From: Haloactinopolyspora alba
GTDB lineage: Bacteria > Actinomycetota > Actinomycetes > Jiangellales > Jiangellaceae
Reading direction: 5' to 3'
DNA length: 64,000 bases
Assembly: GCF_003014555.1 (NCBI RefSeq)
Contig: NZ_PYGE01000012.1
Location: 62,001 to 126,000, forward strand
Position 1 is the first letter of the stretch, and the number at the start of each line of letters is the position of its first letter. A model generated the notes under the pieces. It saw nothing but the letters and a program-made list of their open reading frames with translations, searched no databases and was not told the DNA's origin. Below are positions 1 to 64,000 of the stretch, piece after piece. A program made the position numbers and the translations under genes.

Positions 1-2
1 TC

Positions 3-1688
3 TCGATCTGGATGGGCGTCAGCCGGTTCGGTGACATCAAACTCGGCAAGGACGACGAGGACGCCGAGTTCAGCCTCCTCGCCTGGTTCGCGATGCTCTT
101 CGCCGCCGGCATGGGCATCGGCCTGGTGTTCTGGGGCGCGGCCGAGCCGCTGATCCACTACGACTCCCCGAAGCCCGGCACCGACGGTGGCGGCGCCCTC
201 GGCGAGGACGGTCACGGCCGCGAGGGCATCGGCGCGGAGGGCGCCGAGCTGGCCCAGGACGCGATGGCCCAGACGTTCGTGCACTGGGGATTCCACGCGT
301 GGGCGATCTACGTCGTGGTCGGTCTCGCGCTGGCCTATGCCATCCACCGCAAGGGCCGTCCGGTCTCGATCCGCTGGGCCCTCGAGCCCGTGCTGGGCGA
401 CCGGGTCCGCGGCTGGATCGGCGACGTCATCGACATCATCGCGATCATCGGCACGCTGTTCGGTGTCGCCACCTCGCTCGGCCTGGGCGTGAGCCAGATC
501 GCGGCCGGGTTCGTCGAGATGGGCGTGTTCGACGAGCCCACCGACGGCGTTCTCGTCACGTTGATCGTCATCATCACCGCGCTCGCCACCGTCTCCGTGG
601 TCTCGGGTGTCGGCAAGGGCATCAAGTGGCTGTCCAACTTCAACCTCGGCCTGGCGGCGGTGTTCCTGGTCGTCATGCTGATCGTCGGCCCGAGCCTGTT
701 CTTCCTGCGCGACTTCGTCCAGTCCATGGGCGTGTACCTGCAGGACGTGCTGCCGACCACGTTCGACACCAGTACCTACACCGGTGACGCCGGCCAGGCC
801 TGGCAGGGATCCTGGACGACGTACTACTGGGGCTGGTGGATCTCGTGGGCGCCCTTCGTCGGTGTCTTCATCGCCCGCATCTCCCGCGGCCGGACCATCC
901 GCGAGTTCGTCGCCGGCGTGCTGATCGTGCCGACCATGGTCACCTTCCTGTGGTTCGCCGTGATGGGCGGCAGTGCGCTGTACCGCCAGCTGTACGGCGA
1001 AGGCGGGCTGGTCAGCCGCGGCGAGGAGGGCATGTTCGAGCGGGTCATCCCCGAGAACGTGCTGTTCAACATGGTCAGCGACCTGCCCATGGGCGGCATC
1101 CTGACCGTCATCGTGGTGGTGCTGGTCGCGATCTTCTTCGTCACGTCGTCGGACTCCGGGTCGCTGGTGGTCGACATGCTGGCCTCCGGCGGCGAGCCGG
1201 AACCGCCGAAGTGGAGCCGGGTGCTGTTCGCGGTGCTCGAGGGAGCCATCGCGATCGCGCTGCTGCTGGCAGGCGGACTGGCGGCGTTGCGCACCGGTGC
1301 GATCATCGCGGCGTTGCCGTTCAGCGTCGTGATGATCGTGATCATGGTGGCGACGTACAAGTCGTTGAAGTCCGAACACCGGGTGCTGCAGGCAGCGCAA
1401 CGGCGGCAACGCCGTGAGGAGTTGCAGCGGCACATCACCCAGAGCGTCACCGGTGATCTCACCGACAACTTCGACGATCACTTCGGCGAGCAGGTCGACG
1501 ACCGCATCGACCAGGCACTCGTCGGTGTCGGCGCACTGCCCGACGGTGAACGTGCCAACGGCGAGGCCGGCAGCGGCGACGGGTCCGCCGGTGGCTCGGC
1601 CGGTGGCGGCGCGGTGTCCCCGTCTGGACACGCCAGGCGCCTGCGCAGGCCGCGTCGCAAGGGCGGTGAGCAGGGCAAGGACGAGTGA
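3..1688 (+). CDS. BCCT family transporter, 5' end outside the window
   Basis: Secondary transporter of the betaine/carnitine/choline family, expected to import glycine betaine or a related compatible solute across the cytoplasmic membrane. The reading frame is open to the left edge, and the first visible residues (SIWMGVSRFGDIKLG) are internal family sequence, so the true start lies upstream. A run of hydrophobic helices follows, and the family signature WGWWISWAPFVGVFIARISR with the RGRTIREF loop is present around residues 275-300. The C-terminal tail, about the last 120 residues, is hydrophilic and Gly/Ser/Ala-rich, ending in a basic RRLRRPRRKGG stretch; such tails act in osmosensing in some relatives, but that role is inferred here. 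Substrate cannot be told from sequence. Confidence 0.93.
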   Translation, partial: SIWMGVSRFGDIKLGKDDEDAEFSLLAWFAMLFAAGMGIGLVFWGAAEPLIHYDSPKPGTDGGGALGEDGHGREGIGAEGAELAQDAMAQTFVHWGFHAWAIYVVVGLALAYAIHRKGRPVSIRWALEPVLGDRVRGWIGDVIDIIAIIGTLFGVATSLGLGVSQIAAGFVEMGVFDEPTDGVLVTLIVIITALATVSVVSGVGKGIKWLSNFNLGLAAVFLVVMLIVGPSLFFLRDFVQSMGVYLQDVLPTTFDTSTYTGDAGQAWQGSWTTYYWGWWISWAPFVGVFIARISRGRTIREFVAGVLIVPTMVTFLWFAVMGGSALYRQLYGEGGLVSRGEEGMFERVIPENVLFNMVSDLPMGGILTVIVVVLVAIFFVTSSDSGSLVVDMLASGGEPEPPKWSRVLFAVLEGAIAIALLLAGGLAALRTGAIIAALPFSVVMIVIMVATYKSLKSEHRVLQAAQRRQRREELQRHITQSVTGDLTDNFDDHFGEQVDDRIDQALVGVGALPDGERANGEAGSGDGSAGGSAGGGAVSPSGHARRLRRPRRKGGEQGKDE

Positions 1689-1708
1689 CGTCCGGTGTCG
1701 GTCGGCAC

Positions 1709-1782
1709 AGTGTGAAATGAGTGTCGGTCACGACGAATCGGTGTGAGGGTGGTGTCGCTCCGGCGACACCACCCTCACACCG
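1709..1782. repeat. Intergenic repeat, copy 1, ending in a perfect 19-bp palindrome
   Basis: Positions 1739-1757 and 1764-1782 form a perfect 19-bp inverted repeat (core GGTGTGAGGGTGGTGTCG) with a 6-nt loop. The hairpin follows the BCCT gene and could end its transcript, although there is no T-tract. The sequence leading into it (GTGTCGGTCACGAC at 1721) recurs at 2843, so this is one copy of a repeated element and not only a terminator. Confidence 0.85.
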
Positions 1783-1896
1783 TTCTCGCCTCTGCACCGG
1801 CGGCGCGCGCCCACAGGCTGCCGGCTCGGCCCCCGCTTTTCCACAGTTGGCCTCGAGTGGGGTGCGAGCGTGCTCCGGCCGGGTGACGCTCGACCC

Positions 1897-2817
1897 ATGC
1901 GGGTTCCGGACGAGGTAGTGCGTGTCGCACGCGAGCAGGACGGCCTGGTGACGCGGTCCCAGGCTCTGAGCCTCGGCATGACCGTCGCGGCGGTGCGGCA
2001 CGCACTCGGCGACGGTGGGCGGTGGCAGCGCGTCCTCGACGGCGTCTATGCGGACTTCACCGGTCCGTTGCAGCAACGTCATGTGGTCCGGGCAGCCCTT
2101 CTGCGAGCCGGCCCCGGGGCCGTCGTCACCGGAGTGGTCGCCTGCCGGGGTTACGGGCTGAGGTACGTCCCGCACGGACCACTGATGTTGCTCGTGCCGG
2201 CCGACGTTCAGCGGTCCTGTCGGCCGGTCGCGGTCCTCCGGCGCGTCCGTTCGATGCCGCTGGCGCGTGAGCTGCGCGGCGTTCCCGTCGCGCCGCCGGA
2301 ACGAGCGGTGGTGGATGCCTGCGTCGACAGGACACGACTGCGTGAGGTGAGGGCGCTGCTGTGTGAGAGCGTCCAAACGAGACTGACGACTCCGGAGCGG
2401 ATCCGCACGCAGGCCGGTGCAGCCCGGTGGAAGGGCGCCCGTCTCGTGCGGCAAGCCCTCGATGACGTCGCCGCAGGGTGCCGGTCCGCGCCGGAATGCG
2501 AGCTGCGTGACCTCGTCCGCAGCTCGGCGGTGCTCGCCGAGCCACGGTGGAACGAGCCGCTGCCCGACGGAACCGGCGGACTGCTCGTCCCCGATGCGTG
2601 CTGGGCCGAGGCCCGAGTCGTCGTCGAGATCGACTCGGCGGAGTGGCATCGGGGCGGTGAAGCCGTCGAGCGTACCGAGCGTCGTCGCGCACGTTATGCG
2701 GCGCTCGGCTGGGCCGTGGTGCCGATCTCGCCGCGTCGCCTGCGCGAGGAGCCTGCGTCGGTCCTGAACCAGATCGAGGACGCGGTGACGGCGGGCTCGA
2801 ACCGCTCCGCGGCGTGA
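1897..2817 (+). CDS. AbiEi antitoxin-like / DUF559-type protein
   Basis: About 306 residues. The N-terminal half (VVRVAREQDGLVTRSQALSLG, then a GRWQRVLDGVYADF stretch) looks like the winged-helix domain shared by AbiEi-type antitoxins and many actinobacterial regulators. The C-terminal third (residues about 225-300: VPDACWAEARVVVEIDS, AEWHRGG) resembles the DUF559/Vsr-like endonuclease fold, with Asp and Glu where that fold has its acidic residues and a following His. Function is unknown; a DNA-binding protein with a possible nuclease fold is as far as the sequence goes. The ATG at 1897 is preferred over one 27 bases upstream because the family match begins there. No AbiEii nucleotidyltransferase partner is adjacent. 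The gene has related repeats on both sides. Confidence 0.72.
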   Translation: MRVPDEVVRVAREQDGLVTRSQALSLGMTVAAVRHALGDGGRWQRVLDGVYADFTGPLQQRHVVRAALLRAGPGAVVTGVVACRGYGLRYVPHGPLMLLVPADVQRSCRPVAVLRRVRSMPLARELRGVPVAPPERAVVDACVDRTRLREVRALLCESVQTRLTTPERIRTQAGAARWKGARLVRQALDDVAAGCRSAPECELRDLVRSSAVLAEPRWNEPLPDGTGGLLVPDACWAEARVVVEIDSAEWHRGGEAVERTERRRARYAALGWAVVPISPRRLREEPASVLNQIEDAVTAGSNRSAA

Positions 2818-2830
2818 TGCGGAGGCCGAC

Positions 2831-2902
2831 CGTGTGAGGTCGGTGTCGGTCACGACCAGACGGTGTGAAGGTCGTGTGGTTCTGGCGACACCACCTCCAC
2901 AC
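2831..2902. repeat. Intergenic repeat, copy 2, imperfect palindrome
   Basis: Second copy of the element at 1709-1782, in the same orientation. GTGTCGGTCACGAC starts at 2843. The palindrome arms are at 2863-2879 and 2886-2902 with three mismatches, so this copy is more decayed. With copy 1 it brackets the AbiEi-like gene, and it lies just upstream of the typA promoter. Confidence 0.75.
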
Positions 2903-2934
2903 TTTCCGGCTCGGCCGTACATTCCGGGAGCACG

Positions 2935-2940
2935 TAAGAT
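2935..2940 (+). promoter_or_regulatory. Predicted -10 element (TAAGAT) of typA
   Basis: TAAGAT within CACGTAAGATG matches the actinobacterial TAnnnT -10 consensus, and lies 38 bases before the typA ATG. The same CACGTAAG(A/C)TG string occurs before the VanW gene and before tatB. There is no convincing -35 box. Confidence 0.5.
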
Positions 2941-2978
2941 GGGGCGTCGCATCCCCCAGCCAGGAACGAGACCTCAGC

Positions 2979-4853
2979 ATGTCCACGCGCCGCCGTGACG
3001 ACCTCCGCAACGTCGCCATCGTCGCCCATGTCGACCACGGCAAGACCACACTCGTCGACGCCCTGTTGTGGCAGTCGGGCGTGTTCCGCAAAAACCAGGA
3101 CGTGGCCGAACGCGTCATGGACTCCGGCGACCTCGAGCGCGAGAAGGGCATCACGATTCTCGCCAAGAACACCGCGGTGCGGTGGGGCGAGACGACCGTC
3201 AACATCATCGACACGCCCGGCCACGCCGACTTCGGCGGCGAGGTCGAGCGAGGACTGTCCATGGTCGACGGTGTCGTCCTGCTGGTCGACGCCAGCGAGG
3301 GGCCGTTGCCGCAGACCCGGTTCGTGCTGCGCAAGGCGCTGCATCTGAAGATGCCGATCATCGTCGTCGTGAACAAGACGGATCGGGCGGACGCCCGCAT
3401 CGCGGAGGTGGTCGACGACACCTACGAACTGTTCCTCGACCTGCTCGACGACACCGCCGACCAGGACGCGCTGGACTTCCCGATCGTCTACTCCTGCGCT
3501 CGCGACGGTAAGGCGTCGCTGCATCGGCCGGCGGACGGCGAGGTGCCGGACGGTGACGACCTGAGCCCGTTCGTCGACACTGTCCTCGACACGGTTCCGG
3601 CGCCCACGTACACCGAGGGGGCGCCGCTTCAGGCGCACGTGACCAACCTGGACGCGTCCCCGTTCCTGGGCCGGCTGGCGCTGTGCCGGGTGCGCGAGGG
3701 CGAGATCGTCAAGGGCTCCCAGGTCGCCTGGTGCCGCAAGGACGGCAGCATCAACCGGGTCAAGATCACCGAACTGTTGGTGACCGAGGCGCTGGACCGG
3801 GTGCCGTCGGAGTCCGCGTCCGCGGGCGACATCATCGCCGTCGCCGGCATCCCGGACATCACCATCGGCGAGACGCTGGCCGACCCGGACGACCCGCGTC
3901 CGCTGCCGCTGATCACCGTGGACGAGCCCGCGCTGTCGATGACCGTCGGCGCCAACACGTCGCCGCTGGCGGGGCGGTCCGGCCGGACCAAGGTCACGGC
4001 ACGGCTGGTGAAGGACCGCCTCGACGCCGAGCTCATCGGCAACGTGTCGCTGCGGGTGCTGCCCACCGAGCGTCCCGACGCGTGGGAGGTGCAGGGCCGT
4101 GGCGAGCTCGCGCTGGCGGTGCTGGTCGAGACCATGCGCCGCGAGGCCTACGAGCTCACCATCGGCAAGCCGCAGGTCGTCACCAAGGACGTCGGCGGCG
4201 CCGTGCACGAGCCGTTCGAGCGGCTCACGGTCGACTGCCCCGAGGATTACCTCGGCGCCGTGACGCAGCTGCTGGCCTCCCGCAAGGGCCGCATGGAGCA
4301 GATGACGAACCACGGCACCGGCTGGATCAGGATGGAGTTCGTGGTGCCCGCACGCGGGCTGATCGGGTTCCGCACCCACTTCCTGACCGAGACGCGCGGC
4401 ACCGGGCTCGCTCACCACGTGTTCGAGAGCTACGAACCGTGGGCGGGTGACCTGCGGACCCGCCCGTCCGGCTCGCTGGTCGCCGACCGGCCCGGCGCGG
4501 CGACCTCGTACGCCATGTTCAACCTGCAGGAACGCGGAACGCTGTTCGTGGAGCCGGGCACCGAGGTGTACGAGGGCATGATCGTCGGCGAGAACGCGCG
4601 TGCCGACGACATGGACGTGAACATCACCAAGGAGAAGAAGCTCACCAACGTGCGATCGTCGACCGCCGACGAGCTCGAGCGGCTGGTTCCGCCGCAGCAC
4701 CTCTCGCTCGAGCAGGCGCTGGAGTTCTGCCGCGACGACGAGTGCGTGGAGGTGACGCCGGAGGCCGTGCGTATCCGCAAGGTGGTCCTGGACAGTGCCG
4801 AGCGCGGGCGTGCCGCGTCGCGTCGCAAGCACGGTGGACCGCCGGCGCGCTGA
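2979..4853 (+). CDS. typA: Translational GTPase TypA/BipA
   Basis: Ribosome-associated GTPase of the EF-G/LepA class, used in stress adaptation and ribosome assembly. 624 residues, about the usual length. G1 is AHVDHGKTTLVD near residues 14-25, G2 lies around EREKGITI, G3 is DTPGHADF and G4 is NKTDR. The EF-G-like domains III and V follow, and the TypA-specific C-terminal domain contains KKLTNVRSSTADELERL. The ATG at 2979 gives the canonical N-terminus MSTRRRDDLRN; the frame is open further upstream, but that part is not family-like. The gene stands alone behind a predicted promoter at 2935. A short piece of its C-terminal region recurs, broken, at 6209-6346. Confidence 0.97.
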   Translation: MSTRRRDDLRNVAIVAHVDHGKTTLVDALLWQSGVFRKNQDVAERVMDSGDLEREKGITILAKNTAVRWGETTVNIIDTPGHADFGGEVERGLSMVDGVVLLVDASEGPLPQTRFVLRKALHLKMPIIVVVNKTDRADARIAEVVDDTYELFLDLLDDTADQDALDFPIVYSCARDGKASLHRPADGEVPDGDDLSPFVDTVLDTVPAPTYTEGAPLQAHVTNLDASPFLGRLALCRVREGEIVKGSQVAWCRKDGSINRVKITELLVTEALDRVPSESASAGDIIAVAGIPDITIGETLADPDDPRPLPLITVDEPALSMTVGANTSPLAGRSGRTKVTARLVKDRLDAELIGNVSLRVLPTERPDAWEVQGRGELALAVLVETMRREAYELTIGKPQVVTKDVGGAVHEPFERLTVDCPEDYLGAVTQLLASRKGRMEQMTNHGTGWIRMEFVVPARGLIGFRTHFLTETRGTGLAHHVFESYEPWAGDLRTRPSGSLVADRPGAATSYAMFNLQERGTLFVEPGTEVYEGMIVGENARADDMDVNITKEKKLTNVRSSTADELERLVPPQHLSLEQALEFCRDDECVEVTPEAVRIRKVVLDSAERGRAASRRKHGGPPAR

Positions 4854-4944
4854 GCGGCAGCCCGTGCCCGACGCCCGGCGTCAGGGACCCGGGACGGGCC
4901 CCGGAGCCGGGGACGTCGGAGCGGGCCGCGCCCTGGCGGCGTGA

Positions 4945-5532
4945 TCACGGGCCCGGTTCCGCTGTCGACGTCCGGGACTCCGGCAACTGGGGATAGTCCG
5001 CGATGGGATAGATCCCGACCGCGAACCCATGGACGAGGTCGCCTTCGCGTGGCAGCGCGTCGAACTCCTGCACCAGCGCGGACATCCGCCGCCAGAACTC
5101 GCGCTTGCGCTCCGGACTGATTCGAGCGTGCCGGATGAAACCCCACAGCTCGCCCTCGGCGTACGCCGGCTGGGACTCACGTGCGGCGACCTCGAAGTCG
5201 TTGAAGTCCACGGGCAGCCTTCGGCCGGAAGGGCTCGTGTCCGCGACGTGGAAGGACCTGGCAGTGCGTCCGTAGAACGACTCCTCGATGGCCCGGACTC
5301 GCCGGGTGCGGACGACTTTCAGCAGCCCCGCGTCGACGAGCACGTTGACGTGGTGAGCGACCGTGCTCTTGGGCCGGTCCAGCGCCGTACTCAGCTCGGT
5401 CACACTCGCCGCCCGCTCGTGCAGGAGCCCCAGGATCGTGGTGCGCATCGGGTGGGCCAGGGCCTTGACCTGTTCCGGCTCGGTGAGAGCGCGCTGGTCC
5501 TCGAGTTCGTAGTCAGGGAGGTTGCTTTCCAT
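4945..5532 (-). CDS. ArsR-like winged-helix transcriptional regulator
   Basis: 195 residues. Residues about 18-85 form an ArsR/HTH_20-type winged helix (VKALAHPMRTTILGLLHERA, then the recognition helix around RPKSTVAHHVNVLVDAGLL). No Cys pair for metal sensing is visible, so the signal is unknown. It is transcribed away from the dienelactone hydrolase, with about 60 bp between them holding two direct repeats (GAACATACTAG at 5537 and GAACGTACTAA at 5555) that may be its operator. On its own strand TATGTT ends 5 nt before the ATG, so the message may be leaderless. It probably represses itself and the hydrolase; this is inferred from position. Confidence 0.9.
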   Translation of the reverse strand: MESNLPDYELEDQRALTEPEQVKALAHPMRTTILGLLHERAASVTELSTALDRPKSTVAHHVNVLVDAGLLKVVRTRRVRAIEESFYGRTARSFHVADTSPSGRRLPVDFNDFEVAARESQPAYAEGELWGFIRHARISPERKREFWRRMSALVQEFDALPREGDLVHGFAVGIYPIADYPQLPESRTSTAEPGP

Positions 5533-5536
5533 CGCT

Positions 5537-5565
5537 GAACATACTAGCGTCCTGGAACGTACTAA
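5537..5565. promoter_or_regulatory. Candidate operator: direct repeats between arsR-type gene and hydrolase
   Basis: GAACATACTAG (5537-5547) and GAACGTACTAA (5555-5565) are direct repeats spaced 18 bp apart, about two helical turns, in a markedly AT-rich divergent gap. They overlap the likely -10 regions on both strands (TATGTT on minus, TACTAA on plus). Confidence 0.5.
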
Positions 5566-5593
5566 TTTTTTGGTTCATTAGATGGAGGTGCAC

Positions 5594-6166
5594 ATGGCCG
5601 AGATCGTCGTGTTCCACCACGCGCAGGGCTTGACCGACGGGATGCGTGCGTTCGCCGGCCGCCTCCATGACGCTGGTCATCACGTGCACCTCCCGGACGT
5701 GTTCGACGGACGGACCTTCGACGACCTCGAGGCGGGCGTCGCCCATGCCCGGGAGATCGGGTTCGGGAAGGTCACGGAGCGAGGCGTCAGGGCCGTCGAG
5801 TCGTTGCCCACCGAGATCGTCTATGCGGGGTTCTCCATGGGCGTGATGCCGGCCCAGAAGCTCGCCCAGACCCGTCCGCGTGCCCTCGGCGCGTTGTTCT
5901 TCGATGCCTGCCTGCCCGTGAGTGAGTTCGGCGAGGCATGGCCCCAGAACCTTCCAGTGCAGGTTCATGGTGGGTCGGACGACGAGTGGTTCGACGAGGA
6001 TCTGGCGGCCGCTCGGGAACTCGTCGCAGCGGCCGGGGACGCCGAGTTGTTCCTGTACCCCGGCACCGCGCACCTGTTCGCGGATTCGTCCTTGGCCGGC
6101 CACGACGAGTCCGCAACCGGAGACCTCACCGAGCGCACGCTCACGTTTCTGGACCGGCTGTCCTGA
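5594..6166 (+). CDS. Dienelactone hydrolase family protein
   Basis: About 190 residues with an alpha/beta-hydrolase fold, soluble and cytoplasmic. It reads MAEIVVFHHAQGLTDGMRAF at the N-terminus, has the nucleophile elbow GFSMG (in place of the Cys elbow of classical dienelactone hydrolases) and ends with YPGTAHLFAD, which supplies the catalytic His. DLAAARELVAAAG lies between. Hydrolysis of a small ester or lactone is expected; the substrate is not known. The ATG at 5594 is chosen because GGAGG lies 5 bases before it; an in-frame ATG at 5582 overlaps that ribosome binding site. It is divergent from an ArsR-type regulator and probably controlled by it. Confidence 0.88.
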   Translation: MAEIVVFHHAQGLTDGMRAFAGRLHDAGHHVHLPDVFDGRTFDDLEAGVAHAREIGFGKVTERGVRAVESLPTEIVYAGFSMGVMPAQKLAQTRPRALGALFFDACLPVSEFGEAWPQNLPVQVHGGSDDEWFDEDLAAARELVAAAGDAELFLYPGTAHLFADSSLAGHDESATGDLTERTLTFLDRLS

Positions 6167-6208
6167 CCGCCGCGGCGCTCAGCGCTACCGCACGGCAATC
6201 CGGTCAGC

Positions 6209-6346
6209 CACGACGAGGTGCCCGTCACCAAGAAGCTCACGAACGTGCGATCGTCGACCGCCGACGAGTTCGAGCGGCAAATCTTCCGGCCATCTTCGCT
6301 GGTAGGCGGAGGATCACGGCAATTCGCCGGAGAGGTCACATTCTGA
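6209..6346 (+). pseudogene. Degenerate fragment of typA C-terminal region
   Basis: The gap between the hydrolase (ends 6166) and the peptide-binding protein (starts 6521) is 354 bp without an intact gene. Inside it, 6230-6278 matches typA 4635-4683 at 47 of 49 bases and in the same reading frame, giving KKLTNVRSSTADEFER before it drifts and stops at 6344. Upstream, HDEVPVTKK resembles the residues that precede this motif in TypA. There is no start codon, GTPase domain or ribosome binding site, so it is a remnant of a duplicated typA or of a second paralogue. Nothing else is recognisable in the gap apart from the ribosome binding site at its 3' end. Confidence 0.75.
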
Positions 6347-6520
6347 TTGCGGAGTGACGTCCGTCTCGTGTATGGGCTTGCCGCCAGACACTGGGCCGCA
6401 TAGAAAGTAGTTCGCGTCGGTGTCTCCATGCCTGGGATCAAGGCTGCGAACCCGTCGCTACGGCGTACCAACCGGTGCGGCCGTGTGGCCCTTACCTCAG
6501 GCAGACCCCAGGAGGCATCC

Positions 6521-8170
6521 ATGCGAGTCTCGGCACGCAAGTCGGCGGTGGCCGGGGCCGCCGCAATGGCGCTCGCCCTGAGCGCGTGCGGTGGTGATGA
6601 CAGCGGCGACGGCGGAGGCGGCTCGGCCGAAGGCGGAGGCGGGCACGTGACCGTCCGCGGCTGTAACCCGCAGAACCCGCTGGTTCCCGGCAACACCGGT
6701 GAGACCTGCGGCGGTGACGTCGTCCAGCAGCTGTTCTCGAAGCTGGTGCGCTACGACCCCGAGACCGCACAGCCACACAACGACATCGCCGAATCGATCG
6801 AGTCCGAGGACAACAGGGTCTGGACCATCACGATCAAGGACGGCTGGACGTTCCACGACGGCACCCCGATCACCGCGCAGAGCTTCGTCGACGCGTGGAA
6901 CTACACCGCCCACGGCTCCAACGCCCAGTACAACCAGTACTTCTTCGAGCCCTTCAAGGGCTACGACGCGGTCGCCGGCGAGTTCGACGAGGAAGGCGCG
7001 TACATCGAGGGCTCGGCCAAGGCGGAGAAGATGTCCGGGCTCAAGGTCATCGACGAGCACACCTTCGAGGTGACGCTCAAGGAGCCGCGCGGTTCGTTCC
7101 CGCTGATGGTCGGCTACTCGGCGTTCGCCCCGCTGCCCGAGGTCTTCTTCGAGGACCCCGAGGCCTTCGGTGACGCGCCCGTCGGGTCCGGGCCGTTCAA
7201 GTTCGACTCGTGGGAGAAGAACCGCTCCATCAAGATCTCCAAGTACGACGACTACGCCGGCGAGATGGAGCCGGAGATCGAGTCGGCGACGTTCGAGATC
7301 TACGAGGACGACAACGCTGCCTACAACGACCTGCAGGCCAACCAGCTGGACCTGATGCCGCAGCTGCCGACGTCGGCGCTGGCGGGCGAGGCGTACAAGA
7401 ACGACCTCGGCGAGCGGTTCGTCGAGCGCGAGGTCGGCACCATCCAGACCGTGACGTTCGCGCCGGAGTCGGTGTCGCCGGAGCTGGCCAACCCGAAGCT
7501 GCGGCAGGCGATCTCGATGGCCATCGACCGTGAGTCGATCATCGAGTCCATCTTCGCCGGGACGAAGACGCCGGCCACCGGCTGGGTCGCCCCGACCGTC
7601 GACGGGTACAAGCCCGGCGCCTGCGGTGGCTTCTGCCAGTACGACCCGCAGAAGGCTAAGGACCTGCTGGCCGAGGCCGGAGGCTATGACGGCACCCTGA
7701 CGCTGTCCTACAACGCCGACGCCGACCACCAGGGCTGGGTGGACGCGACCTGCAACAGCATCCGCAACACCCTGGACATCAAGTGCAACGGTGCTCCCGA
7801 GGTCGACTTCGCGACGTTCCGCACGAAGATCGGCAACCGTGAGATGCCGGGCATGTTCCGCACCGGGTGGCGGATGGACTACCCGTCGGCCGAGAACTTC
7901 CTGGTGCCGCTCTACAAGACCGGCGCGTCCTCGAACGACGGCGACTACAGCAACCCGGAGTTCGACCGGCTGGTCGACGAGGCCGCCACCAAGACCGGCG
8001 AGGAGGCCGCCGAGCTGTACAACCAGGCGGAGGCGCTGCTGGCCGAGGAGATGACGGCCATCCCGATGTGGTACTACAAGGTCGTTGCCGGCTACTCCAC
8101 CAACGTCGACAACGTCCACATCACGCCGTTCGGCACTGTCGACCTGACCAGCGTGACCACCACGAGCTGA
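6521..8170 (+). CDS. ABC transporter substrate-binding lipoprotein, peptide type (SBP family 5)
   Basis: Extracellular solute-binding protein, 549 residues. A lipoprotein signal peptide ends in LALSACGG with the lipidated Cys at residue 23, followed by a Gly/Ser/Asp-rich linker, so it is anchored outside the membrane. The body has family 5 features: FHDGTPITAQSFVDAWNY, the PVGSGPFKF segment and the LRQAISMAIDRESII segment. It should deliver oligopeptides, or possibly another family 5 ligand, to the permeases encoded downstream. The ATG at 6521 has AGGAGG 6 bases upstream. It is the first gene of a five-gene importer operon, separated from the second by two strong hairpins that probably let it be made in excess. 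Confidence 0.95.
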   Translation: MRVSARKSAVAGAAAMALALSACGGDDSGDGGGGSAEGGGGHVTVRGCNPQNPLVPGNTGETCGGDVVQQLFSKLVRYDPETAQPHNDIAESIESEDNRVWTITIKDGWTFHDGTPITAQSFVDAWNYTAHGSNAQYNQYFFEPFKGYDAVAGEFDEEGAYIEGSAKAEKMSGLKVIDEHTFEVTLKEPRGSFPLMVGYSAFAPLPEVFFEDPEAFGDAPVGSGPFKFDSWEKNRSIKISKYDDYAGEMEPEIESATFEIYEDDNAAYNDLQANQLDLMPQLPTSALAGEAYKNDLGERFVEREVGTIQTVTFAPESVSPELANPKLRQAISMAIDRESIIESIFAGTKTPATGWVAPTVDGYKPGACGGFCQYDPQKAKDLLAEAGGYDGTLTLSYNADADHQGWVDATCNSIRNTLDIKCNGAPEVDFATFRTKIGNREMPGMFRTGWRMDYPSAENFLVPLYKTGASSNDGDYSNPEFDRLVDEAATKTGEEAAELYNQAEALLAEEMTAIPMWYYKVVAGYSTNVDNVHITPFGTVDLTSVTTTS

Positions 8171-8178
8171 GGCACGGA

Positions 8179-8224
8179 CGCCGGTCCGCCACACCGGAAT
8201 CGCACCGGGCGTGGCGGACCGGCG
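8179..8224 (+). terminator. Hairpin 1 after the binding protein gene
   Basis: Perfect 14-bp arms CGCCGGTCCGCCAC (8179-8192) and its complement (8211-8224) with an 18-nt loop. No T-tract follows. It probably stabilises the 3' end of the binding-protein message or causes partial termination before the permease genes. Confidence 0.7.
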
Positions 8225-8239
8225 TGGTCTGTCCGAGGT

Positions 8240-8293
8240 GTTCCGCCGGCCGGCCCACGGCCCGAGTCCGGGTCGGAGGCCGGCCGGCGGAAC
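8240..8293 (+). terminator. Hairpin 2 after the binding protein gene
   Basis: Perfect 16-bp arms GTTCCGCCGGCCGGCC (8240-8255) and 8278-8293 with a 22-nt loop, 15 bp downstream of the first hairpin. Together they occupy most of the 179-bp gap before the first permease gene. Confidence 0.7.
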
Positions 8294-8349
8294 TCGGATG
8301 GCAGACTCCTGTGCAGCGACGCGCACTCGGCATCCGGTAAGGAAGGCAC

Positions 8350-9270
8350 ATGGGCCGATACGTCATCCGGCGCCTCTTGCAGATGATCCCGGTGGTCATC
8401 GGAACGACGTTCATCATCTACACGATGGTGTGGGCGCTTCCCGGGGACCCGTTCGCCGGCAAATGCGGCGACCGAGCATGCCCCCCGGCATACATCAGCA
8501 TGATGACCGCGGAGTACAACCTCGACGAGCCGCTGCTGGTGCAGTACGGCCTGTACATGGTCGACCTGATGCAGGGCAACTTCGGCGAGACGTTCCGCGG
8601 CACCGAGATCGTCAACGAGCTCCTGCAGCGCTATCCGACGACCGTCCAGCTCGCGGTGATCGCGATCGTCTTCGAGCTCGTCATCGGCATCGCGGCCGGC
8701 GTGGTCGCGGGCCTGCGCCGCGGCGGTTTCATCGACAATCTCGTCCTGGTCAGCACGCTGGTCGTGGTCTCCATCCCGGTGTTCGTCATCGGGCTGGTGG
8801 CGCAGATCGTCGTCGGCGTGCAGTTGGGGTGGTTGCCCGTCACCTACGACGGCACGGTCTATTCGCTGATCCTGCCAGGGTTCGTCCTGGGCAGCCTGTC
8901 GCTCGCGTACGTGGCGAGGCTGATGCGGACCAACCTGGTCGAGAACCTGCGCTCGGACTACGTGCGCACGGCAACGGCGAAGGGCATGCCGCAGAAGCGC
9001 GTCATCGGCGTGCACACCCTGCGCAACTCACTGATCCCGGTCGTCACGTTCATCGGCGCGGACTTCGGCAACCTGCTCGGCGGCGCGATCGTCACCGAGG
9101 GAATCTTCAACATCCCCGGCGTCGGCAACATGATCTTCCGCGGCATCCGCGACCGTGAAGGCGCGACGGTCACCGCGGCGGTCACGATCTTGGTGCTGGT
9201 GTTCCTGCTCGTCAACCTGTTCGTCGACCTGCTGTACGCGGCGCTCGACCCGAGGATCCGTTATGAATAG
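8350..9270 (+). CDS. ABC transporter permease, DppB/OppB type
   Basis: Inner-membrane permease of the peptide importer, 306 residues, usual length. It starts MGRYVIRRLLQMIPVVIGTTF, typical of DppB/OppB, followed by an extracytoplasmic loop with a Cys pair (KCGDRACPP) and further membrane helices. The ATPase-coupling EAA loop is near YVRTATAKGMPQKRVIGVHTLRN. It pairs with the second permease, whose ATG lies inside the last codons of this gene. Confidence 0.95.
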   Translation: MGRYVIRRLLQMIPVVIGTTFIIYTMVWALPGDPFAGKCGDRACPPAYISMMTAEYNLDEPLLVQYGLYMVDLMQGNFGETFRGTEIVNELLQRYPTTVQLAVIAIVFELVIGIAAGVVAGLRRGGFIDNLVLVSTLVVVSIPVFVIGLVAQIVVGVQLGWLPVTYDGTVYSLILPGFVLGSLSLAYVARLMRTNLVENLRSDYVRTATAKGMPQKRVIGVHTLRNSLIPVVTFIGADFGNLLGGAIVTEGIFNIPGVGNMIFRGIRDREGATVTAAVTILVLVFLLVNLFVDLLYAALDPRIRYE

Positions 9271-10258
9271 TGGCTCCACTGAATCGAACCCGCGCGGCGC
9301 CGGTCTCGGCGGCGAGGTGGCGGCGCCGGGCGGCACCGCGGTGGCCGAAGAGGACGCCGCGCCGGCGACGAACGGCGACCCGGGCCCGGAGAAGGCCCGG
9401 TCGCTGGCCGGCGACGCCTGGCGCGACCTGCGGCGCAACCCGGTCTTCCTGATCTCCAGCGGGATCGTCCTGGTGCTGATCGTGATGGCCGCGTTCCCCA
9501 GCCTGTTCACCAACGCCGACCCGCGGTACTGCAACCTGCAGTTCTCGCGACAGGCGCCCGGCGACGGGTCGCTGCTCGGCTACGACCTGCAGGGCTGCGA
9601 CATCTACGCGCGCACCGTGTACGGCGCCCGCGCGTCCATCCTGGTCGGGGTGTTCGCCACGGTGGTGGTGTGCGTGGTCGGCAGCCTCATCGGCATGTTC
9701 GCGGGCTTCTACGGCCGCTGGGTCGACGCGCTCCTGTCCCGGTTCACCGACATCTTCTTCGCCATCCCGCTGCTGCTCGGTGCGATCATCGTGCTGGCGA
9801 CGTTCCCGTCCGGGCAGGGCACGGCGGAGTGGGTCACCATCGCCAAGGTGGTGCTCGCGCTCGGTGTGCTCGGCTGGACCAGTGTCACCCGGATCATGCG
9901 CTCCACGGTGATCCAGGTGAAGCAGGCCGACTACGTCCAAGCGGCCCGTGCACTGGGCGGCGGCACCCGGCGGATCCTGATGCGTCACGTGCTGCCGAAC
10001 GCCATGGCACCGGTCATCGTCTACGCGACCATCACCCTCGGTGTGTTCATCGGCGTCGAGGCGACGTTGTCGTTCCTGGGCATCGGGCTGCAGCCGCCGG
10101 TGATCTCCTGGGGCATCGCCATCAACAGCGCGCAGGACTACGTACGCCAGTCGCCGCATATGCTGTTGATTCCGAGTGCGTTCCTCTCCGTGACGGTGCT
10201 CGCGTTCATCATGCTGGGCGACGCGGTGCGCGACGCTTTCGACCCGAAGCTGCGCTAG
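9263..10258 (+). CDS. ABC transporter permease, DppC/OppC type
   Basis: Second permease of the peptide importer, 331 residues. A cytoplasmic N-terminal extension of about 60 residues, rich in Gly, Ala and Glu, precedes the DppC N-terminus (SLAGDAWRDLRRNPVFLISS). Membrane helices follow, and the coupling loop DYVQAARALGGGTRRILMRHVL is clear. The ATG at 9263 overlaps the end of the upstream permease by 8 bp, which suggests coupled translation. The N-terminal extension is longer than in most relatives. Confidence 0.94.
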   Translation: MNSGSTESNPRGAGLGGEVAAPGGTAVAEEDAAPATNGDPGPEKARSLAGDAWRDLRRNPVFLISSGIVLVLIVMAAFPSLFTNADPRYCNLQFSRQAPGDGSLLGYDLQGCDIYARTVYGARASILVGVFATVVVCVVGSLIGMFAGFYGRWVDALLSRFTDIFFAIPLLLGAIIVLATFPSGQGTAEWVTIAKVVLALGVLGWTSVTRIMRSTVIQVKQADYVQAARALGGGTRRILMRHVLPNAMAPVIVYATITLGVFIGVEATLSFLGIGLQPPVISWGIAINSAQDYVRQSPHMLLIPSAFLSVTVLAFIMLGDAVRDAFDPKLR

Positions 10259-10289
10259 GGCAGTTGCGAGCCTCGAGGAGGACGAACTA

Positions 10290-11339
10290 GTGGCCACGAC
10301 AGAACCCTCGGCCGCGCCGCGGCCGCCGGACGCCGGTGCGGCTCCGCTGCTGGAGGTCGACGACCTGCACGTCGAGTTCCGCACCCGTGACGGCGTCGCG
10401 AAGGCCGTCAACGGAGTGTCCTACACGCTGAGCGAGGGCGAGACCCTGGCGGTGCTCGGCGAGTCGGGCTCCGGCAAGAGCGTGACGGCGCAGGCCATCA
10501 TGGGCATCCTCGACACGCCTCCCGGCTACGTCACCGGTGGCGCGGTCCGGTTCCGGGGGCAGGACCTGCTGCAGCTGCCGGAGGAGGAACGCCGCGCCTA
10601 CCGCGGGCGCAGCGTCGCGATGATCTTCCAGGACGCGTTGTCGTCGCTGAACCCGGTGTTCCCGGTGGGCTGGCAGATCGCGGAGATGTTCCGCGTGCAC
10701 GAAGGGCTGTCCAAGAAGGACGCGCGCGCCCGGACCGTCGACCTGATGGACCAGGTGCGTATCCCGGCCGCGCGCGAGCGGGTGAACGACTACCCGCACC
10801 AGTTCTCCGGCGGTATGCGCCAGCGCATCATGATCGCGATGTCCATCGCGCTCGACCCGGACGTGCTGATCGCCGACGAGCCCACCACCGCGCTGGACGT
10901 GACCGTCCAGGCACAGATCATGAACCTTCTCGCGGACCTGCAGCGCGAGCGCAACATGGGCATGATCCTGATCACCCACGACCTCGGCGTCGTGGCCGAC
11001 GTCGCGGACACCATCGAGGTCATGTACTCCGGCCGGATCATGGAGCAGGCGTCGGTGCACGACATCTACGGGGCGCCGGCGCACCCGTACACCGAGGGCC
11101 TGCTGCGATCGATTCCGCGGGTGGACCTCAAGGGCCAGGAACTGTCGGCCATCAAGGGCCTGCCGCCGAACCTCAGCAGGATCCCGGAAGGGTGCGAGTT
11201 CCGGCCCCGTTGCCCGTACGCCCAGCAGATCTGCCATGACACCCGGCCGCCGCTGCTCGAGATCGCTCCCGGGCGGTTCAGCGCGTGCCACTTCGCACAG
11301 GAGGTGCTCGAGGGTGACTTCGACAACGCCGAGCAGTGA
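10290..11339 (+). CDS. Peptide ABC transporter ATPase, DppD/OppD type
   Basis: Cytoplasmic ATPase of the importer, 349 residues. Walker A is GESGSGKS near residue 60, the signature is FSGGMRQRI, and Walker B is [12 protein letters not shown]. The C-terminal oligopeptide-transporter extension has the Cys-rich element [14 protein letters not shown], often linked to an iron-sulfur cluster in this family. Translation starts at GTG 10290, with GAGGAGG about 10 bases upstream. The 3' end overlaps the next ATPase gene by 26 bp. Confidence 0.95.
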
Positions 11340-12342
11340 TGCCGTCCTCGACGTCCAGAACCTCGTCAAACACTTCCCGCTGACGACGGGCATCGTCTTC
11401 AAGCGCCATGTCGGTTCCGTGCAGGCCGTCGACGGCGTGTCCTTCGAGCTGCGCAAAGGCGAGACTCTGGGCGTCGTGGGCGAGTCCGGCTGCGGGAAGT
11501 CGACGCTGGCGAAGCTGCTGATGCGGCTCGAGGAGCCCACCAGCGGACGGGTCATGTACAACGGCGAGAACATCTACGACCTGCGGGGCAAGGCGCTGCG
11601 CGAGATGCGGCGCAAGATCCAGATCGTGTTCCAGGACCCGTACTCGTCGCTGAACCCGCGGATGACCGTCGGCGACATCGTCGGCGAGCCGTACGAGATC
11701 CACCCCGAGGCGGCGCCGAAGGGCCAGCGCCGGGCGAAGGTCCAGGAACTGCTCGACATCGTCGGGCTGAACCCGGAGCACATCAACCGCTACCCGCACC
11801 AGTTCTCCGGTGGGCAGCGCCAGCGCATCGGCATCGCGCGCGGGCTGGCCCTGCGCCCGGACGTCATCATCTGCGACGAGCCGGTGTCGGCGCTCGACGT
11901 GTCGGTGCAGGCGCAGGTGGTGAACCTGCTCGAGAGCCTGCAGGACGAGTTCGGGCTGTCCTACATTTTCATCGCTCACGACCTGTCCGTGGTGCGGCAC
12001 ATCTCGGACCGGGTGGCGGTCATGTACCTCGGCCGTGTCGCCGAGATCGGCTCGGACGCGCAGATCTACGAGAAGCCGACGCATCCGTACACCCAGGCGC
12101 TGCTGTCCGCGGTTCCGGTGCCCGACCCGTCGGTGCGCGGCCAGCGTCAGCAGATCCTGCTGTCCGGCGACGTGCCCAGCCCTGCCAGCCCGCCCAGCGG
12201 CTGCCGGTTCCGCACCCGGTGCTGGAAGGCGACCGACCTGTGCGCCGAGCAGACGCCCGAGCTGGTGGTCCGGCCGGGCAGCGACCACGAGTCGGCGTGT
12301 CACTACGCGGACGTGCGCGAGGACGTCGTCGTTCACCACTGA
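11314..12342 (+). CDS. Peptide ABC transporter ATPase, DppF/OppF type
   Basis: Second ATPase of the importer, 342 residues. Walker A is GESGCGKST, the Q-loop is [17 protein letters not shown], the signature is [15 protein letters not shown] and Walker B is [12 protein letters not shown]. The C-terminal Cys-containing element is [14 protein letters not shown]. The GTG at 11314 is chosen because GGAGG lies 9 bases before it and the family N-terminus ([14 protein letters not shown]) follows in frame; the ATG at 11340 is in another frame. It is the last gene of the operon and is followed by a terminator-like hairpin. Confidence 0.94.
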
Positions 12343-12363
12343 GTGTGGCCCGAAGAAGGGGTT

Positions 12364-12415
12364 CGACCGGGCGGGCACGGGGCGGGCTGGGTTTGTTGGG
12401 TCACCCGCCCGGTCG
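12364..12415 (+). terminator. Terminator-like hairpin after the peptide importer operon
   Basis: Perfect 12-bp arms CGACCGGGCGGG (12364-12375) and 12404-12415. Position and strength fit the operon end. There is no T-run, as is common in GC-rich actinobacteria. Confidence 0.6.
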
Positions 12416-12556
12416 TGCTACCGAGAGTAATGGACCTGACGTTGCATCGCCGTTGCGACATTGACACGGTGTGACCGGAAGGTCACTTTCCGTGACGGTC
12501 CGACATCGTGACCCGGCCGTCGACCACCCGCGGCGGGCTCGCTCCGCGGCGGCGCG

Positions 12557-13837
12557 TCAGCGACCGTCGCCGAGGTCGGCCTCGAGTTCGGCGAGCACCG
12601 CCGACACCTCCGCGCGGGCCGACGAGTCCGACGGCAGCCGATCGAGGTAGCTCCGCCACGCCTGGACGTCCTCGGCTCCCGCGGGCGAGCGCACGTAGCG
12701 GTGCAGCGCCTCGGTGTCGCCGTGGCTGAGCAGCGCGTTGCGCAGCCAGCCGTGCAGCCGGTAGCGCATCGTCACGACGCCCGGCGCCGTCGAGCGCGGG
12801 AGCAGTTCGCCGCGATAGAGCTCGACGGCACGGGCGTAATCGCCGGCGGAGAGGCAGTCGGCGACCTCCGCGGCGTCGGTGTGGATCTCCGTGCACAGCT
12901 GATATCGCGCCGAGGGGGAGACGAGGCCGGGGATCGCCTTGCGTAGACGCGAGACCTCCGCGCGGACCGTGACCTCGGCGGCGTCGTGCTCGTACATCTT
13001 CCACGCCAGGTCGGCGGCCGACAGCCCTTCGGGATTGGCGGCCAGCAGCAGCAACAGCTCGGTGTGCCGCAGACTCACCTGGACCGGCCGGCCCTGCAGC
13101 GTGAGCGCGCCCCGGTCGCGCCCGAGCACGGCGAGGCGTCCGGAACCGTTGTCGTCGTCGGTCATGTCCAGCCGGGGCGCGAACCGTAGCTCGGCCTCGA
13201 TGGCGGCGACCGCGGAGCGGACCAGGAACGCCGACTGGGGCGACACCACGTCCGCGCCGCCGGTGATGTCCAGGACCCCGATGACGTCTCGGGACCACGG
13301 GTCGCGGATCGGCGCAGCGGTACAGCTCCAGGGCTGGACGGTCCGGGCGTAGTGCTCGCTGCCGAACACCTGGACGGTGTCGCCGACGGCGAGAGCGGTG
13401 CCGATGGCGTTGGTGCCGATGTCGTCCTCGCGCCAGGTCGCGCCGGCCACGAGGTGCATGCGCTCGGCCCGGCGGCGTAGCTGATCGTCACCCTCGGTCC
13501 ACAGGAGGCGGCCCTGCGCGTCGCCGACGACGACGATCACGCCGGCGTCGGAGGCGCCGTCGACCAGCAGCTTGCGTACGACGGGCATCGCCCTGGACAG
13601 CGGGTGCGAGCGCCGTGCGGACTCGAGATCCGCGTCGTCCAGGGTCAGCGGCGAGGCCCGACGGTCCGGGTCGACACGCATCGCCGCGGATCGCCGCCAG
13701 GACTCGAGCACCATCGGACGCACGTCGAGGACGTCCTGCCCGGGCGCGGAGACGAACTGCTCGTGGGCGCGGATGGTGCTGCGCCAGCGGCTGGTGGGGT
13801 CGGCGCCCTGCGGCAGCGCGAGCGAGAGCTTGGACAT
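12557..13837 (-). CDS. GAF-domain transcriptional regulator
   Basis: 426 residues, cytoplasmic. The N-terminal part (residues about 30-100: VRPMVLESWRRSAAMRVDP, then HPLSRAMPVVRKLL) and the GAF domain (about 100-210, with WREDDIGTNAIGTALA and SCTAAPIRDP) are those of actinobacterial AcoR/ActR-like regulators. The C-terminal part (about 255-330: PVQVSLRHTELLLLLAANPEGLSA and VTVRAEVSRLRKAIPG) looks like a winged-helix DNA-binding domain. No AAA+ sigma-54 domain is present. Relatives often sit beside an aldehyde dehydrogenase gene, but none is here; the neighbour is a divergent-free sulfatase gene on the same strand. The ATG at 13837 has GGGGAGA upstream. Ligand and targets are unknown. Confidence 0.85.
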   Translation of the reverse strand: MSKLSLALPQGADPTSRWRSTIRAHEQFVSAPGQDVLDVRPMVLESWRRSAAMRVDPDRRASPLTLDDADLESARRSHPLSRAMPVVRKLLVDGASDAGVIVVVGDAQGRLLWTEGDDQLRRRAERMHLVAGATWREDDIGTNAIGTALAVGDTVQVFGSEHYARTVQPWSCTAAPIRDPWSRDVIGVLDITGGADVVSPQSAFLVRSAVAAIEAELRFAPRLDMTDDDNGSGRLAVLGRDRGALTLQGRPVQVSLRHTELLLLLAANPEGLSAADLAWKMYEHDAAEVTVRAEVSRLRKAIPGLVSPSARYQLCTEIHTDAAEVADCLSAGDYARAVELYRGELLPRSTAPGVVTMRYRLHGWLRNALLSHGDTEALHRYVRSPAGAEDVQAWRSYLDRLPSDSSARAEVSAVLAELEADLGDGR

Positions 13838-13982
13838 CTCTGTTCTCCCCACGGGGCCGACCTTCCGAGCAGCCGGTCCGCTCGACGTCGATGTTCAAAC
13901 CCAGCGTAGAGCCTCCGGTGGTGATCGGCATGCGGGGTGTGCCGGCGCCGCGGCCGCCACCGTGGGGAAGCGTCCGATCACC

Positions 13983-16316
13983 TCACGGTTCCCGCCCCGC
14001 GTCCGAGCACCGCACCAGGGCGGTTCCCCAGGAGGCATGGCCGTCAGCGGTGCTGTCCGTCGCGTGCTCGACGGTCAGCTTGAGCACCTGTACGCCGCTG
14101 ATGTCGACGTCGACGGCCTTCGGGGGGTCGGTGGCGTCCAGCATGCCGCTGTCGTAGAGCATCTCGCCGTCGCCGAACACGTAGAACGTCACGCGTCCCC
14201 GGCCGGGTCTCTTGAAGTCGTCGATGCCGACGTCGGCGACGAAACGTGTGCCGTTGCCTCCGAGGTAGTAGCGGACGTCGGCGGGCGCATGGCTGCCGAG
14301 GCCCTTGTCGTAGGTCCGCCCGTCCAGGCTGATCGTGGCCCCGTCGTCGGCTCCCTGCCGGCCGTTGCCCATGTCCCGCTCCAGGGGACCGTAGCCGTTG
14401 GCCGCCGAGATCCAGGCCAGGTCGCTCAGGTAGGTGTCGCGCTCAGGAGCCGCGGGAACGACGGTCACGATGACCGGCAACCGGGTGCCTCCCCGGCGGC
14501 CGCCGCTGCGGTGGGACGCGGACGCACGGACCCGGTAGGCGTCCGGGCCGGGCACGGAGGACGTCTCGTAGCCGCTCGGGCTCGGTTCGGTACCCGCCGG
14601 CAGCGAAACCTCCCAGCTGGCGTCCACGGACTGCCCCGGGTGAACGGCGCGGAAGGTGCTGTCGGACACCGACGCGACGCGCCAGCCGTCCGGGGCGTCC
14701 AGCATCAGCGCGACGTCGGAGACGGCGTGCTGCCGGTGGTTGGTGAAGGTGACGGTGACGGTGGACGTCGCGCCGGCCACCAGGAACTCCGGGCCGGCGA
14801 CCGAGAGGTCCTCGGGGCTCCAGACGTCGCGCTCGAACGGGCGTTCCTCCCACGCCTCGTGCATCAGCGCCACCATGCTCAGGGCGACCTCGGGATGGTC
14901 GGCAGCCACGTTCGTGGTCTCGCCGGGGTCCGTGCCGAGATCGTAGAGTTCGACGTCCCACTGCTCGTCGGGCACGAACCGGTCGCGGCCAGGAGCGAAC
15001 CGCACCGCCTTCCAGTCGTCCCGGCGGACCGCTTCGCACAGCGTGAGGATCCTTCCCCGGTCCGCTTCCCTCGCGGGTGCGCTCCCGACGTGTCGGTCCA
15101 GCCGGAACCAGTACAGGTAGTCGTGCTCGCGCGGCCGGCGGCTCGGCGCGCCGTCCAGCGCACCGCGCATGGAGATGCCGTCCAGGTCGTCGGGGACCGG
15201 GGCGCCCGCGAAGTCGGCCAGGGTCGGGAAGACGTCGTGAGAGGCCCAGACGTGGTCGCTGGTGCTCCCCGCGGTCCGGCGCAGGATCCGGGGCGCCCAC
15301 GCGATCATCGGCACCCGGATGCCACCCTCGTACAGGTTGCGCTTGTACCCCCGCAGCCCGCCGTTGCTGTCGAAGAACTCGGCGTCGAAGCCCGGTCTGC
15401 CCGCCTGGTGTGGTCCGTTGTCGCTGGTGAAGAAGACGATCGTGTCCTCGTCGAGGCCCAGGTCGGCCAGCGTGTCCATGATCCGCCCGACGTGGCTGTC
15501 GATCCGGGTGATCTGTGCCGCATGCGCCTTCTCGCCCTCGCCCCACGGCCGGTCCTCGTACGGCGCCAGACTGGGAACGTCCTGCGGCGAGTGCGGCAGC
15601 GTGGTGGGCAGGAACAGCAGGAACGGGTCGTCCCGGTTGCGCTCGATGAAGTCCAGCGCCCTGTCGGTGAACAGGTCCGGGGCGAAGGCCGCCTTCCGGC
15701 CGTTCTCGTTCTCCGGCAGGTTCACCCGGTCGCCGTTGTCCCACAGATACGTCGGGTAGTGGTCGTGCGCGTGCCGGTGCGAAATGTAACCGAAGAACTC
15801 GTCGAAGCCACGCCGGTTCGGGTGGCTCGGCTGGTCCGGATTCTCGAGCCCGAGTCCCCACTTGCCGTAGCAGGCGGTCCGGTAGCCGGTGGCCTTGAGG
15901 ACCTCGGCGAACGTGACGTCCTCTTGCCGCAGCGAGCTCCGCTCGTCCTCGCCGAACGGGTTCTTCGGCACCGTGCTGTGGCCGACATGCAGTCCGGTGA
16001 GCAGGGTGCACCTCGAGGGGCCGCAGATCGGCGAGCCGGCGTAGTGGTTGGTGAAGCGCACGCCCTCCGACGCCAGCCGGTCCAGGTGCGGCGTGCGGAT
16101 GTGCTCCTGGCCGTAGCAGCCGAGCTCTCCGTAGCCGAGATCGTCGGTGTAGACGAACACGAAGTTCGGCCGCCTGCCGGCGGCGCCGTCGCGCGGGCTC
16201 GCCATGGCCGAGTACGGCGCGGACGCCAGTGCCGTGCCGGCCAACCCGGCCCCGCTCGTCTTGAGCAGATCTCGCCGGGTCAGCCCGCGACGCTGCTGCT
16301 GTTTCTCAGCCGTCAT
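13983..16316 (-). CDS. Secreted sulfatase with NEW3-like and NPCBM-like C-terminal modules
   Basis: 777 residues, much longer than a bare sulfatase. A twin-arginine signal (LTRRDLLKTSGAG) sends it out folded. The sulfatase domain begins at NFVFVYTDDLGYGELGCYG, with metal ligands D58-D59, and has the CxPSR formylglycine motif at residues 98-102 (CGPSR). Sequence around residues 510-590 looks like a NEW3-type bacterial Ig-like domain (VTVTFTNHRQHAVSDV), and the last 150 residues like an NPCBM carbohydrate-binding domain (GRTYDKGLGSHAPADVRYYL). It probably removes sulfate from a sulfated glycan or related substrate outside the cell. The formylglycine-generating enzyme is not in the window. It is transcribed away from mshB. 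Confidence 0.93.
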   Translation of the reverse strand: MTAEKQQQRRGLTRRDLLKTSGAGLAGTALASAPYSAMASPRDGAAGRRPNFVFVYTDDLGYGELGCYGQEHIRTPHLDRLASEGVRFTNHYAGSPICGPSRCTLLTGLHVGHSTVPKNPFGEDERSSLRQEDVTFAEVLKATGYRTACYGKWGLGLENPDQPSHPNRRGFDEFFGYISHRHAHDHYPTYLWDNGDRVNLPENENGRKAAFAPDLFTDRALDFIERNRDDPFLLFLPTTLPHSPQDVPSLAPYEDRPWGEGEKAHAAQITRIDSHVGRIMDTLADLGLDEDTIVFFTSDNGPHQAGRPGFDAEFFDSNGGLRGYKRNLYEGGIRVPMIAWAPRILRRTAGSTSDHVWASHDVFPTLADFAGAPVPDDLDGISMRGALDGAPSRRPREHDYLYWFRLDRHVGSAPAREADRGRILTLCEAVRRDDWKAVRFAPGRDRFVPDEQWDVELYDLGTDPGETTNVAADHPEVALSMVALMHEAWEERPFERDVWSPEDLSVAGPEFLVAGATSTVTVTFTNHRQHAVSDVALMLDAPDGWRVASVSDSTFRAVHPGQSVDASWEVSLPAGTEPSPSGYETSSVPGPDAYRVRASASHRSGGRRGGTRLPVIVTVVPAAPERDTYLSDLAWISAANGYGPLERDMGNGRQGADDGATISLDGRTYDKGLGSHAPADVRYYLGGNGTRFVADVGIDDFKRPGRGRVTFYVFGDGEMLYDSGMLDATDPPKAVDVDISGVQVLKLTVEHATDSTADGHASWGTALVRCSDAGREP

Positions 16317-16562
16317 CGGTGTTCACCTCCTCCGCCGGGCCGGGAAGGGGGCGTGCCCACTTCGCCGCGTCAGGGTGGTCGGGTCTTGACTCGCGTTGGA
16401 CATGTGGGCCTCACAGGGCGACTATCGACAACGGCGATGACCGGAGGTTAGACCTCAATCCACAGAGGCTAGACCTCTTCCCATATCGGGTCAATAGGGA
16501 CGAGAGGTGCTCCGGCGGCTCGATCCGCTGGGCCGAGGTCGGACCGGGGACCGAGGTCTCAC

Positions 16563-16568
16563 TAGGCT
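16563..16568 (+). promoter_or_regulatory. Predicted -10 element of mshB, leaderless start
   Basis: TAGGCT matches TAnnnT and ends 6 bases before the mshB ATG, so transcription should begin at the A of the start codon. No ribosome binding site is present. The 258-bp gap back to the sulfatase otherwise holds only a less GC-rich stretch near 16440-16500, likely the sulfatase promoter region. Confidence 0.55.
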
Positions 16569-16574
16569 GGGTCC

Positions 16575-17498
16575 ATGCCCGATTCCACCGTTGACCGCCG
16601 TGTCCTGCTCGTTCATGCCCACCCCGACGACGAGACCATCGGCACCGGCGCCACCATGGCCAGGTACGCGGCCGAAGGCGCCCACGTCACCCTCGTGACC
16701 TGCACTCAAGGCGAGCTCGGCGAGATTCTCGTGCCCGAGCTGGCCCATCTGGCGCCCGAGCACGACGACCGCCTCGGCGAGCACCGTGTCGGCGAGCTCA
16801 CCGAGGCGATGAAACACCTCGGTGTGTCCGACCACCGCTTCCTCGGCGGCCCGGGGCGCTACCGCGACTCCGGCATGGTCTGGGGCGACGAGGGCCGCCG
16901 GGCCGTCGCGCCCGAGCAGGTCGACCCGCGCAGCTTCTGGGCGGCGGATCTGCGCGACGCGTCGGATCACCTGGTCGAGATCATCCGCGAGGTTCGCCCG
17001 CAGGTCCTGGTGACCTACGACGAGAACGGCGGGTACGGCCACCCGGACCACATCCAGGCACACCGGGTGGCCATGTACGCCTCGCTGCTGGCCGCCGTGC
17101 CGACCTACCGGCCCGAACTGGGAGCCGGCTGGGACATCGCGAAGGTCTACTGGACGGCGATGCCCCGCAGCGCCATCCAGCAGGGCATCGACGCGATGCG
17201 CGAGCGCGGCGAAGACGGCTTCGGGGGTGTGGAGTCCGCCGACGACCTCGGGTTCGTCGTCGAGGACGCCGACGTCGCCGCGGTCGTCGACGGCGGCGCC
17301 CACATCGACGCGAAGGTCGCGGCGATGCGCGCGCACGCGACCCAGATCGACGTCGACGGTCCGTTCTTCGCGCTGGCCGACAACGTCGGGCAGAGCATCT
17401 GGGCCAAGGAGCACTACCGGCTGGTCCGCGGTGTCCAGGGGCCGGTCGACCCCGCCACCGGTGTCGAGACCGACCTGTTCGCCGGCGTGGTCCCGTGA
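16575..17498 (+). CDS. mshB: Mycothiol deacetylase MshB
   Basis: Zinc-dependent deacetylase that removes acetate from GlcNAc-inositol in mycothiol synthesis, the low-molecular-weight thiol of actinobacteria. 307 residues, usual length. The AHPDDE motif is at residues 15-20, and the second ligand region is [14 protein letters not shown], both typical of the LmbE/PIG-L fold. The stretch [13 protein letters not shown] is characteristic of MshB. The message is probably leaderless. The stop overlaps the GTG of the following membrane-protein gene by 4 bp, as in many actinobacteria. Confidence 0.96.
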
Positions 17499-17890
17499 CC
17501 GTGGCGGCAGGCGGTGCCCGGCGCCGAACCGGGGCACGTGTCCTGCCGATCGTCGGGGTGTTCCTGCTCGCCGTGGTGGCCGCGGTGGTGGCCGTGGCCG
17601 GCGCCTTCGTGCACATGTGGGCGTCGCCCGCCGGCCTGGTGCTGGCGGTGGGCGGCGCCGCCGGCGTCGCGGTGCTGGCCCGCGCGTGTGCGCGGACCCG
17701 GGCCGGAGGCGGCGTCGTCGCGGTCGCGTGGCTGGCGCCCACGCTGGTGCTCGCGCAGCACTCGCCGGGCGACGATCTGGTGATCACCGGGGAGCCGGTC
17801 GGGCTCGTCTTCCTGTTCGGCGGGTCCGTGAGCCACGCCGTCGCACTGGGGCTGGGCGCTGGGCGGAACTCGCCGCGAGCGGTCACGTAA
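17495..17890 (+). CDS. Small membrane protein, DUF6113-like
   Basis: 131 residues with about four hydrophobic helices and a basic, cytoplasmic N-terminus ([11 protein letters not shown]). Length, helix pattern and position directly behind mshB match the actinobacterial DUF6113 family; function unknown. The GTG start overlaps the mshB stop (GTGA), so the two are translationally coupled. Its TAA stop is part of the predicted -10 of the next gene. Confidence 0.82.
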
Positions 17891-17893
17891 GAT
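17888..17893 (+). promoter_or_regulatory. Predicted -10 element (TAAGAT) of the VanW-family gene
   Basis: TAAGAT in the string CACGTAAGATG, the same as before typA. Its TAA is also the stop codon of the preceding gene. About 63 bases of leader would precede the GTG at 17963. Confidence 0.45.
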
Positions 17894-17962
17894 GCGCCGT
17901 GCAGCCGAGACGGGCCTGCTGAGATCCGCAACCGAGACCACTCGAACGATAGGTGTCCGAGA

Positions 17963-20011
17963 GTGACCGATCAGTCAGGCACCCCAGGTCGGGGCGCTGC
18001 CGACTCCGACGGTACCGGCGCCGGAGCCGCCGACACGACCGAATCGACGTCCGCCACCGGCGTCGTGCCGGACTCGACGACTGCTCACGACAATACCGCC
18101 CAGGCCGGCGCGCACGGCGGCTTCGGTACGGGTGAGAGATACGACACAGCCGGCGGCGCCGTTCCGGGCGAACCCGCGCCGGATGCCGCTCCGGAGGCTT
18201 CGCCGGGGCGCCGCCGCACGCTGCGCCGCGTCGGCATCACGGCCGCCGTGGTGCTCGGCGTGCTGGGCGTCGCCTACGGCGTGCTCTACGCAGTCGCGGG
18301 CGGCTCCCTGGCGCGCGGGGCCACCGTCGCCGGTATCGACGTCGGCGGCATGGACCCGGCCGACGCCGAGGCCCGGCTGACTGAGCGGCTTCCCGGCGTG
18401 GTCGACGAGCCGATCCTGCTCAGCGCCGGCGGCGAGACCACCTACGAGGTCGTGCCGTCCGAGGCCGGGTTGACGGTGGACGTCGGCGCGACCGTCGACG
18501 CCGTGCCCGGCGGCAGTGCGAACCCGTTGTCGCTGGTCGACGCTGTGCTCGGAGCCGGCGACACCACTCCGGTCCCGGCGGTCGACCGTGCCGCCGCCGA
18601 GTCGGCCGTGCAGGGCATCGCCGAGCGGGCCAACACCGATCCGGTGAACGCCGCAGTGGCTTTCGAGGACGGTGAGGTCGTCACCAGCGAGCCGCAGACC
18701 GGCCGGGCCGTGGACGTCGAGGCGACCGTGCAGGCGATGATCGACGCCTACTTCGGTGACGGCGGGGCCGAGCTGCCGATCGGCGAGGTGCCGCTGGCCG
18801 TCGACGAGGTCCAGCCGGCGGTCGACGCCGCCGAACTCGACCGGGCGGTCTCGGAGTTCGCCGAGCCCGCGATGGCGGCCCCGGTCACGGTCGTCGCCGG
18901 CGACGAGAGCGTCGAGATCGCTCCGGACGTCGTGGGGCAGGCGCTGTCCATGGCGCCGGACGACTCCGGCACGCTGCGGCCGGAGCTCGACGGCAAGGCG
19001 CTCATGGACGTCGCGCACGACGAGTTGGAAGAGATCGGCCAGGAGGGCAAGAACGCCACGGTCACCATCGAGGGCGGCGAGCCCACCGTCGTCCCGGGCG
19101 AGACCGGACAGGGCATCGCCCCCGGCATGCTGGTGGACGCGGTGCTGCCGGCGCTGTCGCGCTCCGGCGACGCCCGGCAGGCGCAGGTCGAGCTGACCGA
19201 GGTCGAGCCGGAGCTGACGACCGAGGGTGCCGAGAAGCTGGGCGTCACCGAGGTCATCTCCGAGTTCACCACGTCGTTCCCGTACGCCGAGTACCGCAAC
19301 GTCAACATCGGCACCGCGGCCGAGAGCATCGACGACACGCTGCTGCAACCCGGCGACGAGTTCAGCCTGAACGGCATCGTCGGCGAGCGCACCGAGGCGA
19401 ACGGGTTCACCTCCGGCACCATCATCAACGGCGGACGGCTCGTCGAGGCGCTGGGCGGTGGGGTGTCCCAGGTCGCCACCACCACCTTCCACGCCGCCTA
19501 CAAGGCCGGCCTGGAGGACGTCGAGCACTGGCCGCACTCCATCTACTTCGACCGGTACCCGGTCGGGCAGGAGGCGACCGTCGCGTGGGGCGCCAAGGAC
19601 ATGCGCTTCGCCAACGACAGCCCGTACGGCGTCGTGGTCGACACCGTCTTCACGGCCAGCACGCCCAGCTCGGACGGCTCGCTCACGGTGCGGCTCTGGA
19701 GCACCGAGCACTTCGAGGTGGAGACGTCGCTGTCCGAGCGGCACGACTACACCTCACCGCGCACCATCTACGACACGTCGGATCAGTGCTCGCCGCAGAG
19801 CGGAAGCCAGGGGTTCAGCATCACCTCGTACCGCAAGGTCTGGAACCCCGACGGCGAGCTCGTGAAGGACGAGGCCGACCCGTGGACGTACAACCCCAAC
19901 CACCAGGTCGTCTGCGGCCCCGAACCCGACGAGGACAACAACTCCGACGAGAACGACGAGAACAACGATTCCGGCAACAACGACGATTCCGGCGGCAACG
20001 ACGATCCCTGA
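17963..20011 (+). CDS. VanW family protein with peptidoglycan-binding-like domains
   Basis: 682 residues, membrane-anchored and mostly extracytoplasmic. An acidic cytoplasmic N-terminus of about 80 residues leads into one membrane helix (VGITAAVVLGVLGVAYGVLYAV). Two regions resembling the YoaR-type peptidoglycan-binding module (PG_binding_4) follow, each with a GxxVxGIDVGGMDP-like or related start. The VanW domain is at about residues 440-560 (PGDEFSLNGIVGERTEANGF, GGGVSQVATTTFHAAYKAGL, HWPHSIYFDRYPVGQEATV). The C-terminus is a long Asn/Asp/Glu-rich low-complexity tail. Family members are tied to the cell wall; the reaction is not known. It may be expressed from its own promoter at 17888. Confidence 0.92.
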   Translation: MTDQSGTPGRGAADSDGTGAGAADTTESTSATGVVPDSTTAHDNTAQAGAHGGFGTGERYDTAGGAVPGEPAPDAAPEASPGRRRTLRRVGITAAVVLGVLGVAYGVLYAVAGGSLARGATVAGIDVGGMDPADAEARLTERLPGVVDEPILLSAGGETTYEVVPSEAGLTVDVGATVDAVPGGSANPLSLVDAVLGAGDTTPVPAVDRAAAESAVQGIAERANTDPVNAAVAFEDGEVVTSEPQTGRAVDVEATVQAMIDAYFGDGGAELPIGEVPLAVDEVQPAVDAAELDRAVSEFAEPAMAAPVTVVAGDESVEIAPDVVGQALSMAPDDSGTLRPELDGKALMDVAHDELEEIGQEGKNATVTIEGGEPTVVPGETGQGIAPGMLVDAVLPALSRSGDARQAQVELTEVEPELTTEGAEKLGVTEVISEFTTSFPYAEYRNVNIGTAAESIDDTLLQPGDEFSLNGIVGERTEANGFTSGTIINGGRLVEALGGGVSQVATTTFHAAYKAGLEDVEHWPHSIYFDRYPVGQEATVAWGAKDMRFANDSPYGVVVDTVFTASTPSSDGSLTVRLWSTEHFEVETSLSERHDYTSPRTIYDTSDQCSPQSGSQGFSITSYRKVWNPDGELVKDEADPWTYNPNHQVVCGPEPDEDNNSDENDENNDSGNNDDSGGNDDP

Positions 20012-20015
20012 CGGG

Positions 20016-20092
20016 AATGATCACGTTCCGCATGGAATTCGATGCGTCACCACCCCTGCAAGCCTCGTGAGGCGTGCACAGGCCTGGTGATG
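20016..20092 (-). repeat. 77-bp dispersed repeat, copy A
   Basis: Reverse-strand copy of an element that recurs at 22736-22812 with roughly 85-90 percent identity, including the uninterrupted core TGCAGGGGTGGTGACGCAT. It fills the convergent gap between the VanW gene and the GNAT gene. It can fold into imperfect hairpins and could end transcripts from both sides. Confidence 0.85.
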
Positions 20093-20109
20093 GCGCAGCA
20101 GGGCGAGCG

Positions 20110-21132
20110 TCAGCTCTCCGGCGGCGCCAGCCGGCGGTAGTGGTACGCGTGGTGCTCGGCGAAGCCGACACCGCGGTACGTGGCCTGCGCGCCGCTGTTC
20201 GACTCGGTGACCTGAAGGTAGGCCTGACGCGCTCCGTGCCCCGCCGCCCAGGTCGCCAACCCGGCGACGATGTGGCTGCCGAGGCCCCGTCGCCTGGCCT
20301 CCGGCACCACCTCGACCGCCGCGAGCCCCAGCCATCGCCGTCCGGCCGGCGATTCGGTGACGGCGCCCCGAGCAATCGCCAGCCGCCGGCCCGCGACGCC
20401 GTCGCCGTCGCCGTTGCCGCCGTCGTCGTCGACCGAGGCGAACGCGACGGTGTCGGCGTGAGTGAGCACCGCGACGGCATGGTCCGGAAGATCACCGCCC
20501 CGGTAGTGGTACCCGGCCAGCCACTCGGCGTCGGGCTCGTCGTCGATGCGCACCGGCGGCAGGTCGGCACGGGCGGCCGCTGCGACGTCGTCGAGGTCGG
20601 CGGTCATGACGAGCACCGGTTCGGTGACGCGGTCCCATCCACGCGTGTCCAGCAACGGGTCCAGCACGCCGCCCAACGGCTGCGGGACCTGGAACGCGGG
20701 CACCAGACCGCGTCGGCGGTACCAGCGTTCGACGGCGTCCACGGCGTCGGCGAGCGGCAGGCCGGGATCGTCCAGGGGCAGGCACGAGTTCGCGCGGCGC
20801 GTGAACCCGTCGGCGGCGCGGAGCAGCCACCCGCCCATCCACTCGGTTTCGAGCGCCTGCCAGCCCGCGGCCGCGGCCGCCTCCAGGTCACGGACGTCGC
20901 GGCGGGTCACGGTCCGTTGCGGGATCGCCTTGACGGCGATGACGTCGTCGTTGGTGATCTCCACCACGTCGTCGCCGCGGTCCGGCGTCACCCGCAGCCC
21001 CGCCGGCGACCACGACAGCAGCGTGCCCAGGACGTCGGTCGCCCCGAAACGCTGGTCGTGGATGCGGTGGCGCACGACGACGCGCCGGCCGACGAGTTCG
21101 GGCCGGGCGGGGGTGCCGGATCGCTGTCTCAT
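20110..21132 (-). CDS. GNAT family N-acetyltransferase
   Basis: About 340 residues. The C-terminal 100 residues carry the GNAT core: LAAVEVVPEARRRGLGSHIVAGL is motif A with its acetyl-CoA-binding R/Q-x-x-G-x-G/A pattern, and YRGVGFAEHHAYHYR is motif B. The N-terminal two thirds are an actinobacterial extension, with an SH3-like start (VGRRVVVRHRI) and a middle domain (WQALETEWMGGWLLRAADGFTRR), as in proteins annotated as two-domain GNATs. Substrate unknown. The ATG at 21132 gives the family-like N-terminus. It is divergent from fdxA. Confidence 0.87.
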   Translation of the reverse strand: MRQRSGTPARPELVGRRVVVRHRIHDQRFGATDVLGTLLSWSPAGLRVTPDRGDDVVEITNDDVIAVKAIPQRTVTRRDVRDLEAAAAAGWQALETEWMGGWLLRAADGFTRRANSCLPLDDPGLPLADAVDAVERWYRRRGLVPAFQVPQPLGGVLDPLLDTRGWDRVTEPVLVMTADLDDVAAAARADLPPVRIDDEPDAEWLAGYHYRGGDLPDHAVAVLTHADTVAFASVDDDGGNGDGDGVAGRRLAIARGAVTESPAGRRWLGLAAVEVVPEARRRGLGSHIVAGLATWAAGHGARQAYLQVTESNSGAQATYRGVGFAEHHAYHYRRLAPPES

Positions 21133-21242
21133 AGGCTGGCCTTGATGGACGATTGGTAGATGCCATCGCGATACTAGGTCTGTAGTCCGCGTGACCACTG
21201 AGCCGGCACCCCCTCGTCGGCTTTCGATAGGAGGACATCGCC

Positions 21243-21572
21243 GTGACATACGTCATCGCGCAGCCGTGCGTCGATCTCAAGGATCTCGCCTGCGTCGAGG
21301 AGTGTCCGGTCGACTGCATCTACGAGGGCGAACGGATGCTCTACATCCACCCCGACGAGTGCGTCGACTGCGGCGCCTGTGAACCGGTCTGCCCCGTGGA
21401 GGCGATCTTCTACGAAGACGACGTGCCTGCGGAGTGGAAGGACTACTACACCGCCAACGTCGACTTCTTCGACGACCTGGGCTCACCGGGCGGCGCCGCG
21501 AAACTCGGCGCGATCCCGAAGGACCACCCGCTGGTGGCGGCGCTGCCGCCGCAGGAAACCGGGGAGCACTGA
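21243..21572 (+). CDS. fdxA: 7Fe ferredoxin FdxA
   Basis: Small cytoplasmic electron carrier, 109 residues, with one [3Fe-4S] and one [4Fe-4S] cluster. The first group of cysteines is C9, C17, C21 and C25 and the second is C40, C43, C46 and C50 ([12 protein letters not shown]). The C-terminal extension is typical of the actinobacterial/mycobacterial FdxA form. Translation starts at GTG with an ATAGGAGGACA ribosome binding site. It sits 4 bp ahead of dapC, the conserved order in actinobacteria, although no direct electron transfer to DapC is known. Confidence 0.97.
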
Positions 21573-21576
21573 GGCG

Positions 21577-22671
21577 GTGCCGCAGCGTCGGCGCCTGCCC
21601 GACTTCCCGTGGGACGCGCTGGTGCCGTACCGCGAGCGTGCGGCGGCGCACCCTGGCGGGGTCGTCGACCTCTCGGTCGGCACGCCGGTGGACCCGACAC
21701 CGGACGTCGTCCAGCAGGCGTTGAGATCGGCCGCCGACGCTCCCGGGTACCCGGCCACGGCGGGGACGTCCCAGTTGCGTGCTGCGGCGGTCGAGTGGCT
21801 GCGGCGCCGGTGTGGCCTGCGGGCGTCCGGCGGCGATCCGGGCGTGCTGCCCACGATCGGCTCGAAAGAGCTGGTGGCCTGGCTGCCGACGCTGCTGGGT
21901 GTGGGCGCCGGTGACGTGGTCGTGCACCCCGAGCTGGCCTATCCGTCGTACGACGTCGGCGCCCGGCTGGCCGGAGCCGAACCGGTGGCCGCCGACGCCG
22001 TCGTCGCGCTGGGACCCCGCCGGGTGGGCCTCGTCTGGGTGAACTCGCCGGCGAACCCGCACGGGCGGGTGCTGCCCGCCGAACACCTCGCCAAGGTCGT
22101 GGCCTGGGCGCGCGAGCGTGGTGCGGTGGTCGCGTCGGACGAGTGCTACCTGGAGTTCGGGTGGGACGCCCGTCCGGTGTCGGTCCTGGACAGTGACGTC
22201 AACGGCGGGTCGCTCGAGGGCATCCTGGCGGTGCAGTCACTGTCGAAGCGGTCGAACATGGCCGGGTACCGGGCCGGGCTCGTCGCCGGTGACCCGGCGA
22301 TCGTTCGGCAGCTGCTCGAGGTCCGTAAGCACGCCGGCATGATGATGCCCGCCCCGGTGCAGGAGGCGATGGCGGCGGCGCTGGCCGACGACGAACACGT
22401 CGAGGTCCAGCGGGAACGGTACCGTCGGCGGCGCGCGTCGCTGCGCACGGCGCTGGCCGGTGCCGGGTTCCGGGTCGACGACTCCGAGGCCGGGCTGTAC
22501 CTGTGGGCCACCCGTGACGAGGGCTGCTGGGACACCGTGGACCGGCTGGCGCAACTGGGCATCCTGGTGGCGCCCGGGGAGTTCTACGGTCCGCTGGGCG
22601 CGCGGCATGTGCGGGTGGCGTTGACCGCGGTGGACGAGCGGGTGGACGCGGCGGTCAAGCGGCTGGCCTGA
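21577..22671 (+). CDS. dapC: Succinyldiaminopimelate transaminase DapC
   Basis: PLP-dependent class I/II aminotransferase that makes N-succinyl-LL-diaminopimelate in the succinylase branch of lysine and diaminopimelate synthesis. 364 residues. The fold is clear: SVGTPVDPTPDVVQQAL, VNSPANPHG, SDECYLEFGW, and the PLP lysine at about residue 224 in SLSKRSNMAGYRAG. The GTG at 21577, 4 bp after fdxA, gives the usual start (PDFPWDALVPYRERA). DapD and DapE of the same pathway are encoded at 27100 and 35100. The product supplies cell-wall cross-linking as well as lysine. Confidence 0.95.
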   Translation: MPQRRRLPDFPWDALVPYRERAAAHPGGVVDLSVGTPVDPTPDVVQQALRSAADAPGYPATAGTSQLRAAAVEWLRRRCGLRASGGDPGVLPTIGSKELVAWLPTLLGVGAGDVVVHPELAYPSYDVGARLAGAEPVAADAVVALGPRRVGLVWVNSPANPHGRVLPAEHLAKVVAWARERGAVVASDECYLEFGWDARPVSVLDSDVNGGSLEGILAVQSLSKRSNMAGYRAGLVAGDPAIVRQLLEVRKHAGMMMPAPVQEAMAAALADDEHVEVQRERYRRRRASLRTALAGAGFRVDDSEAGLYLWATRDEGCWDTVDRLAQLGILVAPGEFYGPLGARHVRVALTAVDERVDAAVKRLA

Positions 22672-22735
22672 GCCGGTTCGGGCACGGACGGCGGCTCGCC
22701 GCTCACCGGGCGAAGCTGCCGGTTCCTTTTGTGAG

Positions 22736-22812
22736 CATCACTAGGCTTGTGCATGCGTCACCAGGGCTGCAGGGGTGGTGACGCATGGAATTCCATGGTG
22801 AACGTGGTCATT
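22736..22812 (+). repeat. 77-bp dispersed repeat, copy B
   Basis: Same element as 20016-20092, in inverted orientation, again exactly in a convergent gap (dapC and the metallopeptidase-like gene). It contains the hairpin ATGCGTCACCA / TGGTGACGCAT, better preserved here than in copy A, and the 14-bp palindrome CATGGAATTCCATG. The gap of 140 bp holds nothing else. Confidence 0.87.
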
Positions 22813-24413
22813 TACAAGGCGAGGGAGCGGGCGGTCGGGAGGTCGGGGGCGGTGCTCAGCCGGACCTCGTCGCCTTGGCACGAGACGACCGCGGACTGCC
22901 GCTGCGACTCGAACGTGGTGTTCTCCCCGCTGGTGGTCGTGTCGGTGCGCGTGGCGTCGGGGAACGCCGCGGCGTAGAACCGCGTCACCGTGTCGCACAT
23001 CGGCGTGCTCCCGCCGCGGTCGGCGAGTGTCAGCGCCGTCGCGGTGTCGCCGCCGCGCCCCCAGACGTTGATCTCTCCGCCGGCCCACGCGGCGACACGC
23101 TTCTTCGGGTCGGACAGCGCGGCGTCCTCGTCGTCGCCCGGAGCCTCCAGCAGGAACAACAGGTCGGCGGCGCCGAAGGTGTCGGTGCGCAGCGGCTTCC
23201 AGCCCTCGGGCCCGGCGGGATCGGTCACGTCGACGGCCTGCTCGTCGTCACGGTAGCGGTCCGGGAACAGGATCTGCGCCGTGGTGTCCGGCAGGTCGTC
23301 GTAGCTGCGGTCGACGGCCTTCCAGCCGCCCTGCAGGTACAGGTCGCAGCTGAACGTCATGCCCTCGACGTAGGGGAACTCCAGCTCCCTGGCCACGACG
23401 TGCGGCAGCTGGTCCAGGCTGGCGTCGGTCTGCGCCGAGGTCGACTGCAGGGCCAGCAGCTCGTCCATCGGCAGGTGCTTGCCGACGAACCGCTGGCTGT
23501 ACAGCGACGCGTCACCCTCGATGGCGTTCAGCGCCGCGTACGCGGCGTCGGAGCCGGACCGGCGCGCCAGCGCCTGCTGGTCCGGCAGACCGAGCTCGGC
23601 GTCGGCCAGTGCGTGCACCAGCTCGTGCGACGTGATGAACGCCCCCAGCCCGTCCATCTGCTTCGAGCCGATGACCAGCTTCTCGGTCTCGGGATCGTAG
23701 AAACCGCCGACGCCGGCCTCCAGCGCGTCCAGCTGCGCCTGAGCCAGGTCGGTGCCGGGCTCGACAGCGCCCAGCGCGGCGAGCATGCGGGAGTCGACGC
23801 GGGCGCGCTGGCGGTCGATGTCCTCGGTACTACGCTCGACGGCGCGGCGCTGCACCTCTTCGCGGCTGACGAACTCGATGTCGACGTCGTCGCCCGCCGG
23901 CAGGCCGCGCTCGGCCTCGATGATGTCCTTGATCGCCGTGACCTGGGTGCGCACGTCGCCCTCGGGGATGGAGCCGTCGCCGCCCAGCCCCATGGCGCCG
24001 CCCAGGCACTGCAGCAGGATCGGGTCGAGGCCGCCGGTGCCGAGCAGATCGCCCAGGCCGCCGTCACCGCCGAGCAACTCCTCGAGCCCGCCGAGCCCTT
24101 CCCCGGACCCGTCGGACCCGTCGCCCTCGCCGGAGCCGCCGAGCCCGCCCAGCAGGTCCTCCAGACCGCCGAGGCCGCTGTCGGCCTCCTCACGCGCGTC
24201 CTCGAGCTCGGCGCGGGCGGTGTCCCGCTCGGAGCGTAGTTCGTCGGCGCGCTGGTCCATGAGGACGTACACGGTCCCGGTCAGCGCCAGGCCCAGCACC
24301 GACACGACAGCGGTGGCGACCTTCCAGCGGGCGGCGCTGCGTGCCGCGGGCGGCTGCTCCTGCGGGCTCGACGTCTCCGACGGTGGTGGCGGCGGTGGCG
24401 TGTCAGCGCTCAT
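22812..24413 (-). CDS. Membrane-anchored putative zinc metallopeptidase
   Basis: 533 residues. A proline-rich cytoplasmic N-terminus (PPPPPPSETSS) leads to one membrane helix (WKVATAVVSVLGLALTGTVYVLM), then a coiled-coil-like ADELRSERDTARAELEDAREE stretch and an unusual Gly-rich region of repeated GGLEDLLGG-like units (about residues 80-130). The outer domain carries HELVH at 263-267, a zinc-peptidase motif, with NAIEGDASLYS some 45 residues later as a plausible third-ligand region. Proteolysis on the outer face is inferred from motif only. It lies 7 bp behind the gamma-glutamyltransferase gene, so the two are probably co-transcribed. Confidence 0.78.
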   Translation of the reverse strand: MSADTPPPPPPSETSSPQEQPPAARSAARWKVATAVVSVLGLALTGTVYVLMDQRADELRSERDTARAELEDAREEADSGLGGLEDLLGGLGGSGEGDGSDGSGEGLGGLEELLGGDGGLGDLLGTGGLDPILLQCLGGAMGLGGDGSIPEGDVRTQVTAIKDIIEAERGLPAGDDVDIEFVSREEVQRRAVERSTEDIDRQRARVDSRMLAALGAVEPGTDLAQAQLDALEAGVGGFYDPETEKLVIGSKQMDGLGAFITSHELVHALADAELGLPDQQALARRSGSDAAYAALNAIEGDASLYSQRFVGKHLPMDELLALQSTSAQTDASLDQLPHVVARELEFPYVEGMTFSCDLYLQGGWKAVDRSYDDLPDTTAQILFPDRYRDDEQAVDVTDPAGPEGWKPLRTDTFGAADLLFLLEAPGDDEDAALSDPKKRVAAWAGGEINVWGRGGDTATALTLADRGGSTPMCDTVTRFYAAAFPDATRTDTTTSGENTTFESQRQSAVVSCQGDEVRLSTAPDLPTARSLAL

Positions 24414-24420
24414 GGTCGTC

Positions 24421-26022
24421 TCACCGTATCGGGCCCGGCACCGGTGTCACCGAGGTCGTCTCGACCCGCGGGTCCGGTGCCGACGACCGGACGCCCGCGT
24501 CGTCGACGTCGATCGCCGACGCCGGGCCCCAGCCTGATTGCGGGCTGTCGAGCACGGCGACCTCGTGCCCGCGGCGGCGCAGGTCGTCGACCACGTGGCC
24601 GGGCACGTCCGGCTCGAACCGGACCCGGGACCCGCCGGTCACGCGTGCGTCGTCCGCCGGAGGGTCGACGGTCCAGCGCGGCCGCGCCTGTGCGGTCGCC
24701 GGGTCGAGCCCGTCGCTGACGATCGCGGCCGCCAGCTGCAGCACCACCTGCGGCTGTACCGGTCCGCCGCGGGTGCCGAGCAGCAGGCGCAGCCGCTCGT
24801 CCTGCGTCCACAGTGTCGGCGACAGGGTGTGCAACGGCCGCCGGCCGGGTGCGAGCTCGCCCGGGTGTCCGAGCTCCAGGCTGAACCCCAGCCCGCGGTC
24901 GTGCAGGAGGAAGCCGGCCGTTCCGGCGCCGACACCGGAACCGATGCCGTGGAAGTTCGACTGGCTCAGCGACACCCCCATGCCGTCGGCGTCGACCACG
25001 CACATGTACGCGGTCCCGCCGGCGGCGTGCGCCGAGGGGTAGCGCGGGCGGGCCGCCGACGCGTCGATACCGGCGGCGACGGCGTCGAGCTGGGCGGCCC
25101 CGAGGAGCTGGTCCGGCGCGCCGGACAGTGCGCCGGGATCCACCGCGACGCGGTCGTACCCGGTGGCCAGCGCCCGGTACGCCTCGATCATCAGATGCTG
25201 GCGGCGCGGGTCGCCCGGGTCCGCGCCGTCGCGGCGCAGCCGGTCGAGCACGGCGCAGGCACCGGTCGCCAGGTAGCCCTGCGAGTTCGGCGGAACGGTC
25301 CACGCCGTCGCGCCCCAGGCGTCGACACCGAGCGCGTCGACCCAGTCCGCCTGGTCACGCCGCAGGTCGTCGGCCGAGACGACCCCGTCGGTGGCCGCCG
25401 TGACGGCCGCGCCCGGCGCTCCCTCGTAGAAGGCCTCTCGTCCGCCGGCGGCGAGCGCGCGCAGCGTCGCGGCGAGCTGCCCGCGCACGACCATGGCCCC
25501 GGGCTGAGCGGTGAGCAGTGGCAGCGCCGCTTCCTGCCCGGACAGCCGGTCACGTCCGGCCCGCACCGCACGGACCAGGTCGGCGGAGGCCGGAAAGCCG
25601 TCGGCGGCGAACTCGATCGCCGCCGCGAGAACCGCGTCCAGCGGCATCCGCCCGAGGTCGCGCGCCAGCGTCACCCAGCCGTCCACGCACCCCGGGACGG
25701 GGATCGCCGCGGGATGGGTCGACGGGACGGCGTGGTGCCCGGCGGCGCGCAACTCGTCGGCGTCGACGCCCGAGCCGGCCCGCCCGGAGGCGTTCAGGCA
25801 GTGCGGCCGGGCCAGGCCGGGCACGTGCACCAGGGCGAACAGGTCGCCGCCGACCCCGCACGTCTCCGGGGCGACGACGCCCTGGACGGCGCAGGCGGCG
25901 ATCGCGGCGTCGACGGCGTTGCCGCCCGCGCGCAGGACGTCCGCGCCGGCAGCGGAGCTCAGCGGATGCGGAGTGGTGACCATGCCGCCGTCGCCGCGTA
26001 CGGGTTCCGCGACCGCGGGCAC
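24421..26022 (-). CDS. Gamma-glutamyltransferase family protein
   Basis: 533 residues, Ntn-hydrolase fold of the GGT/acylase family. The N-terminal part has PHPLSSAAGADVLRAGGNAVDAAIA, the classic start. The predicted nucleophile is the Thr of HAAGGTAYMCVVD near residue 350, where autocleavage into two subunits would occur. The Thr is followed by Ala-Tyr and not the more usual Thr-His, so activity on glutathione is not assured. No signal peptide is visible, so it may be cytoplasmic. The GTG at 26022 has GGGAG upstream and lies 2 bp after the stop of the preceding gene, implying coupled expression in an operon with both neighbours. Confidence 0.92.
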   Translation of the reverse strand: MPAVAEPVRGDGGMVTTPHPLSSAAGADVLRAGGNAVDAAIAACAVQGVVAPETCGVGGDLFALVHVPGLARPHCLNASGRAGSGVDADELRAAGHHAVPSTHPAAIPVPGCVDGWVTLARDLGRMPLDAVLAAAIEFAADGFPASADLVRAVRAGRDRLSGQEAALPLLTAQPGAMVVRGQLAATLRALAAGGREAFYEGAPGAAVTAATDGVVSADDLRRDQADWVDALGVDAWGATAWTVPPNSQGYLATGACAVLDRLRRDGADPGDPRRQHLMIEAYRALATGYDRVAVDPGALSGAPDQLLGAAQLDAVAAGIDASAARPRYPSAHAAGGTAYMCVVDADGMGVSLSQSNFHGIGSGVGAGTAGFLLHDRGLGFSLELGHPGELAPGRRPLHTLSPTLWTQDERLRLLLGTRGGPVQPQVVLQLAAAIVSDGLDPATAQARPRWTVDPPADDARVTGGSRVRFEPDVPGHVVDDLRRRGHEVAVLDSPQSGWGPASAIDVDDAGVRSSAPDPRVETTSVTPVPGPIR

Positions 26023-26024
26023 GT

Positions 26025-27002
26025 TCAGCTCCCTTCGGCGACGGCGATGTGGACGTGGTCCAGGTGGCGCAGCGTCACGTCGGTGGTGTCGCCGGAAGGA
26101 TGAGTGTAGGCCCGCCAGCCCTCGTCGGAGCGTCGCGCGCTCCAGATCCGGTCGTCGTAGATGACGACGGCGATGCCGAGCTCGTCGGCGTGCGCGGTCG
26201 CCCACTGGGCCAGCGCCCAGCCGCGGCGGTTCACGGCGGCGTCGTCGTACGGCCGGAACATGACGTCCAGCGCGCGCCCGTCGTAGTGGGCCGAGCCCTC
26301 GACGTGCCCGGAGTCGATGCCGCCAGGTCGATAGCCGCCGATGTCGAGGTCGCCGAACGCCTCGACCAGCTGGTCGCGGACGGTGCGGGCCCGCTCGGTG
26401 AGCCCGTCGGCCCCCTCGGGCTGGGCCTCGTACGAGTCCCGCTCGAACGTGCAATAGAACGCGGCCTCGGAGTAGCCGGTCAGCGCCGACGCGAGGACCC
26501 GGGCGTCGTCCTCGTGGTCGGCGTAGGCGTCCGGGTAGGCGCTGCGCTGGACCTCCTGCGCCGCCTCGGTGATCTCCATGTTCCGGTAGCCGGGAACCTG
26601 CTCGAGCGCCTCGTAGAAGGCCCGGGCCGCGTAGACCGGGTCCTGGACCTGCGCGGGCGAGCCCCACCCCTGGGACGGCCGCTGCTGGAACAGCCCCAGC
26701 GAATCACGGTCGCCGTAGTCGAGGTTGTAGATGTCGGACTCCTGGTAGGCGGTGGCCAGGGCGATGGTCACCGCGCGGGCGGGCAGCCCGCGGTTCATGC
26801 CGACGGTGGCGATGGTGGTGGCGTGCCGGGCCTGTTCCGGGCCGAGCACGGCCGTGTGCCCGTCCGCGGTCGCCCGGCACTCGTTGGCGGGCTGCCACGG
26901 CCCGCTCGGCCCGCCCGCCCAGAAGATGAGCAGGGCGGCCACGCCACCGCCGAGCGCGGCGACGGCACCGAGAGTGGCCAGCAGGCGTGCGGGTCGGCTC
27001 AT
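26025..27002 (-). CDS. Extracytoplasmic lysozyme-like protein with ARB_07466-type C-terminal domain
   Basis: 325 residues. One N-terminal hydrophobic segment (LLATLGAVAALGGGVAALLIF) anchors or exports it. The middle part (TIALATAYQESDIYNLDYGDRDSLGLFQQRP) resembles the lysozyme-like/transglycosylase fold, with Glu of QESD as a possible catalytic residue. The last 130 residues (GHVEGSAHYDGRALDVMFRP, IAVVIYDDRIWSARR, LDHVHIAVAEGS) match the C-terminal domain of the ARB_07466 group, with a His/Asp pattern reminiscent of metal-dependent peptidoglycan enzymes. A cell-wall role is inferred. It is first in a three-gene operon with the gamma-glutamyltransferase and the putative metallopeptidase. Confidence 0.82.
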   Translation of the reverse strand: MSRPARLLATLGAVAALGGGVAALLIFWAGGPSGPWQPANECRATADGHTAVLGPEQARHATTIATVGMNRGLPARAVTIALATAYQESDIYNLDYGDRDSLGLFQQRPSQGWGSPAQVQDPVYAARAFYEALEQVPGYRNMEITEAAQEVQRSAYPDAYADHEDDARVLASALTGYSEAAFYCTFERDSYEAQPEGADGLTERARTVRDQLVEAFGDLDIGGYRPGGIDSGHVEGSAHYDGRALDVMFRPYDDAAVNRRGWALAQWATAHADELGIAVVIYDDRIWSARRSDEGWRAYTHPSGDTTDVTLRHLDHVHIAVAEGS

Positions 27003-27099
27003 GAGGTCATGACAACGGGTTCACGGGTCACGAGGTTCCACCGTCGGCAGCGAGGAGGGCCAGGGTCAGGGTGTGCCGGCTCGGCCGGGCCGCGCGGGC

Positions 27100-28032
27100 T
27101 CAGTTGGCGTGCAGGGCGGCGTTGAGCCCGCCCCAGTCGCCGGAGCGGGCCAGTGCCTCGACCGTTCCGGTGACGCTGTTGCGGCGGAACAGCAGCCCGT
27201 CGCTGCCGGACAGCTCACGCGCCTTGACGATGCGGTCGTCCGGCAGGCTGATCTTGGTCCCGGCGGTGACGTAGCACCCGGCCTCGACGACGCATCCGTC
27301 GCCGAGGGAGATCCCGACGCCGGCGTTGGCGCCGATCAGGCAGTTGCGGCCGATGGTGATGGTCTCCTTGCCGCCCCCGGACAGCGTCCCCATGATCGAG
27401 GCGCCGCCTCCGACGTCGGAGCCGTCCTGGACGACGACGCCGGCGGAGATCCGGCCCTCGACCATGGAGGCGCCGAGCGTTCCGGCGTTGAAGTTGACGA
27501 AGCCCTCGTGCATCACGGTGGTGCCGGAGGCGAGATGGGCGCCCAGCCGGACCCGGTCGGCGTCCGCGATGCGCACACCGGACGGCACGACGTAGTCGAC
27601 CATCCGCGGGAACTTGTCGATGCCGTACACGGTCACCGGACCGGTCCGGCGCATCGACAGCCGGGTCTTCTCGAAGTCGTCGACGGGGCACGGCCCGCGG
27701 TCGGTCCACACGGCGTTGTTGAGCACGCCGAAGATGCCGTCGAGGTTCTGTTCGTGCGGCGCCACCAGCCGATGCGACAGCAGATGCAGCCGCAGGTACG
27801 CGTCGGCGGTGTCCGCGGGCGGCGCGTCCAGGTCGATCTCGGTCTCGACCACGGCGCGGCGGACACGGCGGTCCGGGTCGTCGCTTTCGAGGTCGCGGAG
27901 CTCGATCAGCGCGTCGTCGAGGGCGGTCGGCGGTTTGCCGAGCGCCGGAAACGGGTACCAAACGTCCAGTATCGTTCCATTTACGGCAATGGTGGCCAAT
28001 CCGAAGCCCCAGGCCGAGCGTGCGTCGGTCAT
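27100..28032 (-). CDS. dapD: Tetrahydrodipicolinate N-succinyltransferase DapD
   Basis: Transfers succinyl from succinyl-CoA to tetrahydrodipicolinate in diaminopimelate and lysine synthesis; cytoplasmic trimer. 310 residues, the long actinobacterial form. It has the N-terminal domain starting [13 protein letters not shown], then the left-handed beta-helix of hexapeptide repeats ([60 protein letters not shown]). The NFNAGT and GRI(S)AGV elements match the active site region. It stands apart from dapC (5 kb) and dapE (7 kb) but belongs to the same pathway. Confidence 0.97.
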
Positions 28033-28107
28033 GCGCTCAGCTTACGGGGCGTCCGCCGCGGGGCGTCGACCGCGGATGCGTGACCAGCAAACAAAGGAGC
28101 CCCGGGT

Positions 28108-28794
28108 ATGCCTCACCCCCCTCGATCACGGCTGCTGACGACCCTGCTGGCGGTCGCCGCCGTCACGATGACGACGGCGACCGCCGCGCACGCGACCCCG
28201 GGTGACGAGCCCTCCGCCGGGACGCCGTCCGGCCCGCTGGCCGCCGAGATGTCGCGAGCGCTGGAACTGCGGCCCGGGGGTGTGCAGGTGTCGGACAACG
28301 CGATGGCCTGGGACGGCGGCGACGTCGTGCTGGTGTGGCCGGATCCGGGAGCGGAGGCGGCTCCGGCCGGGCTCGGCGCCAACGTGCGCACCGACCTCGT
28401 TGAGCGGATGGACCTCGACGACGCGCTCGCCCAGTCGGCGCCCGCCCAGTCGGCGCCGTCCGACGCCGCGCCGTCCGACGGTGCCGCCGCGGACGGGGTG
28501 TCCACCATGGGCGACTGGCGGACCTGCTCACCGGGCTACTACTGCTTCTACACCGGCACGTACTACAACGGGTCCAGGCTCCAGTTCCGCACCCGGTGCT
28601 CCGGCGGCGCCGGCGCCTGGGGGTTCAGCAACGTGACGTCCTCGTGGGTCAACCGCAACTACAACATGATCGTGCGGGCCTACGACTACAAGGGCGGCCG
28701 CTGGCTGTGGACCATGCGCCCGGGCGCGATGGACACCTACGTCGGCTCGTCGGACAACAACGAGATGAGCTACTTCAGGTGCCAGTACGTGTAG
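28108..28794 (+). CDS. Secreted peptidase inhibitor family I36-like protein
   Basis: 228 residues with a Sec signal peptide (LLTTLLAVAAVTMTTATAAHA, cleavage after AHA). A low-complexity Ala/Pro/Ser/Asp linker (residues about 100-132, with SAPAQSAPSDAAPSDG repeats) precedes a C-terminal beta/gamma-crystallin-like I36 domain with four cysteines (CSPGYYCFYTGTYYNG, CSG, CQYV). Streptomyces relatives inhibit metalloproteases; that activity is only inferred here. AAAGGAG lies before the ATG. It is monocistronic and convergent with the TetR regulator gene. Confidence 0.87.
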   Translation: MPHPPRSRLLTTLLAVAAVTMTTATAAHATPGDEPSAGTPSGPLAAEMSRALELRPGGVQVSDNAMAWDGGDVVLVWPDPGAEAAPAGLGANVRTDLVERMDLDDALAQSAPAQSAPSDAAPSDGAAADGVSTMGDWRTCSPGYYCFYTGTYYNGSRLQFRTRCSGGAGAWGFSNVTSSWVNRNYNMIVRAYDYKGGRWLWTMRPGAMDTYVGSSDNNEMSYFRCQYV

Positions 28795-28831
28795 GAGACG
28801 TCGGCGAAAGCGCTCCTGCTCGAAGCGTTCG

Positions 28832-29530
28832 TCACTGGCCGGCTCGTGGGAGCAGGCCGTCGACGAAGGCGCGTAGCCCCTGGAGGTAGGTGTCTCGGGC
28901 GGCCAGCGCCGGCCATCTGTCACCGATGGCGGCCAGGTGTGGGTGCTGCGACGCGTCGAGGTTGCTGAAGAAGACGTCGCGGTCGGCGGAGCGCGCCGTC
29001 TCGTCCTGTGGCTGGTCGGAGTTGGCGCGGACGACGATCTCGCCGACGGTGTAGTACCAGACGCCGCGGAAGACGTCGACGGCTTGATCGGGTGTGCATC
29101 CGCAGTCGATGGCTCCGGCCACGATGGTTTCGACCATCCGGAGAGCTGATTCGCCGAGGCGGTCGAGGAAGCCGTCGGTCGCGATGATCTCGGTGGCCCA
29201 CCGGTGCGCGGCGAGTCCGTCGTGGATCGCCGCGGCGGCCACGACGATGCGATCCCGTGGTGCGCTGGGCAGCTCGGGGAACGGGGTCTGGTCGGCGATG
29301 TCGTTGATCAGCTGAACCAGCAGGTCCTCCCGGTCGCGTACGTGGTGGTACAGCGTCGTCGCCCCGACGCCGAGCTCGGCCGCCAGCCGGCGGATCGTCA
29401 GCCGTTCCCAGCCGTCCCGATCGATCAGCCGGCGGGCCGCCGCAAGGATCTGCGCGCGGGAGGTCACGGGAGGTCGGCCGGTGCGGCCTCGTGGTGCGCT
29501 GCCGCCTCGCGGTGCGGTGCCTTGGGGCAT
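28832..29530 (-). CDS. TetR family transcriptional regulator
   Basis: About 232 residues. The TetR_N domain is at about residues 20-65 (SRAQILAAARRLIDRDGWERLTIRRLAAELGVGATTLYHHVRDREDLL). The C-terminal ligand domain resembles the TetR_C_1 group (HRWATEIIATDGFLDRLGESALRMVETIV). The start is uncertain; ATG 29530 is preferred to one 12 codons upstream. It is divergent from a pair of ABC exporters, and a 12-bp palindrome that covers their start codon is its likely operator, which would make it a local repressor of drug or metabolite efflux. Confidence 0.9.
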   Translation of the reverse strand: MPQGTAPRGGSAPRGRTGRPPVTSRAQILAAARRLIDRDGWERLTIRRLAAELGVGATTLYHHVRDREDLLVQLINDIADQTPFPELPSAPRDRIVVAAAAIHDGLAAHRWATEIIATDGFLDRLGESALRMVETIVAGAIDCGCTPDQAVDVFRGVWYYTVGEIVVRANSDQPQDETARSADRDVFFSNLDASQHPHLAAIGDRWPALAARDTYLQGLRAFVDGLLPRAGQ

Positions 29531-29615
29531 TGGCTCATCATCCGTTCTCGCCGTTCCGCTCCGCAAAACCGCGGCGCCGCCGCTGCGGCGATGGACAGCG
29601 CAGTGGCGACGTTGC

Positions 29616-29638
29616 TAGTTTAGGAACATGTTCCGAAA
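29616..29638. promoter_or_regulatory. Leaderless promoter and palindromic operator over the exporter start codon
   Basis: GGAACATGTTCC (29623-29634) is a perfect palindrome, extended to 20 bp with one mismatched pair. Its centre is the ATG (29628) of the first exporter gene. TAGTTT (29616-29621) ends 6 bases before that ATG, so the RNA would start at the start codon. A TetR dimer bound here would cover the -10 and the transcription start. Confidence 0.6.
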
Positions 29639-31400
29639 TACCGCGGACGGACGCACGACGCTCGAGGCGCGCGCCCGGCCGGGACTCGTCCTCGCCGCGG
29701 CGGCCGTCGTGACCTTGCAGGCCGTGGGTGCCGTCGCGGGGCTGGCGCCGCTGCTGGCGGTCGTCGAGCTGGGGCGCGCGCTGTTGTCGCCCGGCCCGGT
29801 CGACCAGGACCACGTCCGGGCCGCCGTGATGGTGGGCGCGGCCGGCCTGTTCGTCCGGCTGCTGTTCACCGCCGCATCGTCCGGACTCGGGCACGTTCTG
29901 GACGGTCACGTGCAACTGGCTCTTCGACGGGCGCTGGCCGCACGGCTGGGTCGCGTGCCGATCGGCTGGTTCTCCCGGCGCCGGACCGGTGAGCTGGCCA
30001 AGGTCGTGGGAGAGGACGTGAGTGCCGTGCACCCGTTGATCGCCCACACACCCGGCGAGCTCGTCTCCGCGTTCGTGGTGCCGTTGGTGTCGCTGATCTA
30101 CCTGTTGACCATCGACTGGCGGCTCACGCTGATCACGCTGACACCGGTGGTGCTGGCGGTGGCGCTGGTCCCACTGCTGATGCTCCCGTCCCGGCAGCGT
30201 GAGCAGGAGGAGTACGACGCGGCCATGGGACGGATCGCCAGTTCCGTCGTCGAGTTCGTGCAGGGCATCTCGGTGGTCAAGACGTTCGGTGGATCCGGGC
30301 GCGCCCACCGGAAGTTCCGCGCCGCCGCGGACGATTTCGTCAGCGTCTTCTCTCGCTGGGTACGCGGCATGTCCCTGGTCGCCGCCGGCATGCAGCTGGC
30401 GCTGTCGCCGCCGTTCGTGCTGGTGGTCGTGCTGACCGGCGGCACGGCCATGATCACGTCCGGGGGCATGGCCCCGGCCGACCTGCTGCCTTTCCTGCTA
30501 CTCGGGCTCGGGCTGACCGCTCCGGTGGCGGCCCTCGGCCACGGCTTCGACGACATTCAGGCCGCACGGCGCGCGGTCGGACGGATCCGGGACGTTCTCG
30601 CCGTGCCGTCGCTGCCGGAGCCTGCGGATCCGGTCGCACCACAGGGTCACCGGGTGGAACTGCGTCACGTCCGGTTCGCGTACGAACCCGGTCACGACGT
30701 GCTGAGGGGGGTCGATCTGGTGCTCGAGCCGGGGACGGTCACGGCGGTGGTCGGGCCGTCGGGCAGCGGAAAGTCGACGCTGGTTCAGCTGTTGCCGCGG
30801 TTCTTCGACCCGACCCACGGTTCGGTCGTCCTGGGCGGCGTGGACTTACGCGAACTCGGCAGCCGGGACCTCTACGGGACGGTCTCGTTCGTCTTCCAGG
30901 ACACCTCGCTGCTGCGCGCGTCGATCGCGGACAACATCGCACTGGCGGTCCCGCATGCCGGCCTGGAAGACGTGGTCCGCGCCGCCCGGCTCGCGAACGT
31001 GCATGATCGAGTTCTCGAGCTGCCGCGCGGCTACGACACGGTGATCGGTGAGGACGCCGGGCTGTCGGGCGGCGAGGCACAGCGGATCGCGATCGCACGC
31101 GCTCTGCTCGCCGACGCGCCGGTTCTGGTGCTCGACGAGGCGACCGCCTTCGCCGACCCGCAGACCGAACAGGCGGTGCGCCGCGCCCTGGCGACGCTCG
31201 AGGGCGATCGGACGATGCTGGTCATCGCACATCGCCTGGAAACGGTCGCCGACGCGGACACGATCGTGATGCTGGAGAACGGCGTGATCGTCGAGCAGGG
31301 ACGGCCGGCCGACCTGCTGGCGCGGAACGGGAAACTCACCGCGTTCTGGCAGGCGCGGACATCGGCGATCGCCGACGAGCACGAACCCACGACGGCGTAG
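29628..31400 (+). CDS. ABC exporter half-transporter 1 (permease-ATPase fusion)
   Basis: 590 residues: six membrane helices in the first 320, then an ATPase domain. Walker A is GPSGSGKST at about 376-384, the Q-loop FVFQDTSLLRASI, the signature LSGGEAQR near 479 and Walker B VLVLDEAT. The membrane part (GRVPIGWFSRRRTGELAKVVGED) is of the IrtA/YbtP-like exporter type. It probably dimerises with the next gene product to pump a drug, lipid or siderophore-like compound; the direction and substrate are inferred. No ribosome binding site is seen and the message is probably leaderless. Confidence 0.94.
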   Translation: MFRNTADGRTTLEARARPGLVLAAAAVVTLQAVGAVAGLAPLLAVVELGRALLSPGPVDQDHVRAAVMVGAAGLFVRLLFTAASSGLGHVLDGHVQLALRRALAARLGRVPIGWFSRRRTGELAKVVGEDVSAVHPLIAHTPGELVSAFVVPLVSLIYLLTIDWRLTLITLTPVVLAVALVPLLMLPSRQREQEEYDAAMGRIASSVVEFVQGISVVKTFGGSGRAHRKFRAAADDFVSVFSRWVRGMSLVAAGMQLALSPPFVLVVVLTGGTAMITSGGMAPADLLPFLLLGLGLTAPVAALGHGFDDIQAARRAVGRIRDVLAVPSLPEPADPVAPQGHRVELRHVRFAYEPGHDVLRGVDLVLEPGTVTAVVGPSGSGKSTLVQLLPRFFDPTHGSVVLGGVDLRELGSRDLYGTVSFVFQDTSLLRASIADNIALAVPHAGLEDVVRAARLANVHDRVLELPRGYDTVIGEDAGLSGGEAQRIAIARALLADAPVLVLDEATAFADPQTEQAVRRALATLEGDRTMLVIAHRLETVADADTIVMLENGVIVEQGRPADLLARNGKLTAFWQARTSAIADEHEPTTA

Positions 31401-31419
31401 CGGAAGGAGTCGAGCCACG

Positions 31420-33141
31420 ATGATCCGTACACTCCTGCGTGTACTGGGACACGAGTACGCCACGCCGATGCGTCGCACCCTGGCCATGATGACGGCGACG
31501 GCGGCGGTCGAGGGTGTGCTCTACGCGCTGCTGGTTCCGATCCTGCGGGCATTGTTCGGGCGCACACCGGCAGACGCGTGGCCCTGGCTGATCGCCTTCG
31601 CGGCAGCGGTCGCGGTCTACGCGGTACTGCGCTACATCAGCGATCTGTCCGGCATGCGCGTCGGGACGACGATGTTGCGCGGCATGTACCACCGGCTCGG
31701 CGATCACCTGGCTCGGCTGCCCATCGGGTGGTACACCGACCGCCGGGTCGGAGACGTGTCCGTCATGGCCAGCCGTGGTCTGCTGGCGGCGCTGGGTGTC
31801 ATGGCGCATCTGCTGGCACCGTTCATCTCCGCTCTGGTGACGCCGCTGACGATCGTCGCCGTGATGCTCGTCCTCGACTGGCGGCTGGGGCTGGCCTCGC
31901 TGGTCGCCGTGCCGATCGTGGTGGTCACCCAGGTCCGGACCGCGCGTTCCATGGCCACCGTCGATGCGCAGCGCCACGACCGCGACCACGAAGCCGCCGC
32001 GCGGGTCATCGAGTACCTCCAAGCCCAGCCGGTGCTGCGAGCCGGCGGCCGGACCCGCGAACGCTTCGGCCTGCTCGACGACTCGCTGCAGCACGTCGAA
32101 CGCACGTCCCGCCGCCAGACGCTGTCGATGCTGCCGGGCGCAGTGGGCCTGACACTGACGGTGCAAGCGATCTTCACCGTGTTGCTGGCCCTGGGCACCT
32201 ACCTCGCGCTCGGCGGGAACATCGGTGCGGCGGAGGTTCTGACGATTCTGGTGCTGGCCGCACGCTGTGCCGATCCGTTGCTGTCGCTGTCGGACATCGG
32301 CGCCAAGCTCCGCGGCGCACGTTCGGAGCTGGACAGGCTCGACACCGTGCTGCGCACCGAGCCGTTGCCGGAACCGGACGAACCGATCCGCCCGGAACGA
32401 CATGACGTGGAGTTCGACGCCGTCACCTTCCGGTACGGCGACCGCACGGTGGCGGAGAACGTGTCGTTGTCCGTGCCCGAGGGACAGCGGATCGCCGTCG
32501 TCGGACCGTCGGGCGCGGGCAAAAGCACGTTGTTGCAGCTGCTCGCACGGTTCCACGACGTGGACGCGGGCGCGGTGCGTGTGGGGGGTGTGGACGTGCG
32601 CGCGATCGACACCGAGGTGCTGATGGCGCGGATCGCCATCGTCTTCCAGGACGTCTATCTCTTCCACGGCACGATCGAGGAGAACGTCCGCCTCGGCCGT
32701 CCCGATGCCTCCGACGCCGAGGTTCGAGCCGCAGCGACCGCGGCACGGTTGGACGAGGTGATCGAGCGACTGCCCGGCGGCTGGGCGGCCGATGTCGGAG
32801 AGGGCGGCGCACTGCTGTCCGGTGGTGAGCGCCAGCGTGTGTCGATCGCGCGGGCGCTGTTGAAAGACGCGCCCATGGTGCTGCTGGACGAGGTGACCTC
32901 CGCGCTGGACCCGCTGAACGAGGCGGCCGTCCACGAAGGCATCGAACGTCTGATGGCCGGCCGGACGGTGGTGATGGTGGCGCACCGGATGCGGACGGTC
33001 CGGCGCGCCGATCGCGTCGCCCTTCTCGACCGCGGGCGGATCATCGCGGAAGGCAGCCATGACGAGCTGCTGAGCCGTGGCGGGACCTACGCCGATTTCT
33101 GGAACGTCTCCACGACACCCGTCGCCGGCGACGTCGGCTAG
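31420..33141 (+). CDS. ABC exporter half-transporter 2 (permease-ATPase fusion)
   Basis: 573 residues, same architecture as its neighbour. The membrane domain includes RLPIGWYTDRRVGDVSVMASRG. Walker A is GPSGAGKST near 362-370, the Q-loop IVFQDVYLFHGTIEENVRLG, the signature LLSGGERQRVSIARALL and Walker B MVLLDEVT with the catalytic Glu. Both halves keep full catalytic motifs, so a heterodimer with two working ATP sites is expected. AAGGAG precedes the ATG, 19 bp after the first gene. Its stop overlaps the stop of the convergent gene in the tetranucleotide CTAG. Confidence 0.94.
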   Translation: MIRTLLRVLGHEYATPMRRTLAMMTATAAVEGVLYALLVPILRALFGRTPADAWPWLIAFAAAVAVYAVLRYISDLSGMRVGTTMLRGMYHRLGDHLARLPIGWYTDRRVGDVSVMASRGLLAALGVMAHLLAPFISALVTPLTIVAVMLVLDWRLGLASLVAVPIVVVTQVRTARSMATVDAQRHDRDHEAAARVIEYLQAQPVLRAGGRTRERFGLLDDSLQHVERTSRRQTLSMLPGAVGLTLTVQAIFTVLLALGTYLALGGNIGAAEVLTILVLAARCADPLLSLSDIGAKLRGARSELDRLDTVLRTEPLPEPDEPIRPERHDVEFDAVTFRYGDRTVAENVSLSVPEGQRIAVVGPSGAGKSTLLQLLARFHDVDAGAVRVGGVDVRAIDTEVLMARIAIVFQDVYLFHGTIEENVRLGRPDASDAEVRAAATAARLDEVIERLPGGWAADVGEGGALLSGGERQRVSIARALLKDAPMVLLDEVTSALDPLNEAAVHEGIERLMAGRTVVMVAHRMRTVRRADRVALLDRGRIIAEGSHDELLSRGGTYADFWNVSTTPVAGDVG

Positions 33142-34172
33142 CGGAAGACCGTGTAGGCCACGACCGCGGGCGCGTCGACGTCCAGGGCCCCGGTGTCGCC
33201 AGTGAGGATCTCCTCGTAACCGAGCACGCGCCCGTCGTCCGGGTCGAGCAGCAGGACGTGCCGGCGCGCCAGGCCGGTGTCGGTGCCGTCGGCGGCGATC
33301 GCCACCGCCTCGCGGTCGGCCCGGTCGGTCGTCTCGCCGAGGTAGGTGACGCCGCCCTGCCCGGCCAGCACGGACAGTTCGGCGCCGCGGGTGGCCGGCG
33401 CGACCGGGCGCTCGGCGTGGACGTCGCGGACGGCGCGGAACAGCGCGGTCGTCGCGTCGGTCGGTTCCGGGGCCGCGGACAGCAGCTGTGCACGTAGCGG
33501 GCCCGGGGCCGTCGCGAGGTCGGCCGGGTACTGCGACTCGATCCGCCCGGCCGGCACGGTCCGGTCGAGCAGGACGGTGCCGCTGGGATCCGGACGCCCG
33601 GCCTCGTCCCAGGCGCGCCGGTAGGCCTCGCCGGGGAACTGCGGCTCGCCGCGGACCTCGCGGAGGTGGATCGAACCGTCGTCGTTGCGGGTGCGCTCCC
33701 GCAGCGTTGGCACGACGGCGGTGGTGACGCGTTGCTCGGCTCCCTCGCCCGCCACGGACACGGCCAGCTCCCAGTTCTCGGTGCGGACGGTGGCGTCCGC
33801 GGCCTGTCCGCCGGAGCCGGCCGCCGCGTCGGCGAGGCGTCGCAGCACCGGCTCGGCCGGCTCGCCCTGGCCGAGCGCACCGTCCAGCATCGGCGGCGTA
33901 GCGGCGTGCACGACCTCGTCCCCCGTCCCGCCGAGGTCGCTGACCACCAGCACCGCGGCGGCCGCCGTGCTCGCTGCCGCCAGCGCGACGGCACGCCAGG
34001 TCCGGCGCGGACGAGGCCGCCAGCCCGGGCGCGGGCCACGAGGCATCGGCCGCCGGGTGCGCGCGGACCGGGCGACGACGTCCTCGAGGAGGCGCCGGGC
34101 CGCCTCCTGCCGCTGCGCGGGGATGTCACGCTCAGCCGGCGGATTGAGGACGAGGTCCATGCTCGGGCTCAT
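33138..34172 (-). CDS. CU044_5270-like membrane protein, putative partner of the ECF sigma factor
   Basis: 344 residues. A cytoplasmic N-terminus (AQRQEAARRLLEDVVARSARTRRP) of anti-sigma-like character is followed by one membrane helix (WRAVALAAASTAAAAVLVVSDL) and a large outer domain. The pattern matches the CU044_5270 family, usually encoded directly behind an ECF sigma gene. There is no zinc-binding HxxxCxxC motif. It starts 15 bp after the sigma factor stop on the same strand, so it is likely a regulator or output partner of that sigma factor; this is inferred from position. Confidence 0.83.
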   Translation of the reverse strand: MSPSMDLVLNPPAERDIPAQRQEAARRLLEDVVARSARTRRPMPRGPRPGWRPRPRRTWRAVALAAASTAAAAVLVVSDLGGTGDEVVHAATPPMLDGALGQGEPAEPVLRRLADAAAGSGGQAADATVRTENWELAVSVAGEGAEQRVTTAVVPTLRERTRNDDGSIHLREVRGEPQFPGEAYRRAWDEAGRPDPSGTVLLDRTVPAGRIESQYPADLATAPGPLRAQLLSAAPEPTDATTALFRAVRDVHAERPVAPATRGAELSVLAGQGGVTYLGETTDRADREAVAIAADGTDTGLARRHVLLLDPDDGRVLGYEEILTGDTGALDVDAPAVVAYTVFR

Positions 34173-34187
34173 GCCAGATCCAACCCT

Positions 34188-34784
34188 TCAGGTGTCGAGC
34201 CGTGGTGACTCGGTCACGCCGGCGTTCGCCGGAACGGATTCGGTCAGTCGGCGCATGTGCGCATGGGCACGGGCCAGGCGGGATCGTACCGTCCCCACCG
34301 GGACGCCCAGCGCCACGGCCGCTTCGGCGTAACTGCGCCCGCCCCAGACGCACAGCGCCAGCACGTCCTGTTCGGCATGCGGCAACCGGCGGAACACGCG
34401 CAGGATCTGCTGCATCTGCCGTTCCGCGGCCATGACGTCGTCGCTGGCGTCGCCCTCGATGACGGCGGGTGGCAGCCGCGCCAGCAGCCGGCGGTGCCGA
34501 CGGACGGCCCGGGTGCTGTGCCGGACGACGTCACTGGTGACCGTGAGCAGCCACGGCAGCACGGTGCCCGGCTCGCCGGTCGTCTCCTCGCGGCGCCGCC
34601 ACGCCTCGAGGAACACGACGGAGGTGAGGTCCTCGGCCGTGGCCCAGCTTCCGGTCAGCCGGAAACACTGGTTGTAGACGGTCTTCGAGTGCCGGGTGAA
34701 CAGCTCGCCGAAGGCGGAGGGGTCGCCGTGCCGCGCCCGCGACCAGAGCTGGTCGTCGGGTGGTCCCTCCGCTCGGGTGTTCAT
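34188..34784 (-). CDS. ECF RNA polymerase sigma factor
   Basis: About 198 residues. Region 2 is LFTRHSKTVYNQCFRLTGSWATAEDLTSVVFLEAWRR, shown here in part only, and region 4 is LPHAEQDVLALCVWGGRSYAEAAVALGVPVGTVRSRLARA near the C-terminus. Together they identify a group 4 sigma factor. The ATG at 34784 with GGTGGAA upstream is preferred, though an ATG at 34811 is possible. It is followed by its probable membrane partner. It may be preceded in the same operon by a small open frame whose stop overlaps this start as ATGA. Confidence 0.92.
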   Translation of the reverse strand: MNTRAEGPPDDQLWSRARHGDPSAFGELFTRHSKTVYNQCFRLTGSWATAEDLTSVVFLEAWRRREETTGEPGTVLPWLLTVTSDVVRHSTRAVRRHRRLLARLPPAVIEGDASDDVMAAERQMQQILRVFRRLPHAEQDVLALCVWGGRSYAEAAVALGVPVGTVRSRLARAHAHMRRLTESVPANAGVTESPRLDT

Positions 34785-35107
34785 GTTCCACCTGGCCGTC
34801 CGGGGTGACATCCTTGTCCGTGCCCGCGGCTGCCGTGGCCGGCCATGAGTCGGATCGCACCGTACGCGCCTGGCAAGCGTCGTGCCTCGACGCGAGTGAC
34901 CAGCCACGCCTCGCCGAGTTCCGGGCCGCCGCCGTGCGGCGCCGACCCGATGACAGCGATCCTACGCACGTCGTCCGTGCTGGTGAAAAGGATCAGTTGT
35001 GCGCCGGCCAGCGCATGGACGGCGGCCGGTGGTGATCCGCACGCTCGTGAGCGGTCCTGGCAACCGGAACCGACGCACCGCGCCGTAGGGTCGTGGGCCG
35101 TGACCAT
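34781..35107 (-). CDS. Candidate small open frame coupled to the ECF sigma gene
   Basis: The 315 bp between the sigma start and dapE holds an open frame of up to 108 codons on the minus strand. Its stop overlaps the sigma ATG in an ATGA arrangement typical of translational coupling, and third-position GC is high in the middle of the frame (around AVIGSAPHGGGPELGEAW). I recognise no family. Against it, the ends are low-complexity, the start codon is uncertain and it would overlap the dapE start by 8 bp. It may be a real accessory protein, a remnant or a chance frame. Confidence 0.3.
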   Translation of the reverse strand: MVTAHDPTARCVGSGCQDRSRACGSPPAAVHALAGAQLILFTSTDDVRRIAVIGSAPHGGGPELGEAWLVTRVEARRLPGAYGAIRLMAGHGSRGHGQGCHPGRPGGT

Positions 35108-36182
35108 CGCACTGGACCTCGATCTGCCCGCGCCCGCGCTGACGGCCGCGCTGTGTGACCTGCCGTCGGTCAGCGGCGACGAACGCGACCTGGCCGACGC
35201 CGTCGAATCCGCGCTGCGCCGTCACCGGCACCTGACCGTCCACCGGGACGGCGACGCCGTCGTCGCGGCCACCGACCTGGGCCGGCGCGCTCGTGTGGTG
35301 GTCGCGGGGCACCTCGACACCGTGCCGGTGGCGGGCAACCTGCCCACCGAGCGCGCCGGCGACGTCCTCTGGGGCCGCGGCACGGTGGACATGAAGGGCG
35401 GGGTGGCGGTCGCGTTGCGTCTGGCCGCGCACATCGCCGAGCCGGCCAGCGACGTCACCTACGTCTTCTACGACAACGAGGAGGTCGAGGCCGAGCGCAA
35501 CGGTCTGGGCCGCATCGCCCGCACCCACCCCGAATGGCTCGACGCCGACTTCGCGGTGCTCATGGAACCGACGTCGGCGGTCGTCGAGGGCGGGTGCAAC
35601 GGCACGCTGCGGGTCGCGGTGACCGTACCTGGCCGCGCCGCGCACAGCGCCCGCTGGTGGATGGGCAGCAACGCCATCCACGCCGCCGGCGAGCTGCTCG
35701 GGCGGCTGCGTGACTACGTGCCGGCCGAGGTCGACGTCGACGGGCTGACGTACCGGGAGGGTCTGAACGCCGTCGGCATCGAGGGCGGCATCGCCGGCAA
35801 CGTCGTGCCGGACCGGTGCGTGGTGACGGTGAACTACCGGTTCGCGCCCAGCGCCACCGAGCGGGAGGCGTTCGAGCACGTGCGCTCGGTGCTCGACGGC
35901 TACCAGGTCGAGCTGGCCGACTCCGCCCCAGGGGCACGGCCCGGACTGGACCGGCCGGTGGCGGCCGCGTTCGTCGACGCCGTCGGCGGCAGCCCGCAGG
36001 CGAAGGTCGGCTGGACCGACGTGGCCCGCTTCGACGCGCTCGGCGTGCCGGCCGTGAACTACGGGCCCGGCGACCCGCAGCTGGCACATGCCGACGACGA
36101 ACGGGTGACCGTGGCCGAGATCGACACCTGCGAGGACCGGATGCGGGGGTGGCTCACCGGCGCCGGGAGAGCCGCGCATTAG
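35100..36182 (+). CDS. dapE: Succinyldiaminopimelate desuccinylase DapE
   Basis: Zinc-dependent M20 hydrolase that releases succinate to give LL-diaminopimelate for lysine and cell wall. 360 residues. GHLDTVP, then GRGTVDMKGG with bridging Asp, the EE pair in YDNEEVEAERNG, and the C-terminal NYGPGDPQLAHADDERV with the last His ligand are all present. The dimerisation domain carries GRAAHSARWWMG. The GTG at 35100 yields the family N-terminus; TAGGGT at 35086-35091 could be its -10, leaving almost no leader. It follows dapC and dapD in the pathway and is 9 bp ahead of a LOG-family gene. Confidence 0.95.
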   Translation: MTIALDLDLPAPALTAALCDLPSVSGDERDLADAVESALRRHRHLTVHRDGDAVVAATDLGRRARVVVAGHLDTVPVAGNLPTERAGDVLWGRGTVDMKGGVAVALRLAAHIAEPASDVTYVFYDNEEVEAERNGLGRIARTHPEWLDADFAVLMEPTSAVVEGGCNGTLRVAVTVPGRAAHSARWWMGSNAIHAAGELLGRLRDYVPAEVDVDGLTYREGLNAVGIEGGIAGNVVPDRCVVTVNYRFAPSATEREAFEHVRSVLDGYQVELADSAPGARPGLDRPVAAAFVDAVGGSPQAKVGWTDVARFDALGVPAVNYGPGDPQLAHADDERVTVAEIDTCEDRMRGWLTGAGRAAH

Positions 36183-36185
36183 CCT
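36180..36185 (+). promoter_or_regulatory. Predicted -10 element overlapping the dapE stop codon
   Basis: TAGCCT matches TAnnnT, its TAG is the dapE stop codon, and it ends 6 bases before the GTG of the LOG-family gene. That gene may therefore be made as a leaderless message as well as from dapE read-through. Confidence 0.4.
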
Positions 36186-36191
36186 GCACGG

Positions 36192-36968
36192 GTGACAGAT
36201 ACCGACCCACGCGCCGGCCGGACCGCCAAGCACAGCGGACAGGTGGTCCTCCGCGGCTCGCAGTACGAGACCAGCACCACCGATCAGCACCTTCTGGACA
36301 CCGCGGGATCGTCGGACTGGGTCCGGAACGACCCGTGGCGGGTCATGCGGATCCAGTCCGAGTTCGTCGAGGGCTTCGGCGCACTGGCCGACCTCGGCCC
36401 CGCTGTCAGCGTCTTCGGTTCGGCCCGCACCCTGCCGGACGATCCGCACTACGAGCGCGCGGCGGAGCTGGGCGCACGGCTCGTGCACGCCGGCTACGCC
36501 GTCATCACCGGCGGCGGGCCGGGAATCATGGAGGCGGCGAACAAGGGCGCGAACCAGGCCGGTGGCGTCTCCGTCGGTCTCGGTATCGAGCTGCCGTTCG
36601 AGCAGGGGCTGAACGACTACGTCGACCTCGGCGTGAACTTCCGGTACTTCTTCGCGCGCAAGACCATGTTCGTCAAGTACGCGCAGGGTTTCGTGGTGTT
36701 CCCGGGCGGTTTCGGGACGCTGGACGAGCTGTTCGAGGCGCTGACGCTGGTACAGACCCGGAAGGTGACCGCGTTCCCGATCGTGCTGGTCGGCTCGGAC
36801 TACTGGGACGGCATGGTCGACTGGATCCGCCGGACCCTGGTGGACGCCAAGACGATCGCGCCCGAGGACGCACAGCTGGTCACGCTGACCGACGACCTGG
36901 ACGAGGTGCTGAACGTGCTCGCCGTGGCCGAGGCGGCGCGGCGTGGCCGCGGGACGGACGGCGAGTGA
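36192..36968 (+). CDS. LOG family / TIGR00730 Rossmann-fold protein
   Basis: 258 residues. It has the PGGFGTLDELFE motif and the GGGPGIMEAANKGA nucleotide-binding loop of the LOG group, whose characterised members cleave cytokinin riboside monophosphates or other nucleoside monophosphates at the ribose-base bond. The N-terminal 70 residues (QVVLRGSQYETSTTDQ, DPWRVMRIQSEFVEGF) are the actinobacterial form. It is often found beside dapE, as here. Actual substrate unknown. Confidence 0.93.
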   Translation: MTDTDPRAGRTAKHSGQVVLRGSQYETSTTDQHLLDTAGSSDWVRNDPWRVMRIQSEFVEGFGALADLGPAVSVFGSARTLPDDPHYERAAELGARLVHAGYAVITGGGPGIMEAANKGANQAGGVSVGLGIELPFEQGLNDYVDLGVNFRYFFARKTMFVKYAQGFVVFPGGFGTLDELFEALTLVQTRKVTAFPIVLVGSDYWDGMVDWIRRTLVDAKTIAPEDAQLVTLTDDLDEVLNVLAVAEAARRGRGTDGE

Positions 36969-37002
36969 TCGGGGGCGCTCTGAGCACGAGCCCTCGCTGC
37001 GC

Positions 37003-37125
37003 GATCAGGTGACGGTGGCGCCGTGCTGAGTGCTCGGCCGTCACCTGATCATGTCCATCACCTGGACCGAAGATGATCAGGTGACGATCCGGCGCCCACG
37101 TCCGCGGAAACGTCACCTGATCATC
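37003..37125. repeat. GTCACCTGATC array 1: four copies forming two hairpins
   Basis: In the convergent gap between the LOG-family gene and folP. GATCAGGTGAC or its complement occurs at 37003 (+), 37040 (-), 37075 (+) and 37112 (-). The first pair extends to 13-bp arms (37003-37015 / 37038-37050) and the second to 15-bp arms (37072-37086 / 37111-37125). A decayed TCACCTG lies at 37058 between them. No T-tract follows. Confidence 0.9.
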
Positions 37126-37146
37126 TCCACAACGGGCACGCACCCA

Positions 37147-38013
37147 TCAGGCCAGGCCGCGGTAGGGGGCGACGGGACGACGGTCGCCGCGCACGGCCGC
37201 GACCATGTCCAGGACCTGCCTGGTCGCGGCGACGTCGTGGGCCCGGAACACGCGTGCGCCGTGCCATGCCGAGATCGCGGTCGCGCCGAGCGTGCCCGGC
37301 AGCCGCTCACCGACCGGCAGGCCCAGCGTCTCGCCGACGAAGTCCTTGCGGGACAGGCTGACCAGTACCGGCCAGCCGGTGCCGACGAGCTCGTCCAGCC
37401 GGCGGGTCAGCTCGAGCGAGTGGTACGTGTTCTTCCCGAAGTCGTGCGTCGGATCCAGCAGCAGGCTCTCCGGCGCGACGCCCAGGCCGGCCGCCCGCTC
37501 GGCCAGCGCGGTCGTGTCCCGCACCACGTCGTCGACGACGTCGGCGTAGCGCACCCGGTGCGGCAGCGTCCGCGGCCGCTGTCCTCCGGTGTGGCTGCAG
37601 ACCAGGCCCGCGCCGTGCTCGGCCGCGACGGCGGCGACCTCGGGGTCCGCGCCGGCCCAGGTGTCGTTCACCAGCTCGGCGCCTGCCTCGCACAGCGCCG
37701 CCGCGGTCCCCGCCCGGTACGTGTCCACGCTGACGACGACGTCGGCGAACTTCTCGTGTATCGCCGCCACCAGGTCGGCGGTGCGCGCGATCTCCTCGTC
37801 CTCGTCCACGGGCGCGCCGGGCCCGGCCTTGACACCGCCGACGTCGACGATGTCGGCGCCCTCGGCGACAACCTGCTCGACGCGCCGCCACGCCTGCTCG
37901 AACGCGAAGGTGGCGCCACGGTCGTAGAAGGAGTCCGGCGTGCGGTTCACGATCGCCATCACGGCGAACTCGCCGGGTCCGAAACTCGACCGCCCGAGGC
38001 GCAGTACGCTCAC
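37147..38013 (-). CDS. folP: Dihydropteroate synthase FolP
   Basis: Condenses para-aminobenzoate with hydroxymethyl-dihydropterin diphosphate in folate synthesis, the target of sulfonamides. About 288 residues, TIM barrel. MAIVNRTPDSFYDRG is the diphosphate/pterin loop 1, followed by GADIVDVGGVKAGPG, SVDTYRAGTA, LVNDTWAG and LVSLSRKDFVGET. A VGGVKAGPG loop in place of the usual VGGESTRPG is seen in the actinobacterial second-type FolP, so classical enzyme activity should not be assumed. The GTG at 38013 is chosen for its AAGGAG; a family-unlike frame extends further upstream. It is divergent from the DivIVA-like gene. Confidence 0.88.
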   Translation of the reverse strand: MSVLRLGRSSFGPGEFAVMAIVNRTPDSFYDRGATFAFEQAWRRVEQVVAEGADIVDVGGVKAGPGAPVDEDEEIARTADLVAAIHEKFADVVVSVDTYRAGTAAALCEAGAELVNDTWAGADPEVAAVAAEHGAGLVCSHTGGQRPRTLPHRVRYADVVDDVVRDTTALAERAAGLGVAPESLLLDPTHDFGKNTYHSLELTRRLDELVGTGWPVLVSLSRKDFVGETLGLPVGERLPGTLGATAISAWHGARVFRAHDVAATRQVLDMVAAVRGDRRPVAPYRGLA

Positions 38014-38056
38014 CGCCGCTCCTTCCGCATTCGGTGGCATGGCACGATCAGACCTT

Positions 38057-38389
38057 ATGTTCGTGGTGTTCGTGGTCGTGGCGGCTGTGGTCCTCTTCAC
38101 TGTCGTCGTGGTGGCCGCCGGTCGAGGGGACGTGCTCGACGCGGACGACGCGCGCGTGCTGCCGCTGCGGTTGCCGGAGCGCGCGCTCGCCCGCAGCGAC
38201 GTCGACCAGCTGCGTTTCCCGGTCACGGCCAGGGGCTACCGCATGGACGAGGTCGACCGGGTGCTCGACCGGCTCGGCCGTGAGCTGGACGAGCGCGACG
38301 CCCGCATCGCCGATCTCGAGGCGAGGGCGGCGCAGGTGACTCCGTTACCGCGCCGGCGCCCCGGCGAGGCTCGCGGCGGCCCCTCGTGA
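38057..38389 (+). CDS. Small membrane protein with DivIVA-like segment
   Basis: About 110 residues. One N-terminal membrane helix (MFVVFVVVAAVVLFTVVVVAAG) is followed by a linker and the segment LRFPVTARGYRMDEVDRVLDRLGRELDERDARIADLEARA, which has the DivIVA-type FxxxxRGYxxxEVDxFL pattern and then a short coiled coil. Such short proteins may attach to division or growth-pole machinery; function not established. Start uncertain: ATG 38039 is also in frame, and no clear ribosome binding site exists. It lies 3 bp from the end of the convergent tag gene. Confidence 0.78.
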   Translation: MFVVFVVVAAVVLFTVVVVAAGRGDVLDADDARVLPLRLPERALARSDVDQLRFPVTARGYRMDEVDRVLDRLGRELDERDARIADLEARAAQVTPLPRRRPGEARGGPS

Positions 38390-38392
38390 TCG

Positions 38393-38995
38393 TCACCGGG
38401 CGACGCACCCGGCGAGATGGTCGTTCACGAGCCCGGCGGCCTGCATGGTCGCGTAGGCCGTCGTCGGCCCGACGAACACGAAGCCGTGTGTCTTCAACGT
38501 CTTGGCCAGTGCTTTCGATTCCGGCGTGATGGCGGGAACGTCCTCGAGAGTGTCCGGCGCCGGCCGGTCGGAACCGTCCGGCGCGAACGACCACACCAGC
38601 CGGTCCAGCGCACCGTCGCCGCCGGACTCGCGTAACGCCACCAGGGCTCGGGCGTTCGTCACAGCCGCGGCGATCTTCGCGCGGTTGCGCACGATGCCCG
38701 GGTCCGCCAGCAGCCGCGCGACGTCGTCGTCGCCGTACGCGGCGACGGTGGCGGGGTCGAAGCCGGCGAACGCGTGCCGGAACGCCTCGCGTTTGCGCAG
38801 GATGGTCAGCCACGACAGGCCGGACTGGAACCCTTCGAGCGTCAGCCGCTCGAACAGGGCGGTGTCGCCGTGCACCGGCCTTCCCCACTCGCCGTCGTGG
38901 TAGCGGACGTAGTCCGGTGTGCTCAGCGCCCACGGGCAGCGCGGACGGCCGTCCGGGCCGGGCGCCGCCGGACGCGGGGCGGGTTCAGCGGCCAT
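38393..38995 (-). CDS. tag: DNA-3-methyladenine glycosylase I
   Basis: Base-excision repair enzyme that removes 3-methyladenine from alkylated DNA. 200 residues. The family start RCPWALSTPDYVRYHDGEWG is complete, with the first Cys and the conserved YHDxEWG; GFVFVGPTTAYATMQAAGLVNDH is the C-terminal hallmark, and the FExLTLEGFQSGLSW block is present. The zinc-binding tail residues (H of NDH, C of LAGC) are kept. Its ATG lies inside the end of the enoyl-CoA hydratase gene (11-bp overlap), so it is the last gene of a three-gene operon. Confidence 0.96.
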   Translation of the reverse strand: MAAEPAPRPAAPGPDGRPRCPWALSTPDYVRYHDGEWGRPVHGDTALFERLTLEGFQSGLSWLTILRKREAFRHAFAGFDPATVAAYGDDDVARLLADPGIVRNRAKIAAAVTNARALVALRESGGDGALDRLVWSFAPDGSDRPAPDTLEDVPAITPESKALAKTLKTHGFVFVGPTTAYATMQAAGLVNDHLAGCVAR

Positions 38996-39839
38996 GGAAC
39001 ACCGGCTGCTGCTTGGCGAGGAACGCGCGGACCGCCGCGTGATGGTCCTCGGACTCGCCGCTGGCCTGCATCATCGCGGCCTCGTGCTCGATCGACTCGT
39101 CGAACGTGTGCGTCGAGGACACCTCCAGCGCGCTGCGCAGCGCCGCATAGGCGAGCGTCGGACCGGCCGCCAGTTGCCGGGCGAGCTCGAGCGTGCGGGC
39201 GAGCACCTCGTCGGCGGGCACGACCTCGGTGGCCAGGCCGAGCTGAAGGGCCTCGTCGGCGGGGACCGTCCGGGGGAAGAACAGCAGCTCGCGAGCTTTC
39301 GCCCAGCCGACCAGCCGCGGCAGCGTCCACGACGACCCGGTGTCGCACGACAGGCCGATGCCGGTGAACGCGAGGTTGAAGCCCGCCGTGTCCGCGACGA
39401 CGCGCAGGTCGCAGCCGAACGCGTACGAGGCGCCGGCTCCGGCGGCGACACCGTTCACGGCGGCGAGCACCGGCTTCGGCATCGTCGCCATCGCCCGGAC
39501 CGTCGGGTTGTAGTGCTCGCGGACGGTGCCGGCCAGCCCGCCGTCGCCGGACTCCAGGGCGCGGGCGTGTTCCTTGAGGTCCTGGCCGACGCAGAAGGCG
39601 CGCCCCGACCCCGTCAGCACGACGGCGCGCGCCGAGGGGTCGTCGGCGGCGGCGAGAACGGTGTCGCGCAGCGCCACCTTCGTCCGGGTGTCGAGGCTGT
39701 TCATGGTGTCCGGGCGGTTCAGCGTGATGACGCCGACGGCGTCGGTCACCTCGTACCGGACCGGTGCGTCCGGGCCGTCCTGGCCGTCCAGGTCGGCGAG
39801 GTCAGCAGGGTCAGCGGGGTCGTTCGGGTCGTCGGTCAC
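38985..39839 (-). CDS. Enoyl-CoA hydratase/isomerase family protein
   Basis: 284 residues, crotonase fold. An acidic N-terminal extension of about 25 residues (DDPNDPADPADLADLDGQD) precedes GVITLNRPDTMNSLD. The oxyanion loop GSGRAFCVGQDLKEHA and the MPKPVLAAVNGVAAGAGASYAFGCDLRV segment are intact; the second catalytic position in IGLSCDTGSSWTL has Asp where hydratases have Glu, which points to isomerase-type (PaaG-like) chemistry. Expected role is fatty-acid or phenylacetate-type catabolism, supported by PaaX encoded upstream. The GTG start overlaps the paaX stop as GTGA, with AAGGAAG before it. Confidence 0.92.
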   Translation of the reverse strand: MTDDPNDPADPADLADLDGQDGPDAPVRYEVTDAVGVITLNRPDTMNSLDTRTKVALRDTVLAAADDPSARAVVLTGSGRAFCVGQDLKEHARALESGDGGLAGTVREHYNPTVRAMATMPKPVLAAVNGVAAGAGASYAFGCDLRVVADTAGFNLAFTGIGLSCDTGSSWTLPRLVGWAKARELLFFPRTVPADEALQLGLATEVVPADEVLARTLELARQLAAGPTLAYAALRSALEVSSTHTFDESIEHEAAMMQASGESEDHHAAVRAFLAKQQPVFHGR

Positions 39840-40654
39840 GTGTCTTCCTTCCTGCTCGGCCCGGCGATGGCCAGGCAGTGGTCCACGAAACGCGCCGCAG
39901 CCGGCAGCAACCGGCCGGCCTGCTCGTCGAAGAACCGGGCCGCGTCGTCGCCGGGCCAGTCGTCCGGTAGCAGGGTCCGCGGCAGCCCCGGGTCGGTGAA
40001 GAGGAACTTGCGCCACTCGTGGACCAGCCGGCTGCGGGTCGCGAACGCCTGCTCGTCCGTCGGCGCGTCGGGCAGGGCGGCCAGCAGCTCCCGCGCCTCG
40101 GCGAGCCAGCGCTGGTAGGAGCGGCCCACGGCGTCGAGGTCCCACGCCCGGCGCACCAGCTCGGCGTCGTCGCCCTGGTGGCGCGCGTTGAACCGCTCGG
40201 CACGCAGCTTCTCCGCGTCGAGCAGCGAGGACAGCTCCGGTGACGGGCGAGCGGCGATCCAGGTGCCGTCGCCCACCGGCGCGTAGCCCAGGTACGCGAG
40301 GCCGTTGCGGATGCGTTCACGTGTGGCACGCTGCGCCGAGCGTTGCGGCACCACCACGTGCCAGCGGCCGTCCCACGAGTCGGCGCCGTCGGTGCGGTAG
40401 ATCCTGGCAGCGGCTTCGCGGAGCCGCCGGTCGGCGCGCTCGGTCAGCTCGTACCCAGGGGCGCCGCCGAGCCGGACCGGGCGCAACCAGTCCTGCTTGA
40501 CCATCCGGGACACCGCCGTGCGCACCGCGGGCGCGGCGATGCCCAGCGGTTCGAGCAGGCGCACGAGGGCCGCGACGCGGGCACGGCCTCCACGTGCACG
40601 GATGTGGTCGCCGTAGAGGTCGAACAGTGCGGACCGGGCATTCACGTCTGCCAT
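39836..40654 (-). CDS. PaaX family transcriptional regulator
   Basis: 272 residues. The N-terminal winged helix (ARSALFDLYGDHIRARGGRARVAALVRLLEPLG, then VRTAVSRMVKQDWL) and the PaaX C-terminal domain (RWHVVVPQRSAQRATRERIRNGLAYLG, and LVHEWRKFLFTDPGLPRTLLPDDWPG) are both present. PaaX proteins repress phenylacetate catabolism and bind phenylacetyl-CoA. The regulated gene here is probably the enoyl-CoA hydratase translated from the overlapping GTGA; no phenylacetyl-CoA ligase or oxygenase lies nearby. First gene of the paaX - hydratase - tag operon. Confidence 0.93.
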   Translation of the reverse strand: MADVNARSALFDLYGDHIRARGGRARVAALVRLLEPLGIAAPAVRTAVSRMVKQDWLRPVRLGGAPGYELTERADRRLREAAARIYRTDGADSWDGRWHVVVPQRSAQRATRERIRNGLAYLGYAPVGDGTWIAARPSPELSSLLDAEKLRAERFNARHQGDDAELVRRAWDLDAVGRSYQRWLAEARELLAALPDAPTDEQAFATRSRLVHEWRKFLFTDPGLPRTLLPDDWPGDDAARFFDEQAGRLLPAAARFVDHCLAIAGPSRKEDT

Positions 40655-40724
40655 CCTGCCCGACGTCGGCATCCGCCGTCGCGGCCGGAGTGACCGCGGT
40701 CTCCCTGCTGCGACCGCGATGCGG

Positions 40725-40785
40725 GATAATGACCTCATCGTGACGCACACGGGGTCGCCCTCTGGCAATCCAGGGGGCCGTGTGC
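40725..40785 (+). promoter_or_regulatory. Predicted promoter (GATAAT) and leader hairpin of the DUF3117 gene
   Basis: GATAAT at 40725-40730 is a good -10. The leader then folds: GCACACGG (40745-40752) pairs with CCGTGTGC (40778-40785), and inside it 40758-40765 pairs with 40770-40777 around the loop CAAT. The stem ends about 28 bases before the ATG, leaving the AGGAAGGAAGGGG ribosome binding region single-stranded. It may stabilise the RNA or control translation. Confidence 0.5.
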
Positions 40786-40813
40786 GCGCTGTGAGGAAGG
40801 AAGGGGTGCGCGG

Positions 40814-40981
40814 ATGGCGGCGATGAAGCCGCGGACTGGCGACGGGCCGCTCGAGGTCACCAAAGAGGGGCGTGGCATCGTGATGCGAGTCCCGATCGAG
40901 GGCGGCGGTCGTCTGGTCGTCGAGCTCACGGCCGACGAGGCCGGCGCGCTGGGCGAGGCGCTGAATGATGTCGTCGGCTGA
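40814..40981 (+). CDS. DUF3117 family small protein
   Basis: 55 residues. MAAMKPRTGDGPLEVTKEG, the VMRVPIEGGGRLVVEL middle and the C-terminal EAGALGEALNDVVG are the near-invariant sequence of the actinobacterial DUF3117 family. Function unknown; its strong conservation in Streptomyces and mycobacteria suggests a basic role. A purine-rich AGGAAGGAAGGGG region precedes the ATG. It has its own promoter and leader hairpin, and a strong hairpin after the stop, so it looks like an independently and highly transcribed unit. Confidence 0.95.
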   Translation: MAAMKPRTGDGPLEVTKEGRGIVMRVPIEGGGRLVVELTADEAGALGEALNDVVG

Positions 40982-41015
40982 CGGATCGGTGTCGTGAGCC
41001 GTACGAGCTCTGTGA

Positions 41016-41056
41016 ACCGCTCCCGTCCGGCGCCGAGTGGACCGGACGGGAGCGGT
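41016..41056 (+). terminator. Terminator-like hairpin after the DUF3117 gene
   Basis: Perfect 15-bp arms ACCGCTCCCGTCCGG (41016-41030) and 41042-41056 with an 11-nt loop. This is the strongest short hairpin in this part of the window. It lies 35 bp after the stop and before pepA. Confidence 0.75.
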
Positions 41057-41093
41057 GATCGTCGAAGACGTACACGGGTGACGAGGAGTGGGC

Positions 41094-42737
41094 GTGCCAG
41101 CTGAGAGCACCATCCGTCCGACCGAAGTGGTGGCCGACGCCAGGCCGGTGCTGGACGTCGAGGCCGGTACGTTGGCGCTGCCGGTGTGGCCGGAGACGGA
41201 CCCGGAGTCCGGTGAGTCCGGTGAGGCGGGCGGCCCTGGCGGCCAGAATGGTCCGGGTGGCCCGGCCGGCCCGGCGGGCCCGAGGGTGGGAACCGGCGCC
41301 GACGAGGTCGCGAGCGCCCTGGGGCTCGACCTGCCGCTGATCCTCGACCGTGAGAACGCGAAGGGTGAGCCGGGCGAGATCGTCTCCGTGCCCGTCTACG
41401 CCGCCGGCCGCGGTGCTGCCAGCGTCGACGGCGAGGTCGACGTCACCCGGGTGCTGCTCGTGGGTGTCGGCGACGGCACGGCCGCGTCGTTCCGCCGCGC
41501 CGGCGCCGCCGTGGCGCGTGCCGCCAAGGGGGTCGAGCGCCTGGGCAGCACCGTCACGGCGGGCGCCGACGACGCCCGTGTCCGCGCGTTCGTCGAGGGC
41601 GCGGTGCTGGCCACGTACGCCCTCGGCGGGTTCCGCGGCTCCGAGGCCCCCGCGCGGACGTTGCCGTTGGGCACGCTCGTGCTCGCCGGCGACGAGGACC
41701 GCTCGACCGTGGTGCGGCTGGCGTCCGCGGTGGCGGAGGCGACGTGGACGGCCCGTGACCTGGTGCACACGCCGTCGAACGTGAAAGATCCGGCGTGGTT
41801 GGCCGAGCGGGCACGCCAGCTGGGGTCCGCGCACGGTCTCGACGTCCGGGTGCGCGACGAGAAGGCGCTCGAGGCCGAAGGCTTCGGTGGCATTCTCGCG
41901 GTGGGCATGGGCTCGGCGCGGCCGCCGCGGCTGATCGCCATGCGCTACGAGCCCGAGGGCGCCGGCGCCACCACACCGCACGTCGTCCTGGTGGGCAAGG
42001 GCATCACCTACGACACCGGCGGGCTGTCGTTGAAGCCGCGCGAGGCCATGGTGCCGATGAAGACCGACATGTCCGGCGGCGCCGTCGTCATGGGCGTGCT
42101 CTCGGCGGTGCGTGAGCTCGGCGTGGACGTCCGGGTGACCGGGCTGGTCGCGGCGGCGGAGAACATGCCGGGCGCGTCCGCGCAGCGGCCCAGCGACGTC
42201 ATCCGGCAGTACGACGGCACCACCGTCGAGGTGCTGAACACCGACGCCGAAGGCCGCCTGGTGCTGGCGGACGCCATCGGGTACGCGGTGGCCGAGCTGG
42301 AACCGAGCGTCGTCGTCGACGTCGCCACCCTGACCGGTGCCGCCACCCAGGGCCTCGGGCGCACCCACGCGGCCATGTACGCCACCGGTGACGACCTCGC
42401 CGCCGCGCTCACCCGCGCCGGCGACGCCTCCGGCGAGCGGATGTGGCGGCTGCCGCTGGTCGACGACTACCGCTCCGCGCTGGAGTCCTCGGTGGCCGAC
42501 GTCGCGCACATCGAGACCACGAAGGTCGGCGGCGGCTCCATCACTGCCGCGCTGTTCCTGCAGCGATTCGTCCGTGACGTCGCGTGGGCCCATCTCGACA
42601 TCGCGGGGGTTGGCCGGGCCGACGCGGATCGCGCCGAGGTCGTCAAGGGCGGCACCGCGTTCGGGGTCCGCGCCCTGCTGTACTGGCTCGAGGAGGGCGT
42701 CTCGGTCGCGCCCGGCGGAGCGGGGCGGCCTCGGTGA
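41094..42737 (+). CDS. pepA: Leucyl aminopeptidase PepA
   Basis: M17 family cytosolic aminopeptidase with two catalytic metal ions, releasing N-terminal residues in peptide turnover. About 547 residues, with an N-terminal macrodomain-like regulatory part and the catalytic domain after about residue 215. The signature NTDAEGRLVLAD begins at residue 382; the catalytic Lys is in VLVGKGITYDTGGLSLKP. A Gly/Pro insert (EAGGPGGQNGPGG) near residues 42-65 is unusual and compositionally simple. The GTG at 41094 follows GAGGAG by 5 bases; the GTG two codons upstream overlaps it. Confidence 0.95.
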   Translation: MPAESTIRPTEVVADARPVLDVEAGTLALPVWPETDPESGESGEAGGPGGQNGPGGPAGPAGPRVGTGADEVASALGLDLPLILDRENAKGEPGEIVSVPVYAAGRGAASVDGEVDVTRVLLVGVGDGTAASFRRAGAAVARAAKGVERLGSTVTAGADDARVRAFVEGAVLATYALGGFRGSEAPARTLPLGTLVLAGDEDRSTVVRLASAVAEATWTARDLVHTPSNVKDPAWLAERARQLGSAHGLDVRVRDEKALEAEGFGGILAVGMGSARPPRLIAMRYEPEGAGATTPHVVLVGKGITYDTGGLSLKPREAMVPMKTDMSGGAVVMGVLSAVRELGVDVRVTGLVAAAENMPGASAQRPSDVIRQYDGTTVEVLNTDAEGRLVLADAIGYAVAELEPSVVVDVATLTGAATQGLGRTHAAMYATGDDLAAALTRAGDASGERMWRLPLVDDYRSALESSVADVAHIETTKVGGGSITAALFLQRFVRDVAWAHLDIAGVGRADADRAEVVKGGTAFGVRALLYWLEEGVSVAPGGAGRPR

Positions 42738-42786
42738 GAAGCCGGCGGACGGCTTCGCACCCCCGTCGGCTCGGCCGGTAGCTTTT

Positions 42787-42953
42787 GTCACCTGATCGCG
42801 ATTTCGTCACCTGATCACCGCCGCGTGAACGATCAGGTGACGCGATGCCGGGTGTGGGGCGCGGGGCGTCACCTGATCGCGTCTCAGCATGCGGATGCGA
42901 AATGATCAGGTGACAGCAGGGGCCGGATACGGGCGGCATTGTCACCTGATCAT
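42787..42953. repeat. GTCACCTGATC array 2: six copies
   Basis: Between pepA and the YdhR-like gene (a 279-bp gap). Copies are at 42787 (-), 42806 (-), 42831 (+), 42868 (-), 42904 (+) and 42941 (-), so hairpins can form between 42806/42831, 42831/42868 and 42904/42941, with alternative pairings. The 11-bp motif is identical in all six and in the four copies of array 1, while the sequence between them is unrelated. Confidence 0.92.
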
Positions 42954-43016
42954 CGGCCGACGCGCTGATGCCGGCGCCCGCGGCACTGACGGCACGTCCC
43001 GACGTGGAGGTAGGAG

Positions 43017-43364
43017 ATGTACGGACTGACGGTGCGCTGGTCGCTGGCGCAGGCGCCCGAGGGTGTCGACGCGGAGCTGCGCGAATACGTGCACGGCACG
43101 TCGCTGGCGAGGTTCAGCGAGATGGACGGGCTGCGGTTCAAGACCTGGCGCACCCGGCCGGGGGAGTGGTTCGAGGGCACCTACGTCTTCGAGACGGCAC
43201 AGGCGCGGGACGAGTTCGCCGAGTCGTTCGCCGCCACGGCCGCCGACTCGCCGGGCTCGCGGATGATCGGCTCGCCGCCGATTCTGCAGGAGACGTTCGA
43301 CGTCGTCGCCGTCGCGGAAGGGAAGGCCGGCTTCGCGGCCGGCCCCGGCCCGGACCCCGCCTAG
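43017..43364 (+). CDS. YdhR-like monooxygenase family protein
   Basis: 115 residues, dimeric alpha/beta-barrel fold. It begins MYGLTVRWSLAQAPEGVDAE and has GLRFKTWRTRPGEWFEGTYVFET, as in the putative mono-oxygenase YdhR family, followed by the helix ARDEFAESFAATAADSPGS and ILQETFDVVAVAEG. No cofactor residues can be assigned. GGAGGTAGGAG precedes the ATG. It stands alone between two repeat-filled gaps. Confidence 0.85.
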   Translation: MYGLTVRWSLAQAPEGVDAELREYVHGTSLARFSEMDGLRFKTWRTRPGEWFEGTYVFETAQARDEFAESFAATAADSPGSRMIGSPPILQETFDVVAVAEGKAGFAAGPGPDPA

Positions 43365-43423
43365 CCCAAGCCCGCCCTCGCGCCCGCCCTGGCGCCCCGC
43401 CCCAGACCTCGCCCGCCCCTCCT

Positions 43424-43542
43424 GCGTTGATCTTGGAGTTTCGGCTCGCAAGGCCGGCGCCGAGAGCTACAGCGAGCAGGGCAAGAAGGGGCTCAGGACC
43501 GGACGTTTCGGTCGCTGGAGCCCGCAAACTCCACGCTCAACG
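43424..43542. repeat. CGTTGATCTTGGAGTT inverted repeat, copy 1
   Basis: Left arm GCGTTGATCTTGGAGTTT (43424-43441), right arm AAACTCCACGCTCAACG (43526-43542) with two mismatches. The 84-bp interior carries smaller hairpins. The right arm includes the TGA stop codon of the alpha/beta hydrolase (43537-43539, minus strand). Same family as 45244-45319. Confidence 0.85.
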
Positions 43543-44439
43543 GGGCGGGGCGGTGTGGTTCAGCACGGCGTCGACGACGAGGTCCCACAGCTGCTGCGGC
43601 GGCATCTGGTGACCGACGCCCGGCAATGCCACGAGCCGGGCGCCCGGGATCTCGCGCGCCAGCGCTTCACCGTGCGGGAACGGGAGCAATGGATCGTCGG
43701 TGCCGTGCATGACCAGCGTGGGCGCCGTGATCTCGGCCAGGCGGTGCCGTACCGGCTCGCCGCCCTCGAGGATCCAGTGGTTGGTCTGGCAGGCCACGAT
43801 GTCGGTGGTGCGGTCGTACATCCGGCCGGCGATCGTGCGGGCCCGGTCGTCGTCGTACGGGACCGATCCGGCGAACGGCCGTTCACTCTGCACGAGGTGC
43901 TCCACCGCCGCCGCCCGGTCGGACCAGTCCGGCTCGGGCGCGTCGTCGGTGAACGCTGCCGAGATGCGCGGTTCCATCGGCGGAAGTTCCGGTGCGTCCG
44001 GGCCGTGTGGTCCGTCGGGTGTCGTGGACATCAGCGTCAGCCCGGCCACCCGCTGCGGGTGGAGCACGGCCAGATGCTGGGCGATTCCGCCGCCCATCGA
44101 GACGCCCGCGACGTGCGCGGCCGTGATCCCGAACCCGTCCAGGACGGCGAGGGCGTCGGTCACCAGGTCGGTGCCGCTGTAGCCGGGCGCGCCGGGCGGG
44201 TAGCTGGTGGAACGGCCGGTGTCGCGGTTGTCGTAGCGGACGACGTAGCGCCCGCCCGCCGCGAGGCGCTCGCACAGCTCGTCCTCCCACCAGTCCATGG
44301 ACGCGGCAGCGCCGGCGACGAGCAGGATCGGCGGGTGGGACGGGGTGCCGAACGCCTGGGCGCACAGCGTCGCGTCGCCGGACGGCAGCAACGTTTCGTC
44401 GGATCGGGGGATGTCAGCGGACGTGGTGGGCTCGGTCAT
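43537..44439 (-). CDS. Alpha/beta hydrolase
   Basis: 300 residues, no signal peptide, cytoplasmic. The fold is plain: PPILLVAGAAASMDWWEDELCERL, RYDNRDTGRST, nucleophile elbow GVSMGGG near residue 105, acid region MHGTDDPLLPF, and His in LPGVGHQMPPQ. Close in type to the pentapyrrole/anthracycline methylesterase-like and haloperoxidase-like groups; substrate not assignable. It is divergent from an HxlR-type regulator, with a CTACAG-TTT-CTGTAG palindrome in the 70-bp gap, so probably regulated by it. Its last codons and stop lie in the arm of an inverted repeat. Confidence 0.92.
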   Translation of the reverse strand: MTEPTTSADIPRSDETLLPSGDATLCAQAFGTPSHPPILLVAGAAASMDWWEDELCERLAAGGRYVVRYDNRDTGRSTSYPPGAPGYSGTDLVTDALAVLDGFGITAAHVAGVSMGGGIAQHLAVLHPQRVAGLTLMSTTPDGPHGPDAPELPPMEPRISAAFTDDAPEPDWSDRAAAVEHLVQSERPFAGSVPYDDDRARTIAGRMYDRTTDIVACQTNHWILEGGEPVRHRLAEITAPTLVMHGTDDPLLPFPHGEALAREIPGARLVALPGVGHQMPPQQLWDLVVDAVLNHTAPPR

Positions 44440-44469
44440 GGCGGCCTCCTATTGAATATGAAGAAGATG

Positions 44470-44484
44470 CTACAGTTTCTGTAG
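44470..44484. promoter_or_regulatory. Candidate operator CTACAG-TTT-CTGTAG
   Basis: A perfect 6-bp palindrome with a 3-bp spacer, in the AT-rich divergent gap between the alpha/beta hydrolase and the HxlR-type regulator. TAGTAC (44482-44487) next to it is a plausible -10 for the regulator. Confidence 0.5.
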
Positions 44485-44509
44485 TACTCATGGAAGTGGT
44501 GGTTTCCGC

Positions 44510-45250
44510 ATGAGCGTCCGCAGGCGCTACGGCCAGGGCTGTCCCGTCGCGCACGCGCTGGACATGATCGGCGAGCGGTGGGCTCTGCTCGTCGTCCGCG
44601 AACTGCGGCTGGGCGGGCGCCGGTTCAGCGACCTGCAGGAGGCGCTGCCCGGCGCCGGTCCGACCGTGTTGTCCCAGCGGCTGCGTGACCTGGAAAGCGT
44701 CGGCGTGCTGCGGCGGCGCACGCTGCCGTCGCCCGCCAACGCGCGGATCTACGAGTTGACGGACTGGGGTGCCGAACTGGAGCCGGTGTTCCGGGCGCTG
44801 GCGCGGTGGGGTGCGCGGTCACCGATCGTGCCGCTCGAGGGTCCGATCAGTTCCGACTCGATGATGCTCGGGTTGCGGACGTTCTTCCCGTCCACGGTGG
44901 ATCCTCCGTGGTCGGCGACGTACGAGGTGCGCATCACCCGATCCGGGTCCGGCGGTCCGGAGGGCGTCGACGGGGGCGACGCTGACGGCGTCGACGGTGC
45001 GGGTTTCGACTCGTACGTCGTCGAGATTCTGGACGGACGGCTGCAGCGGCTGGCCCGGGACGTGCCCAGCGGTGCTCCGGACATCGTCGTCAGTGCGAGT
45101 CGCGACGCCCTCAAGGCCGTGCTGGACGGCACGGAGTCCGCGGCCGCGGCCGTGGCCGCCGGACGGATCGACGTGGCGGGCGACGTCGAGACGGTGCAGC
45201 GCCTCGCCGACGCGAGCCGCAGCCTCCCGCCCGCCGCCTCAGCGCGTTGA
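44510..45250 (+). CDS. HxlR family regulator with SCP2-like C-terminal domain
   Basis: 246 residues. The HxlR winged helix fills the first 105 residues (CPVAHALDMIGERWALLVVRELRLGGRRFSDLQEAL, then LSQRLRDLESVGVLRRR); the Cys-Pro start is the family mark. The last 80 residues (YVVEILDGRLQRLARDVPSGAPDIVVSASRDALKAVLDG) look like an SCP2/alkyl-sulfatase-dimerisation-type lipid-binding domain, so a hydrophobic ligand is likely. A Gly/Asp-rich insert (GSGGPEGVDGGDADGVDGAG) separates them. It probably controls the divergent hydrolase. Its TGA stop lies in the left arm of the inverted repeat at 45244. Confidence 0.9.
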   Translation: MSVRRRYGQGCPVAHALDMIGERWALLVVRELRLGGRRFSDLQEALPGAGPTVLSQRLRDLESVGVLRRRTLPSPANARIYELTDWGAELEPVFRALARWGARSPIVPLEGPISSDSMMLGLRTFFPSTVDPPWSATYEVRITRSGSGGPEGVDGGDADGVDGAGFDSYVVEILDGRLQRLARDVPSGAPDIVVSASRDALKAVLDGTESAAAAVAAGRIDVAGDVETVQRLADASRSLPPAASAR

Positions 45251-45312
45251 TCTTGGAGTTGTTCCGGGTATCGCGTCCGGAATGTCCGATAGATGAACGA
45301 AGAACTCCAAGA

Positions 45313-45319
<7 letters not shown>
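45244..45319. repeat. CGTTGATCTTGGAGTT inverted repeat, copy 2 (perfect 17-bp arms)
   Basis: Arms 45244-45260 and 45303-45319 are perfect complements with a 42-nt loop. It lies in the convergent gap of the HxlR-type gene and the YdeP-like gene. The left arm contributes the stop codon of the first (45248-45250), and the right arm that of the second (45313-45315, minus strand). Probably a two-way terminator; no T-tract. Confidence 0.92.
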
Positions 45320-47616
<2,297 letters not shown>

Positions 47617-47644
47617 GTACTGACGGTAGTACTTGCGGGCACCC

Positions 47645-47707
47645 TTTCCCATGATCATCGGCACTTTGCCGCTCATGTGGCGGACAAGTGCCGATGATCA
47701 TGGGAAA
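47645..47707. repeat. Long perfect hairpin centred on TGATCATC
   Basis: Arms 47645-47666 and 47686-47707 are perfect 22-bp complements (inner part CCCATGATCATCGGCACTT), and the 19-nt loop folds further through CCGC / GCGG. It sits 29 bp upstream of the YdeP-like start codon in the divergent gap, not after a gene. A related TGATCATC hairpin lies at 55832. Confidence 0.88.
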
Positions 47708-47820
47708 CGGCTGGTCGAAAACCGGATGAGACCGACGTGCGCCTGCCACTACGATGCCGGTCGATCCACTCGGTGAGGCCCGGGGTGAAGCCCGGGAGTG
47801 AACGGAAGGAGGCGACGACG

Positions 47821-47892
47821 ATGGCTGTCCGGTTGATGTCGCGCGCCTCCGACGGCGCCGCCAGCGCCCCGTTCCGTCCGCCCGCCGGCTGA
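47821..47892 (+). CDS. Candidate 23-residue leader peptide upstream of the RIO kinase
   Basis: The 326 bp between the YdeP-like and RIO genes hold the hairpin at 47645 and, at 47821, an ATG with a strong GGAAGGAGG ribosome binding site 8 bases upstream. It encodes 23 residues (MAVRLMSRASDGAASAPFR..., ending Pro-Ala-Gly) and stops at 47890. The last codons form the left arm of a GC-rich hairpin that ends 26 bases before the RIO ATG. This layout fits a translated leader controlling the downstream gene. No family match is known to me. Confidence 0.5.
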   Translation: MAVRLMSRASDGAASAPFRPPAG

Positions 47893-47916
47893 TCCGCGCA
47901 CTCGTCCCGGCGGGCG
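47879..47916 (+). promoter_or_regulatory. Candidate attenuator-type hairpin between leader peptide and RIO gene
   Basis: Perfect 10-bp arms CGCCCGCCGG (47879-47888) and CCGGCGGGCG (47907-47916). The left arm overlaps the last codons of the leader peptide, so a ribosome finishing the leader would melt it. Confidence 0.5.
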
Positions 47917-47942
47917 CCTCCCGGTCAAGGAGACCATCCGCC

Positions 47943-48896
47943 ATGCACGAGCAGGAGAACTTCGCCCGCATCCGCCGTCGCGGCAACCGCCGCGAAGACG
48001 ACACCCGGTACGACCTCGACGCGGCCTTCGCCGAGTACGCCGCGCGTTTCGGCCAGGACACCGCGTCCGAGGCGGTGCCGCACGCCGCGTCCGGCGCCGC
48101 ACCGGACGATCCGCCGCACGGGGACCGCTGGTCCACGTGGGACCACTCGACCGCCGGCGAGCGCGGCCCGCTGCCGCGACCGGAGTGGGTCGTCACCGAG
48201 CTGGCCGCCGTCGACACCGAGCTCGGCGTCCTCAAGACCGGCAAGGAGGCCGACGTGTTCCTGGTCGAACGCGGCGTCCCGGACACCGGCCCGGCGGTGT
48301 TGATGGCGGCGAAGCGCTACCGCGACCCACAGCACCGGATGTTCCACCGCGACTCCGGCTACCTCGAGGGCCGGCAGGACAAGGAGTCGCGGGTCAATCG
48401 TGCGATGGCCAAGCGCACCGCGTTCGGCAAGGAGGTGATCGCCGGGCAGTGGGCGAACGCGGAGTTCGCCGCGCTGAGCCGGATGTGGTCCGGCGGGGTC
48501 GCCGTGCCGTACCCGGTGCAGATCGTCGGCACCGAGCTGCTGATGGAGTTCGTCGGCGGCGACGACGGCGCGGCGGCGCCCCGTCTCGCGCAGCTGCGTC
48601 CGTCGCCGCCGGAGCTGACCGAACTGTGGGACCAGCTGCGCGGCAACCTGTCGCTGATGGCCCGCGAGGGCCTGGCTCACGGGGACCTGTCCGCGTACAA
48701 CATCCTGGTCCACGACGGCCGGCTGGTGATCATCGACGTGCCGCAGATCGTGGACGTGATCGTCAACCCGAACGGCCCGGCGTACCTCGAACGCGACGTA
48801 CGCAACGTCGGCAACTGGTTCGTCGCCCGGGGCCTGGACTCCGGCCGGGTGGACGAGCTCGCCGCGGACCTGCTTCGGGACACGCGTCCACGCTGA
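47943..48896 (+). CDS. RIO-family serine protein kinase
   Basis: 317 residues. RIO1-like kinase fold, usual in actinobacteria though best known from ribosome maturation in archaea and eukaryotes. The ATP-binding part has TGKEADVFLVERG and the Lys of LMAAKRYRDP; the catalytic loop is GLAHGDLSAYNILV and the metal-binding Asp is in LVIIDVPQIVDV. The first 70 residues (RRRGNRREDDTRYDLD) are basic and flexible. AAGGAG lies before the ATG. Substrate unknown. It is 18 bp from fdhD, and may be under control of the leader peptide and hairpin upstream. Confidence 0.93.
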   Translation: MHEQENFARIRRRGNRREDDTRYDLDAAFAEYAARFGQDTASEAVPHAASGAAPDDPPHGDRWSTWDHSTAGERGPLPRPEWVVTELAAVDTELGVLKTGKEADVFLVERGVPDTGPAVLMAAKRYRDPQHRMFHRDSGYLEGRQDKESRVNRAMAKRTAFGKEVIAGQWANAEFAALSRMWSGGVAVPYPVQIVGTELLMEFVGGDDGAAAPRLAQLRPSPPELTELWDQLRGNLSLMAREGLAHGDLSAYNILVHDGRLVIIDVPQIVDVIVNPNGPAYLERDVRNVGNWFVARGLDSGRVDELAADLLRDTRPR

Positions 48897-48902
48897 GCGG
48901 AC

Positions 48903-48908
48903 TACCGT
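48903..48908 (+). promoter_or_regulatory. Predicted -10 element of fdhD, leaderless start
   Basis: TACCGT ends 6 bases before the ATG at 48915, again the leaderless spacing; it supports 48915 over the ATG at 48924 as the start. fdhD may thus be expressed separately from the RIO gene. Confidence 0.4.
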
Positions 48909-48914
48909 GGGTTC

Positions 48915-49715
48915 ATGGGGCAGATGACCACCCGGCGCCCGGTGCTGCGGCTGCGGTCCGGGCGGGCGGCGCAGCGGCCGGACACGCTGGCGGTCGAGGA
49001 GCCGTTGGTGGTGCGCGTCGCGGGCGAGACCCTCACCACCACCATGCGCACACCGGGCCACGACTTCGACCTCGTGGCCGGATGGCTGGTCGGTGAGGGC
49101 GCCGTCGCCGACAAGGCGGACATCGCCGGCATGAAAGAGTGCGTCGACGAGGACAACACCGTCGACGTCGCCCTCGCCGAGGGCGTCGCGCCGCCGCGGC
49201 CGCGTGCGTTCGCGACGACCAGCGCCTGCGGCGTCTGCGGGGCCGACCGGGTGAGTGACGTGCACGCGGCGCTGCGCTGGCCGCTGTCCGGCGACCTCAC
49301 CCGCGTCGACCTCGCCGCCGTGTCCGCGCTGCCGGAGCTGATGCGCGCCGAGCAGCGGGTCTTCGACCGCACCGGTGGCCTGCACGCCGCGGGCCTGTTC
49401 GACGCCTCCGGCCGGCTGATCGTGACGCGTGAGGACGTCGGCCGGCACAACGCCGTCGACAAGGTCGTCGGGGCGGCGCTGCGCTCCGGGCGGCTGCCGC
49501 TGGCCGGGCACGTGCTCCAGGTCAGCGGACGGGCGTCGTTCGAGCTGGTGCAGAAGGCGGCGGCCGCGGGCGTGCCGATGCTCTCCGCCGTGTCCGCGCC
49601 TTCGAGTCTCGCCGTCGACCTGGCCGACGAGTGCGGGCTGACCCTCGTCGGGTTCGTCCGTGCCGGCGGCATGAACGTCTACACGCACCGCCAACGCGTC
49701 CGCACCGGCCCGTGA
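48915..49715 (+). CDS. fdhD: Formate dehydrogenase accessory sulfurtransferase FdhD
   Basis: Cytoplasmic sulfurtransferase that passes sulfur from a Cys desulfurase to the molybdenum cofactor of formate-dehydrogenase-class enzymes. 266 residues, usual length. The functional Cys pair is in TSACGVCGAD near residue 110. RTPGHDFDLVAGWLVGEG, RTGGLHAAGLF, VTREDVGRHNAVDKVVGAAL and SGRASFELVQKAAAAGVP are family blocks. It should serve the YdeP-like oxidoreductase encoded 1.3 kb away in the opposite direction. Confidence 0.96.
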   Translation: MGQMTTRRPVLRLRSGRAAQRPDTLAVEEPLVVRVAGETLTTTMRTPGHDFDLVAGWLVGEGAVADKADIAGMKECVDEDNTVDVALAEGVAPPRPRAFATTSACGVCGADRVSDVHAALRWPLSGDLTRVDLAAVSALPELMRAEQRVFDRTGGLHAAGLFDASGRLIVTREDVGRHNAVDKVVGAALRSGRLPLAGHVLQVSGRASFELVQKAAAAGVPMLSAVSAPSSLAVDLADECGLTLVGFVRAGGMNVYTHRQRVRTGP

Positions 49716-49773
49716 GACGCTGGCCGCGGCGCCCGGGGGAGCGCCGAGGGCCACGCTCCGGTCACGGCTCCCG

Positions 49774-50286
49774 TCACGACGTGGACGGCACCCAGTAGCG
49801 CAGCTTGCCGTTGCGCTCGTCCTCGAACACCCCACCGGCGCGTTCGATGACCTTGCGTGAGGCGACGTTGCCGGTGTCGCACGTGACGAGGAACGGGTCG
49901 ATACCCAGCTCGGCCGCCCAGGGCCGGGCCTGGCGCAGCATCTCGGTGGCGTGCCCCTGCTGCCGGGCGGACGGGCGGACGTCGTAGCCGACGTGCCCGC
50001 CGTAGTCGCGCAGCCACGGGGTCAGCCGGTGCCGGATGGACAGCCGGCCGAGGAAGATCTTCCCGTCGACGAACCACAGGTGCGTCGAGGGGACCATGCC
50101 GCGGGAACGCACCGCGGCGTCGTGCTCGTCGTCGAGCTGGCGGCTGACGTACGTGGCGAAGCCTTCCGGCGTGACCATGTCGGCGAGCTGCAGGTCATCG
50201 AGCCAGCGGGGCTCGTAGCCGGGCTCTCCGACGGCCTCGAGCCAGGAGTCGTGAACGTCGACGGTGGGACGGACGAGAGTGGGCAC
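49774..50286 (-). CDS. GNAT family N-acetyltransferase
   Basis: 170 residues, one complete GNAT domain. GGHVGYDVRPSARQQGHATEMLRQA is motif A with the Q-x-x-G-x-A acetyl-CoA loop, and VASRKVIERAGGVFED is motif B. FVDGKIFLGRLSIRHRL is the central strand region. Resembles the RimJ/RimL-like group of small GNATs; substrate unknown. GTG start; CAATAT ends 6 bases upstream, so the RNA may be leaderless. Confidence 0.9.
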   Translation of the reverse strand: MPTLVRPTVDVHDSWLEAVGEPGYEPRWLDDLQLADMVTPEGFATYVSRQLDDEHDAAVRSRGMVPSTHLWFVDGKIFLGRLSIRHRLTPWLRDYGGHVGYDVRPSARQQGHATEMLRQARPWAAELGIDPFLVTCDTGNVASRKVIERAGGVFEDERNGKLRYWVPSTS

Positions 50287-50368
50287 GTATCAATATTGCC
50301 CCGGCGCGGCGGTGATCAGGCGCCGAATCGCGACTATTGCTGCGCGAGTCACCCGCGGCGCCGCGGAG

Positions 50369-51049
50369 TCACTGCGGACGCTTGACCGCGACCAGCATCC
50401 CGTCGCTGACCGGCAGCAGCGCCGGCATCAGCCGCTCGTCCTCGCGCACGGTGCGGCACAGCTCACGGATCGTGACCGTCTCGGGGTCACGCTGGGCCGG
50501 GTCGGCCACCCGGTCGTGCCACAGTGCGTTGTCGAAGGCGACGACGCCGCCCGGGCGCAGCAGCCGCAGCGCCTGGTCGAGGTAGTCGCCGTACTCCGCC
50601 TTGTCGGCGTCGCAGAAGACGAGGTCGTAGGCGCCGTCGGTGAGGCGCGGCAGAACCTCGAGCGCGGCGCCGGCGATCAGCCGCACCCGATTCGCGGCGA
50701 ACCCGCCCTCCGCGAACGCCTCACGGGCCAGGCGGTGATGCTCCGACTCGATGTCCACACTGGTCAGTACGCCGTCGTCGCGCATACCCGCGAGCAGGTA
50801 CAGCCCCGAGACGCCGGCCCCGGTCCCGATCTCGACGACCGTGCGTGCCTCCAGGGTCGCGGCGAGCAGGCGCAGTGCGGCCGCGCCGCCCTGACCCACC
50901 GGCACCGCGCCGACCTCGGCGGCGCGCTGGCGGGCGCGGGCGGCCGCCTGGTCCTCGTCCAGATAGGCCTCCGCGTAGGCCCACGACTCCGGCGTGATGG
51001 CGGTGGTGCTGCCCGTAGAAATGACGGCCTCCTGCGAGTGTCCCGGCAT
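50369..51049 (-). CDS. SAM-dependent O-methyltransferase
   Basis: About 226 residues, class I methyltransferase of the catechol/caffeoyl-CoA O-methyltransferase type. ESWAYAEAYLDEDQAAARARQ leads in; the SAM loop is VVEIGTGAGVSGLYLL, then SVDIESEHHRLAREAF and the metal-binding FCDADKAEYGDYLDQAL; VAFDNALWHDRVADP is also typical. The gene lies ahead of sigE in the opposite direction, as in Streptomyces and mycobacteria. The start is unclear: ATG 51049 has no good ribosome binding site, while a perfect AGGAGG lies inside the frame 5 bases before an ATT codon at 51022. Confidence 0.92.
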   Translation of the reverse strand: MPGHSQEAVISTGSTTAITPESWAYAEAYLDEDQAAARARQRAAEVGAVPVGQGGAAALRLLAATLEARTVVEIGTGAGVSGLYLLAGMRDDGVLTSVDIESEHHRLAREAFAEGGFAANRVRLIAGAALEVLPRLTDGAYDLVFCDADKAEYGDYLDQALRLLRPGGVVAFDNALWHDRVADPAQRDPETVTIRELCRTVREDERLMPALLPVSDGMLVAVKRPQ

Positions 51050-51230
51050 GCCCGGCGAATGTGTCACCGCCGAGCTTAGAGCGTTCCGGGGCGCTGCGGT
51101 CGAGTGCGGCATGCCGGAATCCGTGCCGGCGTGGAACCCGCGGGCGGGTCCGGCGCGTTGACTGCGCAGGAACATCGGGGGACGGATCGGTGGTTTCCCT
51201 GATTGGCCGGGAAAGGAGCGATGAGTCACG

Positions 51231-51911
51231 ATGGTGACAACGCTCGTGTCGACGAGCCCTGTCGAGGGAGGTCCCCTGGTGGCCGATGCGGATACCGCAG
51301 CTGCGTGGACGCCGCCCAGCTGGGAGGAGATCGTCCGCCAGCACTCGGCGCGGGTGTACCGGCTCGCCTACCGGCTGACCGGCAACGCCCACGACGCCGA
51401 GGATCTCACCCAGGACGTGTTCGTCCGGGTGTTCCGGTCGTTGTCGTCGTACACGCCGGGGACGTTCGAGGGCTGGCTGCACCGCATCACCACCAACCTG
51501 TTCCTCGACACCGTCCGGCGCAAGCAGCGCATCCGCTTCGACGCGCTCGCCGACGACGCCGCCGAACGCCTCCAGGGCCGCGAGCCGACACCCGAACGCG
51601 CACTGTCCGACCGGATGCTCGACGCCGACATCCACCATGCTCTGGACGCGCTGCCGCCCGACTTCCGGGTCGCGGTCGTGCTGTGCGACGTCGAGGGTCT
51701 GTCGTACGAAGAGATCGCCGCGACGCTGGGCATCAAGCTCGGCACCGTCCGCAGCCGCATCCATCGTGGCCGGGCCCAGTTGCGGGCGGCGCTGGAGCAC
51801 CGCGCGCCCGACGACGCCAGTGGTCTCGACGTCAGTGGTCTCGACGCCAGTGGTCTCGACGGCGACACCGGGCAGCCGGGAACCCCACGTGGTCACGGGG
51901 AGCCGGCATGA
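51231..51911 (+). CDS. sigE: ECF sigma factor SigE
   Basis: Envelope-stress sigma factor, 226 residues. Region 2 reads [21 protein letters not shown] and onward ([14 protein letters not shown]), region 4 [41 protein letters not shown] in part. The downstream order of anti-sigma factor, RseB-like protein, HtrA and TatB supports the assignment. The C-terminus ends in a low-complexity tail coded by three tandem 15-bp units ([15 protein letters not shown], 51813-51857). GGAAAGGAG precedes the start. The stop overlaps the next gene as ATGA. Confidence 0.95.
51813..51857 (+). repeat. Three tandem 15-bp units in the sigE 3' end
   Basis: GACGCCAGTGGTCTC repeated three times with one base changed in the middle unit. 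Translated as Asp-(Ala/Val)-Ser-Gly-Leu. In-frame, so copy number could vary without breaking the gene. Confidence 0.9.
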
Positions 51912-52501
51912 GACACCTCGACGAGCGGATCAGCGATCTCGTCGACGACCGGCTCGAGCACGACGAACGCGACCGCGCACTCGTCCACCTGACCGAATGC
52001 GCCACCTGCCGTGACGCCGTCGAGTCCGAGCGGCACGCCAGGAACGCGCTGCGTTCGCTGCCCGACACGGAACCGTCGGAGCAGCTGGTCCAGAACCTGC
52101 TCGCGCTGGCCGAGCCGGGCGAGCCGCTGCCGCCCGAACCGCCCCAGGGCACCGGTCTGTCCGCGCCGGTGGCGAACTGGCGCCCGCGCGGCTCGCGGCC
52201 ACCGGCGGGTCCTGCCGACGGCCGTCCCGGACCGCAACGGCGCACGTCCCGGCGCACCCGCACGGTCCGAGTGGCCGCGCTGGGCATGTGCACCACGGGC
52301 GCGATGCTCGTGGTGTTCGCCGCGCTGGGCGGGCAGTCCGGAACCACCGAGCCGCCGGCGACGCCGGCCAGCGTGGTCCCGCCGATGGAGGACTTCACGT
52401 TCGAGCACGCCCGCTCCACCGGCGGGCTGCCGTTCGTCGAGTCGGCATCTCTGCTGGTGGGCAACGTCGGCAACACCGGATCCACGGGGGCCGGCTGGTG
52501 A
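51908..52501 (+). CDS. Zinc-finger anti-sigma factor for SigE (RseA-like)
   Basis: 197 residues. The zinc-binding anti-sigma motif HLTECATC (HxxxCxxC) is at about residues 27-34, the part that should hold SigE inactive until redox or envelope stress releases it. A linker of about 70 residues rich in Pro and Arg leads to one membrane helix ([21 protein letters not shown]), so the protein is membrane-anchored with a short outer tail. The ATG overlaps the sigE stop by 4 bp, and its own stop overlaps the next GTG by 4 bp. Confidence 0.93.
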
Positions 52502-53601
52502 TCCACCACCGGTGGGCGGCACCGGGCGGCTCCGGCGGCCTGGCCGCGATGGTTCTGCCGGTGCTCGCCGTCCCGATGCTGGTCAGCGCGCTGGCCGTGT
52601 TCATCCCCGCACCGACGGCGACGCCACTGGACATCGGGGACGACCCGCGCGCCGTCGAGCTGCTGCACCAGTCGGCCGGCGCCGGCGAGCAGGTCTCCTA
52701 CACCGGAACCCAGTACGTGTCCACGTGGTCGGCGCTGACGAAATCGGCCACGTCCACCAGCGCCATCGTGCAGGTCCGCCACGCTGCGGGCGGCGAGACC
52801 GAGGTCGGCCTGCACAACGAGCAGTCGGCCATCCTGCAGGGCCACAGCACCACGAACTGGCTCGCCGGCGACGACCCGGTCGACCTGCTGCTGGACGCGT
52901 ACAACGTGCGGATGGCCGGAACCGCGACGGTTGCGGGGCGCAGCACCGACGTGGTGGAGGCGCGGCGCTCGGACGGCAGTGTCGCGGTGCGGTTGTGGCT
53001 GGACCGTGAGACCGCGCTGTCGCTGCGCCGCGAGTCGTTCGCGCGCGACGGCTACCCGCTCGGGGCCAGCGCCTTCGTCGACATCTCCATCGGCGGCGCG
53101 GACATGTGCTGCGAGTTCGAGACCGCCGGCGACACCGAGACGCTAGACCCGGACACGTCGATGCTGCGGTGGTCGGACATCGAGCGGCTGCGCGACGAGG
53201 GTTGGCACTGCCCGCCGACGCTGTCCGGCGGCATGGTGCTGTACGAGGCGCGGCGGCTCGGCGACGCGGTCCAGCTCAGCTACTCCGACGGCGTCATGAC
53301 GGTGTCGGTGTTCCAGCAGCCCGGACGTCTCGACCGAGAGCAGCTCGACGGTTACACCGCCACCGAATACGGTGACGGTCTCGTCTACACCCGTCCGGGG
53401 CCGCCGGCCCGGCTGACCTGGTCCACCGGCGAGCACGTCATCACGGTGGTGGCCGAGGCGCCGATGCACATGGTCGAGGTCCTCATCGACCGGATGCCGC
53501 CGGAGCGGGTGAGCGAACCCGCCGAGAAGGACGACGGCCTGTTCGACCGGATCGGCCGTGGTGCGCAGCGCGTCGGCTCCTGGCTGAACCCGTTCGGCTG
53601 A
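52498..53601 (+). CDS. MucB/RseB-like sigma-E regulatory protein
   Basis: 367 residues. An N-terminal hydrophobic segment (LAAMVLPVLAVPMLVSALAVF) exports or anchors it; the outer domain begins AVELLHQSAGAGEQVSYTGTQYV, which matches the lipid-binding RseB/MucB pattern, and ends with a small domain containing LTWSTGEHVITVVAEAPMHMV. In E. coli RseB guards RseA against proteolysis; a similar role here follows from position right behind the anti-sigma gene (GTGA overlap). A Cys pair (DMCCEFE) occurs in the middle. Confidence 0.87.
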   Translation: MIHHRWAAPGGSGGLAAMVLPVLAVPMLVSALAVFIPAPTATPLDIGDDPRAVELLHQSAGAGEQVSYTGTQYVSTWSALTKSATSTSAIVQVRHAAGGETEVGLHNEQSAILQGHSTTNWLAGDDPVDLLLDAYNVRMAGTATVAGRSTDVVEARRSDGSVAVRLWLDRETALSLRRESFARDGYPLGASAFVDISIGGADMCCEFETAGDTETLDPDTSMLRWSDIERLRDEGWHCPPTLSGGMVLYEARRLGDAVQLSYSDGVMTVSVFQQPGRLDREQLDGYTATEYGDGLVYTRPGPPARLTWSTGEHVITVVAEAPMHMVEVLIDRMPPERVSEPAEKDDGLFDRIGRGAQRVGSWLNPFG

Positions 53602-53735
53602 ACGCCCTTCGGCTCGGACCCGTCGATCGAACCGCGCACACAGCGAGCGCGGAGAGCGAGCGCGGCGGCGAGTGCGGCGGCGAGTGCGCGTCAGACGCGT
53701 TGGGCAGCGGCCGCCGGCGCTGGAACAATGGCCTC

Positions 53736-55025
53736 ATGAAGGCGGGCTGGACGAGTCTGGGTGACATCGCCTCGGCGCGGTGCCAGGGTGCCGACCCGTG
53801 GGCGGGCGGGACGTGGCGCTTCGCCGACGTCCAGGCCGATGCGGTGCGAGCCTCCTCCACGCCCACGCCCACGCCCACGCCCACGCCCACGCCCACGCCG
53901 GCGGCGGACACGGCGCCCGCGGCAGCCACGGCGGCGGGCGCGGGAGGCGCGAAGCCGGCGCGACGCCGCCGCGGGCGGATGGTGCCGGCGCTGCTCGCGG
54001 TGGCGGTGGCGTCCGGAGCCGCGGGCGGGCTCGTCGCCGACCGGTTCGACGAGTCCGAGGGCTCCACGGACACGATGACGGTCATCGGCGCGGACCCGAC
54101 CGGGCTCGAGAGGCGCCCGCCCGAGTCCGTCGCGGGCGTCGCGGCCAGCGTGTTGCCCAGCGTGGTGTCCGTCGAGGTGAACGACGCCGCCGGGTCCGGG
54201 TTCGTGATCGCCGAAGACGGCTACATCCTGACGAACAACCACGTGGTCTCCGCCGCCGACGACGGCACGGTCGGGCTGACGCTGTTCGATGGCCGGCGGT
54301 TCGAGGCCGAGGTGGTGGGCAGCAGCCCCAGCTACGACGTCGCGGTCCTCCGGATCGACGCCGACAACCTCACGCCCGTGGTCTTCGGCGACTCCGGCTC
54401 GGTCGCGGTCGGTGACCCGGTCGTGGCCATCGGAAGCCCGCTCGGGCTGGACGCGACCGTGACGAGCGGCATCGTCTCGGCCCTCGAGCGCCCGGTGACC
54501 GCGGGCGGGCCGGCGTCGCAGTCGTACATCAACGCGTTGCAGACCGACGCCGCGATCAATCCGGGCAACTCCGGCGGTCCGCTGGTCGACAGCGCCGGGC
54601 GCGTCATCGGGGTGAACTCCGCGATCGCCTCGCTCGGCGCCGGCGGCACGGCCGGCAGCATCGGTCTCGGGTTCGCGATCCCCATCGAGCAGGTGCGCCG
54701 GACCGCCGAGCAGCTGATCAGCGACGGTGAGGCCGTCTATCCGATCATGGGCGTGCTGCTCGACAACGGCTACGGCGGCCCGGGCGCGCAGGTGGCCGAC
54801 GACGGCGAGAACGGTCCGGGCGTCACGCCCGGCGGGCCCGCCGACGACGTCGGCATCCGGTCGGGCGACGTCATCGTCGAGATCGACGGCGAGCGGGTGC
54901 GCAGCCCGGCGGAGCTCATCGTGCGGTTGCGGGCACACCAGCCCGGCGACGACGTCACGCTGACGGTGCAGCGCGACGACGAGGTCCTGGAGTTCACGGT
55001 GACCCTCGATGCGGCGGTCGGTTGA
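53736..55025 (+). CDS. htrA: HtrA/DegP-type S1C serine protease with PDZ domain
   Basis: 429 residues. A cytoplasmic N-terminus with seven Thr-Pro pairs (residues 42-55) precedes a membrane helix (MVPALLAVAVASGAAGGLVA). The protease domain has the full catalytic triad: H169 (TNNHVV), D201 (SYDVAVLRI) and S279 (NPGNSGGP). One PDZ domain follows (about 335-420: GGPADDVGIRSGDVIVEIDGERV). It degrades or refolds damaged proteins outside the membrane under envelope stress and is likely a SigE target. AACAAT ends 6 bases before the ATG, suggesting a leaderless message, and it gives the family start MKAGW. Confidence 0.94.
   Translation: MKAGWTSLGDIASARCQGADPWAGGTWRFADVQADAVRASSTPTPTPTPTPTPTPAADTAPAAATAAGAGGAKPARRRRGRMVPALLAVAVASGAAGGLVADRFDESEGSTDTMTVIGADPTGLERRPPESVAGVAASVLPSVVSVEVNDAAGSGFVIAEDGYILTNNHVVSAADDGTVGLTLFDGRRFEAEVVGSSPSYDVAVLRIDADNLTPVVFGDSGSVAVGDPVVAIGSPLGLDATVTSGIVSALERPVTAGGPASQSYINALQTDAAINPGNSGGPLVDSAGRVIGVNSAIASLGAGGTAGSIGLGFAIPIEQVRRTAEQLISDGEAVYPIMGVLLDNGYGGPGAQVADDGENGPGVTPGGPADDVGIRSGDVIVEIDGERVRSPAELIVRLRAHQPGDDVTLTVQRDDEVLEFTVTLDAAVG
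53859..53900 (+). repeat. Seven tandem ACGCCC hexamers in htrA
   Basis: Perfect simple repeat of 6 bp, seven units, coding for (Thr-Pro)7 in the cytoplasmic linker just before the membrane helix. Slippage would change linker length without a frameshift. Confidence 0.95.
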
Positions 55026-55034
55026 CGCGCCACG

Positions 55035-55040
55035 TAAGCT
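55035..55040 (+). promoter_or_regulatory. Predicted -10 element (TAAGCT) of tatB
   Basis: TAAGCT in CACGTAAGCTG, the same context as the -10 elements of typA and the VanW gene. It lies 9 bases after the htrA stop and 57 before the tatB GTG. Confidence 0.45.
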
Positions 55041-55097
55041 GGATCGCACGATCGCCCGAGTGGCTGAGAGCCCGACCGAGCTGGGAGCTGGAGCGGC

Positions 55098-55724
55098 GTG
55101 TTCGATATCGGTATCGGCGAGGTGTTCGTCATTCTCGTCGTCGCACTGCTCGTCTTCGGGCCGGACCGGTTACCCGCGATGGCCAAGCAGGCGGCCTCGT
55201 TCGTCCGTGACCTGCGCACCATGGTCGCCAACGCGCGACGTGACCTTTCCGGCAGCGTCAGTGACCTCGGCATCGACGAGGACGACCTGCGCACGCTCTC
55301 GGACCTGCGCAACCCGCAGTCGTTCGTCCGCAAGAAGGTGCTCGACGGCGTCGACCTCGGTCTGGACGACCTCGGCATCGAGGACGAGCCGAAGAACGGC
55401 CACGCCACCAACGGCAAGTCGCGCGACGGCTCCCGGTCGGACGGGTCGGTGGAGCGGACGTCACGCAAGACCGGGACGGCCACCGGCTCGGACGCCTCCG
55501 GCGACTCCACCGGCTCGGGCGGAACCGATGCCGACGCCGGCGGAGATGGCTCCGAGGTGAGCCCGAACGGCTCCGAGGTGAACCCGAACGGCGCGGGTGC
55601 CGCCGAGTCCGCCCCGTCCGCGGCGGACTCGGCGGACACCGTGAGCGACGGCGCCGCCGCGGCGGATCCGGACACGGTCAGGGCCGGCGCCGAGGCGCCA
55701 CGGTTCGACCCCGACGCCACCTGA
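55098..55724 (+). CDS. tatB: Twin-arginine translocase subunit TatB
   Basis: Part of the TatBC receptor for folded proteins with twin-arginine signals, such as the sulfatase in this window. 208 residues. The start MFDIGIGEVFVILVVALLVFGPDRLP is one short membrane helix, the FGP hinge and the amphipathic helix (AMAKQAASFVRDLRTMVANARR), all diagnostic. The C-terminal half is hydrophilic low complexity, with a duplicated GSEV(S/N)PNG. It follows htrA in conserved order; no tatA, tatC or mrp follow here. GTG start with GGAGC upstream. Confidence 0.94.
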   Translation: MFDIGIGEVFVILVVALLVFGPDRLPAMAKQAASFVRDLRTMVANARRDLSGSVSDLGIDEDDLRTLSDLRNPQSFVRKKVLDGVDLGLDDLGIEDEPKNGHATNGKSRDGSRSDGSVERTSRKTGTATGSDASGDSTGSGGTDADAGGDGSEVSPNGSEVNPNGAGAAESAPSAADSADTVSDGAAAADPDTVRAGAEAPRFDPDAT

Positions 55725-55743
55725 CACCAGCCCCGACGAGCCC

Positions 55744-55793
55744 ACCCGTCGGGTCCACCCGACGGGTCCACCCGACGGGCTCACCCGACGGGT
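55744..55793. repeat. Tandem (TC)CACCCGACGGG units and hairpin after tatB
   Basis: ACCCGTCGGGT (55744-55754) pairs perfectly with ACCCGACGGGT (55757-55767); two further ACCCGACGGG units follow in 13-bp steps, giving alternative hairpins. It probably ends the tatB transcript. It opens a 383-bp gene-free gap that also holds the TGATCATC hairpin (55832-55881) and, from about 55915, an AT-rich regulatory stretch. Confidence 0.8.
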
Positions 55794-55831
55794 CCGCCCA
55801 CGGTGATACCGATGGCCCCGTGTCACCTCCG

Positions 55832-55881
55832 TGATCATCAACGATCCACCCCACCATGACGGGGCGAAACGTTGATGATCA
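55832..55881. repeat. TGATCATC hairpin
   Basis: Arms TGATCATCAACG (55832-55843) and CGTTGATGATCA (55870-55881), perfect, 26-nt loop. It shares the TGATCATC core with the longer hairpin at 47645-47707. GTCACCT lies just before the left arm. Confidence 0.85.
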
Positions 55882-56010
55882 TGACCAAGGTCCGGGCGAC
55901 TCGTCGCGGCCGTTCGCACGTGTGAATCCGTATGTTCACCGGTATGACAGGATGTTGTCCATTCGTCACGTTTCGATTGCATTACGAGCGTCGACAGGCA
56001 ACTGATCTGG

Positions 56011-56021
56011 TGATCTAATCA
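56011..56021. promoter_or_regulatory. Candidate GntR operator TGAT-CTA-ATCA
   Basis: Palindrome in the AT-rich stretch (55915-56030) upstream of the GntR gene and the sugar operon. TCTAAT inside it could serve as -10, so a bound repressor would block transcription. Confidence 0.4.
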
Positions 56022-56107
56022 ATCTGTCGGGTGTCCGTGGACGCCGCTCCGGGCACCCGACGGACTTGCGAGCGCCGATCGCGCCCTGACCAGCCAAGGA
56101 GTCGACC

Positions 56108-56815
56108 GTGACCACCGGAGAGGTGAGCCGGCGCACGCTGGCCGACGAGCTGGCCGCCGGGGTGGTCGATCTCATCTACTCCCAGGGGCTCGAGCCGGGC
56201 GCGCAGATGGACACGGTCCGGGCACTGGCGGAGCGCTTCGAGGTGGCGGTGCCGACCCTGCGCGAGGCGTTGCGCCGGCTGGAGGCCATGGGGGTCGTCG
56301 TGCTCCGGCACGGCTCCGGCGTGTACGTCGGCGCGAACGTGCACCGTTCGGTGCTGCCCAACCCGCACAGCCAGCTCCTGACCGCAGAGCGGCTGATCGA
56401 CCTGCTGGAAGCGCGCCGCGTCATCGAGCCTCCGATCGCGGCGCAGGCCGCGCGCGTCCGTGACGCCGAGGGCAGCGCCCTGCTGTCGGAGAAGCTCGCC
56501 GAGGCCGAGCAGTGCCTCACCCATGAACGTGACCGGTTGTGGCTGGTCAATCTCGACTTCCACCGCGCGCTGGCACACACCGCCGGCAACGCGGTGCTCG
56601 CGGAGGTCGTGGACTCGATCGTCCTCGTCCACGCGCACGAGCAGAAAGAGATTCTCCGCCTGCACGGAAACGAGTCCGAGGACTTCGCCGAGCACCGGAC
56701 GATCACGAGAGCCGTCCTCGACGGCGACGTCGACGGCGCCTACCGCGCCACGCACGATCACCTGACGAACGTCATCGAGGCAATCCGGGCCCGGGACCAG
56801 GGCACGGAGATCTGA
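56108..56815 (+). CDS. GntR family regulator, FadR-type (FCD domain)
   Basis: 235 residues. The winged helix is at about residues 10-75 (AAGVVDLIYSQGLEPGAQMDTVRALAERFEVAVPTLREALRRLEAMG, shown in part). The FCD ligand domain follows, with EARRVIEPPIAAQAARV, DFHRALAHTAGNAVLAEVV and EHRTITRAVLDGDVDGAYRATHDHL, whose Asp and His residues bind a metal in this subfamily. Such regulators usually respond to a sugar acid or other carboxylate, which fits the enzymes encoded downstream. GTG start with AAGGAG. First gene of a seven-gene unit. Confidence 0.93.
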   Translation: MTTGEVSRRTLADELAAGVVDLIYSQGLEPGAQMDTVRALAERFEVAVPTLREALRRLEAMGVVVLRHGSGVYVGANVHRSVLPNPHSQLLTAERLIDLLEARRVIEPPIAAQAARVRDAEGSALLSEKLAEAEQCLTHERDRLWLVNLDFHRALAHTAGNAVLAEVVDSIVLVHAHEQKEILRLHGNESEDFAEHRTITRAVLDGDVDGAYRATHDHLTNVIEAIRARDQGTEI

Positions 56816-56891
56816 CCCCGGCCAAGGCTTCCACGCCGATCGGCCGGCACGTCCGCACGTCATTCATCAACGGCACACGAGGTGGTTCAAC

Positions 56892-58160
56892 GTGAGACTC
56901 CGATACAGCGCGACGGTGGCCGGGCTGGCTGCGTCGGCGCTGGTCCTGGCGGCCTGTGGCGGGGAGGGCGAAGGCGAGTACGGCGGTTCCGAGGCGCCTG
57001 GCACGGTCTCGTTCTACACGGACAAGGCCGCGTGGGAGCCGCAGTTCCTGCAGGTCTCGGACGTGTCCGAGCACAGCCTGGGGCTGGGGCTCGAGTTCAC
57101 CGGGTACTCCGACGCGGAACAGTACAACGCGTTCATCAAGCAGTCGTTCCGCACCGACGAGAAGCCCGAGCTGTTCACCTGGCACACGGGCAGCCAGCTC
57201 GAGGAGCTCGTCGCCGAGGATCTCGTGGCGCCGACGACGGACATCTGGCAGCAGGCCATCGACGACGGCAACGTGCCCGCCGAGCTGCGGAAGAACTTCA
57301 CCGTCGGCGAGGAGCAGTACTGCGTGCCGATGAACGCCGCGTACTGGGTGATGTACTACAACAAGAAGATCTTCGCCGAGCACGGCATCAAGGAGCCCAA
57401 GACCTGGGACCAGCTCATGAACGCGGCGGACACGCTGGTGGCCGCGGGCGAGACGCCGTTCTACGAGACCAACATCCTGTTCTCGTTCGTGTGGTTCCAG
57501 ACCCTGCTGGCCGGTACCGATCCGGAGCTGTACCAGGCGTTGTCCACGGGTGAGGCCAGTTACACGGATCAGGGCGTCGTCGACGTCATGAACCGCTGGC
57601 GGAAGATGCTCGACGCGGGCTACTTCGGCGACCCGGGTGACCAGACGCCGCCGCAGGAGCAGCTCAAGGCCGGCACCGTCTCGATGATCAACTTCGGCAC
57701 GTTCCTGAGCGGCCAGCTCAACTCCGTCGACATGGTCGCCGGCGAGGACTACGGCTTCTTCACGATCCCGAACGTCAACCCCGACCTCGGCAAGCAGTCG
57801 CTGATCTTCGAGACCTCGCCGATCTGCACCGCCAAGGACGCGGAGAACAAGGACACCGCGCTGCAGTACGCGTCCTGGTGGTTCACCGAGGAAGCGCAGA
57901 CCGCGTGGGCGAACGCGCGCGGCGACGTCTCGTTCAATCCGAAGGCCCTGATCAACGACGAGGAGCTCGCCACGCTGAACGAGGAAGCGGGCACTGACGG
58001 ATACCAGCTGCTCGAGCGGTACTTCGAGGCAACGCCGCAGCCGATCCTCACCGTGGCGCTGGACGAGTTCAGCGCGTTCGTCACCAACCCGGGCGACCCG
58101 ATGCCGCACCTGGAGACGATCCAGGCCGAGGCCGAGGCGTACTGGAGCGAACAGGGCTGA
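56892..58160 (+). CDS. Sugar ABC transporter substrate-binding lipoprotein (SBP family 1)
   Basis: 422 residues. Lipobox LVLAACGG with Cys at residue 22, so anchored outside. The body is of the CUT1 (carbohydrate) type: FTGYSDAEQYNAFIKQSF, PMNAAYWVMYYNKKIFAEHGIKEPKTW, ALQYASWWFTEEAQTAWANARG. Ligand probably an oligosaccharide or sugar acid; not assignable further. Followed by two permease genes and no ATPase gene, as usual for CUT1 systems that share one ATPase (MsmK-like) encoded elsewhere. Confidence 0.94.
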   Translation: MRLRYSATVAGLAASALVLAACGGEGEGEYGGSEAPGTVSFYTDKAAWEPQFLQVSDVSEHSLGLGLEFTGYSDAEQYNAFIKQSFRTDEKPELFTWHTGSQLEELVAEDLVAPTTDIWQQAIDDGNVPAELRKNFTVGEEQYCVPMNAAYWVMYYNKKIFAEHGIKEPKTWDQLMNAADTLVAAGETPFYETNILFSFVWFQTLLAGTDPELYQALSTGEASYTDQGVVDVMNRWRKMLDAGYFGDPGDQTPPQEQLKAGTVSMINFGTFLSGQLNSVDMVAGEDYGFFTIPNVNPDLGKQSLIFETSPICTAKDAENKDTALQYASWWFTEEAQTAWANARGDVSFNPKALINDEELATLNEEAGTDGYQLLERYFEATPQPILTVALDEFSAFVTNPGDPMPHLETIQAEAEAYWSEQG

Positions 58161-58200
58161 CAACCCGCCGCCGACACAGCCGCAACTGGGGGAGACGACG

Positions 58201-59148
58201 ATGACGGGGCTGAGCACGCCCGCGCCCGCCCGCACCACCGCCGGGCGCGGGCCGGGCGCCACCGGGCGCGGGCGGAGACGAGGCGGCCCGTACCGGTGGT
58301 CGGCGCGGGCGTTCAGCCTGCCGGCGATCCTGTTCGTGGCGGTGCTGCTGTACCTGCCGTTCCTGTGGACGGCGGCCATCAGCTTCACCGAGTACGACGG
58401 CCTGGGCTCGCCGGAGTGGGTCGGGTGGGCGAACTACACCGAGATGTTCGCCGACCCGAACTTCACCACCTCGATGCGCAACACGCTGATGTGGGTGGTG
58501 GGCACGATCACCGTGCCGGTCGGGCTGGGCCTGCTCATCGCCGTCCTCACCCACGACATGCGCTTCGGCGCATGGTTCCGGCTGCCGTTCCTGCTGACCT
58601 ACGCGGTCTCGCCGGTCGCGGTCGGCGTCGTGTGGACGTTCGTGCTGCAGAACGGCGGCGGGCTCAGCCAGGCGCTGGACGGGCTCGGGCTGCCCGGCGC
58701 CGACAGCCGCTGGCTGCTCGACGAGCCGTTGAACACGCTGATGATGATCGGTGCGTGGGCCTGGCAGCAGACCGGCGTGAACGCGTTGCTGTTCGTCATC
58801 GGGTTGCAGTCGATCCCGAAGGAGCCGCTCGAGGCGGCCCGGCTCGACGGAGCGTCGGGGTGGCGGATGTTCCGGCACATGCTCTGGCCGATGCTGCGGC
58901 CGCTGACGACGGTGGTGGTCGGCCTGGCGCTGGTGGCCAGCCTGAAGACGTTCGACATCGTCATGGCCATGACCGAAGGCGGGCCGGGCCGCAACTCCGA
59001 GACGCTGGCGCTGACCATGTACCGCGAGGCGTTCGTCAGCAGCGCCTACGGGGCCGGTTCGGCGGTGGCGCTGTTCCTGACCGTGGTGACGCTCGTCGCG
59101 GCGATCACGTACCTGCGTCGCCAGTTGTCCACCAAGCACGAGATCTGA
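58201..59148 (+). CDS. Sugar ABC transporter permease 1 (MalF/UgpA type)
   Basis: 315 residues with about six membrane helices. FSLPAILFVAVLLYLPFLW is the first; the ATPase-coupling loop is EPLEAARLDGASGWRMFRHMLWPML, with the EAA-G pattern. An Arg/Gly/Pro-rich cytoplasmic stretch (about residues 10-35) precedes the first helix. GGGGGAG lies before the ATG. It forms the channel with the next gene product. Confidence 0.94.
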   Translation: MTGLSTPAPARTTAGRGPGATGRGRRRGGPYRWSARAFSLPAILFVAVLLYLPFLWTAAISFTEYDGLGSPEWVGWANYTEMFADPNFTTSMRNTLMWVVGTITVPVGLGLLIAVLTHDMRFGAWFRLPFLLTYAVSPVAVGVVWTFVLQNGGGLSQALDGLGLPGADSRWLLDEPLNTLMMIGAWAWQQTGVNALLFVIGLQSIPKEPLEAARLDGASGWRMFRHMLWPMLRPLTTVVVGLALVASLKTFDIVMAMTEGGPGRNSETLALTMYREAFVSSAYGAGSAVALFLTVVTLVAAITYLRRQLSTKHEI

Positions 59149-59153
59149 GGGTG

Positions 59154-59975
59154 ATGACGATGTCTCGTGTGCTGCGCCCGCTGTTCCTGGGCCTGCTCGG
59201 GCTGGTCTGGCTCGCTCCGCTGTACCTGCTGCTGGTCAACGCGTCCAAGCCGATGGCCGGATACGTCTCGGACGAGGTGTGGAAGCCGCTGGCCGATTTC
59301 GCGTTGTTCGACAACCTGGCCGACGCGTGGGAGCGGGCCGGGCTCGGCGACGCGGTCGTCAGCACCACGATCTACAGCGTGCTGGGCCCGGCGGTGGCGG
59401 TGCTCGTCGGCGCGGCCCTCGGGTTCGCGATCGTGGCGCTGCGGCTCCGGCACGGCTTCTTCTGGTTCGTGCTGGTGTTCGGCGGCACCGTGTTCCCGCT
59501 GCAGATGATCGTGCTGCCGCTGTTCGTCGGCTACGCCGAGGTCGGCCTGTACGACTCGCGGCTGGGCATGATCCTGGTCTACGTCGCCATCAGCGTCCCG
59601 TTCTCAGCCCTGGTCATGCGCAACTTCCTCGGCGGGATCGCGCATCAGGTCTTCGAGGCCGCGGTGGTGGACGGCGCGTCGACCTGGCGGATCTTCTGGC
59701 GGATCTACCTGCCGATGTCCGCCAGCGCCCTGGTGGCGGTGTTCATCCTGCAGGCCACGTTCGTGTGGAACGACCTGCTGCTCGGGCTGACGCTGAGCCA
59801 GTCCGACGAGGTACGCCCGCTGATGACGGCGCTGACCGGCATGCAGAGCACGTACGGCGGCTCGCAGCTGCCGACGGTCCTGGCCGGCGGGCTGCTGGTC
59901 TCGGTGCCGACGGTCGTGCTGTTCCTGTCGACGCAGCGCTTCTTCACCCGGGGCCTGAACCTCGGGCAGTTCTAG
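59154..59975 (+). CDS. Sugar ABC transporter permease 2 (MalG/UgpE type)
   Basis: 273 residues, about six membrane helices. Coupling loop QVFEAAVVDGASTWRIFWRIYLPM. The LQMIVLPLFVGYAEVGLYDSRLG segment and the C-terminal RFFTRGLNLGQF are typical of MalG/UgpE. The start may be ATG 59154 or ATG 59160; both lie just behind the upstream stop with GAGGG between. Partner of the preceding permease. Confidence 0.93.
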   Translation: MTMSRVLRPLFLGLLGLVWLAPLYLLLVNASKPMAGYVSDEVWKPLADFALFDNLADAWERAGLGDAVVSTTIYSVLGPAVAVLVGAALGFAIVALRLRHGFFWFVLVFGGTVFPLQMIVLPLFVGYAEVGLYDSRLGMILVYVAISVPFSALVMRNFLGGIAHQVFEAAVVDGASTWRIFWRIYLPMSASALVAVFILQATFVWNDLLLGLTLSQSDEVRPLMTALTGMQSTYGGSQLPTVLAGGLLVSVPTVVLFLSTQRFFTRGLNLGQF

Positions 59976-59984
59976 GGAGACACG

Positions 59985-60581
59985 ATGACGAATGTGGCCG
60001 TGGTGACCGGCGCGGCCGCCGGGATCGGCCTGGCGGTCGTCGAGCGGCTGGCGGCGGACGGCGACACCGTCGTCGCCGTGGACCGCGACGCGGCGGCTCT
60101 GGAGCGCCTCGGCGCCCGCGCGCACGACGAGGGCTGGACCGTCGTGCCGACGCCGCTGGACGTGGCCTCCGACGAGGACGTGCGCAGGTGCGCCGCCGAG
60201 CTGGCCGAACGGTACGAGAGCATCGCCGCGTACGCCGCGACCAAGGGCGCCCTGTTGTCGCTGGTGAAAGCGATGGCGGTGGACCACGCAGCCGACGGTG
60301 TCCGCGTCAACGCGGTCTGCCCGGGGTCGGTGGACACGCCGATGCTTCGTACGGCGGCCGAGCGCTTCGGCGGTGGCCGCGGAGGTGACGAGGTGGTCGG
60401 CGAGTGGGGACGGACGCACCCGGTCGGCCGGGTCGCGCAGCCGGCCGAGGTGGCCGACGCCGTCGCCTATCTGGCCGGGCCCGGAGCAAGCTTCGTCACC
60501 GGAACGGATCTGCTGATCGACGGTGGTGTCATGGCGGCGCTGGGGGTCGCGCTGCCGGAAGAGAACACGGGGGAGGAGTAG
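59985..60581 (+). CDS. Short-chain dehydrogenase (SDR) lacking its central segment
   Basis: 198 residues, against about 250 for classical SDRs. The N-terminal cofactor motif TGAAAGIG and the acidic VDRD at the second strand (NAD preference) are present, as are the catalytic Y83 and K87 (YAATK) and the C-terminal PGSVDTPM. Missing is everything between about residues 77 and 78 (nt ~60216): the NNAG motif, helix E and the catalytic Ser, some 55-65 residues. The frame is intact across the junction, so the deletion is exact. The protein may be inactive or have a new role. It sits 10 bp after the permease gene and 4 bp before the enolase-superfamily gene. Confidence 0.85.
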   Translation: MTNVAVVTGAAAGIGLAVVERLAADGDTVVAVDRDAAALERLGARAHDEGWTVVPTPLDVASDEDVRRCAAELAERYESIAAYAATKGALLSLVKAMAVDHAADGVRVNAVCPGSVDTPMLRTAAERFGGGRGGDEVVGEWGRTHPVGRVAQPAEVADAVAYLAGPGASFVTGTDLLIDGGVMAALGVALPEENTGEE

Positions 60582-60584
60582 GGC

Positions 60585-61835
60585 ATGCGGATCGTCGACA
60601 TCCGAGCGACCACGGTGACCGTCCCGTTGCAGGCGCCGCTTCGGCACAGCAACGGAGCCCACTGGGGCCGGTTCGTCCGCACCATCGTCGAGGTCGAGGC
60701 GGACAACGGGCTCGTCGGCCTGGGCGAGATGGGTGGTGGAGGGCACAGCGCCGAGGACGCGGTCCGGGCGCTGCGTGACTACCTGATCGGACACGACCCG
60801 GCGCGGACCGAGGTCCTGCGGTTCATGCTCGCCAACCCCACCGCGAGCCTGTACAACAACCGCACCCAGCTGCTCGCGGCCGTCGAGTTCGCCTGCCTCG
60901 ACCTACAGGGCCGCCACCTCGGCGTGCCCGTGCACGAGCTGCTCGGCGGCCGGGTGCGCGACCGGGTGCCGTTCGCGAGCTACCTGTTCTTCCGCTACCC
61001 CGCGCCGGACGGCAGCGGCGAGGTGCGGACCCCGGAGCAGCTCGTCGAGCACGCGCGTGAGCTGAAGCAGCAGCACGGGTTCACCGTGCACAAGCTCAAG
61101 GGCGGCGTGTTCGCGCCGGAGTACGAGCTGTCGTGCTACCGGGCGCTGGCCGAGGCGTTCCCGGACGACCGGCTGCGGCACGACCCGAACGCGGCGCTGT
61201 CGCCGGAGGACGGCATCCGGTTCGCGAAGGGCATCGAGGGCCTGAACAACGACTACGTCGAGGACCCGACCTACGGGCTCAACGGACTGCGCCGGGTGCG
61301 CGAGCGCACCACGGTCCCGATCGCCACCAACACCGTCGTCGTCAACTTCGAGCAGCTGGCCGCGAACGTCCGCGACCCCGCGGTCGACATCATCCTGCTG
61401 GACACGACGTTCTGGGGAGGCATCCGTGCCTGCGTGCGCGCCGCCGGCGTGTGCGAGACGTTCCAGCTCGGCGTCGCCGTGCACTCCTCCGGCGAGCTGG
61501 GCATCCAGCTGGCGACGATGCTGCACCTCGGCGCGGTCGTGCCGAACCTGTCGTTCGCCGCCGACGCGCACTATCACCACCTCGCCGACGACGTCGTCGA
61601 CGGCGGGATGTTCAGCTACCGCGACGGCGCGATCGACGTGCCGTCCGGGCCCGGGCTGGGGGTGACGCTGGACCGCGACAAGGTGGCCGAGTACGCCGAG
61701 CTCTATCGCGAGCTGGGTGGCTACCCGTACGACCGCGACCCCGGGCGGCCGGGCTGGTACCCGTTGCTGCCGAACACCGACTGGGCCGACCCGACCGTCG
61801 GCGGTCCCGTCGACCTGTCCGCACCCTCGCGTTGA
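60585..61835 (+). CDS. Enolase-superfamily dehydratase, glucarate-dehydratase-like
   Basis: 416 residues. TIM-barrel enzyme that takes the proton next to a carboxylate and eliminates water from a sugar acid. The base motif is K170-x-K172 (HKLKGG); metal-ligand candidates are D200 (RHDPNAAL), E226 (VEDPTYG) and N249 (ATNTV); the His/Asp dyad is likely H300 (VAVHSSGE) with D273 (LLDTTFWGG). The layout is that of the glucarate dehydratase subgroup, but with HSSGE in place of HSN, so the substrate may differ. GGAGGAG precedes the ATG. It probably feeds the product of the importer into central metabolism. Confidence 0.92.
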
Positions 61836-61860
61836 TGCCACGACGACAGATCGGACTGTG

Positions 61861-63948
61861 ATGGCTGAGCGGTTCATCCCCCGGGTGGACGACTTCGACG
61901 GTGACGTCGTCCGGCAGCGATTCGACGACATGGTCAACCCGCCGGGGCTGACCAACGGTCTCGGCGCGGCCCAGGTGGACCACGATGTCACCGGCGTGCG
62001 CAGCGTCAACGTGCCGCCGTTCTCGCACGGCGACACCGTCACCGGCGTGCTGTCGGTGGACGGGCGGCTGTTCCGGTCGTTCGGCGAGCCGGTGTCGACG
62101 CGGTGGCGCCCGGACCGAGTGCTGCGGTGGGCCCGGCTGGGTGACCTGTCGATCACGACGGTGACGGCGATGCCGCCGGACACCCAGGGCGTCGTGATGG
62201 CCGTCGAGGTGACCAACACGTCGGACCGGCCCCGGAACGTACGCCTGGGACTGTCCGCCGCGTCGACGGTCACCCGCTCGACCGGCGGATGGACGCAGCC
62301 GGTGCCGCCGTCGGAGCCGAACACGCTGACGCCCGCCGACGGCCGCGCGGCGCTGGTGGGCCGGGCGCGGGCGGGCTCAGCGGTCAGCGTGCAGGGCGTC
62401 GACGTGCCCGGAGCCCGGGTGCTCGACCGCACGGTCGAGGTGACCGCGGACGTCGCCGCAGGAGAGACGTACCGGTTCGGCTACGTCCACGTGATCGACG
62501 GCGACGAGGCCGCGGCGCTGGCCGCCTTCGACGAGGCCGCCGCGGACGTGCCCGGGCGTATCGACGCCACACGAGCCTGGTGGAACGCCACCCTCGAGGC
62601 CGCGTTCACGCCCGGGAACGACCGGTTCAGCGGGCACGTCCCGGTGCTCGAGACCAGCAACGACGCGGTGCGCCGGCTGTACTGGTGGGGCGTGCTGGGC
62701 GTGATCTGGTTCCGCCGCGACAACCCGGCGAGCGTCCTGGGCCGCGTCTACGACACGTTGACACCGCGGTACTGGCAGACCACCACGTTCATCTGGGACT
62801 TCAGTCTCAGCTCGATGGTGCATGCGCAGTTGGACCCGGAACCGATGCGGCGCCAGCTCGAGCACTGGATCGCCCTGGACATCCACCGGCACTTCGGCAC
62901 CGAGTGGCTCACCGGCGGCCCGGCCGGCTACTGGTACTCCGTCAACGACTACGCGATGACGCGGCTGGTGCGCGACTACGTCCGGTGGAACGGACGGCGC
63001 GACTTCCTCGACGTGGAACTGGCGGCCTCGGACGGGCCGCGCCGCCCGGTGGCCGAGCACCTGCGGGACTGGGCGACGGCGTGGGAGTCCTTCCGCGGCG
63101 CTCATGCGCTCGCCGACTACGGCGAGATCGACAACCTGCTGGAGTGCGTCAGCTCGTACGTGCACGAGGTGGCCTCGCTGAACGCCGCGAACGTGTGGTG
63201 CATGCGGGCGGCGGCGGACGTCGCCGGGTTCCGTGGCCGCACGGCGGAAGCAGCCGACCTGCGGGCGCGCGCGGACGAGCTGCTGACGCAGGTGCGCGAG
63301 CTGTACGTCGACGGCGGCGGGTACTGGAACGCGCGCCAGCCCGACGGGCGCATGGTGCCGGTGCGGCACTGCTACGACTTCGCCACCGTCGGCACGACCA
63401 TCGGGCGGGACCTCCCGGAGCGTGAGCGTGCCGAGATGGTGGCGTTCTTCGTGCGGGAGCTGCAGACACCGTCGTGGATGCGTGCGCTGTCGCCGTACGA
63501 CGACGACGCGTCGTTCAGCCTGCGCCCGGACCATCAGTGGAACGGCGCCTACCCGGCGTGGCCGGCGGACGCGGCGCGGGCGCTGATCCAGCTGGGCCGC
63601 GCGGACGTCGTCGCGGGGTGGCTGCCGGGGCTGGCACGTACTGCCAACCAGGGACCGCCCGGGCAGGCGCATTTCGTGGAAGAGGCCGCGGAGCCGGTCA
63701 ACGGCGGTGCGGCGAAGGCGCCACCACAGTACCCGTACCTGATCGACTGGGCGTGCTCGTCGGCGGGATCATGGGCGGCGCTGGTGGTCGAAGGGCTGTT
63801 CGGCGTCGACGTGGCGCTGGACGGCACCGTGACGGCAGCGCCGCAGCTGGACGGCGTCGACCCGGAGGCGCGGCTGCGCAACCTGCGCGTGGGCGATCGC
63901 CTGGTGGACGTCGACGCCGACGGTGTGGTGTCCGACGGAGTGTCGTGA
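61861..63948 (+). CDS. (Alpha/alpha)6-barrel glycoside hydrolase-like protein
   Basis: 695 residues, no signal peptide, so cytoplasmic. An N-terminal beta-sandwich (about 1-245, with TVTAMPPDTQGVVMAVEVTN) is followed by a six-hairpin catalytic barrel (about 260-620: RRLYWWGVLGVIWFRRDNP, FIWDFSLSSMVHAQLDPE, ALSPYDDDASFSLRPDHQWNGAYPAWPADAARAL). Acidic residues in FIWDF and in the RPDHQWNG stretch are candidates for acid and base, as in GH63/GH37-type and MGH1-like enzymes. It should trim an imported oligosaccharide or glycoside. The start ATG 61861 follows the dehydratase by 25 bp. The end of the gene runs into a 20-bp tandem repeat. Confidence 0.88.
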   Translation: MAERFIPRVDDFDGDVVRQRFDDMVNPPGLTNGLGAAQVDHDVTGVRSVNVPPFSHGDTVTGVLSVDGRLFRSFGEPVSTRWRPDRVLRWARLGDLSITTVTAMPPDTQGVVMAVEVTNTSDRPRNVRLGLSAASTVTRSTGGWTQPVPPSEPNTLTPADGRAALVGRARAGSAVSVQGVDVPGARVLDRTVEVTADVAAGETYRFGYVHVIDGDEAAALAAFDEAAADVPGRIDATRAWWNATLEAAFTPGNDRFSGHVPVLETSNDAVRRLYWWGVLGVIWFRRDNPASVLGRVYDTLTPRYWQTTTFIWDFSLSSMVHAQLDPEPMRRQLEHWIALDIHRHFGTEWLTGGPAGYWYSVNDYAMTRLVRDYVRWNGRRDFLDVELAASDGPRRPVAEHLRDWATAWESFRGAHALADYGEIDNLLECVSSYVHEVASLNAANVWCMRAAADVAGFRGRTAEAADLRARADELLTQVRELYVDGGGYWNARQPDGRMVPVRHCYDFATVGTTIGRDLPERERAEMVAFFVRELQTPSWMRALSPYDDDASFSLRPDHQWNGAYPAWPADAARALIQLGRADVVAGWLPGLARTANQGPPGQAHFVEEAAEPVNGGAAKAPPQYPYLIDWACSSAGSWAALVVEGLFGVDVALDGTVTAAPQLDGVDPEARLRNLRVGDRLVDVDADGVVSDGVS

Positions 63949-64000
63949 CCGGGTGCGGTTCGTCGTGACCGGGTGCGGTTCGTCGTGAACGGGCGCGGGG
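63941..64000 (+). repeat. 20-bp tandem repeat at the end of the glycosidase gene
   Basis: TCGTGACCGGGTGCGGTT recurs with a 20-bp period: units at 63941, 63961 and (diverged) 63981 up to the window edge. The first unit holds the stop codon TGA (63946-63948) of the glycosidase. Each unit has a GTG that could start a following frame. Confidence 0.85.

Follow-up and report, generated by a model that had tools for sequence, protein, structure and literature searches.

How do the arms of two inverted repeats come to carry the stop codons of three neighboring genes? The question is raised by a 64,000-nt stretch of the Haloactinopolyspora alba genome (the window), in which an earlier note had described two inverted repeats of one family, the second with perfect 17-bp arms, and had reported that three of their four arms are read in frame as Arg-stop (...CGT TGA) by the adjoining genes, an HxlR-type regulator, a YdeP-like oxidoreductase and an alpha/beta hydrolase. 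Both repeats were found at 43424-43542 and 45244-45319, the perfect arms of the second were confirmed in the sequence, and the three Arg-stop ends were recovered in the gene translations. The features are the following.

43424-43542: element 1, an enlarged family copy of 119 nt, with arms at 43424-43440 and 43526-43542
43537-44439, minus strand: alpha/beta hydrolase; Abhydrolase_6 domain ends at residue 291 of 300; tail NHTAPPR
43537-43539, minus strand: hydrolase stop, provided by the right-arm TGA of element 1; protein end ...TAPPR-stop
44510-45250, plus strand: HxlR-type regulator whose C-terminal SCP2-like domain ends at residue 233 of 246; tail SLPPAASAR
45226-45243: C-rich outer flank of element 2; encodes the new HxlR tail and pairs with the G-rich flank
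45248-45250, plus strand: HxlR stop, provided by the left-arm TGA of element 2; protein end ...AASAR-stop
45244-45319: element 2, an intact copy, with perfect 17-bp arms at 45244-45260 and 45303-45319
45313-45315, minus strand: oxidoreductase stop, provided by the right-arm TGA of element 2; protein end ...TPASR-stop
45320-45337: G-rich outer flank of element 2; its minus strand encodes the new oxidoreductase tail
45313-47676, minus strand: YdeP-like molybdopterin oxidoreductase; Molydop_binding domain ends at residue 774 of 787; tail EPSATPASR

The HxlR and oxidoreductase genes form a convergent pair that, as the earlier note had it, stops in both arms of one hairpin (HxlR at 45248-45250, oxidoreductase at 45315-45313). 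The tails of all three proteins lie C-terminal to the last Pfam domain. Element 1 is decayed: its left arm is exact and its right arm has two mismatches in 14 nt (GTTGAGCGTGGAGTT), with the family core CCGGACGTTTCGG present in the loop. The flanks of element 2 lengthen its pairing to 34 nt at 82%. Arm matches in the 64-kb window numbered four, versus 0.06 expected from shuffled sequences. The fourth arm lies 61 nt downstream of the gene at 43017-43364, which has its own stop, a TAG at 43364. No part of the window matched Rfam above the gathering score. A separate repeat, GTCACCTGATC, was observed at 42786-42945; it forms arrays of about 3-6 copies in alternating orientation with a spacing of ~37 nt, has 258 exact copies in the window genome versus 0 for a reversed-pattern control, and is also frequent in genomes G010 and G016.

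A dispersed hairpin family in Jiangella and in the genus of the window

The two elements belong to a dispersed palindromic family of ~72 nt, shared by the genus of the window and Jiangella (genus g4), a member of the same GTDB family. Nearly all of the 122 distinct copies collected were 71-72 nt long, with arms GTTGATCTTGGAGTT, a stem GTTGATCTTGGAGTT(G/C)TTCGGC and an asymmetric loop with the core CATCTATCGGACATTTC. Most were retrieved via exact arms, so the constancy of the arm is overstated, and the copy counts contain some orthologous copies. The left outer flank is C-rich and the right one G-rich irrespective of gene context, a skew that fades within ~50 nt.

The motif GTTGATC[GT]TGGAGTT was found in 10 of the 12 Jiangella genomes, with copy numbers ranging from 0 (G004 and G014) to ~60. 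Identical loci or elements identified G008 as J. aurantiaca, G009 as J. endophytica and G013 as J. rhizosphaerae. Pattern searches of the window genome revealed four exact arms and about 11 recognizable copies, in some of which T-A in the arms has become G-C with compensation (GTTGATCGTGGAGTT ... AACTCCACGATCAAC); beside the copy at C13:63910, gene L019 likewise has its stop in the arm (...DPPSSR-stop). Outside the GTDB family, the arm pattern was present in one of 373 sampled genomes of the class (G203), with a compensated AA/TT core, and Dactylosporangium fulvum has at least one copy among the matches listed. No family match was found in viral contigs. The literature search found no paper printing the arm sequence, and such repeats are not described in the genome paper of Jiangella gansuensis. 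A shorter subfamily of 60-61 nt, GTTGATCATGGAG(AA/TT), lacks the CGGACAT loop (L090:5221-5280, L116:1896-1956, L189:1501-1561 and L236:1850-1910).

Copies favor convergent junctions and overlap genes in a single frame

Genes were called with a simple codon-usage model trained on the loci, which reproduced the genes of the window. Of the 113 copies (out of 122) that could be classified, 55 lay between convergent genes, versus 149 of the 826 neighboring pairs in the same loci (P ~1e-11), and nine between divergent genes; none of the 122 lay within a genuine gene. The 20 copies of an independent set, taken from genome G005, behaved in the same way for position and frame.

The earlier note had proposed tabulating distance and frame from the flanking stop codons across the genome. 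When this was done for the 195 gene 3′ ends adjoining the pooled 142 Jiangella copies, the distribution was not random, and the scatter that the note had named as a refutation was thus not seen. About a fifth (40/195) terminated exactly at the arm's TGA, and none at positions -4 to +4 of the arm edge; the other 155 terminated elsewhere, mostly 5-60 nt from the arm. No gene stopped further inside the element than the arm TGA, nor was there any credible read-through. In the consensus element the other two frames are open over the full length, so that under random frames two thirds of the overlapping genes would be expected to read through; the pattern observed has P ~2e-18 under that assumption. 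The sole apparent read-through gene was the secreted-protein-like L224:3898-5533 in G005, which looks frameshifted, its coding signal being gone past residue ~270. The tails preceding the arm's TGA are rich in proline (fraction 0.32 versus 0.09) because the outer flank is C-rich. An in-frame backup stop was also considered as a role for the arm TGA and rejected, the genes that stop ahead of the element being unbiased in frame (44/37/34, P = 0.5).

The exact frame seems better explained as a filter than as a targeting of stop codons, because genes crossing the hairpin in either of the open frames would not be retained. Such a strict filter would be indirect evidence that the hairpin must remain untranslated to work.

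Orthologous genes differ in their C-termini with and without the element

Junctions orthologous to those of the G005 copies were fetched from G004, G008, G009 and G013 using the flanks of the copies, and the C-termini were aligned, as the earlier note had suggested. The three left-hand genes ending in an arm were all 3-4 residues longer than their element-less orthologues: L218 ends in ...VKAAITWPEPS-stop versus ...VKAAITW-stop, L226 in ...ATRAVARPTPS-stop versus ...ATRAVVR-stop, and L233 in ...TTPARVDPAR-stop versus ...TTPARVE-stop. In the pairs L123/L165 and L060/L118, in which both species carry the element, one member stops in the arm and its orthologue stops earlier. The arm's TGA is thus the point to which gene ends slide. 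This comparison supports the suggestion that the element inserts at or captures gene ends, creating new C-termini, since the short Pro-rich tails are absent from element-less orthologues; neither a target-site duplication nor a targeting of stop codons was found.

Genome G004, from which the family is absent, carries at two of these junctions an unrelated perfect hairpin (GTGACYTSAGCGCCAAC mirrored), itself a small multi-copy family; G014 has one of the two. At one junction where G004 carries the GTGACYTSAGCGCCAAC hairpin, J. aurantiaca (G008) has a GTTGATCATGGAGAA variant. At other junctions the orthologues had no perfect hairpin of at least 11 bp.

The HxlR/oxidoreductase junction was followed with oxidoreductase orthologues from 20 genomes of the family. 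In most Jiangella the two genes converge with an overlap of 26-35 nt and the family hairpin is absent; in G006 the oxidoreductase tail is longer and extends deeper into the HxlR gene. In the window genome, G009 and G010 the element separates the pair and both stops lie in its arms. In these three genomes the oxidoreductase ends not in the tail EPAAS but in EPSATPASR, EPTAPAPAPPR or EPAESGLPR, and the HxlR tail RKIRTRPAPA is replaced by SLPPAASAR, THPTPR or ARPATAPSR. The three carriers are not sisters in the oxidoreductase tree; recurrent gain, or many losses, are therefore needed. In a further genus (L315 in G021) the oxidoreductase stop is the TGA opening an unrelated 23-bp perfect hairpin, TGATCATGAACACTAGTCGACC; a stop codon at the base of a TGATC hairpin may be a feature not confined to the 72-nt family.

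The natural series offered by one gene pair (overlap, this hairpin, another hairpin) allows one to ask how high-GC bacteria, which rely little on U-tract terminators, insulate convergent genes. It is also a concrete, countable case of non-coding repeats resetting protein ends.

A stable, covarying hairpin that may end transcripts on both strands

When folded as RNA, element 2 with its flanks gave -68 kcal/mol on one strand and -61 kcal/mol on the other, with z = -8.2 for both. In 35 variant copies, among them members of subfamilies whose cores are AT, AA or GT and whose positions 14-15 read TA/TA or AA/TT, arm pairing was 0.857, versus 0.657 ± 0.02 when shuffled, which reflects compensated changes. 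Stem position 16 showed no covariation in the exact-arm set, which means that the arms are constant partly in sequence rather than in structure. Site-specific pairing of the C-rich and G-rich outer flanks was discarded, pairing past positions 1-2 being no better than that of shuffled flanks in an ungapped test; exact inverted flank words and complementarity were above shuffles over the 142 copies.

Neither element is followed by a U-tract. On either strand the stem runs into the G-rich flank instead, and a terminator-consensus scan gave no match at either window element, so the canonical (L-shaped) intrinsic terminator, a hairpin plus U-tract, was rejected. As judged from sequence, the family would fit an I-shaped or bidirectional terminator, that is, a very stable hairpin near the stop on both strands: the z-scores of element 2 are equally low for both strands, most 3′ ends lie within 60 nt and convergent junctions are enriched. 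The earlier note had offered co-evolved bidirectional terminators as an explanation; position, a stable fold on both strands, covariation and the unrelated hairpins at the same junctions make this the most likely function, although one exercised without a U-tract. A loop of 4-8 nt is said to be optimal in Escherichia coli (PMC8269248), and the family loop of ~28 nt speaks against a terminator, as do the missing covariation at stem position 16, the several orthologous junctions that lack any perfect hairpin and the nine copies between divergent genes.

We consider it probable (roughly 0.6) that the element is a repeatedly gained, bidirectional, U-tract-less (I-shaped) terminator or mRNA 3′-end hairpin that resets gene ends, with termination itself being the presumed activity. 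Gene junctions, chiefly convergent ones, would acquire the element repeatedly. On its arrival, or once the fast-changing C-rich flank has lost the old stop, a gene would read into the flank, acquire a short Pro-rich tail and meet its first stop at the TGA in CGTTGATC. Only the frame of the arm TGA would survive, since translation in the open frames would presumably melt the hairpin. The hairpin would act on both strands, either terminating transcription or fixing the mRNA 3′ end. More tentatively, the Jiangellaceae may carry 'mobile terminators', multi-copy hairpin families that repeatedly invade junctions, separate overlapping convergent genes and provide bidirectional 3′ ends together with new stops and tails, different lineages having different hairpins at the same junction.

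Alternative explanations and dispersal

Rho might instead be the terminating agent, with the hairpin merely shielding a trimmed 3′ end from exonucleases. The absence of a U-tract and the C-rich stretch immediately upstream on both strands agree with this. In Streptomyces, structured 3′ ends that lack a U-tract, such as those mapped in Streptomyces clavuligerus, are interpreted as I-shaped terminators or as Rho-dependent, hairpin-protected ends (PMC8269248). The C-over-G excess, however, spans only ~50 nt and equally fits an extended lower stem. That length is short for a rut region, and with the skew vanishing by ~50 nt the C-rich flank makes a weak rut site, which leaves a Rho-based origin of these ends rather unlikely.

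It is also unlikely that the family is a purely selfish, MITE-like element, tolerated at gene ends only and with no transcriptional role for its hairpin. Copy number varies from 0 to ~60 among congeners, the arms are terminal and inverted, and orthologous sites differ in presence and absence. Moreover, identical 72-mers occur in J. aurantiaca at up to four unrelated loci, with shared flank extending up to ~50 nt more, so copies do disperse. No target-site duplication was found, however, direct flank repeats being no commoner than in shuffles of the 142 copies, and the Y1 transposase PF01797, the one transposase family searched, was absent from the 20 family genomes (5 of 14 control genomes matched), which argues against a RAYT/REP origin. 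At shared sites the arms stay intact although the loops and flanks change, a contrast inflated by the ascertainment of copies via exact arms, and both the strict frame filter and the replacement by unrelated hairpins suggest that the hairpin has a function. An integron attC origin was dismissed: attC ends are RYYYAAC...GTTRRRY, and the ends of the family, GTTGATC...GATCAAC, run in the opposite orientation. Template switching, put forward as a way in which perfect stems arise and are mended (PMC8794818), could maintain the matching of the arms, but would not alone explain the spread of copies. A copying route is presumed in the terminator reading as well.

The arm might also be conserved for its sequence, as a signal bound by a protein or of the DNA-uptake type, with the hairpin secondary, as in the DUS pairs of Neisseria terminators. 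The 15-nt arm is indeed more constant than pairing alone demands, and its sequence is conserved between species in spite of loop turnover, but exact arms lie mostly in paired hairpins and not as single sites (94 of 113 in J. aurantiaca are in exact pairs) and subfamilies alter the arm with compensation, making a sequence signal improbable. An insertion targeting stop codons or TGA sites, with the gene's own TGA absorbed into the arm, is very improbable, for although element-less orthologues show an arm-like TGATCTT at the oxidoreductase stop, the orthologous stops at L218, L226 and L233 lie 3-4 codons ahead of the element's TGA without TGATC, and most adjoining 3′ ends stop elsewhere.

Relation to known systems

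Bacterial hairpins favor convergent intergenic regions and the 50 bp past stop codons (PMC1590033). The I-shaped or bidirectional terminators of high-GC bacteria are, like the family, stable GC-rich hairpins after stops with a convergent bias and no U-tract (PMC8269248, PMC1590033); the family differs in being one dispersed sequence with long arms and a 28-nt loop, in having an arm that supplies stops, and in that its terminator role is presumed. Neisseria DUS and Haemophilus USS are short conserved sequences that also occur as inverted pairs and terminators at gene ends, DUS pairs forming terminators in Neisseria (PMC2397512). DUS are also plentiful as single copies and serve DNA uptake, whereas the family forms a fixed 72-nt unit with mostly paired arms and has no known uptake role. 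REP elements are likewise short extragenic palindromes, often at 3′ ends, but the family unit is longer, with a conserved asymmetric loop, and lacks the Y1 transposase. With MITEs the family shares inverted terminal arms, dispersal and a non-coding nature, yet it has neither a target-site duplication nor a known parent element. Mycobacterial MIRU repeats are reported to overlap stop and start codons, and their end, too, overlaps the stop codon of the preceding gene; they are directional and lie inside operons, in contrast to the palindromic, convergent-biased family, which can end two genes at once. Within the literature searched, the capture of stop codons by a dispersed repeat family, strictly in one frame and with C-termini that change between species, appears to be new.

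Other observations at gene junctions

The block that holds the hydrolase and HxlR genes (43543-45243) is exactly the interval separating elements 1 and 2. It is present in Jiangella and missing from G001, a member of the window's genus, and from other genera; in block-less genomes the oxidoreductase lies directly opposite the 43017-43364 orthologue or the gene next to it. Block exchange at the two elements is a possible source of this difference. A second multi-copy hairpin family, TGAGCGCCAAC W GTTGGCGCTCA, occurs at 14 places in G004 and 12 in J. aurantiaca, partly at the same gene junctions as the 72-nt family (L199:1725-1764, L316 and L322 are among the examples). In G014, a convergent pair surrounds the hairpin CCATGATCATCCAGGATTC...GAATCCTGGATGATCATGG (L200:4316-4372), one gene stopping inside the arm at CCATGA and its partner right at the arm edge.
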